A program made the translations under genes and the position numbers. The notes under the pieces were generated by a model that saw nothing but the letters and a program-made list of their open reading frames with translations, ran no database searches and had not been told where the DNA came from. A stretch of 64,000 bases of DNA. Source: Isoetes taiwanensis (lineage: Eukaryota > Streptophyta > Lycopodiopsida > Isoetales > Isoetaceae). The stretch is from assembly GCA_021234155.1 (NCBI GenBank), contig JAJEKV010000008.1:9262445-9326444 (forward strand), written 5' to 3'. Each line of letters opens with the position of its first letter. Position 1 is the first letter of the stretch. This document shows positions 1-64,000 of this stretch, one piece after another.

Positions 1-425
1 TCACGAGAAAAACCTTAGCAGTAATAAGCTTATTGATAAACTGTAAATTAGTAGATGTAAGTGTAATGATCAGGGGCACAATTGTCCACACATCTAGTAC
101 CTCCTGAATGTAAGATGCTAGTGTCCTTACAGAACCCTTATTCATTATCACATGTAGCAATTGATTAGGTCTAACCAACCTATTATATCATACCCATATA
201 AATGTAATTGTTGGGCAATTTTGAAGAGTTTGGCACTCTTTTCAATAACTCCCAGCTAGCAGCATTGTAACCCCTGTTTCTTCGCTCTTCCTGGGCCCCA
301 TCGACCTGTCTCAATTCTAAGATGGCAGTGTGATCCTCTGTGAATGGATGCAATCGTTCTCTACGGGTCTCTTTTTGTTGGTGGTGTATAATAAAGCAGT
401 GCACGACATAGGGTGCTTAATGGGT
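1..425 (-). repeat. Dispersed repeat, copy 1 (unclassified)
   Basis: This stretch is a diverged copy of the one at about 26030-26460, in the same orientation. Both contain the block CCTTAGCAGTAATA (13-26 and 26055-26068), then TACCTCCTGA and a further run of related sequence for roughly 350 bp. Read on the minus strand, both copies end in a shared QFI-K-ITAK string, so the repeat was probably once coding. I do not recognise the family. It lies next to LINE remnants at both places, so it could be an unrecognised part of a LINE, but that is inference. The copy may be cut off by the window start. Confidence 0.55.
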
Positions 426-577
426 GCTGGCGTACTTTCATCGTGACGTCCTGGCACCCGTCACTTTTTTTTTCCCCATCCCCACCATTTTTTCCCAACC
501 TCCAGAACGGTTGATCTTGGATCAATTTTGGAGGATCGACCGATTGTTTGTCCAAGTCAGCAATCCCTGGAATGTAG

Positions 578-2938
578 CTATTCGGGTGGTGCTTGGAATT
601 TACATTGGCGGGCAAATTTTCCAAAGCTCCGTTTGTTTGGGAGAATGCAGCTGCTGCTTTTCTTTGCAGATGTTTTCCAACGCATGCGAATTGGGAAGGC
701 GCATTCCTTTTGGCCATTTCTAAGAATGGAACAAGATTTGATCCTGAGATTTTACTGTCCAGTTTGCATAATCTTGAAGAGCAATCCCAACAATTTAAGC
801 AGCTATGTGGTCGGCTGGCTTCCAAAATTGCTGGGAGTACGCCATATACTCAGCCTCTTGCAAATGTTCCCGATGTTCCAGATCAATCTTTTGGCTATGA
901 ATGCATTCATGGTAATCAGTAGTTCAGTAATCAGCAGTTCATGGGTCATTGAATTTGCTTCTGTTATTTATTTGTTCTTAATTGGCAGAAGCTGAGAAAG
1001 ATATAAACTTTTCAATCTATGATGCTATAGGTGTTGAATCTGCAGAAGACATTCAAGACCAGCACATGCAGGACCAAGTTGAAGCAGGTTATTGCTTTCA
1101 TGTGCAAATTAATTTATTGCTTAATTTTCAGAAGTTTTATTAATTGCAGAATCTGGAAGACAGAAAGAAGAGGATTTCTTAGTCCATGAGGACGATACAA
1201 ACTTTTCAACATATGATGGTACAGTTTCTGATTCTGTAGAGGACATCCAAGACCAGCAAATGGATGACAAAATTGAAGCAGGTTATTGTACTAAAGTGAC
1301 TTCCTTTGTGGTGCTTAAGTTATGTCCATTGTGCTTAATTTTCATAAGTGTTGTTATTTGCAGAATCTGAAGCACAAGAAAATTTGTTAATCTATAGGAA
1401 AATCTGTGCACAAAAAAGAGGGCAGCAGAGTGCAAGAAAGAGAGCAAGGGATGCTGAATTGTTAGAAGATGACAAAGATCTGGAAGATATTTTGAGCAAG
1501 TGAAGAAAACAACAAATGTCGAAGTTGTTTGCAGAACATGCTAATCAGGTATGTCAAAAACTTTCAAAAAAAGAGAGGAAAGAAGTTCTTCAAGGTGCTG
1601 CTAAGTTGCTGCCAGAATTTGAAATGTTGACATTGAAAGAATTAGAGACAATGACTAAGATAGTCAACAACGTAAGGAATTCTCTTGCAAAGCATAAGTA
1701 TGCCAGGTCGACGGATGTGCTTACAGCAAGGACCTCAGCCATGGTATATGCTGTTGTCCCTGGCACTAATTGCTTGGGAACTTCAAAGTGCCTCAGCTTA
1801 AATAGAAGATATGTGACTACAGCAGTTCAGAGGAGGAAAACAGCAGAAATTGGTGATGGCCCATGGTCAATGTTCAAAAAGAAAACCAGATCTGATAAAC
1901 TAAGCATGAAACAACAAAAATTAGTAACTGACTTTTGGACTTTTCAGACACGAGTTTCACCATGCAAGAAACATGTTATTAAGATTAGGCTTGGCAAAGG
2001 AAACAAGATAATGCATGCTCTTCACTTTCTGGAGGAAACTGAGGTGTTTTTTTTTTTTGTTTAAAATTTATCATCTCATTTCTTCACAATGCTAATAACT
2101 TGTTGCTTTTAATGCAGTGCGCAAGATTTCGAAGAGAATATCCAAAATTTGAAGTATCTTTCTTAGCATTCCATGCACTAAGACCTCCATTCGTTTGAAA
2201 AGTAAAGGATAGAGAAACTTGCTGTTGTGTATACCACATGAGGCTTGACTATGTCAGACAAGCACTAAACAAAATTAGGCTGGACAAAAATATTCATGGT
2301 GCTGACTATAGTTGTACTTGTTATGTCTGTGGTGCTGGACCGAAATATGAAGCAAATGCAATGATCTACAAATCATCAAGTGATTTGTGGAGGTCAATAG
2401 TATGTCCTAAAGATGTTGCAGATGAGTGGTATGCTCATGATTGCATGTTGCTGAAATGCACTGCCTGTGGCCCGTCTAAGTTACCTATGTGTCCTAAAGA
2501 ACTGAGCAAGACTTCGGGGCATTTGGTAGAATGGAAAACCTTTGACAGGGTAGGTGAGGCACATTTATTTTCTTCATTTGTGGTTGTGTTAAACTTCTTT
2601 TATGGTTGTATTTCTTCTTTTCAGGTTTTTGAATCAGCAAAAGAGGTTGATGACAATGGTGAGACAAAATTGGTTCCAAAGCAATTGTGAAGCTTGTATA
2701 CAAGACCAGTTCAACAGCAGATGTGCTGTCTTATGCCAAAAAGATTGTGACTGAATTCATTCCTCAGAACTATGAGGCAAGATGGCAAGCAAAGCAATTC
2801 AGAGAATGTCTAGGCACTTTCCCAGAAAACATTGTGGTATCAGTCATAGATTTTGCTGAAAACTATACCTTCAAAATACAGCAAGAAATCCAAAGCTTAC
2901 ATTGGAGAAATGATCAGTGCACAATACTGTTCTCCTGA
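578..2938 (+). pseudogene. DDE-type transposase-like gene, truncated (element 1)
   Basis: This is a multi-exon remnant of the same protein family as the transposase at 29325-32371. Exons I can place are about 578-911, 989-1087, 1150-1281, 1364-2043, 2118-2549 and 2625-2938, each joined by GT-AG introns that keep the frame. It shares with the better copy the block CCCVYH, a cysteine cluster (SCTCYVC), a second CxxC/CP cluster, and the run VIDFAENYTFK. It is broken by in-frame TGA at 1501-1503 and 2196-2198 and by a frameshift near 2675. It stops after HWRNDQCTIL, exactly where the other copy continues into its catalytic half, so the DDE-like part is deleted. The break lies against the tail of the RING-like gene on the other strand. 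No start codon could be fixed for the first exon. Function as a transposase is inferred from the relative, not shown here. Confidence 0.7.
969..1369 (+). repeat. Tandem duplication of an exon plus intron
   Basis: Two successive exons of the element-1 transposase gene (989-1087 and 1150-1281) share the sequence GATAYAAACTTTTCAAYVTAT and a common ending, ATTCAAGACCAGCA-like followed by TTGAAGCAGGTTATTG. Both are followed by a short intron with the same 5' splice site (AG|GTTATTG), and each intron ends in a related acceptor (GCAG|AAKCTG). Each copy encodes an acidic segment ending in EDIQDQ-M-D--EA. The exons are all phase 1, so duplication leaves the frame intact. Confidence 0.75.
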
Positions 2939-3850
2939 TTCCTCGGAGACATCCAATTCAAGAGCACTACTCTGCTCAGTGACATGGCCAAGCTCAACAA
3001 GCAGTGCATGTGGCACTGATTCATTACACCCTGCAACCACACAGTGCATGCTAACCAAAACAGCACCAAAGCATACTAGATGCCATTTGTGATTGCACTT
3101 GAGCTTTACAAGCATGCTGTACTCTTTACTAAATTGCAGACCACAAAGGTCACATGTATCAGAAGTAGAAAAAAGAGGGAGGTTATAAATACCCATACTG
3201 ATCCGCATCTCCTGTAATTTTTTGTTGTTCTTCAAAACATTAACTTGACTGGCCTTGGAATGCCATGACTCAATGCTCACTTCATAACATTTTACATCAC
3301 GTTTAAGCTGTGAGATTTCTTCAATAAGCTTAGAATACCTTTCTTTACCCATGCTTTGAAGCGTGTCCTGCAGAAGCCCCCTCAGCAGGTCCTCTTCGCT
3401 CTTGAAAACTGCTACTTGCTTTTGATACTCGGCTTCATCTGCAAAATCCCTTTGCAAGTCACACCTAAACTTGTACTTCTCTTCTATGGCATCTGCTAAA
3501 TGGCTACAGTAAGTTTCAGAAAAAGATAGGCTTCCTTCCATCCTTAGAGCTTCCTCTTCGATCTTCACGAGTCTGCCCTCGGCCTCTGCCTTCATCTCTC
3601 GAAGTTTTCTCGTCCTGCTCATGAGGCTTTGGATGTTCCTGTCAAATGCATTCAAAGGGGTTTTCTTCGACTGTTTTTTCAGTGAATCTTTATAGGAGTC
3701 CGCTGCAAACGAAGCCCAATTCACAAGGTACTCTTTCTTGTTTGCTAAAGCTTTGCTTGGATGCTGCCAAGCAAAAGCCCTTGCAAACTGTGTTCGAACT
3801 TCATTGTTTACCAGTTTCTTCTGGTAGACTTTGTGGACAAGCTCTCCCAA
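2897..3850 (-). pseudogene. Coiled-coil protein with C-terminal RING-like zinc finger (element 1)
   Basis: This 317-codon open frame is rich in K, E, R and Q, with a long predicted coiled coil over about residues 80-215. A zinc-finger pattern follows at residues ~235-285: CDLCG, then KLKCNHKWHLVC, then a later C. This resembles a RING finger (C-x2-C ... C-x-H-x2-H-x2-C). It is related to the gene at 36040-37441: both have an FARAF block, then VNW-SF or INW-SF, then coiled coil, then finger. Compared with that gene it lacks about 50 N-terminal residues, because the frame runs straight into a LINE remnant at 3853. Its last few codons are read from the opposite strand of the truncated transposase, so the 3' end is also artificial. 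RING fingers usually mark E3 ubiquitin ligases. That role is inference here. Confidence 0.6.
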
Positions 3851-3852
3851 TT

Positions 3853-4310
3853 ACGACCTAAAAGCTGGTCTGTCGCGTACCTCTGTTTCCTCTGCCCATG
3901 CCATCAATTGCTGCTCAAGAATAGCGACGAACAGTTTTGCCAATAATGAGTTGGCCATGATTGTGCGATAGTTGGCAGGGCAGTGTGGAGATCACCCACT
4001 TTATACATTAGAACCACTATGCTTAAGGTCTATTGTCAGGGGAAGTCTTCCAGAGGGACCATATTGAGCAAACTGGTAAGAACGGGGACAATCTATGGTC
4101 CACATTTTAACAGTTTTGTCTGCATGCCAACTAAATCCACATTCTTGCCATTTGTAAGACTTTACAAGCCTTTAATGACATTTGGCTTTCTGACAACCTC
4201 ACTACAAATCTTGTTTGAATCGTAAAGCTGCATCAATTAATGCTTCCACTATTTTTGAAGATGCATAGGTTTCTACACTAATCTTCTGCAAAATGTCTTG
4301 GGGTGACGAT
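3853..4310 (-). mobile_element. LINE reverse-transcriptase remnant
   Basis: Minus-strand translation, shifting frames, gives the start of a LINE reverse transcriptase: a D-VGMQTKLLKCG block, then VPVLTSL-N, then MYKVGD, then LLAKLFVAILEQQL-AWAEE. The same blocks occur in the LINE at 8540-9955 (GDLNGMQAELLKW, LVLTSLFN). The copy carries several stops and frameshifts and ends abruptly at about 3853, mid-domain, where the RING-like gene begins. It is therefore an old fragment joined to element 1 by insertion, deletion or rearrangement. Confidence 0.6.
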
Positions 4311-4479
4311 CAAAAGAGTAGAACATTTCTCGTTGTTTTTCTGCCATATATTGTGGCTTTTTTCCGTTGAGGAAAGCTTTTTATTGTTTGATCGCCTGCA
4401 ACAACGGGTTTCAACATCCTGAGCTGAGCGAGAGGAATAATTCAAATGTTTGAAGGAATAAAATTCTATTTGAGTCAAT

Positions 4480-7400
4480 ATCTTGCAGCTACATCACCTG
4501 CAACTATATAAAGGTTGTGTCCTTCAACTAGAGGATCTTATGATGAAATCTTAGCTTCCAGAACTGCTAAAACTTTGGTTGACAGATATATGGACTAGGA
4601 AAAAAAAGATGGTTGGTTGGTTGGCTAATGTCACTATGTCTATATTGTGTGCAAAGAAACTGCAGATTAACCATATAGATTCAGAGGTATGCTTAATTTT
4701 CTACTTCAATTCGTGAGTGTTACGCACTTATAATGGTCAAGAAATTGAGAACACGTTGCATTAAATCTCATAAATATCATGCAATCGTATAACTGTTGAG
4801 TGAGAGTTTAAGCTACAATTTCTGCCGATGGTACTGGTGATGCGGGTGGGCTATTGGTCGTATGGGTTCAATTCTTTTTGCCCCATTTTATTATGATATA
4901 GGAGTCCTATATAATAGGTCTACAATATGCGCGAAAAGGTGCAATTATATTGAGGTCTCATCATTTCATGAGACAAAAAGGACAAAATATCAATCTATAG
5001 AAAGAAACTAATAAACGTGTGCCTAGCGTTGCTGCGCAAATTTGGTCGCACATAGGTTTGGGTTGCATTTTTATATGGGCACACATAAGTTTGGGTCGAT
5101 GTTCATGTGGGAGCTCAACCCTAGACAAACTTAATGTTAACCCTAAGATCAAAGTGGCAATGGAGGAGGGGCATCAATGGTTGAGCCGTTATGGGCATCG
5201 TGAGCCATTATGGTTCACAAAGGTGCTGATGTTGCTGAGGTAGATAATTGGGTGTTCATACCGTTTTTCCAACAAAAAAAAAAAAAAAAAAAACTAACAG
5301 CAATTGAATATGTTCCATGTGCACCATTGATTTGACATGTGCTTCTAGATGATAAAAGAAAAAAAAACATACAACATGAATCATGATGGCGTATTGCTTA
5401 TTCCAAGGCAAAGAAAATAAAGACGTAAATCTAGGACGGGTACCAACAGAGGAGCCTTTAATGCGGCCGTTTTACACACGGAGGACTGTACCTCCTCACT
5501 TACCCCACTCACGAGACCTCGTCGTAAAGCCCCTACGTCGTACTATAAGCCCTTGCCACCTCACGTCAATCATTCTCCACTACCCCCACTTTCTCTGACC
5601 ATTAGATTTTATTGGAGATCTCCATTTTATTTCTATCTCTATTTTCATTTTTGGCCCTTTTGTTTTTGTTTTTTTGCCAATTGTCCCTTTCCTTGTCTCA
5701 CCAGTCCTGACCAAATACACTTGTACATGGCTTAAGTCACCCTTGCTCAAGGTTTGCTTACATTAATTGTTTGGTCCACAAAATTCAATGCTTCCAACAT
5801 CTCCCCACTACATCACATCTCATCTTCACATCATGCTTGTATTTATCTCTTGTTCACTTTGAAAAAAAAAAGCAGATGGGCAATTTGGAAATGGCATCAT
5901 GATCCTTGTCATGATCTTTGTCAGAATTTGAGCCACATTCTATAGCCCAGATAAACAATGTGTCCATTTATGCATTGAGAGATTTACAGATTAAGGTGGC
6001 ACTTAATGATGCCAGTTGATATGGTTCATAGCGAGAGACATATGATACTTTTACCCTGATCTCAGGGATCCGAGAAGGATTTTCTTGGGATAATTGTTAT
6101 TTTTTCTATTGTAGAACCTAATAAATATTTGGCCAATGTGGTGTTAGCACTATGTATGGACTGGAGGACAAATATCATGTGCTTTTCTTAGGCACCATGG
6201 TTCTAACTCGTTATTATATTTGGGAAGTATCACAACCTAATACTTAGACAATAAATAAATTTAGGTTTTGAAGAAAACTTGGTATATACACTTGTTTGAT
6301 CATAAACTTTAAAGTTCACAAGCTTTGTTTGATGGCTAAGTTTACCATAACTCGGTATCTTAGAAAATTCCTTTAGGCATTGTTGGATCGCATACGTGTT
6401 GTGTTTAAGTTCCATTATATTCCAAGAGAATAACTTTAGATTGCCATCCTAGAATCTTTATGAAATGAAACATAAAATATTGAGCCAACAACTTAGAATG
6501 CAAGATATCCTATTTCAGCATGTTATATAGGCAAAATCAAAAGCAACAGGTTTAATTCAGAGCAAAAGCAAGGGCGTTAGAACTTTAGGCGTGTCTAGAT
6601 CTATATAGTTGGTAGACAAGAAATCACAACCGAACAACTGCATGCAAATGGATTATTGGGGTTGTCTACCTATATAGCCCATAGCTTTTGAACTCAGAGT
6701 ATCAAAACCTCTTGTGGGCATGATTCTGTGCCGGTTATCATGCTTCTTTAGCATATTGATAATCCATAAGCACTTTGCATATTCCCCAAGCACGATATCC
6801 AATTATTAACTTTGAAGTCTCTGGCAAGGGCTAGTGCTTGCAGTCACAGATTGTGACAAAAGATCATTCATTGACTAAATTGCCACCGCGTAGCAAGGTT
6901 CCGACAGGTGAGTCCTTTTTAACAGACGAATTGGCGCGAAGAACGCCATGATGTTAGTGCTTCAGACAAGGGAGATAGGCCACACACTTTTGATGTTACA
7001 TGAGGGGCAAGGTTGTGAACAACACAAAGGATATATTAAAAGGGGTGTTATTTTAGGCAATGTACCAAAACGATGGCAGACCTAAATATGTCAAAAAAAA
7101 TGTCGCCAAATGCATGCATGTGAGGTATATACCAAAAAGATGGTAGGACTAATGCGTCACCAAAAATGTCGTTCAAATGAAAATACTATACAATTGACCT
7201 TTGGGTGTGGGGTCTTTGTTTTGGAGGATTATGGTGAGGTGGCAGGGTCAAAACAGTAACCGAAGAACCAGGCCGGCCGGGTACCTCGAGTTTTGTCCTG
7301 GCCTGGCCTGGCCGCTGGGGGCGTCTGGCATGACCGGTGGGGACCAGTCAGCGAGGTCAGGGCTTAAGCTACTGACCTGTCAGGTCGGTTGAAGCTACGT

Positions 7401-8539
7401 GCACGCAAGCGCAAAACACTTTTCCAATAAAACTGACCCTGTTGCGACCTGACCTTACCTACTGCTTCCGTAACCGGCTTCACCTCCAGGTGGAAGTTAA
7501 ACAAATAATCATGCAACATGCCACGTGTCAACCAGAAATGAGTTTTCCAGGTCAACAGCCCGCACCCCAATGCCCCCAATGTTAACATTTTTCTTTTTTG
7601 TGGGACATTTTTTGTCGCCGTACTTGGTGTATTTATCTTCCCCCAATTGCTCCATTTTGTCTTGTGCTTGTGAACTCCCATGTTTTTTAGTGTGTTTTAT
7701 TTCCTTATGTCTCCTTCACCTCAACCACCTTTGTCTTCCTCTGCTTTTCTATGATTTGGTCCTTCCGCATTTTGTTCGAATTTTCTTTTGCTTTTACCCA
7801 TGAAAGATGTACATTCAATATATCTCTATCGTATCCAAATCCCCAATCCAATAATTGCTGAAGAAGTTAGAGCTCATCATCAAGATTTGTGCATCACAGG
7901 GAGTGGGGAGAGGTATAGAGTACGATTAACGTTAACGACCACTCACCCTTCTCTAATAAAAATTTCAACTACCTAGAATGAATTATGGAGGGTAAATGTT
8001 TGTTCATATTCATAGTTTTCAAGTACTGCAACATAAGTGAAAATGAAATATTATAAGAATGAAATATACTAAATCTCATTGTAGTTTTCTTGTTCGGTAT
8101 CAAAATGTCACACTCCACTCCATGCATTTTAACCATAACATGAATAGAGGGTTTGACGAATTGTTGTTGGCTGTAACATATTAGAGTAGGATATCATTGT
8201 TATAGAACTAATTCCTTGGATGCCTCGAATTTAATGTTTAATATGTTGTCACAATCTCTAAATTTTACCTTAATAACAAGATGCAAATCGGGATGCTTTA
8301 GAGCAATTTCTATTGAATTAAGATGTCAAAGCTTATTCTTATATTTGGGCGCATCAAATATAATGCATAATTAAAGGCCTGCACAGTTCACTGAATTATC
8401 TAGAAATAAACTCATAAGGTTTTTTCTTGTAGTGTGTCCTCGTGCTCCATGCAATGCCTTGTCACAAAATTATCATAACTTATATAATTGTTTTAGGATG
8501 AATTGTTTTAGAATATAATTGTTCTTATCATAAATTGTC
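4480..8539. other. Long stretch with no gene recognised
   Basis: I see no convincing coding region or transposon protein here. There is an A-run at about 5274-5292. A short imperfect duplication at about 5037-5105 repeats a motif GGTCGCACATAGGTTTGGG / GGGCACACATAAGTTTGGG. A GC-richer patch at about 7240-7560 contains a G-box-like CCACGTGTC at about 7521. The remainder is AT-rich sequence with scattered short frames. Old transposon sequence beyond recognition is the likeliest content. Confidence 0.4.
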
Positions 8540-9955
8540 ACGGTGTCAACTGGCATCGTGTGTTGCAATGGAAAGAATCTAAATTCACTACTAGGTATAG
8601 AAGAAAAATTGAAGAAAAAAGGGCAACTGGCATCAAGTCGGTTGAGATATCTGAATCCCTTTTCGAAGAGATAGCCAAAAAAAAATAAAAAATGGACGAC
8701 GCAACTGGCGCCAAGTGTTGCAAGGGAGAGGATCCAAATCGACTATTGAGGTACAGAGAGGATTTGTTGTTGCAGAGATGTTGTATCTGATTTTCGTGCA
8801 TATTTATGAGCTTTGATTTTGCAGTTCTTGCAAGCCACCATGTTTAGAATTTTGGCTGAGCAGAATCATCCATGAAGAGCTTTCATCAATGGTAAGAAGG
8901 CACATTACATTGTTAAATACCAATGGGAAATGTTTTACCTTCTTGAATGCCACCCCATGACATTTTGGAGAAAAGTATTTCACAAGCCTATGTAGCCTCT
9001 TGGCAATATTTCCATAGACCAATGGGTGCAGTACTTGATGCAGCTCTATGATCCTGATATGGTCTGGGATACTGTGCCAGAACAAGTCGATCCCTCAATG
9101 GCTATAACAGAGGCAAATGTCACTCACAGTTTGCAACGATTCTCGCATGGCAAGGTGGGTGATTTGAATGGCATGCAGGCAGAACTACTGAAGTGGGTTG
9201 TATCTCATATTTTTCTAGTTCTTACTAGTTTGTTCAATAGAGCTCTCTAGAAAGGCTTCTCCAGGAAATGGACCCGTCAGCAGAATAGTTCCAATATATA
9301 AAGTAGGGGATCAACATTTGTCCTATCAATTACTGCACCATTATAGTTGGTTTTTTGTGGGCAAAGCTGCTCGACGGAATTCTTGAGAAGCAATTGATAT
9401 CATGGGCAGAGGGAACATGAGTACATGCACTTGGACAAGTAGTTTTCACATCCAAGCATTCCTCAATTGATCACATTTTTACATTGTGCACCTTACTAGA
9501 ACACAACAGAAATAAACGACAAGATTTGCATTGCTGCTTCATGGATTTTGCAAAGTCATTTTACACTGTGTTTAGGGAGGAGTGTGGAAGAGATTATCTC
9601 TGCTGAGCACCGCAAAAATTGCAAAATGTAGTGTACAGATTGTATGAGACAGTCACAACTCGAATGCCTTCATCATGCCGCAATAGCATGGGAATGAGAG
9701 ATGGATGACCATTGTCTCCCACGTTATTTGTAATGTATATTGATCAGGTGGAGGAAAGGCTCGCCCGAAATGATGCAGAAGGGGATCAGTTTGCTAACTA
9801 CATGCATCATTAGGCAGCTGATTTATGCGGATGATGTGGACCTATTAGATCACCTTCCTGCAAGTATGCAATAACATCTGGACCACAAAGCACTTTCTAT
9901 CAGGACACTGGAATGCGAGTCAACTTGCCAAAGACCAAGGTTATAAAAAAATATG
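8540..9955 (+). mobile_element. Decayed LINE (linker and reverse transcriptase)
   Basis: Plus-strand translation in shifting frames gives LINE-type blocks: RYRRKIEEKRATG-KSVEI near 8590-8650, GDLNGMQAELLKW at 9151-9190, LVLTSLFNRAL, a DHIFTL block, FMDFAKSF near 9541, and GMRDG-PLSPTLFVMYIDQVEE near 9690-9750. A YADDVDLL block (catalytic YxDD) follows near 9826. Many stops and frameshifts show it is dead. It belongs to the same broad family as the remnant at 3853-4310 and the larger copy at 16632-20691. It runs directly into a (TTCTA)n array, which behaves as its 3' tail. Confidence 0.7.
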
Positions 9956-10031
9956 TTCTATTCTATTCTATTCTATTCTATTCTATTCTATTCTATTCTA
10001 TTCTATTCTATTCTATTCTATTCTATTCTAT
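9956..10031 (+). repeat. (TTCTA)n microsatellite, LINE tail
   Basis: About fifteen perfect head-to-tail copies of TTCTA lie immediately after the decayed LINE reverse transcriptase. Simple-repeat tails at the 3' end are known for several LINE clades, and the LINE at 16632-20691 also ends in a short AT-rich repeat, so I read this as the element's 3' tail. Confidence 0.85.
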
Positions 10032-10419
10032 ATTGTTTAAATGAATGGCCTTGGAATGTCAGAAAAATCATGAAGAAAGATGTGGTATAAGTCCAGAAGG
10101 CAGTGATTTCGATGGCATAACCAGAGGGACTTTTTGTAGCTATAATAGCAGTTTCAAGCCTCTCTGCAAGAATGACACTCTCCTTGTAATTGTGTTTGTC
10201 ATTGTCCTGTTTGCAAAACTCAGAACAACAGATCTAGATAGTTATCGAGATAAGCAATAATGTTCTCTTCTCCCATTTTTCTTTTTGGAAATTATGTTCA
10301 GGATTTCGTGATACTTGATAGCCTTTCAAATAATTTTTGCTTTGTGTGCTTTAGAGTTTGCCTGTGGTTTGCTATTTTTCATATGGATCTATGAACATCC
10401 CTCTTTTTCAACTAGATCC
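10032..10419. other. AT-rich spacer
   Basis: No gene, transposon protein or clear repeat is visible between the (TTCTA)n tail and the minisatellite. The 71-codon frame at 10045-10260 has no recognisable features. Confidence 0.4.
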
Positions 10420-11090
10420 TTTTGTGTTTGGCTCCCCACTCGACTCGGTGGTGTTTGGTTCGGTTAGTTGGCTGCCCACCCGACTTGGTGGCTCTGTCGT
10501 TTAGTTTTGCTACCCAACCGACTTGGTGGTGTTTGGCTCCCCACCCGACTTGGTGGTGGTTGTCTGCCCACCCGACTCGGTGGTATTTGGTTCGGTTAGT
10601 TGGCTGCCCACCCGACTTGGTGGCTCTGTCGGTTAGTTTGGCTACCCAACCGACTTGGTGGTGTTGGGCTCCCCACCACGACTCCTCCGTGGTTGGCTGC
10701 CCACACGACTTGGTGGTGGTTGGCTACCCATCCGACTTGGTCGGGTCTTTGGCCCGCCGTTGTTGCCTTCCCACCCGACTTGGTTGTGTTTGGCTCCCCA
10801 CTCGACTCGGTGGTGTTTGGTTCGGTTAGTTGGCTGCCCACCCGACTTGGTAGCTCCGTCGTTTAGTTTGGCTACCCAACCGACTTGGTGGTGTTTGGCT
10901 CCCCACACGACTTGGTGGTGGTTGGCTGCCCACCCGACTTGGTCGGGTCTTTGGCCCGCCGTTGTTGGCTTCCCACCCGACTTGGTTGTGTTTGGCTCCC
11001 CACTCGACTCGGTGGTGTTTGGTTCGGTTAGTTGGCTGCCCACCCGACTTGGTGGCTCTGTCGTTTAGTTTGGCTACCTCCTCTACCGAT
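10420..11090. repeat. Minisatellite built on CCCACCCGACTTGGTGG
   Basis: A tandem array of variants of CCCACCCGACTTGGTGG, spaced by TTTGGCT, GTTGGCTGC or GGTTCGGTTAGTTGGCTGC. Longer blocks recur: the string beginning GGCTCCCCACTCGACTCGG occurs near 10430, 10793 and 10997, and GGTCGGGTCTTTGGCCCGCC occurs near 10740 and 10943. This shows a higher-order period of about 200 bp in the second half. The array gives open frames in several phases on both strands, which is a by-product of the repeat. Confidence 0.85.
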
Positions 11091-11372
11091 GTAAATCAGC
11101 AGCATAGAGTCCCTTCAAGTCGGCAACATGGAAGTTTGAGGCTTCTTTATTTGGTGATAAAATCGTGCTTTAACTTGACTTGATTCTGGCCATGAGTTTT
11201 ATTCTGGTCATGAGAATCGTTAAGAACTATCTCCAGCCTTTTGGCTCTAGTATCATTCTTCTGCATCTAAATACGTATTCTTAGGGGTTGGGGGTATTTT
11301 TTAACACTAATCTAGTGCAAATGTTATACAAAGAGAGTTCAAATGTGGATCCCATCGAAGATCTGTGGAGAT
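11091..11372. other. Spacer after the Gypsy extra reading frame
   Basis: On the minus strand this is the 3' untranslated side of the Gypsy accessory frame. A 3' LTR would be expected here or beyond, but I could not match it to any sequence near the 5' side at 25.1-25.9 kb. No gene is seen. Confidence 0.35.
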
Positions 11373-13832
11373 CTAAGGAGGAGTCCACCCAGCGTGGCCT
11401 TCCAGGACCTTAGTCCAAAAGGGAAGACGCCAGTCTGAGGTGAGATATCTGGGGCTTGGAGGTGCACCCAAGGAAGCATATGGAGATTGAGCTGTGCCTA
11501 TGGGCGTGGGCTGCTGGGCCTGTGCCCTGAATTCGCGAACAAGGTCTGCATCAAGAGCACTGCACCACTGGTCCCAATCAGAGCCTGAGAGCATTGTATA
11601 AACTGGAGGTGAGACCCAACCCATGGGTATAGTCTGACTGTCCAGAAAAACACGCAGCGTATTGTAGCCACCCAGGTGTTGTAAGTATATTTGGGCAAAC
11701 GGAAGATCCTCAGCTTGAGCTAAATTCTTCCGCACCTGTTCGAGCGTCTCGGCTTGCCACAGAGGTAGGTGATGAGCAAGCTCAGGCATGTACTCAGTGC
11801 TGAGAGTGTTTGCCTAAGCAGGATCCTGTAAATACAGGTTGTTCTGTAATAACAACCAGTGAGCATGAGGGTTGCCTTGAAAAATTCGATGGGGCTCATT
11901 TAAGAACTTATCCTGTGTGTCAGTCAGGTAGAAATCATGAAAAACATAAGCCATAGGCAGGACAACACGGAAGATGACGAAATCGGTATCTGCACAGTGG
12001 AGCTGATCAAAGACGAACAAAGCACAGAGTTAACCTTTATCTTCAATGGAAATGTCCGGCCAGATCCAAAGAAAATTCGTGCTGCTAATGGGCTCATTAA
12101 GTTTGCCTTGGGCCGAATACCACTTGAGAAGAAAAAGATGACGTCTGGCCACAACATAATCCAGATAACTGGAAGGAGTGGAAAAGTCCTGTGGAATGCG
12201 GAGAGCAAGATCAAGATACGTGTCATGTTGATTCTGAGCGTCTTCCGCAGATTGAACGGCTTGTTTGAGTTGATGTTCCAAATCGTGGATCTGATTATCT
12301 TTGTCAGCAAGGAGACGGGACTGATCACGGAACCTTCTGTGAGAGAGCGTGGCCTGTGAAGAGGATTGCCCATGAGTTTGGAATTGAAGACGAAGAGTGG
12401 CAATCTCTGTATCATCAATAATCTTCTGCTTCTGAGCTTCGGTGAGTTGAGTCTGGAGAGGCATGTCCTGAGTTTGAAGCGTGGAAAGTTGGCCTTCAAG
12501 AGAAAGGATGCGCTCATTGCGCTCACCGAGCTCTTGAAGCTGTTTATTGTAATTCTGAGAGAGCTCCGTGTACATAGTTTGGAGGTCAGCAAGGAGTTTA
12601 TCCTTGTGCGTTATCTGATCCAACAATTCTTGAATAGTGGACTGTAATTGAGCATGTTGATCAGCGAGCAGGTTAGTCCTTTCTTGTTCTGCCTTGAGAG
12701 ATTCACGGGCCTGTAAAAGAGCCTCGTGCTTGGTTTGAAGACTATCTTCGAGAGATTGAACTTTGACGGTGGCGGCCTGGAAATCCTTGTGAAGTGCTTC
12801 CATGGTCTCCATGTAACCTTGAATTCCATTCATGAAGGTTTCTTGAGAGTCTTAAAGCTTGAGCATGACGGCTTGGACATCCTGTTGGTATTGATAAAGA
12901 GCTTGTCGGGATGGCGGGTGCAGAGGGCACTGTTGTCGATTAGATTGTGACGCCTGAGAAACATGGTGAGAACTAGAGTGCATAGTTTCCGTAGAAGAAG
13001 AGGAGACTGGTATGACAGGTTCTTGGTTTTGAGCATGATGAGGAGGAGGAGAAGGATGAGGGCGTGAAGTCTCTGCATGAAGGGTTTGGTTTACAGGAAT
13101 GGGATTTGAAAGCTGTTTGGTGGATGCTTGAGATTTCGTATTTTGATGAGTGGGTGAACCTTGACTGGGGACATGTAAACAATGACAGAGGATGGCCTGC
13201 AGGTGAGCACCCATGGCAGATTCAAGGCCCGAAGAGGGGGTTGCTCGGAGGCGATCAATTTCATGAAGAAGGCGGAGGAACAAAATTTGAGGCCAATCAA
13301 TAGAATGTGTGGAGTGGATGGCCAAGATAACAATGTTGAAAAACTGCTTATTAATGTGGGTGTTCTTGATGGAATACCCATAGAATTTACGCCACAGAAA
13401 TTTGACAAAAGTATCATGGGATTTGGCAATGTTCGTGAGACGATGAGTGTTGGCCTGATAAGAAAGTTGGCCATACTTGGTGACATCCTGTTCCTGTAAA
13501 GCAGCCCAAGATAAAGAAGGCTTGCGACTAGGTAACTGAAATACCTGAGAAAGAAGAACTGGAGTGAGCAGAATATCCGTCTGATCGACTGTGGTGGCAT
13601 AACCAGCCCTGGTGTTGACCATATGAGCAACAAACTGCCTGAGTTGGGTCGGATTTGGGGCAGGGAGTTCCTGCCTGGAGAATTCATACAGCCCGTGGCG
13701 TGCTGCAACTTCTCTACTTGGACCTTCCAGGGCATCACGAAAGGTAGGAGTGGAGAAAATAACGGACTCAAAAAGAGCCGGATCCCTGGGAGCAGTAACC
13801 TGAAGAGTAGGGAATTTAGGTGAAGCAGCCAT
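11373..13832 (-). pseudogene. Gypsy-associated extra reading frame, 819 codons
   Basis: From ATG at 13832 a single frame runs to 11373, interrupted only by TAA 12852-12854, TAA 12030-12032 and TAG 11814-11816, with no frameshift. The first part (about 326 aa, starting MAASPKFPTL) contains a globular region with an RLTNIAKSHDTFVKFLWRKF block, then a low-complexity S/P/H/Q linker. The second part (about 267 aa) is a strong coiled coil (QAATVKVQSLEDSLQTKHE and onward). The last parts contain a YVVARRHLFLLKWY block and a W-rich tail. It lies 3' of integrase on the sense strand, where some plant Gypsy elements carry an extra ORF. I do not recognise the domains. The unbroken frame suggests it was one protein until recently. 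Confidence 0.6.
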
Positions 13833-14333
13833 GACAAGAAGCAAAAAGAAGGAAGCGCGAGAGCGGATTGAAAGAAGTTGGAGGGCGGAGGGCGGAAGAC
13901 GAAAACGAAGTGAGGCGAAAAGGTTTCAAGGCACACGACTGTGGCGAAGGGGCATGATGAGAGGGGAAAAGGAACCGTTGATGGTGCCAGATGGCAACAG
14001 ATCGGAAGAGGATGATTGAGAGGCAAAATTTTGGCTAAGTCCCAGAGTAGTGAAGGGAAGGCAGATGAACGGTGGAGATAAGTCGTGAAGGAACGGTAGG
14101 ATGTGACAGTGTGGCGAAGGTACAAATAATAATGATAGACGTGTGTAAAAGGAAGGGATAACAATTAATTCAGGCAACTCGCAGTGGGATATCATAAAAG
14201 AGAAGTGTCAGACAGGACCATGGCTAGATATGCGGCGGAAGAAAAGATTCTGGAATTAGAAATGGCCTTGCATTGCAACCACGTTAGCAATGTGTTGATT
14301 GGTCCACGTCGGCAGAGCTCCAAGCGGTTGGGC

Positions 14334-14340
14334 TATATAA
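14334..14340 (+). promoter_or_regulatory. TATA box of a small plus-strand gene
   Basis: TATATAA lies 40 bp upstream of an ATG at 14380, in a GC-richer context, with ATTGG (a CCAAT box in reverse) at about 14298. It points opposite to the Gypsy genes on both sides. Confidence 0.4.
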
Positions 14341-14379
14341 GACGAGCAGTAGTCGAAGCTGAGACACCAGTTTGCAGCG

Positions 14380-14619
14380 ATGGACAGTGAGTGCACTATG
14401 TCGCGAAACTGCCAAGAGTGGATGACTTGTAAGATGAACGCCCTCGACCTGTGGAAGTGCCGCAACCGCGGCATCCCAATGGATGGCTGGTGTGGCGGGA
14501 TGGCTGAGCATCCTGATCCTTTAACTAATCCTATGGAGGTGGTGGTGCATCTGCGTTGGGATCCTGAGCAATGCCTCTACCATGTCCTGCGTATAACCTC
14601 TGCTCCAAACCTGGAGTAG
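14380..14619 (+). CDS. Small Cys/Trp-rich hypothetical protein, antisense to the Gypsy element
   Basis: A complete 79-residue frame with its own ATG, TATA box upstream and AT-rich sequence downstream (TATAATATAAATATG near 14710). The protein has five cysteines and four tryptophans in its first half to two-thirds (C-x8-W-x2-C, LWKCRNRG, DGWCGG), which suggests a compact metal-bound or disulfide fold. There is no signal peptide or membrane segment. It sits between integrase and the extra reading frame, in the opposite direction. It may be an antisense ORF carried by the element, or a chance frame. I do not recognise it. Confidence 0.35.
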   Translation: MDSECTMSRNCQEWMTCKMNALDLWKCRNRGIPMDGWCGGMAEHPDPLTNPMEVVVHLRWDPEQCLYHVLRITSAPNLE

Positions 14620-14727
14620 GGGTACTTTTTAACTTAGGATTTTGTAAATAGGGCTCAGCCCATAGCGGATGTATATGGGAAATGCCCATCTTTTGGTTTT
14701 CGCCACTAATATAATATAAATATGCTT

Positions 14728-16626
14728 CTAGTCATTTTCGCCTGAGTCTGAATGTGGTTGTTGATCATTTGTATGAACGCTTGTATCGTCTGTATGAAAT
14801 TGTTTGAGTCGAAAACCATTAACCAATGTAGGTAATGGTGTGCCATCTAACTCTGCCAGTTGGAAAACACTGGGTTGTACCACTTGAAGAATTTGATACG
14901 GACCCAACCACCTAAATTTTAACTTGCCCGGAAAATTTTTGTAACGAGAGTCATAGAGCAGAACCAAATCACCTTCTTTAAATGTTTTGGCTTTAAGATG
15001 TTTGTCATGCAATGATTTCTGCAACTGTTGGCCATGAAGAACACGAATATAAGCTTCTCGCCTAAGTTCATCCAACTGTTCAAGTTGATAAACCCGTTCT
15101 TTAAGGGCTGTAGGAGGATTATGTGCTGTAGCAAGTTGGAAGCGAAGAGTCGGAAGAATATATTCAAAGGGCATGAGAGCTTCTTGACCATAGACCAACT
15201 TGAAAGGAGTGTGGCCAGTAGCAATTTTGAAACTAGTGTTGTAAGCCCAAAGAACTGTAGGCAACTTTTCTTGCCAATCCGTGCGAGAGGCATCACAGAT
15301 TTTCTTTAGAATAGTGATGAGAGTTTTGTTGGTGCTTTCAGCCAAACCATTCCCTTGAGGATAGTAAGGTGTACTTTTTCGGTGATGGATATGCAGATAA
15401 TCCGTCAGCTCCTTGATGGTATGATTGACGAAGTGCACTCCACGATCACTAACAAGTTCCGTGGGACAACCAAAACGCGTGATGATGTGTGTGTAGAGAA
15501 CCTTGGCCGTGCTGGCTGCAGTGTTGTCCAGAAGTGCACAGGCCTCCACCCATTTTGTAGCATAATCAGTGATGACCAGAATGTAGCGGGCACAGTGATG
15601 ACTTTATCATCCTCTAGTTGCTTCTAAACTATAGAAATTGTGGCAATTGTTTCCTATTTTTCCAACATTTCTATAGAAACGAATTTAGTAGAATTGGATG
15701 TTTTACCATAAAATTGAGATTTTTACTGTAAAACGGCCATTAATTTGGCGAATTTACTATAATCGGGATGCAATATTATCAAATTTTGGCGATTTTATGA
15801 AGCTCTTTAGCGTACGCATCCTAGTAAATCATCGAATCCAGATTTTAAAAAATGGTAAAATATAGCAACTTTACGAAGTTTCACACCTTAAAGTCATCAC
15901 CGGCACGGGTGTGCCGCGCAGGAGGATCCATGGGGCCCACAAAATCCATTCCTCATTTGCTGAAGGGAAGTGGCGTGGCGACCGGCGTCAATGGTAGAGC
16001 GTCACGGGCCGTGGGCCGACCCACACGCTGACAGACGTCACACGTGCGAGCGTGAGCGTGGGCCTCCTTGAAGAGCGTGGGCCAGAAGTAGCATGCGAGA
16101 AAATTTTGCGTGCCATGGCATCACCACTGAAATGACCACCACCAAGCCCTTCATGGGCTTGTCAAACATTATCGGGCACCTCATGAGGGAGAACACAACG
16201 ACGTACGACCATGTCTTTGCCGCATTTGTACAGATGGCCCGCAACCATGGTGTAGTCACGGACCTCCCGGAGAAACTGACGGCGGCGTGAGCGAAGCTTT
16301 TCGGGAGAGAGCGTGGGATCTTCGGATGGAAGAGCACCAGTGAGGAGATACTGCTGAAAGATGTTGAACCAGTGGGGCGTGGCTGTGACCAGGAATAGTT
16401 GAGCATCTGGAAAGGCGTCAGAAACACCTGTGGAGGGATCATCTGTGTGGATGCGTGATAAATAATCTGGCACAACGTGAGATTTGCTGGCCTTATGAAC
16501 GATCTCGAAGGGAGCGAACTCTTGCAAAAGAAGGACCCAACGAGCAATTCGACTCGTGGGCGTGGCCTTATTGATCAAATAAAGAAGAGCTTGATGATCA
16601 ACAAAGAACTTGATCTTGCTTCCCAA
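14728..16626 (-). pseudogene. Gypsy RNase H (end) and integrase
   Basis: Starting right after the LINE insertion, the frame 16626-16160 holds the rest of RNase H (KIKFFVDHQALLYLINK) and a linker leading to the integrase zinc-binding HHCC domain: HEGLGGGHFSG, then, after a frameshift near 16100, CDVCQR. A TGG to TGA change breaks SKWGMDFVGPM near 15950. The core then reads ILVITDYATKWVEA (first D), LVSDRGVHF (second D) and GNGLAEST (E), a complete D,D-35-E set, and ends at 14728 with a C-terminal RLKQFH region. No chromodomain is seen. The MITE at 15594-15901 splits the frame between HTRA and RYILVI. Confidence 0.85.
15594..15901. mobile_element. 308-bp MITE with 5-bp target duplication
   Basis: An AT-rich insert with 13-bp terminal inverted repeats: AGTGATGACTTTA at the left, and TAAAGTCATCACC at the right (reverse complement GGTGATGACTTTA, one mismatch at the first base). 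It is flanked by GGCAC at 15589-15593 and 15902-15906. Deleting the insert and one GGCAC rejoins the Gypsy integrase in frame as HTRARYILVI, which proves the boundaries. It has no coding capacity. A 5-bp duplication does not fit the usual plant MITE classes (TA, 3 bp, 8 bp, 9 bp). Confidence 0.85.
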
Positions 16627-16708
16627 TAAATTTAATTTTAATTTAATTTAATTTTTGTCTAATGCTCACTTGGGCCTCGAGGGGCCATGGAGCACATGAA
16701 CATAATGT

Positions 16709-19700
16709 TTACAAATTTAACAAGAACGAGCGGTGAGTATCCACTGCTCTAAAATAAGGACCTAAAGTCAATGGTGGTAGTTGCAGTAATGAAAGGAAAT
16801 CAGATGCATAAATCCCAAAACTATTTCTGATGTGTGCATATTCCGGGCAGCTCGTAAATACATGTTCCTCATCTTCAATGTGGCCTGTTTCACACACCTT
16901 GCATATGCGGTCTTCAGGCTGTGTATTTGTCCATCTCCCTAATTCGATTTCGAGTCTATGAGATCCCGTTCTATAACGGGCCAGCAGGCTTCTTTGTTGT
17001 TTAGGTAGACTTGCTAACAGGTAATTCTGACTTTCAATAGTGACCACTGGATTCACGTTCTGTTGGTACTGTATCATCCTTTTACCAGGATCGGCCCACA
17101 AAATATCAATAGCCTGCTTCTCAACCAGAGATCGAACTTCCTTCTTCTCGGCTGGCCATGATGTGATGCCCCATCTGAGCGCCCATGCCTTGAGCTTACT
17201 GCTCCAATCCGACTGCATTAGAGCTATATGTGATAGGCGATCGTCATCTTGCTCATTCACCCTGTTGAAAAATTGATTGCCTGATACAAACTCTCTAATT
17301 CCAGCGGTAACAGCCCTACCTCGGCGAGCATGATTGAGTATGGGATTTGCGACCTGATACCAAGCTCTTCCCGGATGAACAATTTCTGAACTGTTTCTAC
17401 CTGTTTCCACTGTCTGGCTGAGATACCGGCCCCCCAGATTGGAGCGCCATAGAGCACAACCGTCTGGACAAGGGTCTTGAAAAGAATATTCTTCAAATTC
17501 CAATCTACGAGTGATGCTTTGCTGCATTTAGACAACATGCTATACAATGCAGCCTTTCCACCTGTGACTCTTCTGTTTATGCATGTTTTCCAATTATAGT
17601 TTGAATCCAAATCAATCCCCAGGTACTTGTAAGATTCAACAATTTCAAGCATCTCACCTTTGTATGTGAAATTTGGTCTCTCCCGAGATCCAAATACCAT
17701 GACTTTTGACTTTGATAAGTTGACTGTCATTTTCTTAGCTGCACAAAAAGTCTCCAAATGATTGAGATGTTCCTGCAATGTTTTAGCTTTGTTAGCAATA
17801 AGCACCACGTCATCAGCATAGAGGAGAAGCTGAAGAATATAGCCGCCAAGCTTTGTCCCAGTTAATGATCTGTGACGAAGCCAATCGTCCAATTCATCTA
17901 TATAGATGCCAAATAGGGTTGGGGAAAGAGGGCATCCCTGCCTCACCCCAATCGTGCTCTTCAAAACTGTGTCCAAATTTTTTGAAATGGTGATCAGCAC
18001 CTCAGCATATAATTGAGACACTGCCTCTCGGAGCTCTTGAGGAACTCCAACTTGTGCTAATCTATCTCCAAGGTTTCTACGAGGGACCGTATCAAATGCC
18101 TTGCTAAAATCAATGAATGCCAAGTACAAGGATATATTAGGTGCTTTTGCCTTTTCGATTACAGCTCTGAGTGTAAGGACATGATCTAACGTATTGTGAT
18201 CTCCTCTGAAACCGGCCTGGCATGGTGAGCGTGCTCTTGATTGTTCTGCCCAGTTTCCAATTTTGCTCTCCAACAGGCTGCCAAGCACCTTAGAGAATAT
18301 GCTACCAATGAGAATTGTCCAGAAGTTTCCTGCCACTCTTGGATCCCCACCTTTGTGGATGGGATGAACCCGGTTAAGCTTCCAGCTTTGAGGAAGCCCC
18401 TGGGTAAGACTAGCATTCAAAATATCTGTAAGAATTGCATGTGTTCTCTCTCCACCCCATTTCAGAAGTTCCATGCATAAATTGTCAGCATCTGTGGCTT
18501 TATTGTTTGCCAATTTGGCTAAACAATGTTTAACTTCGGATACAGTAAAAAGATCCACTTTTGGAGCTATATTAAGCATGCTTGTGGCGCCTTCTTTATC
18601 ATAAATATCTCGGACTAATTTAAGCAAAGCCTCACTATCTGGGATATTATGGGCATGATTTCCTTTTAAGGTGTTCCAGAACCTTTTAGGCTACTTTTTT
18701 AGCTGGTCAGATAAAGCCTTTTGCTTATCATAAAAGTAAGAGCGCTTTTTTTGCCTTATAAGGCGTTTATACCAGGATGGTTTGCAAATACAGTGTTGAG
18801 GTAGTTTATTGCGAGCTTCTTGGCAATCCACATCCCACCAAGAATTGCAGGGCACGCCTTTCCTAGGCTTTTTGGTGAGTCCAAAAACTGATGTAGCAGC
18901 TTCTGTAATAAGCTTTTGAAAAAGTGCAGCATCCTTCTCTATTTCCCCTGTCCATGTAATGTCCACAAGCAGCTTTTCCAAATGGTCTTTGTATATTCCA
19001 TGATGCTCATAATCTATCCTTATCTTTGGATAAAATATCTGATTTTGTCTCACTGATTTAACATGTGCTTGAAACACTATGTGAAGGGGCGTGTGGTCAG
19101 ATTCTGGTAGGAGATTACCTACACAAAAATCTAGGATCTGATCTTTATTTTCGGCTAAAAGGTAATCAATTGAGGATGCTCCAGCGTGGTTATGATAGGT
19201 AAACTTGCCTGAGGACTGGAATGGTTGCTCCATTGATAATTTTCAAATGGCATACAGTGCAAAGCTCCAAAAGTTTCTGCCCCATTTCATTCGAGATCTG
19301 ATCCTCGGAGAGTCTATTGTATCTTGGGGTCTACAAGCTCATTCAAATGCATATCGGAGATCTTCAAATACATTTGCTTGTTGGTTACTTGTAACGACTA
19401 TTGAAGTCTCCTAAACAAATATCCCGCCTTGAGATGCATATTGCATGATATCCCGAACACAAACTTTCATATGGATTGTCCTTATCATATTCGGGCCTAT
19501 TATATATGTGCGAAGAATCAGGAGCAAAGTAGCAAATAGCAAGGAATATTGGTTGTCCATTCTCACCAATCTTGATCCATATATACTGCTGTTTTGAGTC
19601 TTTCTTCAAGATTTGAATATTAAGAACAGATTTTGATTTTTTATATATAGCAATACCTCCACAACCACGGCCTGCACCTGGTTTCTTAATGTTCCATACC

Positions 19701-19858
19701 TGATCCAATAGCTCAAATCCTGGCATGTCTGGAAGAGCGCGAGATTGATGATGCCATGTTTCCGCAAAACAAACTAAATTTTCCCGTTCCCATGTTGGCA
19801 AAGTAGCGTTTATTTTTGCTTGGGTAAGTCCATGCGTGTTCCATAGACTAAACCTCAA
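16709..19858 (-). pseudogene. LINE ORF2: endonuclease, reverse transcriptase, zinc finger
   Basis: This continues in the same frame as ORF1 after a TAG at 19871-19873. The apurinic-type endonuclease is recognised by SLWNTHGLTQAK, CFAETW, CYFAPDSS, LGDFNSR and SDHTPLHIVF. Its middle (about 19385-19233) is broken by stops. The reverse transcriptase spans 18627-17257 with FIDFSKAFDTV, GVRQGCPLSPTLFGIYIDEL and LLLYADDVVLIA (catalytic YADD), so the active site is intact. A frameshift near 17270-17400 leads to the C-terminal domain, ending in a CCHC-type finger (CKVCETGHIEDEEHVFTSCP). The order EN-RT-zinc finger fits L1-like LINEs. The copy is inactive but young enough to read throughout. Confidence 0.85.
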
Positions 19859-19870
19859 GGCCCCAATTTC

Positions 19871-20515
19871 CTATTTGTGTTTCCTGTTAGTGATTACAGC
19901 CTTGCCCCCTTGATCGAGATATGCCACCAATCCTTCATCTCTTGCTGATTTCACTTTCGCCCATTCAAGCTTCCGGATTTCTTGCTGTCCTGGTGTAAGA
20001 TCTCGATCCAACCAAACCTTTTCCCCTTTAAGAGCTGACCTGTTATACATGATTTTGTCTCTGGCCTCTTTGCTTTGGAACTTAACCAAGATTGGCCTGT
20101 TATATTGTCCCGGTTTTCCTATCCTGCGTGTTGAAGAAAATAAAGGGTCAGGCAACCTCATGGTGGTTGCAAAGAACCTCCTAACAGTCTCATTAATCTC
20201 TTCCCCTTCAATCTCAGGTAGACCAGAAATTTTCAAGTTTTTGGCTCGTATTTCCTGGTCAAGTTGCTCGCTGGAAACCTCGGCATGATGAATTTTCATC
20301 TGCTCTTTTACTTCAGCATGATGGATTTGCATTTGCTCTTTGGTAGATTCCGCTACCAGAGATGCAAGCTTGGTTTCTAATTCAGTGATTTGAGCTCTGA
20401 AATCAATCGATGGTGCACTTTTAGATTCCGAGTTCAATTTCTTGAGCTCGGAATTCTGAAATACTAGGTCTTGTAAGGTTTCTTTCATGCTCTTAACTTC
20501 AGATCTCAAACTCAT
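19871..20515 (-). CDS. LINE ORF1: coiled coil plus RRM-like RNA-binding protein
   Basis: ATG at 20515 gives 214 residues ending at TAG 19871-19873. Residues ~1-85 are a coiled coil (heptads of LRSEVKSMKETLQDLV, then HHAEV repeats). Residues ~95-190 (RAKNLKISGLPE, TRRIGKPGQYNRPILVKF, KIMYNRSALKGEKVWLDRDL) resemble the RRM-type domain of L1 ORF1 proteins, which bind element RNA and form trimers. The frame is intact. The codon after the stop continues in frame into ORF2 (EIGALRFSLWNTHGL), so ORF1 and ORF2 are separated only by a single amber codon. Confidence 0.75.
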   Translation of the reverse strand: MSLRSEVKSMKETLQDLVFQNSELKKLNSESKSAPSIDFRAQITELETKLASLVAESTKEQMQIHHAEVKEQMKIHHAEVSSEQLDQEIRAKNLKISGLPEIEGEEINETVRRFFATTMRLPDPLFSSTRRIGKPGQYNRPILVKFQSKEARDKIMYNRSALKGEKVWLDRDLTPGQQEIRKLEWAKVKSARDEGLVAYLDQGGKAVITNRKHK

Positions 20516-20691
20516 TACCTCTGATTTCAAACGGCCAATATATGAGCCGTGTCTCCTGCATACTCAGGGGGATCAACCCCCTTTTTTGCTCGGGTCATAT
20601 GCAAATACGAAAAACCTGTTTAGCGCTCAACCTAGCGCTCAACCTAGCGCCCAAACCCGTCGATGATGACAGCTAGCCCGTATATTGTGTG

Positions 20692-21763
20692 AATAATGAC
20701 GGAAACGCTGGACACAGAAAAATAAGCCCAAAAGCTTCCCGTTCCGTGGCAGAGTAGTTGCGCTCAGCAGGATTGAGTTTTCTGCTGGCGTAGCGGATCG
20801 GTTTATCCGTGTGCTCGTCATAGGCCTGAGAAAGAACAACATCAATGGAAAAAGCTGAGACATCGACATGAACGTGAAAAGGCTTGTCCCATTGAGGAGG
20901 AACAAGTACCGGAGCCTGAGTAAGTACAGCTTCAACTTCTGGAAGGCCGCTTCCGCCTGGGGATTCCAAGCCTAAGTGGATTCATCACCCGTGAGTTTAT
21001 GAATGGGATCAACAATAGCCGCAAGTCCAGGAATGAAGGTGGAATAGTAATTGACCTTACCCAGGAAGGAACGTGTCTCTTTGATATTTGATGGTGCGTG
21101 AGCTTTCAGTACACAACTGATTTTAGCAGGATCCGTGGTGATCCCTTCTTGACTAACCACATGACCCAGAAGAACACTAGAGGTGACACAAAAAGTGCAT
21201 TTCTCAGGATTTAGACTGATGCCAGACTCATCACAATTTTGAAAGACCAGCTCTAACTTCTCCAGGTGATCCTCCATGGAGCTGTAGGCTGAAAAGTCAT
21301 CTTGAAAGATCTGGAGAAAAGGTTTATCCTTCATATAGTCATGAAAGACAGAGAGCATGATGCGCTGGAACGTGGAGGGAGAGTTTGATAGACCAAAAGG
21401 AACCACCTTGTAGGCAAAAGTGCCCCACGGGGTGGTGAAGGTAGTTTTGAGTTGATCTGCTTCCTTGATAGAAATTTGATTGTACCCAGAAAAGCCATCC
21501 ATGAAAGAGTACATCTCATGTCCAACAACCTCTTCCAGAACCTGGTCTATGAAGGGAAGCGGGAAGTGATCACGCTCCGTGTCCTGATTGAGTTTACGGT
21601 AGTCCACACAAACGCGGATCTTACCATTGTGCTTGAGAGCAATGACGATCGGGCTCACCCATTCAGAGTGTTTGACCTCATAAATCAAGCCAGCAGCTAA
21701 AAGTTTGTCAATTTCGGCCTTGACACGGTCACGATAATTTGGGTTGAGCCTGTACTGTCGTTG
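20692..21763 (-). pseudogene. Gypsy reverse transcriptase and RNase H (start)
   Basis: The frame begins just after a TAG separating it from protease (ARPI*QRQYRLNPNYR). RT blocks are IRVCVDYRKLN, FMDGFSGYNQI, FGLSNSPSTFQR and FQDDFSAY. The catalytic box reads FQDD where YxDD or FxDD is usual. The primer-grip-side block GHVVSQEGI and the connection FLGKVNYYSTFIPG follow. A stop after KLTGDEST and a frameshift lead into RNase H (VDVSAFSIDVVLSQ, IRYASRKLN, YSATEREAFGLIF), which is cut by the LINE after RFRHY. Confidence 0.85.
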
Positions 21764-23269
21764 CTAGATTGGGCGTGCGTCTGGTTTGGTAGGAATGGTG
21801 AGTTCCTCCATATCTTTTTTGATACCTCGAAGCTCTTTGTAGCTCCATGCAAAAATATGTTTAAATTTTTTGAACCGCGTCACAGCGCGTGCTTTATAGG
21901 TCAGTGGAAGATTTGCAGCAAGTCGGACAGGTTGATTGTTACCAATGTCCACGATTTCCACCTCAGGAGTCTGAATGTGTGGAACAACCTCCGTGTCCTG
22001 AACAACATGAGCAGGAGGTTGAAGCATGACGGGAGGTGCAGCGTTTTGAGTGGTGAAGAAAAGAGGCTTTTGAGCGTCATCGAGCAAAGGTTGCTTCATG
22101 ACGGCATGAACATCTACAGGAGGAAGTTCCGTGTCCGAAAAATGGTAAAGACGTTGAATGCGATTACAAGGAACCAGGTAAGGGTCAAGCAGAGCAGCCA
22201 CAGCCTGGTCCTGATCAAGAGTTATCTCACCCCAAGGATCAGCATACTCAGGGTAGGATGAGAGAGGCAGACTCGCGGGGGGAGCCTGAACATGATAGAT
22301 GTTTTGTGCTTCTTCAGAATCAGTGTCGGAGGTTGAAGGTTCGGCATTCTCAACAGAGATCAATTTGCCAGTTTCCAAATCCATAGTTGCATTGAGATGT
22401 CCATCAGTAATGACAAGTTGGTCCGTGGCCCAGTAATGAATACTTTTAGTCTGGCGGAGAAAAGGTCGTCCGACCAGCATCTCATAGTCACCCGGATCTT
22501 CTCCAGCTTTCCAAACGCCAAATTCCAAAGGGAATTTGAGATCACCAATACTGATGTGAAGGAGAGGAGTGATGCCTTGAGGTCTCGTGATATAGCCATT
22601 TGCCAACTTGATATCATAGGGAGCACGGTAAAGTTGTTTGATGCCCAATTGCTTCATGAGCTTATCAGTAATAAGATTTACAGCACTGCCTCCGTCAATT
22701 TGGACATGATTGATGTGCTGATTGCCCACCGTGGCATGCACCGTGGGTGTTGATGTAGCCACGGCTCCGATCAGAACAGTGGGAAGGGGCAACTGGTCTT
22801 TGAGAGCAGGACAGAGTTTCAAAATGGTGGCAAGACTCAAGGGAATCTTGATTTTTGCAAGTTCCTCTTGAAGTTCCAAAGGAACATGCGAAAATGGATC
22901 AGCAGGATCCAAAGGAGCAGGAATCTGAGGTAAGGAAACAGAAACCTCTTTGAGAAGCTCCACCTCTGCAGCAATATTTGGATACGGTTGAGAGCGGGGT
23001 CCAGTAGATGACGTCGGTGCCTCATGACGCTGCTGAGCTCTGGTGGTTGCATGAACATTTGCAAGAGTGCGGCCTTCAGCAGCCTGCATGAATTTGAGAA
23101 TACTCTGTCTCACCTTGGGCATGATGTGAGGCATGAGTTTATCCAAGTCGGGCGCGAAGTGGACCTTTTTGTCATCTTCATGGGGAATTGTATCGACAGC
23201 AAAAGCTGGTTGCGTGTCATGAGGGATGATGGCCAAGGGGCGTGAAGCCCTGGTCTGAAACCAAACCAA
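21764..23269 (-). pseudogene. Gypsy protease region
   Basis: A long uninterrupted frame. The retroviral-type aspartic protease lies at about residues 180-300: the active site reads IDGGSAVNLI, with DGGS in place of the usual DTGA or DSGA, and the downstream MLVGRPFL matches the family. A long acidic linker leads to the conserved pre-RT motif FAWSYKELRGI and then EELTIPTKPDARPI, ending at an amber codon. The protease would cut the Gag-Pol polyprotein. The frame overlaps the end of gag in another phase, so a frameshift joins them. Confidence 0.8.
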
Positions 23270-25078
23270 CCCAATTTGACTGCTGGACCGGAGGATTGAG
23301 TGCCTGATATATTTCTTCTTGAGCTTGTTGATCTATAGGATTTAAGGTAGATGCTGCTTGCTGAGGTCTCTGTTGTTGAGGTGGCCGTGGTGGCTTTCTC
23401 AAAACAGGACGCAGGCCTTGTTTACCATTGGCAACCCACAGCTGATAGGCCGTGAGGCGGACAGAAGCAGGTTGATTTGTTCCCGGTAGTTGGACTTGAA
23501 CTTGAGGAAGTTGAGGGCACGCCGTGGTGGTATGACCCCATTCATGACAATGATAACACTGTGCCTTGGAGGGATCAAAAGGGGGACGGGAGCCTGGGCC
23601 CCGTGACTGCTGAGGTTGTTGCGTTGGTTGATACTGTTGAGCTTGTTGAGCGGGATATTGCTGAGGCTGATATGGTTGTTGTTGCTGAGGCGTGGTCTGG
23701 ACTTATAAAACCATTTTCTGTCTGAAGGGTGTAGGATGAGAACGAGTGCATTCTTCCGTGGCATGATTGCACATGTTGCATCTCTTGCAGTGAGCAGGGC
23801 CATTTGTGGAGTTGCATTCATTGGCCAAATGTCCTTGATATTTACAGATATGGCACCAGATCTGAGAGCGTTATGGATTTGTTTGTTGAGGCTGGATTGT
23901 ATTCTGAGGAACCATGACGGGGGGCATGAAAGGTAGTTCCGTAAGAGCGATATCTCGTGAGGAGACATTGACCGAGTGATTGACCAATTCAATTGCCTGC
24001 TCAAAAGACTTGGGACGCAGGTACTCCGTCATGAGACGAATGGCAGGAGGAAGGCCCTGCAGAAACCAGACAAGAATCTGGCTTTGCGTGGGGTACTCCT
24101 GGAGTTTACTGATCAGGATGTGAAGACGGTCTGCAAAATCACGCGCAGATTCTGTGGGTTGCTGCTGGAGATCATTGAGTTGCTTGAGCAGGAGTTGATC
24201 ATCATCCGTGGTGCCATAATGAGAAAGGAACGCTGTTTTCATTTCTTGCCAACTTTGTTTCCAGTGGCTTTTGTTGGCCATGAGCCATTGATGAGGGGCT
24301 CCTCGGAGCGTGGTAGAGAAGATGCGAAACTTGAGTTGAGGTGGAGCATGGCCATTGAGAATGGCCAAAGCCTCGAATTCCTCCATGTGAGTTTGAGCAC
24401 TTTGGTCCAGAGGTTTGCCTTTAGTGTTGCCAAACGTAGGATAAGGCAGCTTCAAATTGTAGGTAGGAGATGAAGGCGGAACTGGCGCATAAAAAGGTGG
24501 AGCATAGGCAGGAACATAGCTGGACGGAACAGCGTGGGCTGAGAACCAGGTGGTATGGGAATAGAAAAACCGGCAGGGCCGGAGAAGGGAACATCCTGTG
24601 GTGAAGGACCATGGGAGCCCTCTTCATTAGGCTTGAGATCAGTGAGTTGATAGACAGGAAGAGCATTCTGAAAAGATGGGGAAGCCTGAAATTCATGAAC
24701 ATGGGGAGGGCCAAAGGAAACTTGAGGGTAGCCCACCCCTGCAGGAGGAGAAGATGGTTGCGGAGGCAGAGGGGTGTGGCCTGAAGGTATTGTAATGTAG
24801 GTGCTGTCTGGCGTCTGGAAATAATGAGGTGTGGGATGAACAGGGGTATGATGTGGCGACTGAGGTTGAGAACAATGCCGACACACAGGGGGAGACCCTG
24901 GTCGAGAATGAGCGCGAGGTGTAGGTGGTGCCGACTGAGCTCGTGAGCGGACACGACCTCCCTCAATGTCATAAGCATTGTCATACATGTCCCGAACAGC
25001 CTCGCGACGTTGATGGCGCTCCAATTGAGACGCCGTTTGGCAAACAAGGTCTTCAGGGGTGAAAGCTCGACGAGACAT
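23217..25078 (-). pseudogene. Gypsy Gag with three zinc knuckles
   Basis: ATG at 25078 opens a proline-rich N-terminal region (MSRRAFTPEDLVC). A frameshift near 24500 leads to the Gag core (WLMANKSHWKQSWQEMKTAF, ARDFADRLHILISKL, WFLQGLPPAIRLMTEYL), typical of the retrotransposon gag domain. After another shift come three CCHC knuckles: CHICKYQGHLANEC (about 23850), CKRCNMCNHATEEC (about 23785) and CYHCHEWGHTTTAC (about 23555), with a Q/P-rich stretch between the second and third. Gag assembles the particle and the knuckles bind RNA. Most plant Gypsy Gag proteins have one knuckle. Confidence 0.8.
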
Positions 25079-25382
25079 GATGGAAAGAAGAAAGGAAAGA
25101 TCAGACCCGGCAGCGGCGACAGTGTTTGGGGTCTGGGTTTGGGAACTCCTGCAAGACAGCCCTCCCGTGAGGACCCTTGGATCAAACAGGAGAATCCGGG
25201 AGCTGTGTCACGCGGGATTTGCAAAAGAACAAGAAAAGAGAAACAAAAAGACAACAGAAACACAAATGTGTGGAGAAAACTTCTTGATATCAATCAGAAT
25301 ACATGAACTCTCACAATAGAGAGAGAAAATGACGGAGACAAGAACCAAAACTCATCTAGCCTTCGAATGTTAGCTCTACTCG

Positions 25383-25390
25383 TATATATA
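25383..25390 (-). promoter_or_regulatory. TATA box of the Gypsy 5' region
   Basis: TATATATA read on the minus strand lies about 310 bp before the gag ATG, in the place expected for the U3/R boundary of a 5' LTR. I could not confirm LTR borders or a primer-binding site, so this is positional inference. Confidence 0.4.
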
Positions 25391-25400
25391 GTACAATGGC

Positions 25401-26029
25401 CTTTGGCCCAATATAGATACTCTATCAGATCTCGGTGCCGACTCCTGGAAGGAGGCCTGATTTGCAGGAATGCTGACGGTGCCTCTTGGAGTGCCTGGAA
25501 TCACGCTAACGCTGACGGCCCGTCAATTGTCTGTTCTCTGCCTCTTCTTGGGCGTGACCTTCTGCGTGGCCTTTTGCTGGGCTTTTGATGACTGACCTGG
25601 ACCTGGTTTTGGGTCCTTGTTCTTGATCTGGTCCGATGTGTGCATGAATAGTCCTGTACCAGGACGTACAGGGCTAACATCATGAGGCAGAAGAAAGGAT
25701 TGAGAAAGACCAGGGAGGGGAAGTAAGGACATATGAGTAACTGTGAAGATGCCAATAACTTCCAGGAGTAAGCACCTTTGAATACAAAATGCACTTTCTA
25801 TCTCGAGAATGTTGATTGGATGATCTGGATTGATGCATTATTGTTTATAAACTTTCCAACTTTCTATACAAGTTTATCAAACTATTTGAAGCATGCCAAG
25901 TTTAGAAAGTTCGACAGATCTATGAAGAATCGAATAGAATAGAATTAATTTTGTTCTATCCATGAAGACCAAAGAGGCCTATGGGATCTAAACAAAGAAT
26001 ATAAACATGTTAATGTTCAGGATCTCACC
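25401..26029. other. Gypsy 5' flank, no gene
   Basis: Probably the U3 part of the 5' LTR followed by unrelated flank. A short GAATAGAATAGAAT at about 25930 is the reverse complement of the (TTCTA)n tail seen at 9956 and might mark another LINE end. No coding region is seen. Confidence 0.35.
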
Positions 26030-26460
26030 CCCCAGAAGGATTTTTGAGGGGAAGCCTTAGCAGTAATAGGCTTGCTGATGAACTGCACATTTTATACATT
26101 TTAATGTAATGACTGAGGAGTCAACTAAGTTTGCATATCCATTACCTCCTGATGGTATGATCATAGGATCCCCACTAAAGCCACCTCCAGCATCACATGA
26201 AGCGGTTGATTAGAGTGAACCAAGTTGACATAATCTACCCTAATAGGCCCAAAGGCTAGGCAGTTTTGAGACTCATCTTTAATAACTTCCAGTTGGCAAC
26301 ATTGGAAGAACCTATTTGTACGATCTTTCCTGGACCATATGCTTGTCTTGATTCTGAGGTAGTGCGTTCTTGTGCAAATGGATGCAACCAGTCTATGCTT
26401 CGTCATGGACAATGTGCTAGCAGATACTGCTGTGGATCCCTGGCAAGCGTGGGATTAATC
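26030..26460 (-). repeat. Dispersed repeat, copy 2 (unclassified)
   Basis: The partner of the repeat at 1-425, better preserved for reading. Minus-strand translation gives an 83-residue open frame with RFFQCCQLEVIKDESQNCLA and VNLVHSNQPLHVMLEVAL, and, past a stop, QFISKPITAKA. I do not recognise the family. It lies about 300 bp before a plus-strand LINE but in the opposite orientation. Confidence 0.55.
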
Positions 26461-26749
26461 TAGACTTTGTAGTATGTTTTTTTTTCCCCAGTTCTGAATT
26501 GTTAATAATATGCCATATTTCATACAAAGTTCGCAGATGCAATATGTAGGGCACTGATGTACCCAAAGGGCCGAACTGTTTACTCGATATCCATATTGCA
26601 TTTCACTTATCCTCCTATACCCCTTTTAAGACATATACTGATCTGCATTCTTAAATGCTCGTTGATGTATTTGCATATATTCGTGAGTGCTAAGTGAACA
26701 TGATGACGTATATCGTGGTCATATCCAGACTATTTTATACTGCCATCAT

Positions 26750-28917
26750 CAATATATAAAATCTTTGCCAAGATATTTGCAGAGAGGGTAAAAGATATTC
26801 TGGCTGAGTTTGATTCTACAACTCAAATAGGATTTCTTTCGAGAAAATATATTCTTAATAATGTGGCTGCTCATATGAAGGGATCTATTGGGCACGTCAG
26901 CAAAATCATCATGTTGTGTATCTTAAACTTGATTTTGTGAAAGCATATGACAATGTTAGCTGGGAGTTTATGTGCTTGTGTATGCTCAAATTGGGATTCA
27001 GCCAGCAATTCACATCAGATGTCATGAAGCTGCATGTCTCTGCTCGAGCCGTTGTTATATTTCATGATGAGGCATCAAAAGTTTTTCCACTTGGTCATGG
27101 TATTCGTCAGGAGGGATGCCCATTAATACCACTCCTTTTCTCAATTGTTGTGACAGTTATTTGCTATTGTGACCATGGCGAGCTCCTTCAGGGTCTCATT
27201 GAAGGTTTGAAATCAATATGCAGATGACACGTTCCTATTCTTGGTTGCTAATTTTGAGAATCTTGACGTTACAAAATTGCTCTTACATGCATTCTCACTG
27301 GCTTCTGGTGTATTGATGGGTTGGCAAAAGGTACGCCCTTATGGGAGTTGGACACTCCTATTCTAGCATGTGTTCCTGATTATCTATGGGAGCTTCTTGC
27401 TAGGTGGATAGGCCACCAAACTACTTGGAATCCCGCATGGGAAGAAGTTATTAAGGGTTTGGAGAAACACCTATTTTGGTGGTCAACTGCAAAGTTATCG
27501 CTTATTGGTCGTATTATAGTGGCCAAACCAATTCTCAGTAGTACCCATATTTAAATGGCTTCCTTGTTGCTAACCCCACATGTCAAAGTACATGAGCTCA
27601 TTGCAATAGTCCAAAATTTCATATGGGTTGGCATTGAGGAGGGTGTTGTAGTTAAGGTGGCTTGGTCTAAATGCATCCTCCCCAAGTGGACTGGTGGCGT
27701 GGGTATGATGGACTCCGTACTGCAAAATAAGATCCCATCTCAAAATTCATTTAGAGGCCCCTAAATGGTGAAGATGACTCTCCTAGTTTACGTCTTCTAA
27801 CAATCTCTTCGGCATTGTATTCCTCTAGGCAAGAATGCAATCAAGCCACTTCTTCCTAGGGCTCTATTTCTCCCTCTTGAGCTTTTTCCAAATGCTTCTC
27901 CCTTCCTACAAGAATTATTGACAGCATAGGATGTGGTCAGACACCTATTTTGGTCATGTTCTTCTGTCCATGCTCTACTAGATGTTTCGTGGTGGTGGGC
28001 ACCATTGCTACCAGACCTCTCAGTACCTCCACTTGCTGCATCAGTACATCCTCTTACAGATAGAAGATGGGTCCTACTATTCGAGCATGGTATGAAAGTG
28101 GTCGTCTCTTATCATGGCACGTGTTTCAAGCAAAATTCCTACCCTCGTGTTGGGATGTAATTGTATAAAAAAAGGTAGTAGAAAACTTGCCTCTTATAGT
28201 GCAAGTTGGTATCATGAAAGGTGCCGTGGGGTTGTCATGAGCATATTCATAAAGGCAAGTATTTTGTCTGATCCATATATATCATCTCCTCTTAGCTCAA
28301 TGATTTCTCTTGTTGCGAAATGGATGGCAATTGCAGATCTCATAACCAATATGGACTCGTACATGGCACTGGCTTTGAGATAACTTGCTCCATCCTAAAG
28401 TTTTTGTACTTTAGTGACAAAATAGGCATTTGCGTGTAAATGCCTTGTGGCATCACTATGATATTTGTATCTCTGCAATATGTCTATTTTGCCTTTCAGA
28501 AGATGAAACACTTGAGCATTGCCTCTTTTCATGTCCAGAAGTTCAACCAGCATGGTCTTGACTATAAAGTTTATTCAATAGTACCGCTCTTAGTGTCCTA
28601 CCCAGCTGCATGGACCAACTAGGCAAAAGGCACTTTATCTAGGATTTGGTTGGCTGTTGTAAGTCAATTTGGGAGCATCTTGGCATTTATTCATCTATTC
28701 GTAGTGTTATTCCTGCAGCGGTGAAGGACGGTATTTGGAGTTAGTATTTTCAAATTAATTCTTATCATTAATCTCAAATACTTGAGCAAGTATATAATGT
28801 TTCAGGCTCATGCTTCAAAAGCATTTTCTTGTGCTTACACAGCTAAATTAGATATGTACACCTTGTAATGTTAACCTCTAATTGATAAACTTTTTTTCCA
28901 TCCTTTAAAAAAAAAAA
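26750..28917 (+). mobile_element. Decayed LINE, different clade from the other copies
   Basis: Frame-shifting plus-strand translation gives TTQIGFLSRKYILNN, LDFVKAYDNVSWEF, GHGIRQEGCPLIPLLFSIVV and, across a shift at about 27215, YADDTFLFL (catalytic YxDD). The C-terminal half has WPLAWSKCILPKW-GG-like text near 27655-27720 and a zf-RVT finger CLFCLSEDETLEHCLFSCP near 28485-28550. It ends in an A-run at 28907-28917, a poly-A tail, unlike the simple-repeat tails of the LINEs at 9.9 and 16.6 kb. The spacing F-KAYD-V-W is typical of plant L1-type elements. Many stops are present. Confidence 0.7.
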
Positions 28918-29324
28918 CCTAGAGGTGTAACATTTGCCATCAAAATTATGCAAATAATTTGAAGGAATATTGAACAAAGTAAGATCAATATAAAACCCAT
29001 AAAGTTCTTAGCTCTGATAAAGAATTGGGAAAAATGTAAAAATGACGTTATATTTTGATGAATTTATCAAGATACCTCTGTATTTCTGATATTTATCAAA
29101 ATGCCCTATACTTTTGTGATCTGCTAGGGCCCTCGCACGTTACGGTGTCTCATTTTTAGTGTCCTTTTGTCCACCCAAATTAGCACTATTTTTTAGTATT
29201 ATGGGAAGAGGGAAATTCAAGATTAATGAGAATATCGGCGGGTGGTTGATTCCCCCTTTCTCGAGGGAGAGAGATCTCGTTTCTTTCCTTCCATCCATTT
29301 TTTGTTCAGGCTTCTTATGATCCA

Positions 29325-32300
29325 ATGACTAATGACGAAGACAGGAGGCGAAAATGGCGTTTGCAGAAGCAACGGCAAAGAGCAAGCAAGATGAGGCAAC
29401 AATTGTCAAATGAAAATTTAGATTGGAGTATTGAGCACTCAAAAAAGCAATTGCAACATGCAGCCTCCATAATCACGAAAACATTTTTGGATTTGACAGG
29501 TTCGATGTCTACAGACCAGAAGAAAGAAGTATGGCATCTAGTGGAGAACAACAAAGTTATGTAGGTTGCAGTGTCTGATAAGGAAAAGATTGTTCACAGT
29601 GAAATTGTCAGTAGCATCCAAGAAACCATACAGCACGTGAAAGGAGTAGAGTCCAATGACAAATTAGCAGCAAAAAGAGCAGCATTAGTCATGGCACTTG
29701 GGAAGGTCAGGAGATTAGCTGCCAAGGCTTTAGGAATTCATCCAAGGAATTGTTCCGGAGCTAAGAAGCATCGTGTTGCAATTAGTAATAAAAACGCATT
29801 GTGGGCTCTTGGGGGAAGGAAGAAGAGAAAGGATTCCCTAAGCCAAGAAGTGATTGAAAAAGTTGTGGATTATTGGACAAACTACACCAGAGTTTCACCT
29901 AACTTCAAGGACGTCAGATCTGGTAGAGGAAAACATCCTAAGCATCCAACACATTACCTTGATATGAGCCAGGTATACTATCTGTAGATCAGTTTTTTAC
30001 TGTGTCTTTTTTCATGTTTACAAATACTAATATTTTTTATAAGTTTTGAAGTATTGATTCTAATATGATCTGCTAATGGAATTAATCTGCACGTTCTTCT
30101 CGTGGTAGCAAGTCTTAGTGCTATTGATGGTTGATAATGGATCATTTTTTGATATAGTGCTAAGGTTTCTCACCTTTATAATGTTGGTGCCACGTTTAGT
30201 AATTGTGTTGATGTTAGTGCCACTGTTAGTAATTTTGTAAATGACAGTGCGAATATTACTAATTTCGTTAATGTTGTTCCACTGTTAGTAATTTTGTCAA
30301 TGTTAGCACTAAACTTAATCTGTAGTTAGTGAAGCACCACCTACCACTACAGATTAGCAATGCTTTCATCTCAATGTCTTAGCACTGGTTAGTGGTTTGG
30401 TTTGCTAAGGGTTATGTTGTAATGCTATCTAAGTTGCTATTCATTAGCAGTTGTTTTTTCTAGTGGTATTAGCATTAGCATTTACTAAGTAGTTTTCTAT
30501 TCTTATTTTGCAGACAGAATTCTTCACTAGTTTCAAGCAAGACAATCCAGATGTTCAAATTAAGCAGAGAGCCTTCGAGAAATTAAAGCCTTACTTTGTT
30601 GTAAAGCTATCTGAATTCAATACTTGTTGTTGTGTCTATCATGAGAGGATGTCAATGCTGAGGGAAGGGGTGAAGAATATGAGGAAAAAGTCCATGGTGC
30701 ACGGTGCAGATTGCACCTGTGAGTGCAAGATATGTGACCACACGGCAAGCCAAGTAGGGTGCAATGCAGCAAGACATGTTTGGCAGTCTAACAGTGACAT
30801 GTGGCATGGTTTGCCAAAAGCTTGAAGGTGAGGAGTGGCACAATGAAGCATGCTTGTCAAGAACCTGCAGCAAATGTGGTGTGGATAAAATGGAAAGGTG
30901 TCCAAAAGAAAAAACAAAGGACAGTACCTCAAAAATCACTTGGGAGAACATAGACTACATTGAAATTGGTAAGGATAAAAATGGCAAACCCAAAAAAAGA
31001 ATTGAGCATCAATATTTACAGACTTCACCCAATGTTTTGATGGAAACCTTCAGATCTAAAGCAAAGGAGTTTGTGACACATAATTTCAAGTATAAATGGC
31101 AGCAAGCCATGTTTAGACAACTACTGAACAGGTTTGCTGATGATACTATTGAATCAGTGGTTGACTTTGCAGAGAAATACTCTTTCAAGGAGCAGAATGA
31201 AGTCCAGTCCAAGCATTGGCATAATGAGCAGATCACTATTCTTGTGCACCTCACATATAGAAGGGATCCTGAGACACAAGAAATGATCAAGGAAGAACAT
31301 TTTTATATATTTGATGACAGAAAACGTGATTCTTTGTTTGTGCAGCATTGCTTTCTCTTACACAATCATTGTATGCAAGAGAAGGAAATCACTTTGAAGA
31401 AGCATTATATCTTCTCAGATGGTGCAGCCTCACAATTCAAAGATAAAAAATCATTTTACTTTGATGCTAGATTCAAATCTTTAATAGGTTTAGACATGAT
31501 GTGGAACTTTTGGTGCTCTGGCCATGGGAAGGGAGAACATGATGGTGCAGGAGCAGTAATAAAGAGGGCTTTGAGAGCAGCACAGTTGAAGGGCAGCAAG
31601 ATGACCAATGCACGCGAGGTGGTGGAATGGCTAAAGCAGTACATGTCAACAGCAGCACCCACAACATATAAAAAGAAGATTCAAACTGTAAGTAGAACTT
31701 TTTGGGAGGTTGAAATAGGACAAGTGGACAGAAAAAATCAGTGGGAAGCACATCCTATTGAAGGATCTAGAAACCTTCATTGTTTCCATGGGTGTTCAAA
31801 TCACATGACACATTTACAGGTCAAAAACCTCTCTTGCTTTTGCACATATTGTTTAGATTTGAATTGGGAATCTTGCCCCAATGTATGATATACTAAGAAG
31901 TTTGAACTAGTTGTGGTACAGCCCATCAAAGCTATTGTTGAAGAAGAAGTACATGATGAAGGAGAAGAAGCATATATTGGCAGCGCTGACTTATGTAGCA
32001 TGCAAGTATCTATAGGTGATGTCTTTGCAGTGGTGGCTCCAAATAACAATCACGAGAATGTGAAATTCTACCTTATCCTATGTACCAAAGCTAAGTACTT
32101 GGTGTTAGAAGACCTTGTAGATATGCAAGGGCAGAAGTTTGTGAAAGGGGATGAGGTCATAGAAGGGACATACTATGAGAAGTTGGTGAATTGTAAATCC
32201 AGCTACAAGTTTTGTAGAGGAAATAAAGCAATTGTTTATGCCACTCAAGTTGCAAAGAACAAAGTCAGGTTGGTTCAAGCAAAGCACGTTGTTAAGCGGG

Positions 32301-32371
32301 GAGTGGTTTACACTCTAAGTACCAAAGAAGAACAAGATATTCTAGAGAGGCTTCCCACGTTGTTGGAATAG
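29325..32371 (+). pseudogene. DDE-type transposase-like protein (element 2)
   Basis: Exon 1 runs from ATG 29325 to 29972 and exon 2 from 30514, joined in phase 0 across a GT-AG intron. The frame then runs to 32371, broken by TAG 29562-29564, one frameshift near 30805 and TGA 31886-31888. In order: a basic N-terminus (RRRKWRLQKQRQR), a helical region, a cysteine-rich zinc-binding part (CCCVYH, CTCECKIC, CSKCG, RCPKEK), a VVDFAEKYSFK block, then an RNase H-like core with IFDDRKRDS, FSDGAASQFKDK (about 31413) and WCSGHGKGEHDGAGAVIKRA (about 31515). The C-terminal 150 residues form a separate small domain. Proteins with an SDG-QFK ... GHGKG-DG signature are widespread uncharacterised transposase-like proteins in animals and plants. 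The catalytic assignment is inference. Confidence 0.7.
29973..30513 (+). other. Intron of the element-2 transposase gene with repeated TTAG-rich motifs
   Basis: A 541-nt GT-AG intron. Its middle (about 30170-30320) repeats variants of GTTAGTGCCACTGTTAGTAATTT three to four times. Related TTAGCA/TGCTAA-rich sequence is found at the other end of the element (37480-37960). Confidence 0.6.
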
Positions 32372-32519
32372 TGGAAAGAGCAATTGTGTAAAGGGTACTG
32401 TATAGGTACTTTTATATGAATATAAAGAAGTTTCTGTATTTTGCGTTCTCATTTTTTATGTTTCAGTTACAGAATTTTGTACTCGAATGTTGAATGAATT
32501 CCAAGGTAAAACAGAATTA

Positions 32520-33010
32520 GAAAAAGACACAAGGCACAAGGTATAACAAAACCACAAATTTACAGAAAGGCACAAGGCCATCATCCACATTAAAGAAGGC
32601 ACTAAGGCCTGGATTACAGAAGGCACAAGGCCTAGATTACAGTCAGCACAAGGCCATTACAATTAAAGACACTAAGGCCTGGATTAAACAAAAGGCACAA
32701 GGCCTGGATTAAACTGAAGGCATAATAAAAAGGTATTACAAAACCATTGATTAAAATAGAAAATACCAGAATACTTCAAAAAGGCACAAGGCCGTCATAT
32801 ATTAAAAAAGGCACTAAGGCCATCATATATTACAAAAGGCACTAAGGCCTGTGTTACAGGGGTCGGCATAGTCATTACATTTCAAAGGCACTAAGGCCTG
32901 TTTCACAAAAGGGTGAGATCAATAAAAGGCACTAAGGCCATTACAAAGAAAGGCACTAAGGCCTATAGCATCTGTTTTTTCAAAAATTTACAAAGGCACA
33001 AAAGGCTTGT
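32520..33010. repeat. Degenerate tandem array of AAGGCACTAAGGCC
   Basis: Around twenty or more copies of AAGGCACAAGGCC / AAGGCACTAAGGCCTGGATTACA lie between the 3' end of the transposase gene and the 3' end of the acidic-protein gene. Units are 13-35 bp with variable spacers. The array falls exactly in the convergent intergenic gap. Confidence 0.8.
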
Positions 33011-33157
33011 GGTTGAACTTGATCAAAAGAAAAAAAAAAAAAACCAAAAGGTGGCTTCCTGAGCTCCCGGGACTTCAAGCTTCATCTGTAAGAAAAGTGA
33101 AGAAAATTAGAAAGCCTGTAATAAAAGAAAGCAAAAATTGAATGCATGCTATTTACT

Positions 33158-33601
33158 CTACAGCCAATTTTGGAATTCCAAAAATATTTCTTCTTCTTCT
33201 TCGTCCGGGTCTTCTTCTTCACTGGTCTCATGTTCGCTCCAGTTGTTATCTTCTGAATCGATCTGCTCCTTGGAAGAATCTGCATCAAAGGAATCGAAAT
33301 TGGAGGATTCCACCTCTTCTGAAAGTTCAGAAAGAGAGTATTCAGAAGAGGAGCTTTCAGAAGAGGAGCTTTCAGGCTCGGGGCTCTCAAAAGAATTCTG
33401 GACAGAAACATCGGGCTCCTGCAAAGGAAAATTTGGCCAAGATCCTATGCCATAACTGGCAAGGACCTGTGCCAAAGGAATGGAAAGCAAGGCCCGGCGC
33501 TTGGAAGGGCCAGGGGAAGGGGAAGCAGAGCGGGAGGGAGAGCGGCAGCGCTTCGATATTCTGTTTGGGAGAATTGGACGATGCTTCTCCCTCACGACCA
33601 T
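33158..33601 (-). CDS. Basic-headed, acidic-tailed hypothetical protein
   Basis: An intact 147-residue frame from ATG 33601. Residues 1-40 are basic and RS/SP-rich (RISKRCRSPSRSASPSPGP, then SKRR), which looks like a nuclear localisation signal. Residues ~70-140 are strongly acidic and serine-rich (SSSSESSSSEYSLSE, EEEDPDEEEEEIF). There is no fold, signal peptide or membrane segment. It is convergent with the transposase gene and follows the other minus-strand genes of element 2. Such acidic tails occur in histone-binding or activation domains, but no function can be assigned. It is one of the few unbroken frames in the element. Confidence 0.5.
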   Translation of the reverse strand: MVVREKHRPILPNRISKRCRSPSRSASPSPGPSKRRALLSIPLAQVLASYGIGSWPNFPLQEPDVSVQNSFESPEPESSSSESSSSEYSLSELSEEVESSNFDSFDADSSKEQIDSEDNNWSEHETSEEEDPDEEEEEIFLEFQNWL

Positions 33602-33839
33602 AGCCTATAAAGGCTGGCGTGAAATTAATTTCGTAGGCTACGATTTTAGGATTTCGTACCATTAGTATCGTAATCGTAATGATTTAGTAGGATACAAATA
33701 ATTACCTCGAAATGACCATAATTTTATTTTCTAAAACATTAAAAAAAAAATATATATCTTTCCTGAAATGGCCATTCTTTTTTGGACACCAATCATATTA
33801 TGTTGGCTTGGCACTTGCTTAGTAATTGTAATTATAATT
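33602..33839. other. Upstream region of the acidic-protein gene
   Basis: AT-rich sequence with no gene. An ATACGAAATCC/GGATTTCGTA-like region near 33650 and A/T runs lie upstream of the minus-strand ATG. No clear TATA box. Confidence 0.3.
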
Positions 33840-34520
33840 AGATAGTGTAAATTGATTGTTTGACTTCAAAATTGTTGACTTACGCTTCACCAAACATGTT
33901 GGTCAATGAAAGTCAAACATGTAACAAAGGGGGTGATTCACACTTGTTGACTTGAAAATTGTTGTCTTTCACAACAATGCCTTAACATAATGCATAGAAT
34001 AGCATGGGTCAAAATTGTTGACTTACGCTTTACCAAATGCTTGGGGGTGATTCACACTTGTTGACTTGAAAATTGTTGACTTACACAATTTATGCCTTAA
34101 CATAATGCATAGAATAACATAGGTCAAAATTGTTGACTCATGCTTTACCAAATGCTTGGGGGTGATTCACACTTGTTGACTTGAAAATTGTTGACTCACG
34201 CTTTACGAAACATGTTGGTCAATGAAAGTAAAACTTTAGCTTAGGGGTGATTCATACTTGTTGACTTGAAAATTGTTGACTTACGCTTTACCATGGTCAA
34301 TAAAAGTCAAACATTTGCTTGGGGGTGAAAGTTGTTGACTTACACAATTTATGTCTTAACATAATGCATAGAATAGCATAGATCAAAATTGTTGACTCAT
34401 GCTTTACCAAATGCTTGGGGGTGATTCACACTTGTTGACTTGAAAATTGTTGACTCACGCTTTACGAAACATGTTGGTCAATGAAAGTAAAACTTTAGCT
34501 TAGGGGTTTACCAAACACAA
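33840..34520. repeat. Tandem repeats rich in TTGACTT
   Basis: A long direct repeat containing ACTTGTTGACTTGAAAATTG, TTGACTTACGCTTTACC and AATGCTTGGGGGTGATTCAC recurs five to six times with changes. A second component, CCTTAACATAATGCATAGAATA, occurs near 33982, 34087 and 34356. TTGAC(T/C), the W-box core bound by WRKY factors, appears well over a dozen times. No coding sequence is present. Confidence 0.8.
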
Positions 34521-35088
34521 TATGCATAGGTACACAATATGCCTTAACATAATCCATTCATTTGGCATTTGTTGATTTGACCATTGATTTGACCATTTAC
34601 GTGGGATATTTGAGGCCATTACTAAAAAAAAGGGTGGACGAGGATTACATCTTGAAAGGTCATGACACTCTGGCCTGTAACTGAAGATTACAAGCCAGAG
34701 AGCCATAACTTTTCATCATCTAATCTCTATCCACACTCTTCAATGAACCAGCAAAAAACTATTTATATATGTGCACGAATTTTGTGATATATGCATGTGG
34801 GATATTGCTAACTTTGTGTTAGGTTTGTGCTAATTTTGGGGTTGCTGTTTTGGCGATATTTTGTGGCCAAAGCATGCGGAATATTTGAGCCCACTATAAC
34901 GGGAACTGCATACCAGAGAATTATAAAGTTCTTTAAACGTTTGTGGTGTTGATAAACACCAAATTACAATAAAAAAGGGATCTAATTTAAAAAAGACATA
35001 CAACAGTTTAGGACAAGTCCATGGTCTTTAGTACCTCCAACACTTTTGTGTTTTTCTCATCATACTGATTTCGAAAATGCACAGACCT
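34521..35088. other. Spacer within element 2
   Basis: AT-rich sequence between the TTGAC repeats and the FCP1-like gene. No coding region is visible. It probably includes the 3' untranslated part of the minus-strand gene. Confidence 0.35.
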
Positions 35089-35898
35089 CTATACATAAGC
35101 AATTACGTTCACTTCTGATACTAGCTTCTCCAAGTAAGGTACCATAGTCTTCAACAGGTAATCACCGTCATTTATGTCAGGCACGAAGGACCTTGGTGTG
35201 ATGCAGGAATCTGCATTATTCTTAAAATTCACGTACCTGTAAGGATCAATCAGCAAAGTTGTCCTCATGCTAAATTCTGGACATTTCTCATAAACTTTTG
35301 TGAGTTTTTTGATGTAGCAAGAAGTTCGTCCTTTCATTTTCAAATGATGCACCATCCATTTGAAAAGAAACTTATCCACTAAGGACTGAGGAATGAAAGA
35401 CCTCAGGCACTAATCACTGAGTGATTGGAAGACCATATACCAACAGCAAAATGTTCGGTGACGAATTGCATGAACTGCACTGCCCCTGGCCTGACAGCAA
35501 GAACCTCTTTTCTTGATGGAAGAAGTTGGACACCTTCCACCACATCAGGTACTGCTTTAGCCTTTTTGAAAACCTTATACAGGAAATCCTCTGGCTCAAT
35601 AACCAAAAGATTCTTGCCAACAACACTAGCACTGTGCAATGACAACTATTAGAGAAATTATATCAGTATAACAGGCAGAAAGAAACACACTAGAATCACC
35701 TTAGTTTCTTAGTTATTGATTTGGATGGAGCTCGTTTCTTTGGAGGAAACCTCGCTTGGAATTATTCTTAGAAGGAGATTCTCCAACCGATGCCAAATCG
35801 GTTTCTTCCTCTGTGATTGTCTTCTCCACAATATCGACGCGTTTGTCCAAATTGGAAACATAATTATCTATATTCTTGCACACCTTCACATTCTTCAT
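35089..35898 (-). pseudogene. FCP1/NIF-type HAD phosphatase-like protein (element 2)
   Basis: Three exon-like blocks. The first (35898-35713, starting MKNVKVCKNID) has a basic end that reads PPKKRAPSKSITKKL after a one-base shift. The second (35632-35403) has KNLLVIEPEDFLY, then VRPGAVQFMQFVTEHFAVGI-W. The third (35379-35089) has KLTKVYEKCPEF, LLIDPYRYVNFKNN and SFVPDINDGDYLLKTMVPYL. This matches the NLI-interacting-factor/FCP1 phosphatase layout (RPG--EFL, VGIWSS, TLLIDDS, PP-Y). The catalytic DxDx motif, normally LVLDLNG, here reads LVIEPED, and the later LLIDD reads LLIDP, so the fold is probably inactive as a phosphatase. A stop or shift after SNHSVISA also breaks it. In host cells this family acts on RNA polymerase II tails and other phosphoproteins. 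Confidence 0.6.
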
Positions 35899-36039
35899 CT
35901 ATTACTTGCACAAAGATTGTCTTCAATTACATTAGAAATGTCAACTATAGAGTTTGAAATATCCAAACTTGAGCCTGCATCATTCAAATTATCAAACTAA
36001 ATAAGTACTTATAGAAGAAAAATCCAAAGTAGTTATACT

Positions 36040-37441
36040 TCACAAGAATAACTTACTTTTCAGTCTTTTACAACTATTACTTTGTTCAGCATTGTCTCTC
36101 TTCAAAGTTGGGCTTGTGGAAGATAATAAAGTGCAATCTTCAATGGATTGCATAATTATATCAGGCTCCTCCAAGTCAGCAGGTGTGCTTAATGATGGAT
36201 CTTGAGTGCATTCAATGGATTGCACTGCACTATAATTGGGAGCATATTCCAGTGCAGATCTACATGGAAGTCCAATGGACCTGAACCAATTATGAGGCAT
36301 CTGGCTCTCACAAGAGGGACAAGTTGATCTATTTGAGAAGCATATGTAAGCGCAAATTGGATGAAAACTGTGCATGCAATGTGCAACAATGGCTGAGACA
36401 CAAAGTGGGTCATAGGCATATGTACAGAAAGAACAACTTTGTAATTTTGCAAATGCTACGGTAGAGAATTTTGGATGTTCCAAAAATGGAAGGTTGAGTT
36501 GCAGTCCAGACATCTTATTTAGAGATGAAGCTATTTCTTTCAACTTCTCCAGCCTTGGTTGGAGTCTATGTTCTTCGTCTTCTGCCTGTTTAAAAATAAA
36601 AAGAATGATGAAGCAGAAAGAATAATTATTGAGCACTATGTAATTGTAAAGGTCATTAGCAATTACCCCTTTGTGAATTTCCTCCATACTCTTGTATGTT
36701 GTTGTCGCCTCCAAAAGTTCCTTTTCCTTGGAAACCAGCATTGACGACAAGAATGTAGTGACACTGGAGTGCTCACACCTGGCCTTTGTTGCTTCAATTT
36801 GCTGTTTTGCAGCATCCACCTCGTAACTGCACTTCTTCCACAACTTCCTTTTTTCCTTCATTTCACTGGCTGCACTTTTAACTCTAACATTCAAGTCATC
36901 CTTCTGCTTTATCTAAGCCAGCAATTAAGGAGTTGATGACAGAATAGTCCATTACACAACCAACAACGTTTGTATGAGGAAATGAGGACTCATACTCATC
37001 TTCTTTCTCAACCTTAGCTGTAACACTTTTCTTCGTTTTAACCACAAATGACTGCCAGTTAATCTTTTGTCCTCTCACATGCAAAGTGAATGCCCGTGCA
37101 AAAAACTTCCCAATCTCTCCAACACAAACATCAGTTCTTTGGTAACATCTTCTGTAGATGTTCATAAACTGATCCACAAATAGTGGATTCATTCGACTAG
37201 ACTTATAAATTTGCTTGGTACCCACCCGTTTACACCTGACCAAATATTTTGCTTATCTCATCTTCACCACATCGCTTTTCTTACATCCGAAGAGGTCATG
37301 CCCTCGAGAAGGCAACACAGATGTGTCAAACATCCTCCTTGCTTCCTCTTCGTCTATGGTCACTTTAGGTTGAGTTTTATTTGTTGCCATTCTATCCACG
37401 CACCAGACTTTGAAATTATATATCAATTGGAAGTTCTTCAT
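36040..37441 (-). pseudogene. Coiled-coil protein with RING-like finger (element 2)
   Basis: ATG at 37441 or 37390. The frame continues through a TAA (about 37256) into AKYLVRCKRVGTKQIYKSSR, FFARAF and INWQSF, and after a one-base shift near 36900 into a coiled coil (SAASEMKEKRKLWKKC and onward). A GT-AG intron follows at about 36583-36665. The last exon has a C3HHC3-like finger: CSFC, AHCMHSFHPIC, CPSC (about 36440-36310), then an acidic tail and a basic end (CKRLKSKLFL). The layout matches the gene at 2897-3850. RING fingers usually recruit E2 ubiquitin-conjugating enzymes, so this could be an E3 ligase. The spacing is irregular and the copy is broken. Confidence 0.6.
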
Positions 37442-38658
37442 TGTGTCGCAAAAAAACTAAACCAATCCAAATCATAGCACTAAGTATCCCGAATAGTACT
37501 AACTCTAAGAGCTTAGCAATGAACTGCTACTTTTTCCAACTAATTACTAATTGTCATGAACACCAATTACCTTGGGCCTCTTCATGCGCAAAATAGCAAA
37601 TGCTTAGCATGTCATGCTAAATAGCAACTAACTCTTTCTAACTTAGCAATCAACTTCATCTTCTTAGTAACCGCTAATAACAATTTGAGCACGCAAGTGT
37701 AGCACAAAATTCGCGTTCTTAATGTAACCTCGCTACTTAGAACACTTTGCGCAAAACATAGCACGAAATCAATGGCAGTAACTTCGGGTTTTACAAAGAC
37801 ATACTAACTAGCAAGTCTTGCACGCTAAACATAGTACCAATATAACCTTTAAAGCATAATTTGCTAACGATTGTGCCGCAAACATAGTACCAATGCTAAA
37901 CTTCGTTAGCATCAACTACTTGAACTTGCGCGACCAAACATTACTAAAATTGTACTTTCGGCGATACCAAGCCCAAAAATTCTCCACACATGGAATGCAA
38001 TCCTCTACACCTGCTACATTAACCTTTGTCTTCAATATAGAAGCATGAAATATAATAGAATGAAACCATTTCCACATTATTTACCATTCCCAAAGATTTG
38101 TCAACAAAGATTAGATGCTTACCACTAAAAACTTTTCTTGAGTCTGGGAAATTGTTCAGATGAGCAATTTGATCCGAGCTCTTTACAAAGCAGGGTAATG
38201 GGATCTCGATTGTCTGGCAATCGATTGTTTAGAATGGTACAAATAACCGAATTCGATAATTACTGCTATGGAAGCAAAGACGATCCGCGATAATTTACTC
38301 GGCCGATTAACCAAGTAGGGAAATGGGATCTCGATTGGGGATTTTGTTGAATCTAATGACTGGCAATTGTTTAGAATGGTACAAATAACGGATTTCGATA
38401 ATTACTGCTGTAGGAGCAGTACAGTCACAGCAATTTAATCCGGCCAGTTAACCAAGCAGAGTACGGGGATCTCAATGGGGAGCAGCTATGTTTCTAAATT
38501 CGATCCAAGAAACTCCAAGAAAGTAGGAAAGGAGGAAAGGTTCGACGGTTTAGGATCCCATGGGCGAGATTTAGTGCTAAAATAAAATTTAAAAATTCAG
38601 TTAAACCCCCTTAATTAGCGCTATTATTTAGGGCTAAAAATAGCGTCATTTATGCCAC
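37442..38658. other. Right subterminal region of element 2
   Basis: No coding region. 37480-37960 is rich in TTAGCA/TGCTAA variants (for example AGCTTAGCAATGAAC, AATGCTTAGCATG, CTTAGCAATCAAC). 38150-38470 contains an imperfect direct repeat of about 115 bp (GGGATCTCGATTG, TGGCAATYGATTGTTTAGAATGGTACAAATAAC, CGATAATTACTGCT), in two and a half copies. Such subterminal repeats commonly bind the transposase. Confidence 0.6.
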
Positions 38659-39477
38659 CCGTAGCGTGCGAGGACCCGCTAGATGTTCCGCAGATTGATA
38701 GCCCACTATTCGTCTACTGGCGACCATCGATTTGAGGTCCTTGATTCTGCAAATAATCTATCAATTCTCATCCTGTAATAACCCATCAATTCTCAGCTTG
38801 AAATCAGACAAATTTGTAGTTTTTTTTCCCTCTGATCTCCAGCTTTAAAGCAAAACAAAGTCATAGTTCTAGATCGGATTTAGGTCAGGTTTTAATTGAG
38901 CAGAAACCACCAAATAGTGATGATGTAGTATATAGAGAATGATTTTTTACCTTCCAAAAAGAGCTTTGATGTTGTATTGAGGTCTGCTGACAGGAGAAAT
39001 CGATGTAATTTTGTTTCTTCTTTGATAAATTTTGAGCAGAATAAATTAATGCATCATGTTGCTTAATATGCATTGTTGTGCAACAACAAATGAAGATCGA
39101 TCATCAGCTTTATGAATATAAGATAAATCAAAAAACAAATTTATGGGTCTTGAGTGCATGTGAAGAGTTTGAGGATTGACGTGCCAAACTGTCTCTATGA
39201 TATGAAAGGGATCGCATCTAGATAATTAAGTAAGCGGCAGGTCGAAAGATCAAAGACTTGCAAGACGCTTCCGAAACAAATTGAAGAGGTCGTAGGTTTG
39301 CAAAGGGACCAGATTTGTCCTCACAAGGGCATTTCGATAAATATAAGAAATATAAGGGTATTTTGATAGATAATCAAAATACAGGGGTATTTTTCAAAAT
39401 TTCCCTAAAGAATTCTACTATATTGAGTAAAAGTTACATGAGTATATACCAAGTAGACACCATTTGAAGAAGAGAGG

Positions 39478-39583
39478 GATAACACCCTGGAACGAGGGTG
39501 TTATGCCTATTATAACAAACGAGGGCCGGAGGCTCGAGTTTGTTATAGTAGGGCATAACAGCCGAGTTCTAGGGTGTTATCCG
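39478..39583. repeat. Long imperfect hairpin (foldback)
   Basis: The sequence from GGATAACACCCT to AGGGTGTTATCC folds back on itself. The outer arms pair GGATAACACCCTGGAAC with GTTCTAGGGTGTTATCC, and the inner arms pair GCCTATTATAACAAACGAG with its imperfect complement CTCGAGTTTGTTATAGTAGGGC. The loop is only a few bases (about 39530). It lies just outside the right end of the MULE-like termini. It could be a tiny MITE or a small-RNA precursor. Confidence 0.7.
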
Positions 39584-41936
39584 CCTTAACAACCTGGGCC
39601 GAGAGTTTTATAATGATTTTGTAGTGGTTTTATGGTGGTTTCCATAACAAGCTAGGTGTTTATAGCCATTTGACATAACAAACTAGGTGTTTATGCACTT
39701 TTTAATGTGTTACTGGTGGGTAATACTCTTGCAATCAATGGCTAAGATCTTATCTCAGCCTTAAAACTTGAGGGCCAGGTTGTTAAGGGGTAGCTATAGA
39801 GTCAACCTATAACCTTATACATGGTATTGAGGATCCTTAGCGTTGATGAAAGCCACTAGAGTCTTAGCTCTAATGTGACCTAGTGCATAGTCATAATCTT
39901 TTTATGAAAGATAAAATATTACAAATTTAGTAGGAAATTTCTGCAATAATTTTGAAAAGCATGGTAATAAGAAGCTTGCATATATTGACCCTAGAGAAAG
40001 CTTAATAACGGACCACTTATTTGACATGATCACTATGATGTTGACAAAAAACTTTCATATCGACTAAGTTAAGCTAATTTATTTGGCATGAAGATTTGTT
40101 ATAGATTTACTTTGTGTATGTTAGGTGCATGCCAGCTCATCTTATGTTTCTAAAGTATAGATTTGCATTAGTGATGCCATTGTTAATATTCCACATGTTC
40201 TTCTTTATGTCGAGCTTCTTAGATTACAGTAGAAAGCATGTTCCAAAAGAAAGGCCTTATCTAGAAACATATAATAATTGGAAAATGAAAAATGTTTTCC
40301 AAATATACGAACAAGATTTAGCAAAAGCAACACAATCCATCAAAATAATGTATATACCAATGAAAGGGATAGTCAACGGCTTGAGCAGAAGAAGAAAAGA
40401 TTGTTCTACTTGTTTAATCTTAATTTCGAGCTTTAAGAATTGTGTAGAAGGAAAAGTGGGGTGTTGTCAGCTATAAACATTCATTTTTGTCATGATCTGG
40501 ATCTGGGAAAGGATGCTTAAGAAGATGGCAAGGAAGCGTCAGCACGTTCCGACAAGGCGAACTTTTTTCCATGGGGTTTTGATGTGTTAATGCAAAATGT
40601 CTGGGTTATGATTCTGAATTTGGAGACCTTGTGAATCAGGAGACCTAGTGGAGATGTTGAAGCTATGGCAACATGAAAGATAATGTTTTTAGATTTTGCA
40701 AGGTAATCTTTAGCTATGGCAAGGGTGGCAACATGAAAGATAATAGGTTCAACAATAGGTCAAGAACATAGCCCAGGCAATTCTCAACCCTTTGATCGAC
40801 CAATGATTGGGCGGTCAAGATCTTAACAAGGTATGGTTGGAACCATGGAAGGGAACAAAGTGAACATGTTAAAGGTTGGCCTTTTGCAACATGCACAGGA
40901 AAAAGAAAAAGTGCAGTAATCTAGCCCATCTTCCTGCTGCAATAATGTTAAGGCTCAAGATAAGGAAAAAAAAAGGGAAGGCAATGAAAAAAAAAAAGAT
41001 AGCCTATAGGGGAAAGAATAAAATGAGGTCATAAAAAAGACAAACATTAGTACAAAGAAAAAGAAGCAGCAGAATGATAGTCTTGGCAAACAAAAGGATT
41101 CTTCTTTCAAAACGGAACGCTGGCCTTTAACACAAAAATCAGGATGAAAATCTACAATTTCCGTGGCAAACAAAAGAACAGAATCTTGGGAATTAGACAT
41201 AGTAAAGCAGAAAATTGTTCTGTGTCCTGCGCAAATAGGTTTTGGACCACCAAAACAACCGAAATGCTCGAATTTGGGCCACTGATAGACTCCAGTAGCC
41301 AATTTGGATCTGACAAGGTAAAAAACAAAGAGTAAAAAAGGATAAAAAATGGGAGCTTGATGTGGCTGGAGGGCACTATAGCTCGGATAAAGACAGGGAA
41401 AGCATAATAACAGCAAGAGTGCAAAAAAGAGTGCCTGGTTTAGAAAACGCTCTTTCTGTCGCAATATATAGACTTGAAAGGGCTACAAAGAGATACGGTC
41501 AATACTACTTAGCAATACCACCATATTCTAGCCAGCTGCCCTTTCTTTTTTTGCAGTTTTTACAGCAGAGCCTCTAGTGTAGAATCATGCCTCCATTTGC
41601 AGGCAAATAAGAGCGCCTTGTAGAATCATGCTCTGTTTTTACAGCACTGTGTTTCCTGTAGAATCGTCTCCCTTTTGGACCTTGTAAAGTTTTGTAAAAC
41701 GATCGGATGAAGTAAAAGAATAAGAAGCTCTGCCATTTTCTATTTGGGCATTTCTTGTTTTTGGGTTTCCAGATGGTCCCCAACTCCAAAAAATGTCTAG
41801 ATTAGGATCATTCATTAGTCGGTGCCAATCTTTTTCTCGAAATGGGCTGATCTGATCTTTACAAGGAGCAATGCAAGAAAAGGTACCCATGAATCATAAT
41901 CTTTCTGCTGCAAATTTGTACTGCCCTGCTTCTTTT
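39584..41936. other. Intergenic region upstream of the receptor kinase
   Basis: No gene is convincingly supported. Copies of CATAACAAACTAGGTGTTTATR appear at about 39650 and 39680. A 120-codon frame at 40114-40476 lacks recognisable features. 40960-41080 is A-rich. The last few hundred bases must contain the receptor-kinase promoter. Confidence 0.4.
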
Positions 41937-41944
41937 TATATATT
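41937..41944 (+). promoter_or_regulatory. Candidate TATA box of the receptor kinase
   Basis: TATATATT lies 60 bp upstream of the ATG at 42005, which would give a leader of roughly 30-40 nt. This is positional inference only. Confidence 0.35.
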
Positions 41945-42004
41945 CTTCAATCCCAATAAGCCTCGCAAGTTTTTATAAGGCCTGAGGGTTTGAAGAAGCA
42001 AGCA

Positions 42005-45000
42005 ATGGAAGCTGTGCATTATTTGGTAGGGCTGTTTATGATTATCACGCTGCAATGTGGAGCTTTGAATCGAGATGGGCAGGCTTTGATTTCTGTGAAA
42101 CAGGCTATGGTGGATGAAATGGGGCATTTGAATGATTGGGTCCGAACTGATCCTACACCCTGTGGTTGGACAGGAGTGCAATGCGATTTTTCTTCTGAGA
42201 TGGTGGTCTCTTTAGACCTATCAGATATGAACCTAACAGGAACTCTATCTCCAGTTATTGGGTCTCTTGCTGGCCTTGTGAATCTGTCTTTAGACCTCAA
42301 CAATCTAACAGGAAGCTTGCCTCAGGAGCTTGGAGCTCTTCAGCTTCTCAGATCTTTGAATATTTCCCACAATAACTTTGGCCATCAATTTCCTGCTAAC
42401 ATTTCAAGCCTCAAGCTGCTGGAAAATCTTGATGCATACAACAATAATTTCTCGGGTCCTCTGCCACCGGAGTTGGGGAAGCTTCAAAATCTGAAACATC
42501 TTCATCTGGGTGGGAGCTATTTCGAAGGACCCATTCCTCCAGAATATGGAGAAATGAAGCATCTCAAATATATGGCTCTTGCAGGCAACTCTTTATCAGG
42601 AAGGATACCTCCGGAGCTTGGCAACCTTTCTCAGCTCCAATATTTGTATCTGGGTTACTACAACATGTATTCAGGAGGGATTCCACCGGAGTTTGGCAGA
42701 TTATCGAATCTGATCAGATTAGACCTCTCTTACTGTACCCTCAATGGCACGATTCCGACCGAACTGGGGAATCTCAAGAAATTGGATTCGCTCTTTCTGC
42801 AGATTAATTCTCTGGTGGGCATTATTCCTGAAGAACTGGGGCTATTGACAAACCTCAAATCCTTGGATCTTTCTAATAATCAGCTCAGTGGCACAATACC
42901 TGCCAGTTTTAATGCGTTGCATCAGCTGGAGCTAGTAAGTTTTTTCCGGAACCAACTGCATGGCAGTATTCCTGAGTATTTTGGAGACCTGCCCAATCTG
43001 CAGGTATTGTTTATGTGGGCTAATAATCTCACGGGGCCTATTCCGGCAAACCTAGGAAGGAACAGCAAGCTTCTAAAGGTTGATATGTCTTCCAATGACC
43101 TAAATGGGACTATTCCGCCGGATCTTTGCCATGGAGGAACGTTAGAGATTTTGATCTTGTTGGGCAATCAGCTTACAGGGCAACTTCCTGAAAGCTTAGG
43201 CAATTGCACTAGTCTTTTGAAGATGAGGCTTGGAGATAACAAACTAACAGGTCCTATTCCTGCCGGATTCCTTCAGCTTCCAAATATTGAAATGCTGGAG
43301 CTTGTGGGCAACCAGATCAGTGGTGATATTGGTGGGAAATTGAATGCTCCCAACCTAGAGTTTCTTGATTTTTCCGAGAACCAGCTTCAAGGTGTCATTC
43401 CTGAGAGTATTGGAAATTTGGTAAGCCTCAAGAACCTATGGATTGCCAGAAATAATCTTTCTGGCACCATCCCCAAAAACATCAGCAAACTTGGTCAGCT
43501 CTTTTCTTTGGATCTGAATCATAATATGCTGTCTGGTTCTATTCCTGCTGAGATTGGCAAGTGCAAGGGATTGTCTACCATGGATCTGAGTGGAAATATA
43601 CTGACTGGAGAGATTCCTCCTCAACTTACAAACTTACAGGTTCTTGATGTGTTGAATCTGTCCAGGAACCATCTCACTGGTAGTATTCCTCAGCAACTAG
43701 AGATCTTAACCAGCTTGACCACTGTGGATTTCTCTTACAACAACCTTTCTGGTCCCATTCCTTCAAAAGGCCAGTTTGGTTACTTCAACTCTACTTCTTT
43801 TGTTGGCAATGAGGGGCTGTGTGGACCAGAGATCAGCAGGCCTTGCAATGCAACATCTTCAGAGAATGTAAGTGCATTGCATGGCAGAGTTAAGAGCACT
43901 AGAGGTCTTCTTGCATGGTTGGTAGGTGCCCTCTTTTCTGCAGCATTGTTGGTTCTTGTGGTTGGTGTCTGCTGCTTCTTTAAGAAGTATCAGCAGTACA
44001 TTTATGGTCTGTTCAGAAGAGAGAGCACTGTGAGGCCATGGAAACTCACTGCTTTCCAGAGGCTGGACTTCAATGCAAGCCATGTGCTGGATTGCCTAAA
44101 TGAAGACAATATTATTGGAAGAGGAGGATCTGGCACTGTGTATAAGGGTGTCATGCCTTCTGGAGAGATTGTTGCTGTCAAGCGCTTATCGCCTTATGGC
44201 AAGAAAGGTGTATCCCATGATCATGGCTTCTCAGCAGAGATCCAGACCCTTGGAAAGATAAGGCATAGAAATATAGTCAAGTTGCTGGGATGCTGCTCAA
44301 ATCATGAGACCAATGCACTAGTGTATGAATTCATGCCTAATGGCAGCTTGGGTGAGCTCTTGCATGATAAGAAGGGAGCGAATCTGAACTGGCCAACGCG
44401 GTATAAGATTGCACTTCAGGCTGCCAATGGCCTTTGCTATCTGCACCATGACTGCTCTCCCTTGATAGTGCATAGAGATGTCAAGTCCAACAACATTTTG
44501 CTGGATTCCAACTTTGAAGCTCATGTTGCTGATTTTGGGCTTGCAAAACTCTTCCTGGACTCAGGGAAGTCAGAATCAATGTCAACCATAGCTGGTTCAT
44601 ATGGCTACATTGCTCCAGGTTTGTTTTTTTCTTTACTTTTCTTGTCTTTTCTTTCCTGTATATGTATTTAGAAATAAGTGTTTTCATCTTCTAAACTTGA
44701 AGCTGTTTGATGTACAGAGTATGCCTACACTTTGAAGGTCAACGAAAAGAGTGACATTTACAGCTTTGGAGTGGTGTTACTGGAACTTGTAACTGGAAGA
44801 AGACCTATTGAGTCCGAATATGGAGATGGAGTAGACATTGTTCAGTGGGTGAGGAAGAAAATCCAAACAAAAGATGGTGTTCTTGAAATCATGGACTCTA
44901 GAATGGGAGATGCAAATTTGCCTGTACATGAGGTTATGCTTGTTCTAAGAGTTGCATTGTTATGCACGAATGATCTGCCAGTGGACAGGCCAACAATGAG

Positions 45001-45094
45001 GGATGTTGTGCAAATGCTCACTGATGTGAAGCCAAAGAGCAAAGACAGTAGGGATTTCGAAGACTCGCAAGGCAGGGAACACTCAAATGTCTGA
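42005..45094 (+). CDS. CLV1/BAM-type leucine-rich-repeat receptor-like kinase
   Basis: Two exons, 42005-44618 and 44718-45094, joined by a 99-nt GT-AG intron, give 996 residues. The intron splits [13 protein letters not shown], the site usual for this kinase subfamily (LRR XI). A signal peptide spans residues 1-~21 ([20 protein letters not shown]). The N-terminal cap includes PCGWTGVQC. About 20 LRRs of the LxxLDLSxNxLxGxIP type follow, including [17 protein letters not shown], which is diagnostic of CLV1/BAM relatives. A transmembrane helix lies near residues 634-660. The cytoplasmic kinase has all key motifs: [26 protein letters not shown] and RPTM, so it should be active. In known plants such receptors sit in the plasma membrane, bind CLE peptides and restrain stem-cell or meristem growth. 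The exact ligand here is unknown. The start is the first ATG before the signal peptide. No damage is seen. It is the only convincing host gene in the window. Confidence 0.93.
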
Positions 45095-48000
45095 GAATGT
45101 CCCACACACCTTGCATGTCTGTTTTTTGGCAAGGATGTTGAGATGAGTTTGATCATATCTTTTTGCAAAAAGCAAAATATGGTCAGCAAGTTTTTGAGTT
45201 GCCAATCTGTATTATCTACTAACTTCTTATGCTACAAGCTCCGTTCTATCCTTAAGAGCACTCCTTTTACCATTATCTATCGGTATGTGTTGGCAGATCT
45301 TCTATGACCAAATTAGATCTACCAATCTTATCTTCGACCAGAGTAGCAAAGAGATAAGATGGAAATTTTCAGATCTTGGTTGCCTGCCACAACTAAAGCA
45401 GGTGAAAATCTCCAAATCTGTTTATCTCTCAACTTCATGCTGTTGGTGTGATGAGAAAGACTTATCACCCAATTTCGCAGCTTCTGCTAGTCCTAGCAAT
45501 TCGTAAAGTGCTTTTGTCTCCAAGTTGCCAATATGCAGGTCCTGATAATTTTTTGATTAAGATTGGGACGTGCTTGTTTACCTAATGAAGTTGAAATAAA
45601 TCTGCTACACAATAATCTATAGTTTGATCTGGTGAAGGGAACATGGTCACATGCAAATACTTGTTAAGAAACAATCTCCAAGATATATTTTGACTTGAAA
45701 ATCAACAGGTCACTATCTGGACATATTTCCTCACTTTTTCTTCTTCTTCTTGGGTTTCCAAAGTCTTCATAACTGCATAGAACTCTAGAAGCATTGAAAA
45801 AAGAGGAAAATTAATAGATATCTATTACTGTGTATAAGTTTAATACTCAAGAAAATAATGTAGACTACAGAGAAATGAAGTTATTTAACATAATATCGAT
45901 GGCTGATCTTTTTATGATATTCAACTCATGTTGAACATCCTTTGCTTGCACACGTGCTTTCACTTGAAAAGAGTATTGAACTTGTAAACTTGCATGCAAG
46001 GAGCTGCATTCGGCTAGTTCGTTACAATCACATAATAAGAATATTGTGTTCTCACGGATTCATATTTTATGATTGCGTGAAACATATTGATATCTCATGT
46101 TCATGAATATTGAGCTCTCATCTCCATACCACCCAAATCACTTTGAATATAAACATTTACACTTGCAAGAATCTATCTCTAATATGAACTCTTAGCTCAT
46201 GGTCGCTCATGGTAACCTTCTGTCTTTTTTTGGTGTTCAGCCCAGCAATCAAGTAGGAGGGTCTCGTCACTGTAACAGGGTCCCTCCATCAGACATTAAT
46301 GGCTATATACGAGGTCTCATTATCACCCACATCTTGTCTATATATATCTTCACTAATGTCACTTAGCACTTCGCTTCATTGCTCTCCTCCGACCTACTCT
46401 ACTTTACAACCTACTTTGACATGGAACTACAGACGATTACTAGGTATGGAACTCCCCAACATGGTGAATCTATATATAGCTAATTGAGTCTTCACTGCTT
46501 ATGAGTCTTTGATGTTTGGTATATAAGCTAGTTAAGTTGTGTTGTTTGTCTTCCATGCATATGAAAGTACTGCTTTAGGATAGTTGCATCCCTGGCAATT
46601 TAGTGATCATTGAAGATTATTCGGCTCCCAAGTCAAGCTAAACTGTAGTTTCGGTATTACCTTTGGAAGGTTAGTAAGTAATTCGAGTATTCATCTGACA
46701 GGTCCTAGCCCTAATCTGGAACCATATAGGAATGTATGATGAATGTCAGCAAGGCCAGATAGCTCCAATTGTTTAAGGGATGCCACATTTGAGGGGAGGG
46801 CAATCGAAGTGGTCCTGACTTTTGGCTTGGCTTGTTAAATGGCATTCCTCACATTGAATGGATCATGTTAGAGGTATAGGTGATCCCATATTGCTTCTGG
46901 GATATCTAGTTCGATACACACATGGGATTTGCCAAGTTGATGCTGGTGAACTCCATGGATTGTGAGGTAGCACTATAGGCTCTATTGTGAGCGTCGTAGT
47001 TTCCAAGCCCAAACACCTCTGGTCTCATACTACGTCCTCAAAGGACTCGAAAGAGGGGACAATCTTGACCCAGGTGCTCAGGTTTGTGACCAGCCATGGT
47101 GGAAAGTGTGTAGGTCTGATTATAGTTGCACATGCATATGTGGCTCAAGACATGATGAAAGAGGATATTTCCAGGCTTCGACATTTCCAAACTTGATGTA
47201 AGTTGTCTATGCTCATATGTCTTCAAGGATAGAGTTTTAGTGAACGTCTTGGAGTCACACCATTATGTGATTAGGAATACATTATTTATTGATTTTGCAT
47301 CATCTTTTGTTAAGGCTCAGGGCATACGGTTCCACAAATACCATTATATGAAGCAAATGAAGGTTGAAAAGTTACAGTAGTCAATGCTCCAACTTATCAC
47401 TTTTGTGTAAATGAATTAATGAGATCCATACTCTTACAAAATTTTGACTTTTACTTTCAAGAGAAGTAGCTAAGTCATTGATTAAAAGGGGAGGGGTTTA
47501 TAGTGGAGTGAATGCCTTCATTCCCATACATATACACTCATGTTCACGGATGTGGGTAGACAATAAGAGTTGCACCTCAAATATATACCCTTAAAGGAAT
47601 TGAAGAAGAATGGCTTGACCAATTGTTTTACAGACAATGGAAGATCGGGACTATTGAAATTGGTGGCCAAATAAACAAATGCCAGGTGGGCTCAAGCAAT
47701 TTCATATTTATGTAAATTTGAAAGGCATAAGAAGTAGTGGGAGAATAGTAAGTATAGAAATTGTTCTATGGAATTGAGTATACATATAGAATATTATTGC
47801 ATGTGAACTTTGGATATGGAAGAGGAATGGATGCTAATCGAAAGTAGAAAGTTACTGGAGTTGCTCACTGGATATTCTAAATTTTCATCTATTAGTAGTC
47901 AACAAGAAGGTTGGATATAGAAGAGAGTGTATGGTTCCACATCTCGCAAGGATCAAAGACGATATTTGATGTAGTGCTGAATTTGATATGCAAAAAGGGA

Positions 48001-48348
48001 GGGGGGAAAAAAAGAGTAATAGAGCTATTTCTGGTTTAATTTGGATTCAACTCCCAACATCAAGATTGGTACATGCAATTGGTGCGACTTCCTAGTTTAA
48101 TGCTGATGCCTTGTAGGCTATCTATGAAGGAGAATGCAGTACCTGGAGCAGTATTCAATTGCATATATGAGATTTTTATCTCTTTATTTGATCTTCAAGC
48201 AAGGTATTTACCCGTACTAGTTGACTTACTGCAAAGAATACGTGTTATATAGTCAATGCTTGATGGATTACTAAGTTTTTTTGTCATGTTCAAAAGTGTA
48301 CAAGATGTTGATAAATTGGTGGCGAGGGTTATGGACTTCATGGTGGTA
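45095..48348. other. Intergenic stretch, no gene recognised
   Basis: Downstream of the receptor kinase I find no long frame, domain or clear terminal repeat. The part at about 46900-48300 has the texture of heavily decayed transposon sequence and ends in a microsatellite, which might be a LINE tail, but no reverse-transcriptase motif is legible. Confidence 0.4.
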
Positions 48349-48418
48349 TAGGTAGGTAGGTAGGTAGGTAGGTAGGTAGGTAGGTAGGTAGGTAGGTAGA
48401 TAGATAGATAGATAGATA
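48349..48418 (+). repeat. (TAGG)n(TAGA)n microsatellite
   Basis: About twelve copies of TAGG (48349-48396) turn into about five of TAGA (48397-48418), directly before the hAT target duplication at 48425. Confidence 0.9.
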
Positions 48419-48886
48419 GCGTCCACAGAGACCAGGGTTGCCCTTAAGGGGCGAATTTTAGCCCAATGGCTATTTTCAAGGTTTTTTCTAAAATATATTT
48501 CTAAATGTTAGTAGGATACCATTGAATAATATGGGAAAAAAATTCGCCAACTTTCGATGGTTCATCTCCCAATTCTTAGGCCGAGGTTTACGGTTTAGCC
48601 GCCAATTCTATGGAGGCGGTGGACCGGCTTCATGGATTCGCCTCTTAGCACCCCTCCAATGAGGTAAATTTCTTGCAAACGAAATCCACAATGTCGACTT
48701 ATACCATGAATAATAATGTAAGAGATTGCTCACAACCGGCATTTAAGCTCTGTGAATAATCTATACGATTTCTGTTGTAGCAGGGAATTTTAACCTGAAT
48801 AAAGGCTTGAGAGCCGTTACTGGCTTGGCACTGCATTATACGATTTCAAGCATGTCATATCCTACACCCGTTTCACAGTCTTCTCG

Positions 48887-49341
48887 GTTGATGTTAAAGG
48901 TACTTTCCTTTTGTGCCATACTTTGATGATGCTGAGTTATTCCCTTTGATGATGTTGTAATTGCATTGGATTATGAGTGCCATGCAAATTAGTGAGGAAG
49001 ATGACAGCAGTACGTTTGTGAATATGCAAGATGCTTGAACATACAAGTTCTTTTGGTTTATCCTATATAGTTCAAAGACCTTCATGATTACGTTTCTAAT
49101 TTTTGAATCTCAGTTTGCTTGCTGTATTTTCAGACCTTAGGCAGATAAGATTTCGGTTGACGTTAAAGGTACTTTCCTTTTGTGCCATACTTTGATGATG
49201 CAGAGTTATTCCCTTTGATGTTGCTGTAATCAAGCATAGTTGCATTAGATTATGAGTGCCATGAAAACTAGTGAGGAAGATGACAGCAATACGTTTGTGA
49301 ATATGCAAGATGCTTGAACATACAAGTTCTTTTGGTTTAGC
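48887..49341 (+). repeat. Direct duplication upstream of the hAT transposase
   Basis: A block of about 180 bp (GGTTGATGTTAAAGGTACTT ... AAGTTCTTTTGGTTTA) at 48887-49060 is repeated at 49155-49341 with about 90% identity, a period of about 270 bp. The second copy runs right up to the transposase ATG at 49344. Both copies hold ATGAGTGCCATG followed by a short acidic frame (EEDDSS-TFVNMQDA). Confidence 0.85.
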
Positions 49342-49343
49342 CT

Positions 49344-51408
49344 ATGACTGATTATCCTAAGGAAAAAGAGATTTTGGAAATGCAGCCTAGTAACCAGAAC
49401 TTTCCCAACTCACATTGGTCTAAGCAAAGTGGTTGGGAGTTCGCAAAATGCATTGATGAAGTGGTTAGACAAGATTTGCAAGAAGATCTCCATAGGTGTG
49501 ATTTTTTTGCTATGTCATTGGATGAGGCAACCGCAAAAGATAACTCGTCTTGGCTGTGTATGACAGTATACTACGTGACCCTCTTTGTTAGACGAGCATC
49601 TTATGTTAGGATCATGCGCTTGCAAAGAAATGCAACTGCGGAGAATATATTTGCAATTGTTGACGAGAGTTTAAAGACAGTTTTGGGGCTTTCAACACTT
49701 GATATTGCAAGAAAGCTGGTCTGCATTGGCATGGATGGTGCATCTGTAATGCAAGGATGTCGTAATGGGCTTACAGTTAGGATTCAAACTACATTGGCAC
49801 TTTATGCTCTTGGTGTGCATTGCATGGCTCATAGAATGAACCTTGCATACAAAATTGTAGACAATTTTGATTGCGTCATGAAGATTGAGAGCTTAATAAA
49901 GGATGTTTATAACTTCTTCTGTCGAAGCTCAAAAAGGTATGTTAGGTACTCTTTCTTTTGGTTATTACATTCGTATTAGTTTATAAGTTCTTTTTTTGAT
50001 GGATTTTTTTATCCTAGATTCCGCAAGTTTAAGAAGATGGCATTAGGGTTGACTAAGGGTAACAAGTTGTTGAACACTGTTAATACGAGGTGGATATCCC
50101 TCTATAAACCAGCACAACGCCTATATTTGGAGTACCCTTCCTTGGTCGGGTTAATGGATAAGTTGTCATCAAAAAGTGGGCAAGACTCAGAGAAACCAAT
50201 ACAATTACTTGCTCAACTCGTGGACCAGTCTAGCTAAGGCATGTTTTTGCATTCGTTCCAGTCTATTTTGACATTGGTTCCTTTTGCAGGCATTCTTCCC
50301 ATGTTAAAGGAGCTGAACTTCTTAACAAAGCTTGCTCAAAAACGCACTATGTACATTTCAGAGTATGTGCGGGCTAGACAGATGGCATGTCTTGCATTTG
50401 ATTTCATGTATCCTGTCGCTGGTCCATATGATGCAGAGAAATTTGTGTTATGGTATGAGTTACTTGATGTAGATGGCAATAAAAGCATTTTGGAGTTTGA
50501 TGCCAACGAGAAATTATGCATGAAGGTCCACTCTAATTTAGTGCAGGTACTATTTATTTATGCAGCATTTCAATCTTGTCTTTTATATGTCTTATTGTTA
50601 CATTATCTAGTAGACGAATTTGCAGATGTATGCACCAAAGAAACGTATTCGAGGTCGTCTATTGCGACGAGCTCCCATAACCAGAGATACATTTGCTGAA
50701 ATAGTTACAAATGTGCGCAAAAATCTGCATGATATAGCAGGTACTTTAGCTAAAGAAATACGGGATCGTTTTCCAAGGGATGAAATCCTGGATGCAATGT
50801 CTATTGTGTATCCTCAGTTCTGGATCAGCCCACAAAGTGATCATCATAAGCGCTTAAAGCAGATTGATTTCAAAAGCAATGTTCGTACTTTAAAAGATTA
50901 TTTCTCTAAGCCTGTTATTGTAGAATCAGAAACAATTTGCGGCATCATAGATGGGAATGCATTGATGGAACAAGCACAATGTTTTGGGGAAACTATGTGG
51001 GTGCAATGCGCACAACTAGAGGAGCCCAAGGAATTTGGTTCAATTACTAGACTTTGGATGCTGCTTAGCAATAGTCAGTTTCTTCGAGATCGAATGCCAG
51101 AGTATTTTAAACTTGTCCATCTGTGTCAAACCATGATTTTGGGCTCTGTGGAGGACGAACGAGTATTTAGCACCATGAATTATTTGAAGAATAAGGTCCG
51201 CAATAGGCTCGAGAAGAATTTGGATATTGCTTTACGATCATACACATGCAATTACACTCTCAAGGATTTTCCATTTGATAGAGCGTTAGCTTTGTGGGAT
51301 TCAACTTCAAGAAGAGAGAGTCAAGCAGGATTGGAGATTGCAGGAAGTTCTAAGTCTTTAGATTCATCAAGTGGTTGGAGCTTTCTACCAGATTCTGCAA
51401 GTTCTTGA
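49344..51408 (+). pseudogene. hAT transposase (ZNF862/DUF4371-like)
   Basis: Three exons, 49344-49936, 50018-50546 and 50626-51408, with GT-AG introns. The joins SSKR|FRKFKK and VQ|MYAPKK keep the frame. The first exon has the RNase H-like core with FFAMSLDEATAKDNS and CIGMDGASVMQG, the latter holding the second catalytic D, followed by HCMAHRMNLAYKIV (the C/H block). The second exon carries NTVNTRWISLYKP. The third ends in the hAT dimerisation domain: LCQTMILGSVEDERVFSTMN, then NRLEKNLDIALRSY. The only visible damage is TAA at 50235-50237. No BED zinc finger precedes the core, so an N-terminal DNA-binding part is missing or lies in unrecognised 5' exons. It would cut and join the element's CAGGG ends. 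Confidence 0.85.
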
Positions 51409-53153
51409 AACAAACTACAATTTGATTTTACAATATGAGTTTACAATATGGTGGTCGGCTGCATTTCTGCACTACAATTCAGATTGTTGTCTTCAGATTC
51501 TGCACTACAATTCAAATGGTAAGCCTGCTCTTGAAACATTATGAGGATAATATTTCTTTAGTTCTGTGGATTCATATGCATTGTATGCATGTGGAACTCA
51601 AAGCTTATATGCTATTTGTCTCATTGAAAGAGGCTTGAAGTATCTCTATCTGATCTGTACTGTCATGCTTTGAACAGTAATCCTATAGTAAGGCTTATTG
51701 TTAGAATGTTTGATATGGTTTATTATGAAAAAACTGTGGATACATGACCTCCATAATCTGCTATAGAAGAATCAACATGCAGTCTGTGTAGATTATAAGA
51801 TTGTGCAGTCTGTGTAGATTATGTAGGATAATTATGCAGTCATTTGTAGCACTATCTTATCTAGTCTTGTGAAGTAGTTTGTGTAAGTTACAAGAGGATT
51901 ATGCAGTATGATTGTGCAGCCTTCAGTAGCAGCATGTTATATAGTCCTCTGACGCAGGTTATTTATATGAGGTTATGCAGTCATGCAGTCTTTTGAAGCA
52001 GGCATGAAGTCTATCTTAGTTAGCAGAGAGTGCAAACATCAGCTCAGAAGAATTGTTCGATGCAGCCTCTATAAAATATCAGAGGTCTGCAAACTTCGGC
52101 TTCAGATTAATCTAGATGTATGTAGTCCTTGAACCTAGATGTAGATCAGATTCATCGAGATGTCTGAAACTTCGGCTACAAACTTCGGCTACAGATTCAT
52201 CGAGATGTCTGAAATAGTCGGCTTTGCATGTTTTGTCATGTAGTCCATGTTATTTAAAAAAGGGGTTTTCATGTTCTGTAGATATCAGCTTCATATGGTA
52301 GCATGCAGATTGATCCGAACCTAGGGTCTTGCTATGAACCTAGGGTCTTCAAACATCGGCTACAGATTAATCGATCGGCTGGGCTTTAGAACGAAATATA
52401 AGTTATAACATGGAAATGGAAATCGGCATTCGGCTGCTACAGTGATTGAATCGATGCCGTGGGAACAGTGTTTTTCCCTAAGATTACATCCGATGGTTTT
52501 AAAATGGTTTTAAGGCATTGTTTTCAACGTTTCATGAAAAACGTCTTTGAAACATTCAAATATTCTTGACATGCGCCTATGACAAATCCTTAAGGTATTT
52601 TAACATCTCAAAATTGGAGTTCCGTAATAAATGTAGTATTAAATCCATGTGGGACATAATTATGGGAGTATCATATATAAGCATATTGAAGTATCTATTA
52701 ACAAATTTTGGATCCCCCAAGAGTATGCTTAACTAAGTAGTCATTGTGACCCTGAGAACTTAGGAAACTTGTCCTTATACTTATAATCTAGAGGGTATCA
52801 AACAATTGAAGAAAAAAAAGAAGAAAGAATAAAGACAAGGAAATGGGGAGCACAAGTGGGTAATTGTCCCAAACCTCATGCATAGGCACAAGAAGGGAAG
52901 TTGAGTTGCTAGATAGTTGCACAAGGGGAGAATTCTGGAAGCTAGAAGGTTGTGAATGTTTAGAAACGTCAAAAATCTCATCGTCACAATGCCTTAAAAC
53001 CATTTTAAAACCATCTTTTTGGCTAAACGTGTTGGTCAAAATTCGCCAATATTTGTATCCCTAGTGTTGAAAATTGTGAAAAAATCGCCAACTTTGCTAT
53101 TGCTAAAAAACTATTATTAGCCAACATTTCTAAATTACACCTACACAAATTTA
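51409..53153 (+). other. 3' subterminal region of the hAT element
   Basis: No coding region. Short repeats occur: GTGCAGTCTGTGTAGATTAT near 51780 and 51807, and CTTCGGCTACARATTCATCGAGATGTCTGAAA-type units near 52140 and 52185. They probably act as subterminal transposase-binding repeats. Confidence 0.5.
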
Positions 53154-53342
53154 CCCTTAAGGGCAACCCTGACAGAAACCAAATTGGCCATGGGATCCAA
53201 AGGATAAAAAGGGCATGGAAACTTAAAAAGTATAAAGAAAAAGATAATGCTAATGCTAATGGTTTGTGCTACTTAAATTATCTAGACATAGCTAGTTCAA
53301 GGATTGGAAGGCCATTGATCTAGAATGATTGTTGCGCCTTCT

Positions 53343-54416
53343 CTATACACTGCCCATTTCTTTTGGAGGTGACTGCTCTGACCTTGTGAAGCTCTTCCTT
53401 ACGGTTATACAATTGAAGAGGAGAGAGATCCCTTTGAGATGGTTACCATGCTGAAGAATATGTAGGCGGCTGATAGCATCATGAAACCGAACCAAAAGAT
53501 TGTCAATTACGATCAGGTCTTGCCGCTTCCACCCTAGTAGCACAGACAACTCCAACAACCTTCACATGCATGATGTCAGCGAAGAAATGCAGAGCCTCAT
53601 CCACAGCATAATAGGCATCAGTTTCTGACTTTGTAACACTTATAATACGCAAGGTCAAGGTACTAGTAGCAACAGGTACTGAGGCAACATGATCATGTTT
53701 TCTAGTTTGATGTCGTGACTTCTGGTCCACTACAGATTGTGGAGATGTTTGTACTCCCACCTCAATATGTTCCCTTTTAAATAGCTGCTTCTGCTGTGAC
53801 AGTAATTCTGACTCTAATATCTGTATTGAAGCATCGCTTGTTCCCTGTATTAACTGTAACATTTCTGTTCATCTCACAATAGACACAGTCATAGATGTGG
53901 ATGTCATCCCTCCTTCAGAATGAATAGTCTGTACCTGATCACGAAGTGTAGGGAAAAAATCTTGAATTTGCAGGTCTAGGACACTTTGGAGATTCTTCTC
54001 GTCTTGGAAAGTAAATGTACCAGATCTGATCTCTGGCACTGGCTGTTGGGAACCAGAAATTCCCGCAATATTAGGCCTATCATTCTCGTTCAACAGTGAT
54101 CTCTGGGGACCAAATAGTTTAGACGGTAGAACACCCACCACTGTCGAAGTGTCAGGCTGAAGCTGGGTTCTGGGAAAACATTTTAGCAGGCAAGAATTAT
54201 CTTCTGTCCAAAATCTTGTAAAATGTTATATACCTTTTCTGCACTGATTGTAATCTCGTAGTTGGCTATATCAAGATTACCATCTGGAGAAGTTCGTTTA
54301 GTATCCCAGAATTGCTTAGCAACGATTGAACAAGTATGCAATGTTGATGCTAATAATCGGACCTTGGATAAAGTTGGATGAAGGGCCTTATTACTAGATC
54401 TTCTTAGATTTGCCAT
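53343..54416 (-). pseudogene. Unrecognised gene remnant
   Basis: ATG at 54416 opens [20 protein letters not shown] ... [15 protein letters not shown]. The frame ends at TAA 54183. Further blocks in related frames are 54141-53869 (VGVLPSKLFGPQRSLLNEND, then VPEIRSGTFTFQDEKNLQS), 53862-53503 (SELLSQQKQLFKREH, VGVQTSP, ALHFFADIMHVKVVGV) and 53558-53343 (DLIVIDNLLVRFHDAISRL). Together they suggest one protein of about 330 residues with a central helical Q-rich segment, broken by stops or containing introns I cannot place. I know no family. It could belong to the host or to the 55.8-61.6 kb element. Confidence 0.35.
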
Positions 54417-54449
54417 GATAAAACACAAGCTGTATTGATGCAATCAGAT

Positions 54450-55798
54450 CAATCTGAGCAAAACATATAAAATGAAACGAATCTGATAACCCAGAATCGC
54501 AGATCCCATCATAACTTTTCAAAAACCTTAATGAATCAGACCGTAAAAATGATGTTTGGGCTCAGAAAACTTAACCAATCGTGGCATACTATACAACACA
54601 AAATGCCTTTGAAGAGAGCTTTCACAATGCAAAAACAATCATCAAAAATTGAGTTATGGATCAAGAGTTATGATAAAAAGTACCTTACTGTCAAAACTGC
54701 AATGCATGACAAAAAGGGGCACTCGAATTTAAGAGTGCAAAAAGCAGATAGCACACTTAATAGATCAGGGCTGAATCATATATCAATATGAAGCTCTCTG
54801 TACGAGCTTTCCAAAGAGCCCAAGATCATCTGATTCTGACATATGGAGCTCAGATTATGAGCTCTCTCTCTAGCGCTTCTTTCTCTAGTATTAGATTTTC
54901 TTAACTACCATAGAGGAGTGGCATAGTCCAATTGTTAAACTATTTTGCAAGATTTTACAATTTAGGTGCCTCTTAACGCAAAAGTTTCTTGATGGTGACA
55001 AATAGTTAATTTGTCTCCTGACCTCTTTGCCCCTCTTTTCTCAAGTCTATTGCAAGGGTCTTGGGTGTCCATATTGCACACATCTATCACTAGGGTTTGA
55101 AGACTTGTGTGGCTCTTCTGATGGAGGACTTCCCCGATCATATAGTCATTTAGAGTAGTCATTTTATTCTCCCTTTGAGCTTCATTTGTTGAGTGTAGGA
55201 GATTTGTTCCGCTAGTTTCATCCTTAAGATTTTCTACCCTTGTTTTGTTGCTCCTAAGGCTTCTTTATTCACTGTCCATGCTAGTGTACATTAGAGGTTT
55301 GGTGGAGTCTATTAACGCCCTTGTAAGCCCATCCCAAATTTGGGCTTACATGGCTACCCGAACCTACAGATATGCGCAAAAAATCCCCACAAACCTTAAG
55401 CGAACCTCAGGTTCGAGCAACCGAACATGTTAGACGTCATTATTACTTGATGTTTTACTCATTAAGCCTAATTCCCCCTCCCCCCCCCCTCCCACCTTCC
55501 TACCGAACTGAAGCTTTAGCCAGTACTTCGAGCGGGATACCACAACAATGCCTCAATTGGGCGCCAAAGCTTTGGAGGGCATTTCAAATTTTGGATTGAT
55601 GTCAATCCTCGCTCAAATTCGGAGGAAATCTCGCTTCTTCCTTCGTATTTTGGTGAAGAATTGCATCAGTTTTGGTTGCCGGACTGCGAAGCTCTCAAAG
55701 CGATCAAAGCCTGTCAAATTTTCTGATCTATGGCAGATGTAACAGTTTTGTAGATTTCAGGCAATGACAATGAGTTAATTTCTTCTTCATAACAGAAA
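54450..55798. other. Spacer before the 55.8-kb cluster
   Basis: No gene is seen. A perfect 10-bp hairpin (TGTAAGCCCA / TGGGCTTACA) lies at 55322-55350, and a C-run at about 55476-55490. A left terminus for the downstream cluster could lie here but I cannot identify it. Confidence 0.4.
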
Positions 55799-58276
55799 AT
55801 GAAAGGCCAATTTTGGGTGGAGGTGCCTAAGAACTGCTTTCTCTACAAAAATCAATATAACCAGAAGGAACAGGTCGATGAGAATGCTCTTCGACTTTCT
55901 GGTGCAATGAATATTGATCTTTGAGCATGTGGGAAACTCTATCCCATCGACCCGATCACTAGAAGACCTTCTGAATTTCATTCTGCGTCGGGGCTTATTC
56001 TTTTTGCCTGTAAGGGTAAAGAAGGTCTGCTTGGATATTGCAATAATATTTCCAGTCATTCTGATGCGCATTTGAGAACAATGTATACTCAATTGTGTGG
56101 AGTGCATTGCATTATGGTAGCTCACTGTAATTACCTCCAACAGTGTAACTATTTCCTAACCAACAGGTCTAAGAATGCAGATGACTTACAAGCTTCCAAT
56201 CAAAGGTTGCTCAAGGAGGTGGAGTCCCTTAAACAAGGATTGAAAAGGTGCTCTGAGGACAATGACAAACTGGAGAGGAAAAAGAAATTGAAAATGACAC
56301 CATTGGGCATGAGGGAGAGGAAAAAAGAGCTGAAGGCCCTATATGTACTTGCTCTTGGTGGTGGGGGCTCTAGAAGAAAAATCCACGCTATCAAGATCTG
56401 GTGGATCCTACTATAGCTGAAAAGAAGAAGAGAAAACCTTGTAATATTACTACTCTGTTAAAAAAGTTAGTAACTAAAGATGATGTCATAGATATGTCGA
56501 AGCTTCCTGGAGCAAACCACTTAAGAAAAACTGTTGTTGAACAGGTGCTTGCTGAATTGGGAAAGAGTCAAACTCCTGATAGCATGCAAGAATTATGTGA
56601 TAATGTGGGTATCAGTCGACAAGCTTACATTGCTCTTTTTAGATGTTTGCAGGATGGTATAAAGCAACAAGGTATTACGAAGACTATACTGCCAAGACTC
56701 AGTTATGTCAGGGCAAGCAGAACAAAGAGAAATGCAGAAGCATACGAGCATTTGGGAGAGATGTACCAGATCACCACATCTGTTCACTTGGGATCACTAT
56801 TCACTGGGAAAAGTAAGAAGAAGGGTGGCTCAGGGAATGATCTCTTTGTTCTTAATGAAAAAAATAATTGTTGGATGGATCTATCTAAAATGCTTCTTCT
56901 GTTAATTCGTTTCTATGTTATGAAAGTGGAAGAGTGTGCACGGAAACTCCAAATTGCTATAAAGTTGGATGAGATAGAACTGATCAAAGGGGAAAAGTAT
57001 GAGAGGGTCTCTTTGACATTAATGAATAGGGCATTGTCAAATTCTGATAATGAGAAAGGCAAGTTCTCTGTTCAATCAGAGGACCATATTTGGTAGATAG
57101 GGATCTTTCAAGTGCCTGAAGAAAATCATTTGTCCTTCAGTGGGTCTTTCAGCAGACACTTATTCCTACTGTCATTGCTGCACATGGAGTTGGAGATTAG
57201 CTTCCTTTCCTGGCTATGGAGATTATGAGGTTGAATGGCATTTGGCTGCCGATCAAGTGCATGTATAACATGAAACATAGTTCTGGTAAGACCACCCACG
57301 CATGCCCTTACTGTTTGTATGCTAGGATAGATGATAAGGGGAAGGGAATGAGTACTCTGGAATGTGACCAGGATGTTGAACCAAAGCGTGAAAAGGAAGA
57401 CGATACTTTGATCCGTGTCCTTGCAATTCCCGTGAAGAGAGTACACATCTGCACTCTCTATGCCTTCTTAAGAATAGTGGATAAGATGGTGTATGTGAGC
57501 ATTCTCTTTGCTCATATTGAGAATGTACTTTCTGATATTTGTCTTCATGGTAGTGACTATAAAATCTGGCAAGATCCTAAGAAGGGAGGGAAGGTGCCTT
57601 GTAAGCCATCTATGGGCGGGTGAAAGCGAAAAGATTTCCGCCTTGTACAAAATTACGTAGGAATGGATCCTTGCCAGCTGGTAAGTGGGAAGGGTACTTG
57701 CTGGTAGCAGAAGATGACCGCACTTCACGTGGGAGGGCAAAACTGAAGAAAATTAAAGCATGGCAGAACAGCAGTCTGGTAGTTTTAATGGCAGAGAAAA
57801 AAATGGTGGATGGAAAGTTAGATGAATTCAGAACAGTAATAACTGATTTCACGAAGTTGTATATACAAGCATCAGGAGAATGCAATGTTACACATTACAT
57901 TCATATACTTTACGCCCATGGCTTGTGGTTTGCCAAACAGTACGGGAGCTTGGGAATATGGAATACGCAGGGAATGGAGAAGTCACATAAACAAGCCAAG
58001 AATGTTTTTTTTAGGTTCATCCAACATCGAGGTTCGTGTGGTAATTCATTGCAACAGATGTGTCAATGGTTCTATAGAAGGATTATCTGCAAGCTAGAGA
58101 AAAAAGATAAGGCAAAGCAAGACATGACTTTGGCTATAATATTGAGGAGAAAAGCGCAGCAAGAAAAAAGAAAGCAGATATGGTGTAGATCTAGTGCAAC
58201 ACAAAATTTAAGAGAGTGGAGATCCACAAGGATCAGACAAGGTAGAAGATATGCTTCTGGGGTTTCGAATATATGA
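55799..58276 (+). pseudogene. Unclassified transposase-like gene (element 3)
   Basis: From ATG 55799 one frame runs to 56416 through a TGA (about 55922). After a one-base shift it continues from 56401 to 57096, then, with more shifts or introns, as 57216-57623 and 57620-58276. Blocks in order: a coiled coil (LKEVESLKQGLKRCSEDNDK), a basic region, RASRTKRNAEAYEHLGEMY, an IKLDEIELIKGEKYERVSLT block, a CPYC finger (about 57300) with a later HICTLYAFLRIVDKMV, and a final region with GIWNTQGMEKSHKQAKNVFF and a basic tail. I associate this layout with repetitive, transposase-like proteins of unknown class and cannot name a family. DDE residues cannot be assigned. It is convergent with the H3-like gene. 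Confidence 0.5.
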
Positions 58277-58416
58277 GCAAATCCATATTAATAGTATAAC
58301 AATGTTGTGCATAATATACAACTCTAATGCGCGTAGGATGCTATTTTGGTAGCATGGGCACGATGCGAATTAGATTGGCATTCAGTAATGAGTAGTCATT
58401 AATTCATACCATGGCC

Positions 58417-58526
58417 ACGGTGCGAATATTATTTATCCTATAATTAAATAACAACTTATTTCGCACCGTGGCCACGGTGCGAAACTGGTTGTCATTTAGT
58501 TATAGAATAACTAATATTCGCACCGT
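58417..58526. repeat. 110-bp palindrome between two convergent genes
   Basis: Centred at 58471/58472, the sequence is a near-perfect inverted repeat. The core is TTCGCACCGTGG and its complement (perfect over 24 bp). The arms extend outward through AACAAC, TTAAATAA, TATA and ATATT blocks to ACGGTGCGAATATT at each outer edge. It can form a 55-bp-stem hairpin. It sits between the stop of the transposase-like gene (58276) and the stop of the H3-like gene (58655), so it could end both transcripts, or be a small foldback insertion. Confidence 0.85.
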
Positions 58527-58654
58527 AATTTCTAAACATAAGTTTATACCTACAATTTCTAGGTCGATACAGATATAGAATACATATAACCAAACCAAAT
58601 GATACACAGACATAGTGCAACTAAAAGTTTTTTATTAAGAAAAAAATCAACACT

Positions 58655-59719
58655 TTACATGCCTCGAAAATATTTCGTCAAAGCAACATCCCTCTGCATG
58701 ATCGTCACCCTCTTTCCATGCACGGCACGCTTCACACAATCTTCAAAGAACCTGACCATGTGATTCTCAGCTGCCTCGTGCAGAGCATCAAGGGCATTTG
58801 CAGTAAATCGATTAACCTTTTCCGGCATTGGAAAAGCTCTGCCAGAATCGTGGTACCTCCTCCTATGCTCCTTCATATTCGAGTACCTGTTATGAACATC
58901 CTCCCTACAGGTTCTCACCATAGTGAAGTTTGAAAGTACCCACTCCACGTGATTCTTTAAGTGCCGGATCTCCCGAATCCATCTGTACTTTGGCTTAAAT
59001 GGCTCGCCCTTCTTGTTGAGCTTCGAAGGGCCTTTACACAGCACATGTTTCTTCTGCAGCTGCTTAAGCATGGATGATTTCCTTTTACACCTACTGGATT
59101 TCCCAAGCTCAATGTTAGTCTGATTTGGAGGATCCAGCACTGTTTTCGGGTTACGGACAACATTTAGAATAGCATCTGGAAAAGGAATATCTTGAACAAG
59201 AATATCCTGAATAGGAATATCCTGAATCAAAATATCCTGATGATTTCCAGCGTTTGACTGAGCTCCTGCTCCTGGCCAGATTACGAAGGATTCGAGTGTG
59301 TCGTTCAAGTTGTCAGCTCCTATCGAAGGAAACGGCAACTGGGTCTCTGGTTTAATTACAACGTCGACAGAAATGACGATGCAATCATCGGGCACAGGCA
59401 CACCATGACAAACAGCTGCCTGCACGAAAAGACTTTCACCGACTAAATTGCCTGAGGAAAAAAGATATACATGCCTTGGCTCGGACAACGTGTCTCTGTA
59501 TATCTCGTCTACTGCATTGGCAACATTCTGAACTACAACGTCCAGACTGTCTGCTGAACAACACCCTGTTCGGACTGCTCCGTATTGGTTACCTGATGCA
59601 TTGGCATAGTTACTGGCGCTGGCCTCAGAATTGTTACCATTTTGTTGATCCCCAGACAACGCCTCGTTTTGATGAGTTTGGTTGCTGACAACGTTAGATC
59701 CTGTGGTAGCACTACTCAA
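58655..59719 (-). CDS. Protein with C-terminal histone H3 fold
   Basis: A 354-residue frame. Residues ~1-200 are low in basic residues, with a hydrophobic-acidic repeat (ILIQDIPIQDILVQDIPF) and no recognised fold. Residues ~205-243 are basic. Residues ~244-354 match histone H3: KYRWIREIR (H3 REIRRYQKS), a helix, then RFTANALDALHEAAENHMVR, FFEDCVKRAVHGKRVTIMQ and a final D--L---FRG (H3 ...ALQEA, LFEDTN, AIHAKRVTIMPKD, RIRG). The loop before helix 2 is about 17 residues longer than in canonical H3, as in centromeric H3 variants. Canonical tail motifs (ARTKQT, ARKS) are absent. The frame starts at TTG. An ATG seems broken by one T (CATTGAGTAG for CATGAGTAG), and a TATA box (TTATATAG) lies just upstream. 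H3 forms nucleosomes with H4. Whether this one does is unknown. Confidence 0.65.
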   Translation of the reverse strand: MSSATTGSNVVSNQTHQNEALSGDQQNGNNSEASASNYANASGNQYGAVRTGCCSADSLDVVVQNVANAVDEIYRDTLSEPRHVYLFSSGNLVGESLFVQAAVCHGVPVPDDCIVISVDVVIKPETQLPFPSIGADNLNDTLESFVIWPGAGAQSNAGNHQDILIQDIPIQDILVQDIPFPDAILNVVRNPKTVLDPPNQTNIELGKSSRCKRKSSMLKQLQKKHVLCKGPSKLNKKGEPFKPKYRWIREIRHLKNHVEWVLSNFTMVRTCREDVHNRYSNMKEHRRRYHDSGRAFPMPEKVNRFTANALDALHEAAENHMVRFFEDCVKRAVHGKRVTIMQRDVALTKYFRGM

Positions 59720-59744
59720 TGAGTGGAGAAGGCTGATAAGTATC

Positions 59745-59752
59745 TATATAAT
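59745..59752 (-). promoter_or_regulatory. Candidate TATA box of the H3-like gene
   Basis: TTATATAG read on the minus strand lies about 25-35 bp upstream of the apparent (damaged) start codon near 59719. Farther upstream, at 59859-59882, is the imperfect palindrome TTCGCACTGTAG/CCGTGGTGCGAA. Confidence 0.35.
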
Positions 59753-59858
59753 GTCTTGAGAACAAGGTTTTAAGAAGAATATATCGAACAAAGAAATTTA
59801 TTACAAACCGTTGCTACGGTGCAAAACAAGCAATCAATAGACAAAGAAATGGAAGCAG

Positions 59859-59882
59859 TTCGCACTGTAGCCGTGGTGCGAA
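59859..59882. repeat. Imperfect palindrome in the H3-like gene promoter region
   Basis: TTCGCACTGTAG followed by CCGTGGTGCGAA: the same 24-bp palindrome as at 58460-58483 with a few changes. A further partial copy (CTACGGTGCAAA) is at about 59815. Confidence 0.65.
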
Positions 59883-60039
59883 TATATGTCATATACAAGC
59901 ATTGATAACTAATATTTTGCAGGTGGCGACAATGAAGTAAAACATAACTACGAAAACAAAATAAACTGAAACTAATGGGAATGTTGGAAATAGCATGATA
60001 CAGATATGTAAGAAGTGTCTTTGCATTAATTGAACTTGG

Positions 60040-61563
60040 TTACAACTTCATTTTCTTAGAGACATGAAGATCATCAGAAACATCGACTTTTTCCAGGTCA
60101 GACTCCTGCAGACCAACATCCAACAGGTACATAAGACAAGGAATCTGTGGTTCCCTCTCTCCCAGGTCAGTCGAATTGTAGCCTTATCCACCCCGGACAA
60201 GGCCAATGCAGCTCTATTGGCAGTGACAGAATACATACTAAACCCACCAAAAACATGGGTGGCGATATCTCTCCTGACAGCCACCACTCGATCATAATTG
60301 GCAGCTAACGGGTGGTGACTACCAATCAACGAGAGGGCCTTCAGTTTCAAAACCTCCTCAGGTCCGGATGGGCTGTACTTGGAATGGAACACAACAATTT
60401 CCCCCAGGTAGCCCATATAGTGTGCAATACTTCCATCTCGGCCAGGGGTGACTCTATCATGTCTGGCACAATAATCGTCAACAAAAACTTCCTGCGCAAG
60501 CAAAGTTCATTTGCAACTTAGCCGACTACCAAACTTAATAGGTACTTAGCAAAACAAACAAAGTTATAGCTAGCATACCTCCACTTCGTCAGATTCACTC
60601 TAACCTTTTTGGTAGCAATGTTGATAGAAGACCTGGAGGAGCTTGATTCCCCTTTTGATTCAACTTTTTCGGTATCCTTAGCTCCTGAACAACTCCCCTC
60701 GAACTTTACTTTTGAGACTTCGTTCAAGCCCATTTCTGCCATCTCAAGAACCCTATCAAATGCAATTTTTGGAGTTACTGAAGTTCCATCATAAGTTAAA
60801 GCTTTGTTCAGCTCCCTTGGCACTTCCGGCTCGAAGTCGATGAAGTCGTCTAAACCTACAACAAAAGCATAGATCTGTCCAAGGACCTCGCCTTCCCTCA
60901 AACCAGTGACCAAAGATATATCGTGGAGAAGCAGGTAGTCCTTCCCTCCCACGGTAATTGGCAGGGCTTCCGTGATTCCCCATCTGTCAAGTTTATCTTC
61001 ATGCGCGGCTTCATCTTCCTGCTCTTCATCGTCGTCCTCATCTAGCTTTTCCACCAGTTACTTTTTTATCTGCATCAAAAATCTCCTCGACAGGTGAATG
61101 ATGTTCTGCAATAGCCCTCGCTTGTGGTTGCTCACTATTTGTTTGTGGCACCGAATAGATCATGTAAGTAGCAAATATGATGTCAATTGGATATAAATTT
61201 ATCCTTCCCATCCTTCTCACATAAGTCAGAAGTAGCCTCTTGAACGACCTTCGAAGCTTATCATGATCAACTTTGGGAAACAGCTTTAGAAAGGACTTCA
61301 CACTCAATACAATCTTTCCCGTTGATAAAGAAGGACGCGCTTCAGCATATGCCACCGCCATAAAGCTTTGAATGTACTGACCATACACGTCACTGTGTTT
61401 ATTCACCTAAGATATTATATCCATTGTCAGACAAAAGTTATTGTATACTACAGTAGCGTCCATTGCTGAGCAAACTCTTCTGGGTATGATAGGCTATATG
61501 CTCAGCTTCCTAACTATATACCTGAAACTGTTCCCACACCTTCTCTGACCTGGCGCTTGCCAT
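60040..61563 (-). pseudogene. Unrecognised three-exon gene linked to the H3-like gene
   Basis: ATG at 61563 starts exon 1 (61563-61522, MASARSEKVWEQFQ). Exon 2 is 61406-60605 and exon 3 is 60491-60040, with GT-AG introns. Exon 2 carries VNKHSDVYGQYIQSF, a helical block with KLRRSFKRLLLTYVRRMGRI and, after a one-base shift in an A-run near 61056, an acidic stretch (EKLDEDDDEEQEDEAAHED). Then come ITVGGKDYLLLHDISLVTGL and a basic S-rich end. Exon 3 has EVFVDDYCARHDRVTPGRDG, then YSVTANRAALALSG, and, after a shift, a charged end (LQESDLEKVDVSDDLHVSKK). I know no family. It lies 320 bp upstream of the H3-like gene on the same strand. The start is chosen because it splices cleanly into exon 2. Confidence 0.5.
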
Positions 61564-61684
61564 TGCAGAATTGTATCGCCTCATTTAGAGCAATAAAAAC
61601 TGTGATTGCCTTTATCAAAGTGGCTACGAGGTCACCGCGCGAAATACCAATTTCAAGTATCCAAAAGTGGTATATATCGCGCGT

Positions 61685-61755
61685 GGCCACGGTGCCAAAA
61701 AGATATAATACGCCTACAGAAACAAAGAGGGTTTTGCACCATGGCCACGGTGCGA
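61685..61755. repeat. Two GGCCACGGTGC palindromic motifs upstream of the three-exon gene
   Basis: GGCCACGGTGC occurs exactly at 61685-61695 and 61743-61753. The second copy is the centre of a 22-bp imperfect palindrome (TTGCACCATGG/CCACGGTGCGA, 61734-61755). The same 11-mer is at 58414-58424 and 58470-58480. Confidence 0.75.
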
Positions 61756-62142
61756 TATTTATCGAGGATAAAAGATAGACAAAGGCAAACAACAATGGAA
61801 GCAAATATTGGTTTTAGCCTTTATTTTAAAAGGCATGGCATGTACACATGGCCTAATAATAGGAAGTGGTGAAGATATCAGGTAAAATAAGTATCAGGAG
61901 AAAGCAACGGACACAGAGCGAGTTCTGGGAAGCGAACAGATGAGCGAAGAGAAGGTGACATGAGTTGAAGCGCCCATAAACAGAATCAGATTGGAGATCG
62001 AAAGAAAAGGGGGTAAAAAATCAGTCGGAGCAGAGAGGATAGTGGCAGGATTTGAATCAGAAAACAGATTGCAGAAGGAAGCTTGGGTTGTCGGGAAAAG
62101 TGCAGCAGAGATCAGTGGGTTCCATCCCATTAACATCAATAG

Positions 62143-62154
62143 TGGTATCAGAGC
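62143..62154 (+). promoter_or_regulatory. Copia primer-binding site (initiator-Met tRNA)
   Basis: TGGTATCAGAGC is the standard plant Copia site complementary to the 3' end of initiator methionine tRNA, 33 bp before the gag region. Confidence 0.9.
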
Positions 62155-62175
62155 TTGCAAGATATAGCCAGCTGA

Positions 62176-64000
62176 TTGGCATTGACATATCTTAACAATG
62201 CTGAAGTATTTGATGGAGACATTGGCTTTCAACTTTGGAAGGCCAAGATCATGCAGGCCCTCAACGTGGATAAGCTATGGGATTTGGTTGATCCAACCAG
62301 AGCAAAGGAAACTCCGCCCAAATCTAAAGTGAAAGCGGAAGCATCAGAGCCTGAGGAAGCTAAGGAAGATCGGATTTTAGATGACGAAAGGGAAGAGATT
62401 GCCAAAGCTATAATCATGGCAAAGCTGGGTGTCGATACTGTGCTTGAAATTCAACATAAACAGGCCAGGAAAATATGGAAATAGCTTTTAGAAAGATATG
62501 AGAAGAAGACGTCGACGCAGATCCTGGAAATGAAATTTCGCAACTTGCAATTCAAAAAAGGTGATGATTTGAGAGGTTTAATACGAAACCTTAGATTACT
62601 GTTGCATGATTTGTAAGGAGCTGGAGCTCATTATAATGAGCAACAGAAGGTATTGGCCTTAACCAGAGCATTTCAAATTTCGTTTAAAGATCTTGCTATG
62701 TTAGTCAGAAGGACTACATCCACTCTAGATGAAGCAATAGAAGCGATTAGGACAGAGCTTGTGCAAGAGGTTTTGCTGAAACCAATACCAGTGGAGGCAG
62801 AGGAACACCCTATTACCTTGTATGCAGGAGAACTGAGTGGAGAGAGAGGTCGAGGCCGTGGAAGAGGCAGAGGAAGGTGGAGAATAGAGATACAGTGCTA
62901 CGGATGTAAGGAATTTGGTCACATCAAGGCGGAATGTCCAAATCGAGGGAAATGGAACCGAGGACATGGTCGTAGTTCATTTGGTCGTGGAAGGGGACGG
63001 ACTATGGTGGCAGCAGTTGGAGAGATGTCTGAGATGAAAGCGTCGACCGTGGGAATTCTAAGAAGTAAGTACTTGCAAACCTTTTTCCAAAAAATGAGCA
63101 TTGCATCTCAAAATGTTGAAAAGAAAATTTTGAACAAAACTAATACCTTGACTATAGATTCTGGAGCTGAAGTCTCCATAGTGAGCTCACCTGATATGTT
63201 AAAATGCATTGAGCCAAGTGTGGATTGCAAAGCTGTTCGGATGGGCAATGGAGCAATGCAGAAGGTGCTTGGAAAAGGGAGTTTGGATATTCTAGTTAAA
63301 GGCAAGAATGTTTTGAGTTTGCCAGATACATTGTTTATGCCAGGAATGCTGTTTAATTTAATTTCAGTCGCCCATTTGGTAGATAGTGGATATGATTTAT
63401 TTTTTCATAAGTATAGGTGCAAATTCATTAGACGAGGCATTAAATTGTTTGAAGCTCAAAGAAGAGAAAATCTGTTTGAATTGGACGTCAATGATACCAT
63501 CAATAAGGTATCTCCCCTCGATAGTATAAGGCTTTGGCATTTGAGGTTAGTGCATGTCAACTATAACAACATTAAAATAGCAAAAAAGTATAATCTTTTG
63601 GATGAGCTTGATTATGAGGATTTTAAGATTGATGACGTGTGTGAAGCTTGCATGTTGGGAAAATAAAATCGAGTGGCATTTAGAAATAAAGGAAGAAGGG
63701 CGCATAAATTACTTGAACTAGCGCATTCGGATGTTTGCGGACCTATGCAGGTTGAGAGTAGAGGAGCAAAATCTTACTTCTCTACTTTTATTGATGATTA
63801 TAGTAGACGTACTAAATGCTATTTTTTGAGGACCAAGGATCAAGTATTTGATGCATTTAGGTTATATATTGCGGAAGTTAAAAGGGAGACATTATTAAAA
63901 ATTAAATGTCTAAGGTCTGACCTTGGTGGAGAGTATAGATCATCTGAATTTTGTAGGTACTGTCAAGTACGAGGGATACAGAGACAATATACATGCAGAT
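62176..64000 (+). pseudogene. Copia Gag-Pol polyprotein, partial
   Basis: One frame runs from 62176 to the window end, broken by TAG about 62482, TAA about 62613 and TAA 63664-63666. It starts TTGGCATTGACA, so an ATG is missing (a T inserted in ATGGCA would explain it). Gag: FDGDIGFQLWKAKIMQAL, then a RGRGRGRGRG stretch and one zinc knuckle CYGCKEFGHIKAEC (about 62900). Protease: TIDSGAEVSIVSS (catalytic DSGA, about 63160). Pre-integrase HHCC: LWHLRLVHVNYNNI and CEACMLGK. Integrase core: LELAHSDVCGPM (first D) and LRSDLGGEY (second D). The sequence ends before the catalytic E and the reverse transcriptase. Confidence 0.88.

Follow-up and report, generated by a model that had tools for sequence, protein, structure and literature searches.

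A 64,000-nt stretch of a contig from Isoetes taiwanensis (hereafter the window) contains an open reading frame (ORF) whose identity as a histone H3-like gene is as good as certain. This ORF is located next to a transposase-like gene and a gene from a family without a known match, and the chances that it is an accessory gene of a decayed DNA transposon are about even. The fuller interpretation, in which a plant DNA transposon has decayed here that once carried three or more genes, namely a probable DDE transposase with a RAG1/Transib-like order of motifs, an H3-like histone whose long N-terminus is new and a third gene without a recognized family, is in our judgement evenly balanced between right and wrong. 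An earlier note on this DNA had suggested that an H3 gene was captured by a mobile element, and the transposase-like neighbor, a relative of that neighbor in the databases and the palindromes between the genes all agree with the suggestion, although the support comes from the genomic context alone.

The H3-like ORF covers positions 58655..59719 on the minus strand, in agreement with the coordinates given before, and consists of 354 codons followed by a TAA stop codon, without an ATG codon at the start. The first codon is TTG, the earliest in-frame ATG is at residue 218, and an upstream exon that could supply the ATG was not found when sought by eye. The stop-free run is 362 codons long, as compared to a maximum of 236 codons in 60 simulated 64-kb sequences built from the base statistics of the window itself; it ranks fifth in the window, with four other runs being longer. 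A TATA-like sequence (TATATAG, 59744..59750, minus strand) located 31 bases before the TTG codon may serve as a promoter element, and an AATAAA (58631..58636, minus strand) about 20 bases past the stop codon is a putative signal on the other side. The ORF is present in a single copy within the 64-kb window.

The Pfam profile PF00125 (Histone) matched residues 212-348 of the ORF over profile positions 7-118 of 122 (E = 2e-11; 44.6 bits versus a curated cut-off of 26.4), which assigns the protein to the histone H3 superfamily. A search against PDB yielded 176 distinct sequences at E ≤ 1, the best 60 of which were H3 or centromeric H3 chains, with E = 1.4e-9 for H3. In the alignments, the histone core begins at helix 2 and ends with the final RG (residues 304-353; 58661..58810, minus strand). 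Residues 304-354 could be aligned to plant H3 without gaps at 25/51 identical positions, and the alignment score of 120 was reached in none of 5000 shuffles, while the score of 34 for the helix N/helix 1 stretch was reached in 14 of 5000. For the same core, comparisons with further reference histones gave 23/51 identities to Arabidopsis CENH3, 22/51 to CENP-A, 20/51 to Cse4 and 10/51 to H4; the counts for H3 versus H4, together with the PDB matches, identify the ORF as being of the H3 rather than the H4 type.

These profile, PDB and identity values bear out the H3 fold that the earlier note had placed at the C-terminal end of the protein, and the motifs on which it was based (REIR, AL-EA, FFED, AVHGKRVTIMQ-D and FRG) are all present in the H3 order. 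Both the HxKRVTIM segment and the D after it, which function in loop 2 and at the contact of one H3 copy with another, are conserved. Also the longer loop before helix 2 that had been described was recovered, as 21 additional residues in the alignment to plant H3, contained within a stretch at the end of helix 1 and in loop 1 (residues 278-301; 58817..58888, minus strand). From the alignment and the shuffle tests, we thus describe the protein as an H3 fold with a helix 1/loop 1 region that is longer by 21 residues and with no demonstrable H3 tail. A structure model of the ORF, built from one sequence, had a mean pLDDT of 39.8, which is too low to interpret.

The N-terminal extension of 217 residues (59069..59719, minus strand) had no family match of its own besides the start of the Histone match (residues 212-217), and contains QDI-type repeats of 5 residues (15 bases) at about 59174-59240. 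Neither ARTKQT nor ARKS is present in the sequence of the ORF. The alignment of residues 200-245 to the H3 tail gave a score of 23, which was equalled in 2197 of 5000 shuffles, so that the tail taken by itself lends no support to descent of this region from an H3 tail. The tail and helices N/1 taken jointly scored 47 against H3 (equalled in 6 of 5000 shuffles), and the score of 35 for residues 1-200 against the whole of H3 was given no weight (130 of 5000). The profile and PDB matches, the alignments and the shuffle tests support the previous description of the N-terminus as unlike a histone tail. A canonical H3 is ruled out by the length of 354 codons versus about 136 residues and by the lack of a recognizable modifiable tail; by identity counts, the core is no nearer to CENH3 than to H3.

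To estimate the influence of selection, we simulated neutral decay from plant H3 down to the observed core identity, using substitutions only and random codon choice over 117 codons. Only 44 of 1000 runs remained free of stop codons, which argues modestly that selection probably maintained the H3-like protein during much of the time over which it diverged. The transposase-like gene, by contrast, is interrupted along its roughly 825 codons by in-frame stop codons and by several changes of frame, some of the latter possibly being introns. No relative of the full H3-like ORF was detected at E ≤ 0.001 among 863 candidates, in a search where proteins below about 195 aa, and hence canonical H3, were outside the length range. 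The last 137 residues also yielded no relative, with no candidate sharing three words.

The transposase-like pseudogene is located at 55799..58276 on the plus strand, with the ATG at 55799 as the proposed start codon. It is colinear over 55874-57638 with a 663-aa protein from ENA, here called P0001, which comes from a contig of 2801 bases, has 29 member sequences and showed no Pfam match above any cut-off; an open frame then continues to 58276. A tblastn search with P0001 matched segments 55874-56395, 56398-57150 and 57135-57638 in three frames (E = 4.8e-112), and with the joined reading as the query P0001 was the sole protein at E ≤ 0.01 (E = 2.2e-99; 7988 candidates scored), with 216 of 546 aligned positions being identical. 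The motifs KLDE, WHLAxD, CxxC and RVHICTL are common to the two, whereas HILYAH and GMEKSH lie past the end of P0001. In the three-frame translation, GYGDYEVEWHLAADQ (57212..57256, plus strand), the counterpart of GYGSYEVEWHLAVDL in P0001, may contain the second catalytic Asp. In RAG1, the motifs appear in the order acidic, CxxC, HxxxxH and E, and the CxxC motif has a zinc role; by analogy, such a role may be proposed for CPYC (57303..57314, plus strand; CIYC in P0001). The segment that runs from HILYAH, an HxxxxH motif, to GMEKSH, whose Glu is proposed to be catalytic (57902..57979, plus strand), aligned weakly to RAG1.

Direct similarity to RAG1 was low. The Pfam family RAG1 (PF12940) matched the C-terminal piece at E = 0.039, below the cut-off and next to an unrelated DotA match at E = 0.032. 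In PDB, 13 of the 15 matches to this piece at E ≤ 10 were RAG1 chains (E = 0.14-1.1), which are near-copies of one another and not independent, and the top match was an unrelated oligoribonuclease (E = 0.0061). RAG1 was not among the Pfam matches of the joined reading at E ≤ 5, and no match to a hAT family was obtained for the gene. A two-row profile of the transposase-like protein with 663 positions, from which the C-terminal motifs were left out, had two matches in PDB, both to one coiled-coil protein, and the model of P0001 from three rows had a mean pLDDT of 34.9, too low to interpret. Since the direct RAG1 support is weak, we refer to the gene only as transposase-like; its motifs suggest a transposase, probably of the DDE type. 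The transposase-like neighbor of the earlier note has a relative in P0001, but the gene is broken by stop codons and frame changes.

The third gene (60048..61563, minus strand) was present as previously described and had no family match, but is visible solely as ORF pieces, at 61038-61406, 60518-61054 and 60048-60503. Together with a possible first exon at 61522-61563, these may be read as one gene in pieces, the join being approximate. Neither the pieces nor the approximate join yielded a match in Pfam.

A 24-bp palindrome, TTCGCACCGTGGCCACGGTGCGAA, and variants thereof were identified at positions 58346, 58403, 58460, 59802, 59859, 61675 and 61733, with 6, 3, 0, 6, 4, 7 and 3 mismatches, respectively, and at a spacing of 57 or 58 bases inside clusters. 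Cluster 1 (58346..58527; units at 58346, 58403 and 58460 and a half unit at 58517) separates the 3' end of the transposase-like gene from that of the H3-like gene; cluster 2 (59802..59882; units at 59802 and 59859) lies upstream of the H3-like ORF and cluster 3 (61675..61756; units at 61675 and 61733) upstream of the third gene, confirming that the gene spacers have palindromes in common. Cluster 1 includes a 110-bp inverted repeat (58417-58526) centered on the perfect copy of the palindrome, and the single-strand DNA fold of 58400-58530 had a z-score of -10.2. At ≤3 mismatches over the inner 20 bases there were 3 matches, solely in 58405-61754, as compared to a mean of 0.00 in 100 shuffles. 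At ≤9 mismatches there were 10 matches in the window versus a mean of 2.83 and a maximum of 12 for 200 shuffled palindromes; the three extra matches were at 61620 and, at chance level and far to the left, at 14103 and 23107. Because the shuffles reach 12, the number of matches does not decide the matter by itself; what does is the presence of close copies together with their clustering and spacing. No unit was found between 23131 and 58345, and hence none just to the left of the transposase-like gene. The palindromes contain CACGGTG, which we take to resemble a RAG1/Transib-type heptamer.

Searches of viral contigs identified no relative of the H3-like ORF, the C-terminal piece of the transposase-like gene, P0001 or plant H3, and no copy of the exact palindrome, but these negatives say little since plant H3 itself found nothing there. 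Prokaryote genome contigs contained no relative of P0001 or the H3-like ORF.

Several other features were recorded in the window. A Copia-type element (61757-64000), with an ORF at 62653-63666 and a primer-binding-like TGGTATCAGAGC at 62143, adjoins palindrome cluster 3 and may have truncated the H3-carrying unit on its right-hand side. A reverse transcriptase ORF is located at 17257-18627 on the minus strand (RVT_1, E = 2.2e-31), and an ORF at 50620-51408 on the plus strand, with no Pfam match at E ≤ 5, was by eye presumed to resemble the C-terminus of a hAT transposase. A plant leucine-rich repeat (LRR) receptor kinase ORF of 893 codons at 41990-44671 on the plus strand has a kinase domain that is cut short (Pkinase, E = 9.5e-35, profile positions 3-167 of 263); this ORF and the Copia-type ORF mark the window as plant DNA. 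Repeats comprised a 106-bp inverted repeat at 39477-39582, which is 80% self-complementary, and a nested tandem array at 10422-11078 with a unit near GTTTGGCTACCCACCCGACTTGGTGGT and periods of 27, 38, 97, 132, 202 and others.

We infer that the three genes belong to one element, as suggested by the palindrome clusters that precede each of the two minus-strand genes and also occur on the shared 3' side. Against this, a single copy was seen, a comparison of the left and right flanks gave no convincing terminal inverted repeat, element ends or target duplication, no palindrome is located just to the left of the transposase-like gene, the similarity of that gene to RAG1 is weak, and the H3-like ORF has no ATG at its start and yielded no relative in the searches. 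It is conceivable, if rather doubtful, that two elements adjoin here: a decayed transposase-like element at the left and a palindrome-bounded unit at about 58346-61756 that holds the H3-like and third genes and was moved by another enzyme. The palindromes flank these two genes on both sides but not the left side of the transposase-like gene, and two ends joined head to head could account for the 110-bp inverted repeat. However, palindromes of the same kind are also found between the two minus-strand genes and are therefore not only end repeats, and the transposase-like frame ends 70 bases before the first palindrome, which places cluster 1 in its immediate 3' flank.

An unlikely alternative is that the ORF is a divergent H3 variant of the host, such as a centromeric H3, or a pseudogene, and is located by chance amid transposon debris. 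Longer loop 1 segments and fast divergence occur in CENH3, the start codon of the ORF is missing, and the core identity to Arabidopsis CENH3 is close to that to H3. On the other hand, the core is not nearer to CENH3 than to H3, the 217-residue extension with 15-base repeats is part of a single long open frame, and the palindromes are present on two sides of the gene and recur beyond the next one. Pack-type transduplication of a host gene fragment with no role for the element is very improbable, for although gene capture by plant transposons is described as an established process (PMC13317346), a core of about half identity without a stop codon was rarely retained in our substitution-only simulation, and if the capture were recent, near-identity with the H3 of the host should have persisted.

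If the H3-like gene indeed serves a DNA transposon as an accessory gene, its product might pair with host H4 via the conserved helix 2-loop 2-helix 3 region, and the two could assemble the DNA of the element into variant nucleosomes or tetrasomes. Such chromatin might escape silencing by the host, as proposed because the N-terminus lacks ARTKQT and ARKS, the sites for silencing marks, or it might leave the ends accessible to the transposase. Either the N-terminal extension or the third protein could bring the H3-like protein to the palindromes. That extension, third protein or palindromes would guide variant nucleosomes in this manner is conjecture.

The protein resembles canonical H3 and CENH3 in having REIR, helix 2, the KRVTIM loop and the final RG in order, but differs from canonical H3 in its core of 25/51 identities, its longer helix 1/loop 1 and the lack of a recognizable ARTKQT/ARKS tail. 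The transposase-like gene has its acidic, CxxC, HxxxxH and E motifs in the same order as RAG1/Transib and matches RAG1 locally, though weakly, near the E of the latter, but there was no significant match and none above the Pfam cut-off. Elements of this type are described as having short terminal inverted repeats, 7-bp signal-like ends and a 5-bp target duplication (PMC4411706), whereas no termini were found here.

In the fungus Pyrenophora tritici-repentis, a hAT transposon encodes a transposase, an unknown ORF and an H3-like ORF (H3L), and the long form of about 5.6 kb has terminal inverted repeats, with 10 long and 16 short copies reported (PMC3538342). This published precedent makes the capture of an H3 gene more plausible and less novel. 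The gene content has the same three parts, but that element is a fungal hAT, whereas here the host is a plant, no hAT family match was obtained and the histone has an extension of 217 residues. Genes related to silencing have been reported from other transposons, including the VANDAL regulators, SET in HarbingerS and MuDR, and TET/JBP in fungal elements (PMC12730594). The element described here would resemble these as a DNA transposon with a gene acting on silencing marks, but their products are regulators or enzymes and the H3-like protein would be a structural chromatin protein.

No H3-carrying transposon from a plant was found in the literature searched, which was mostly outside subscription journals. 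If the linkage holds, the new aspects are thus the plant host, the apparently different transposase and the strongly extended H3, and the element would be the second H3-carrying DNA transposon found after the fungal one, from another kingdom. We consider it possible, if rather doubtful, that plant and fungal transposons of unrelated superfamilies independently took up H3 and an unknown partner gene and use an altered H3 for their own chromatin, here aimed at palindromes 57 bases apart. Such convergence would point to a benefit of a private H3 for these elements, and one could then test whether transposons modify the nucleosomes along their own sequence, either as a means of evading silencing or for guiding integration.
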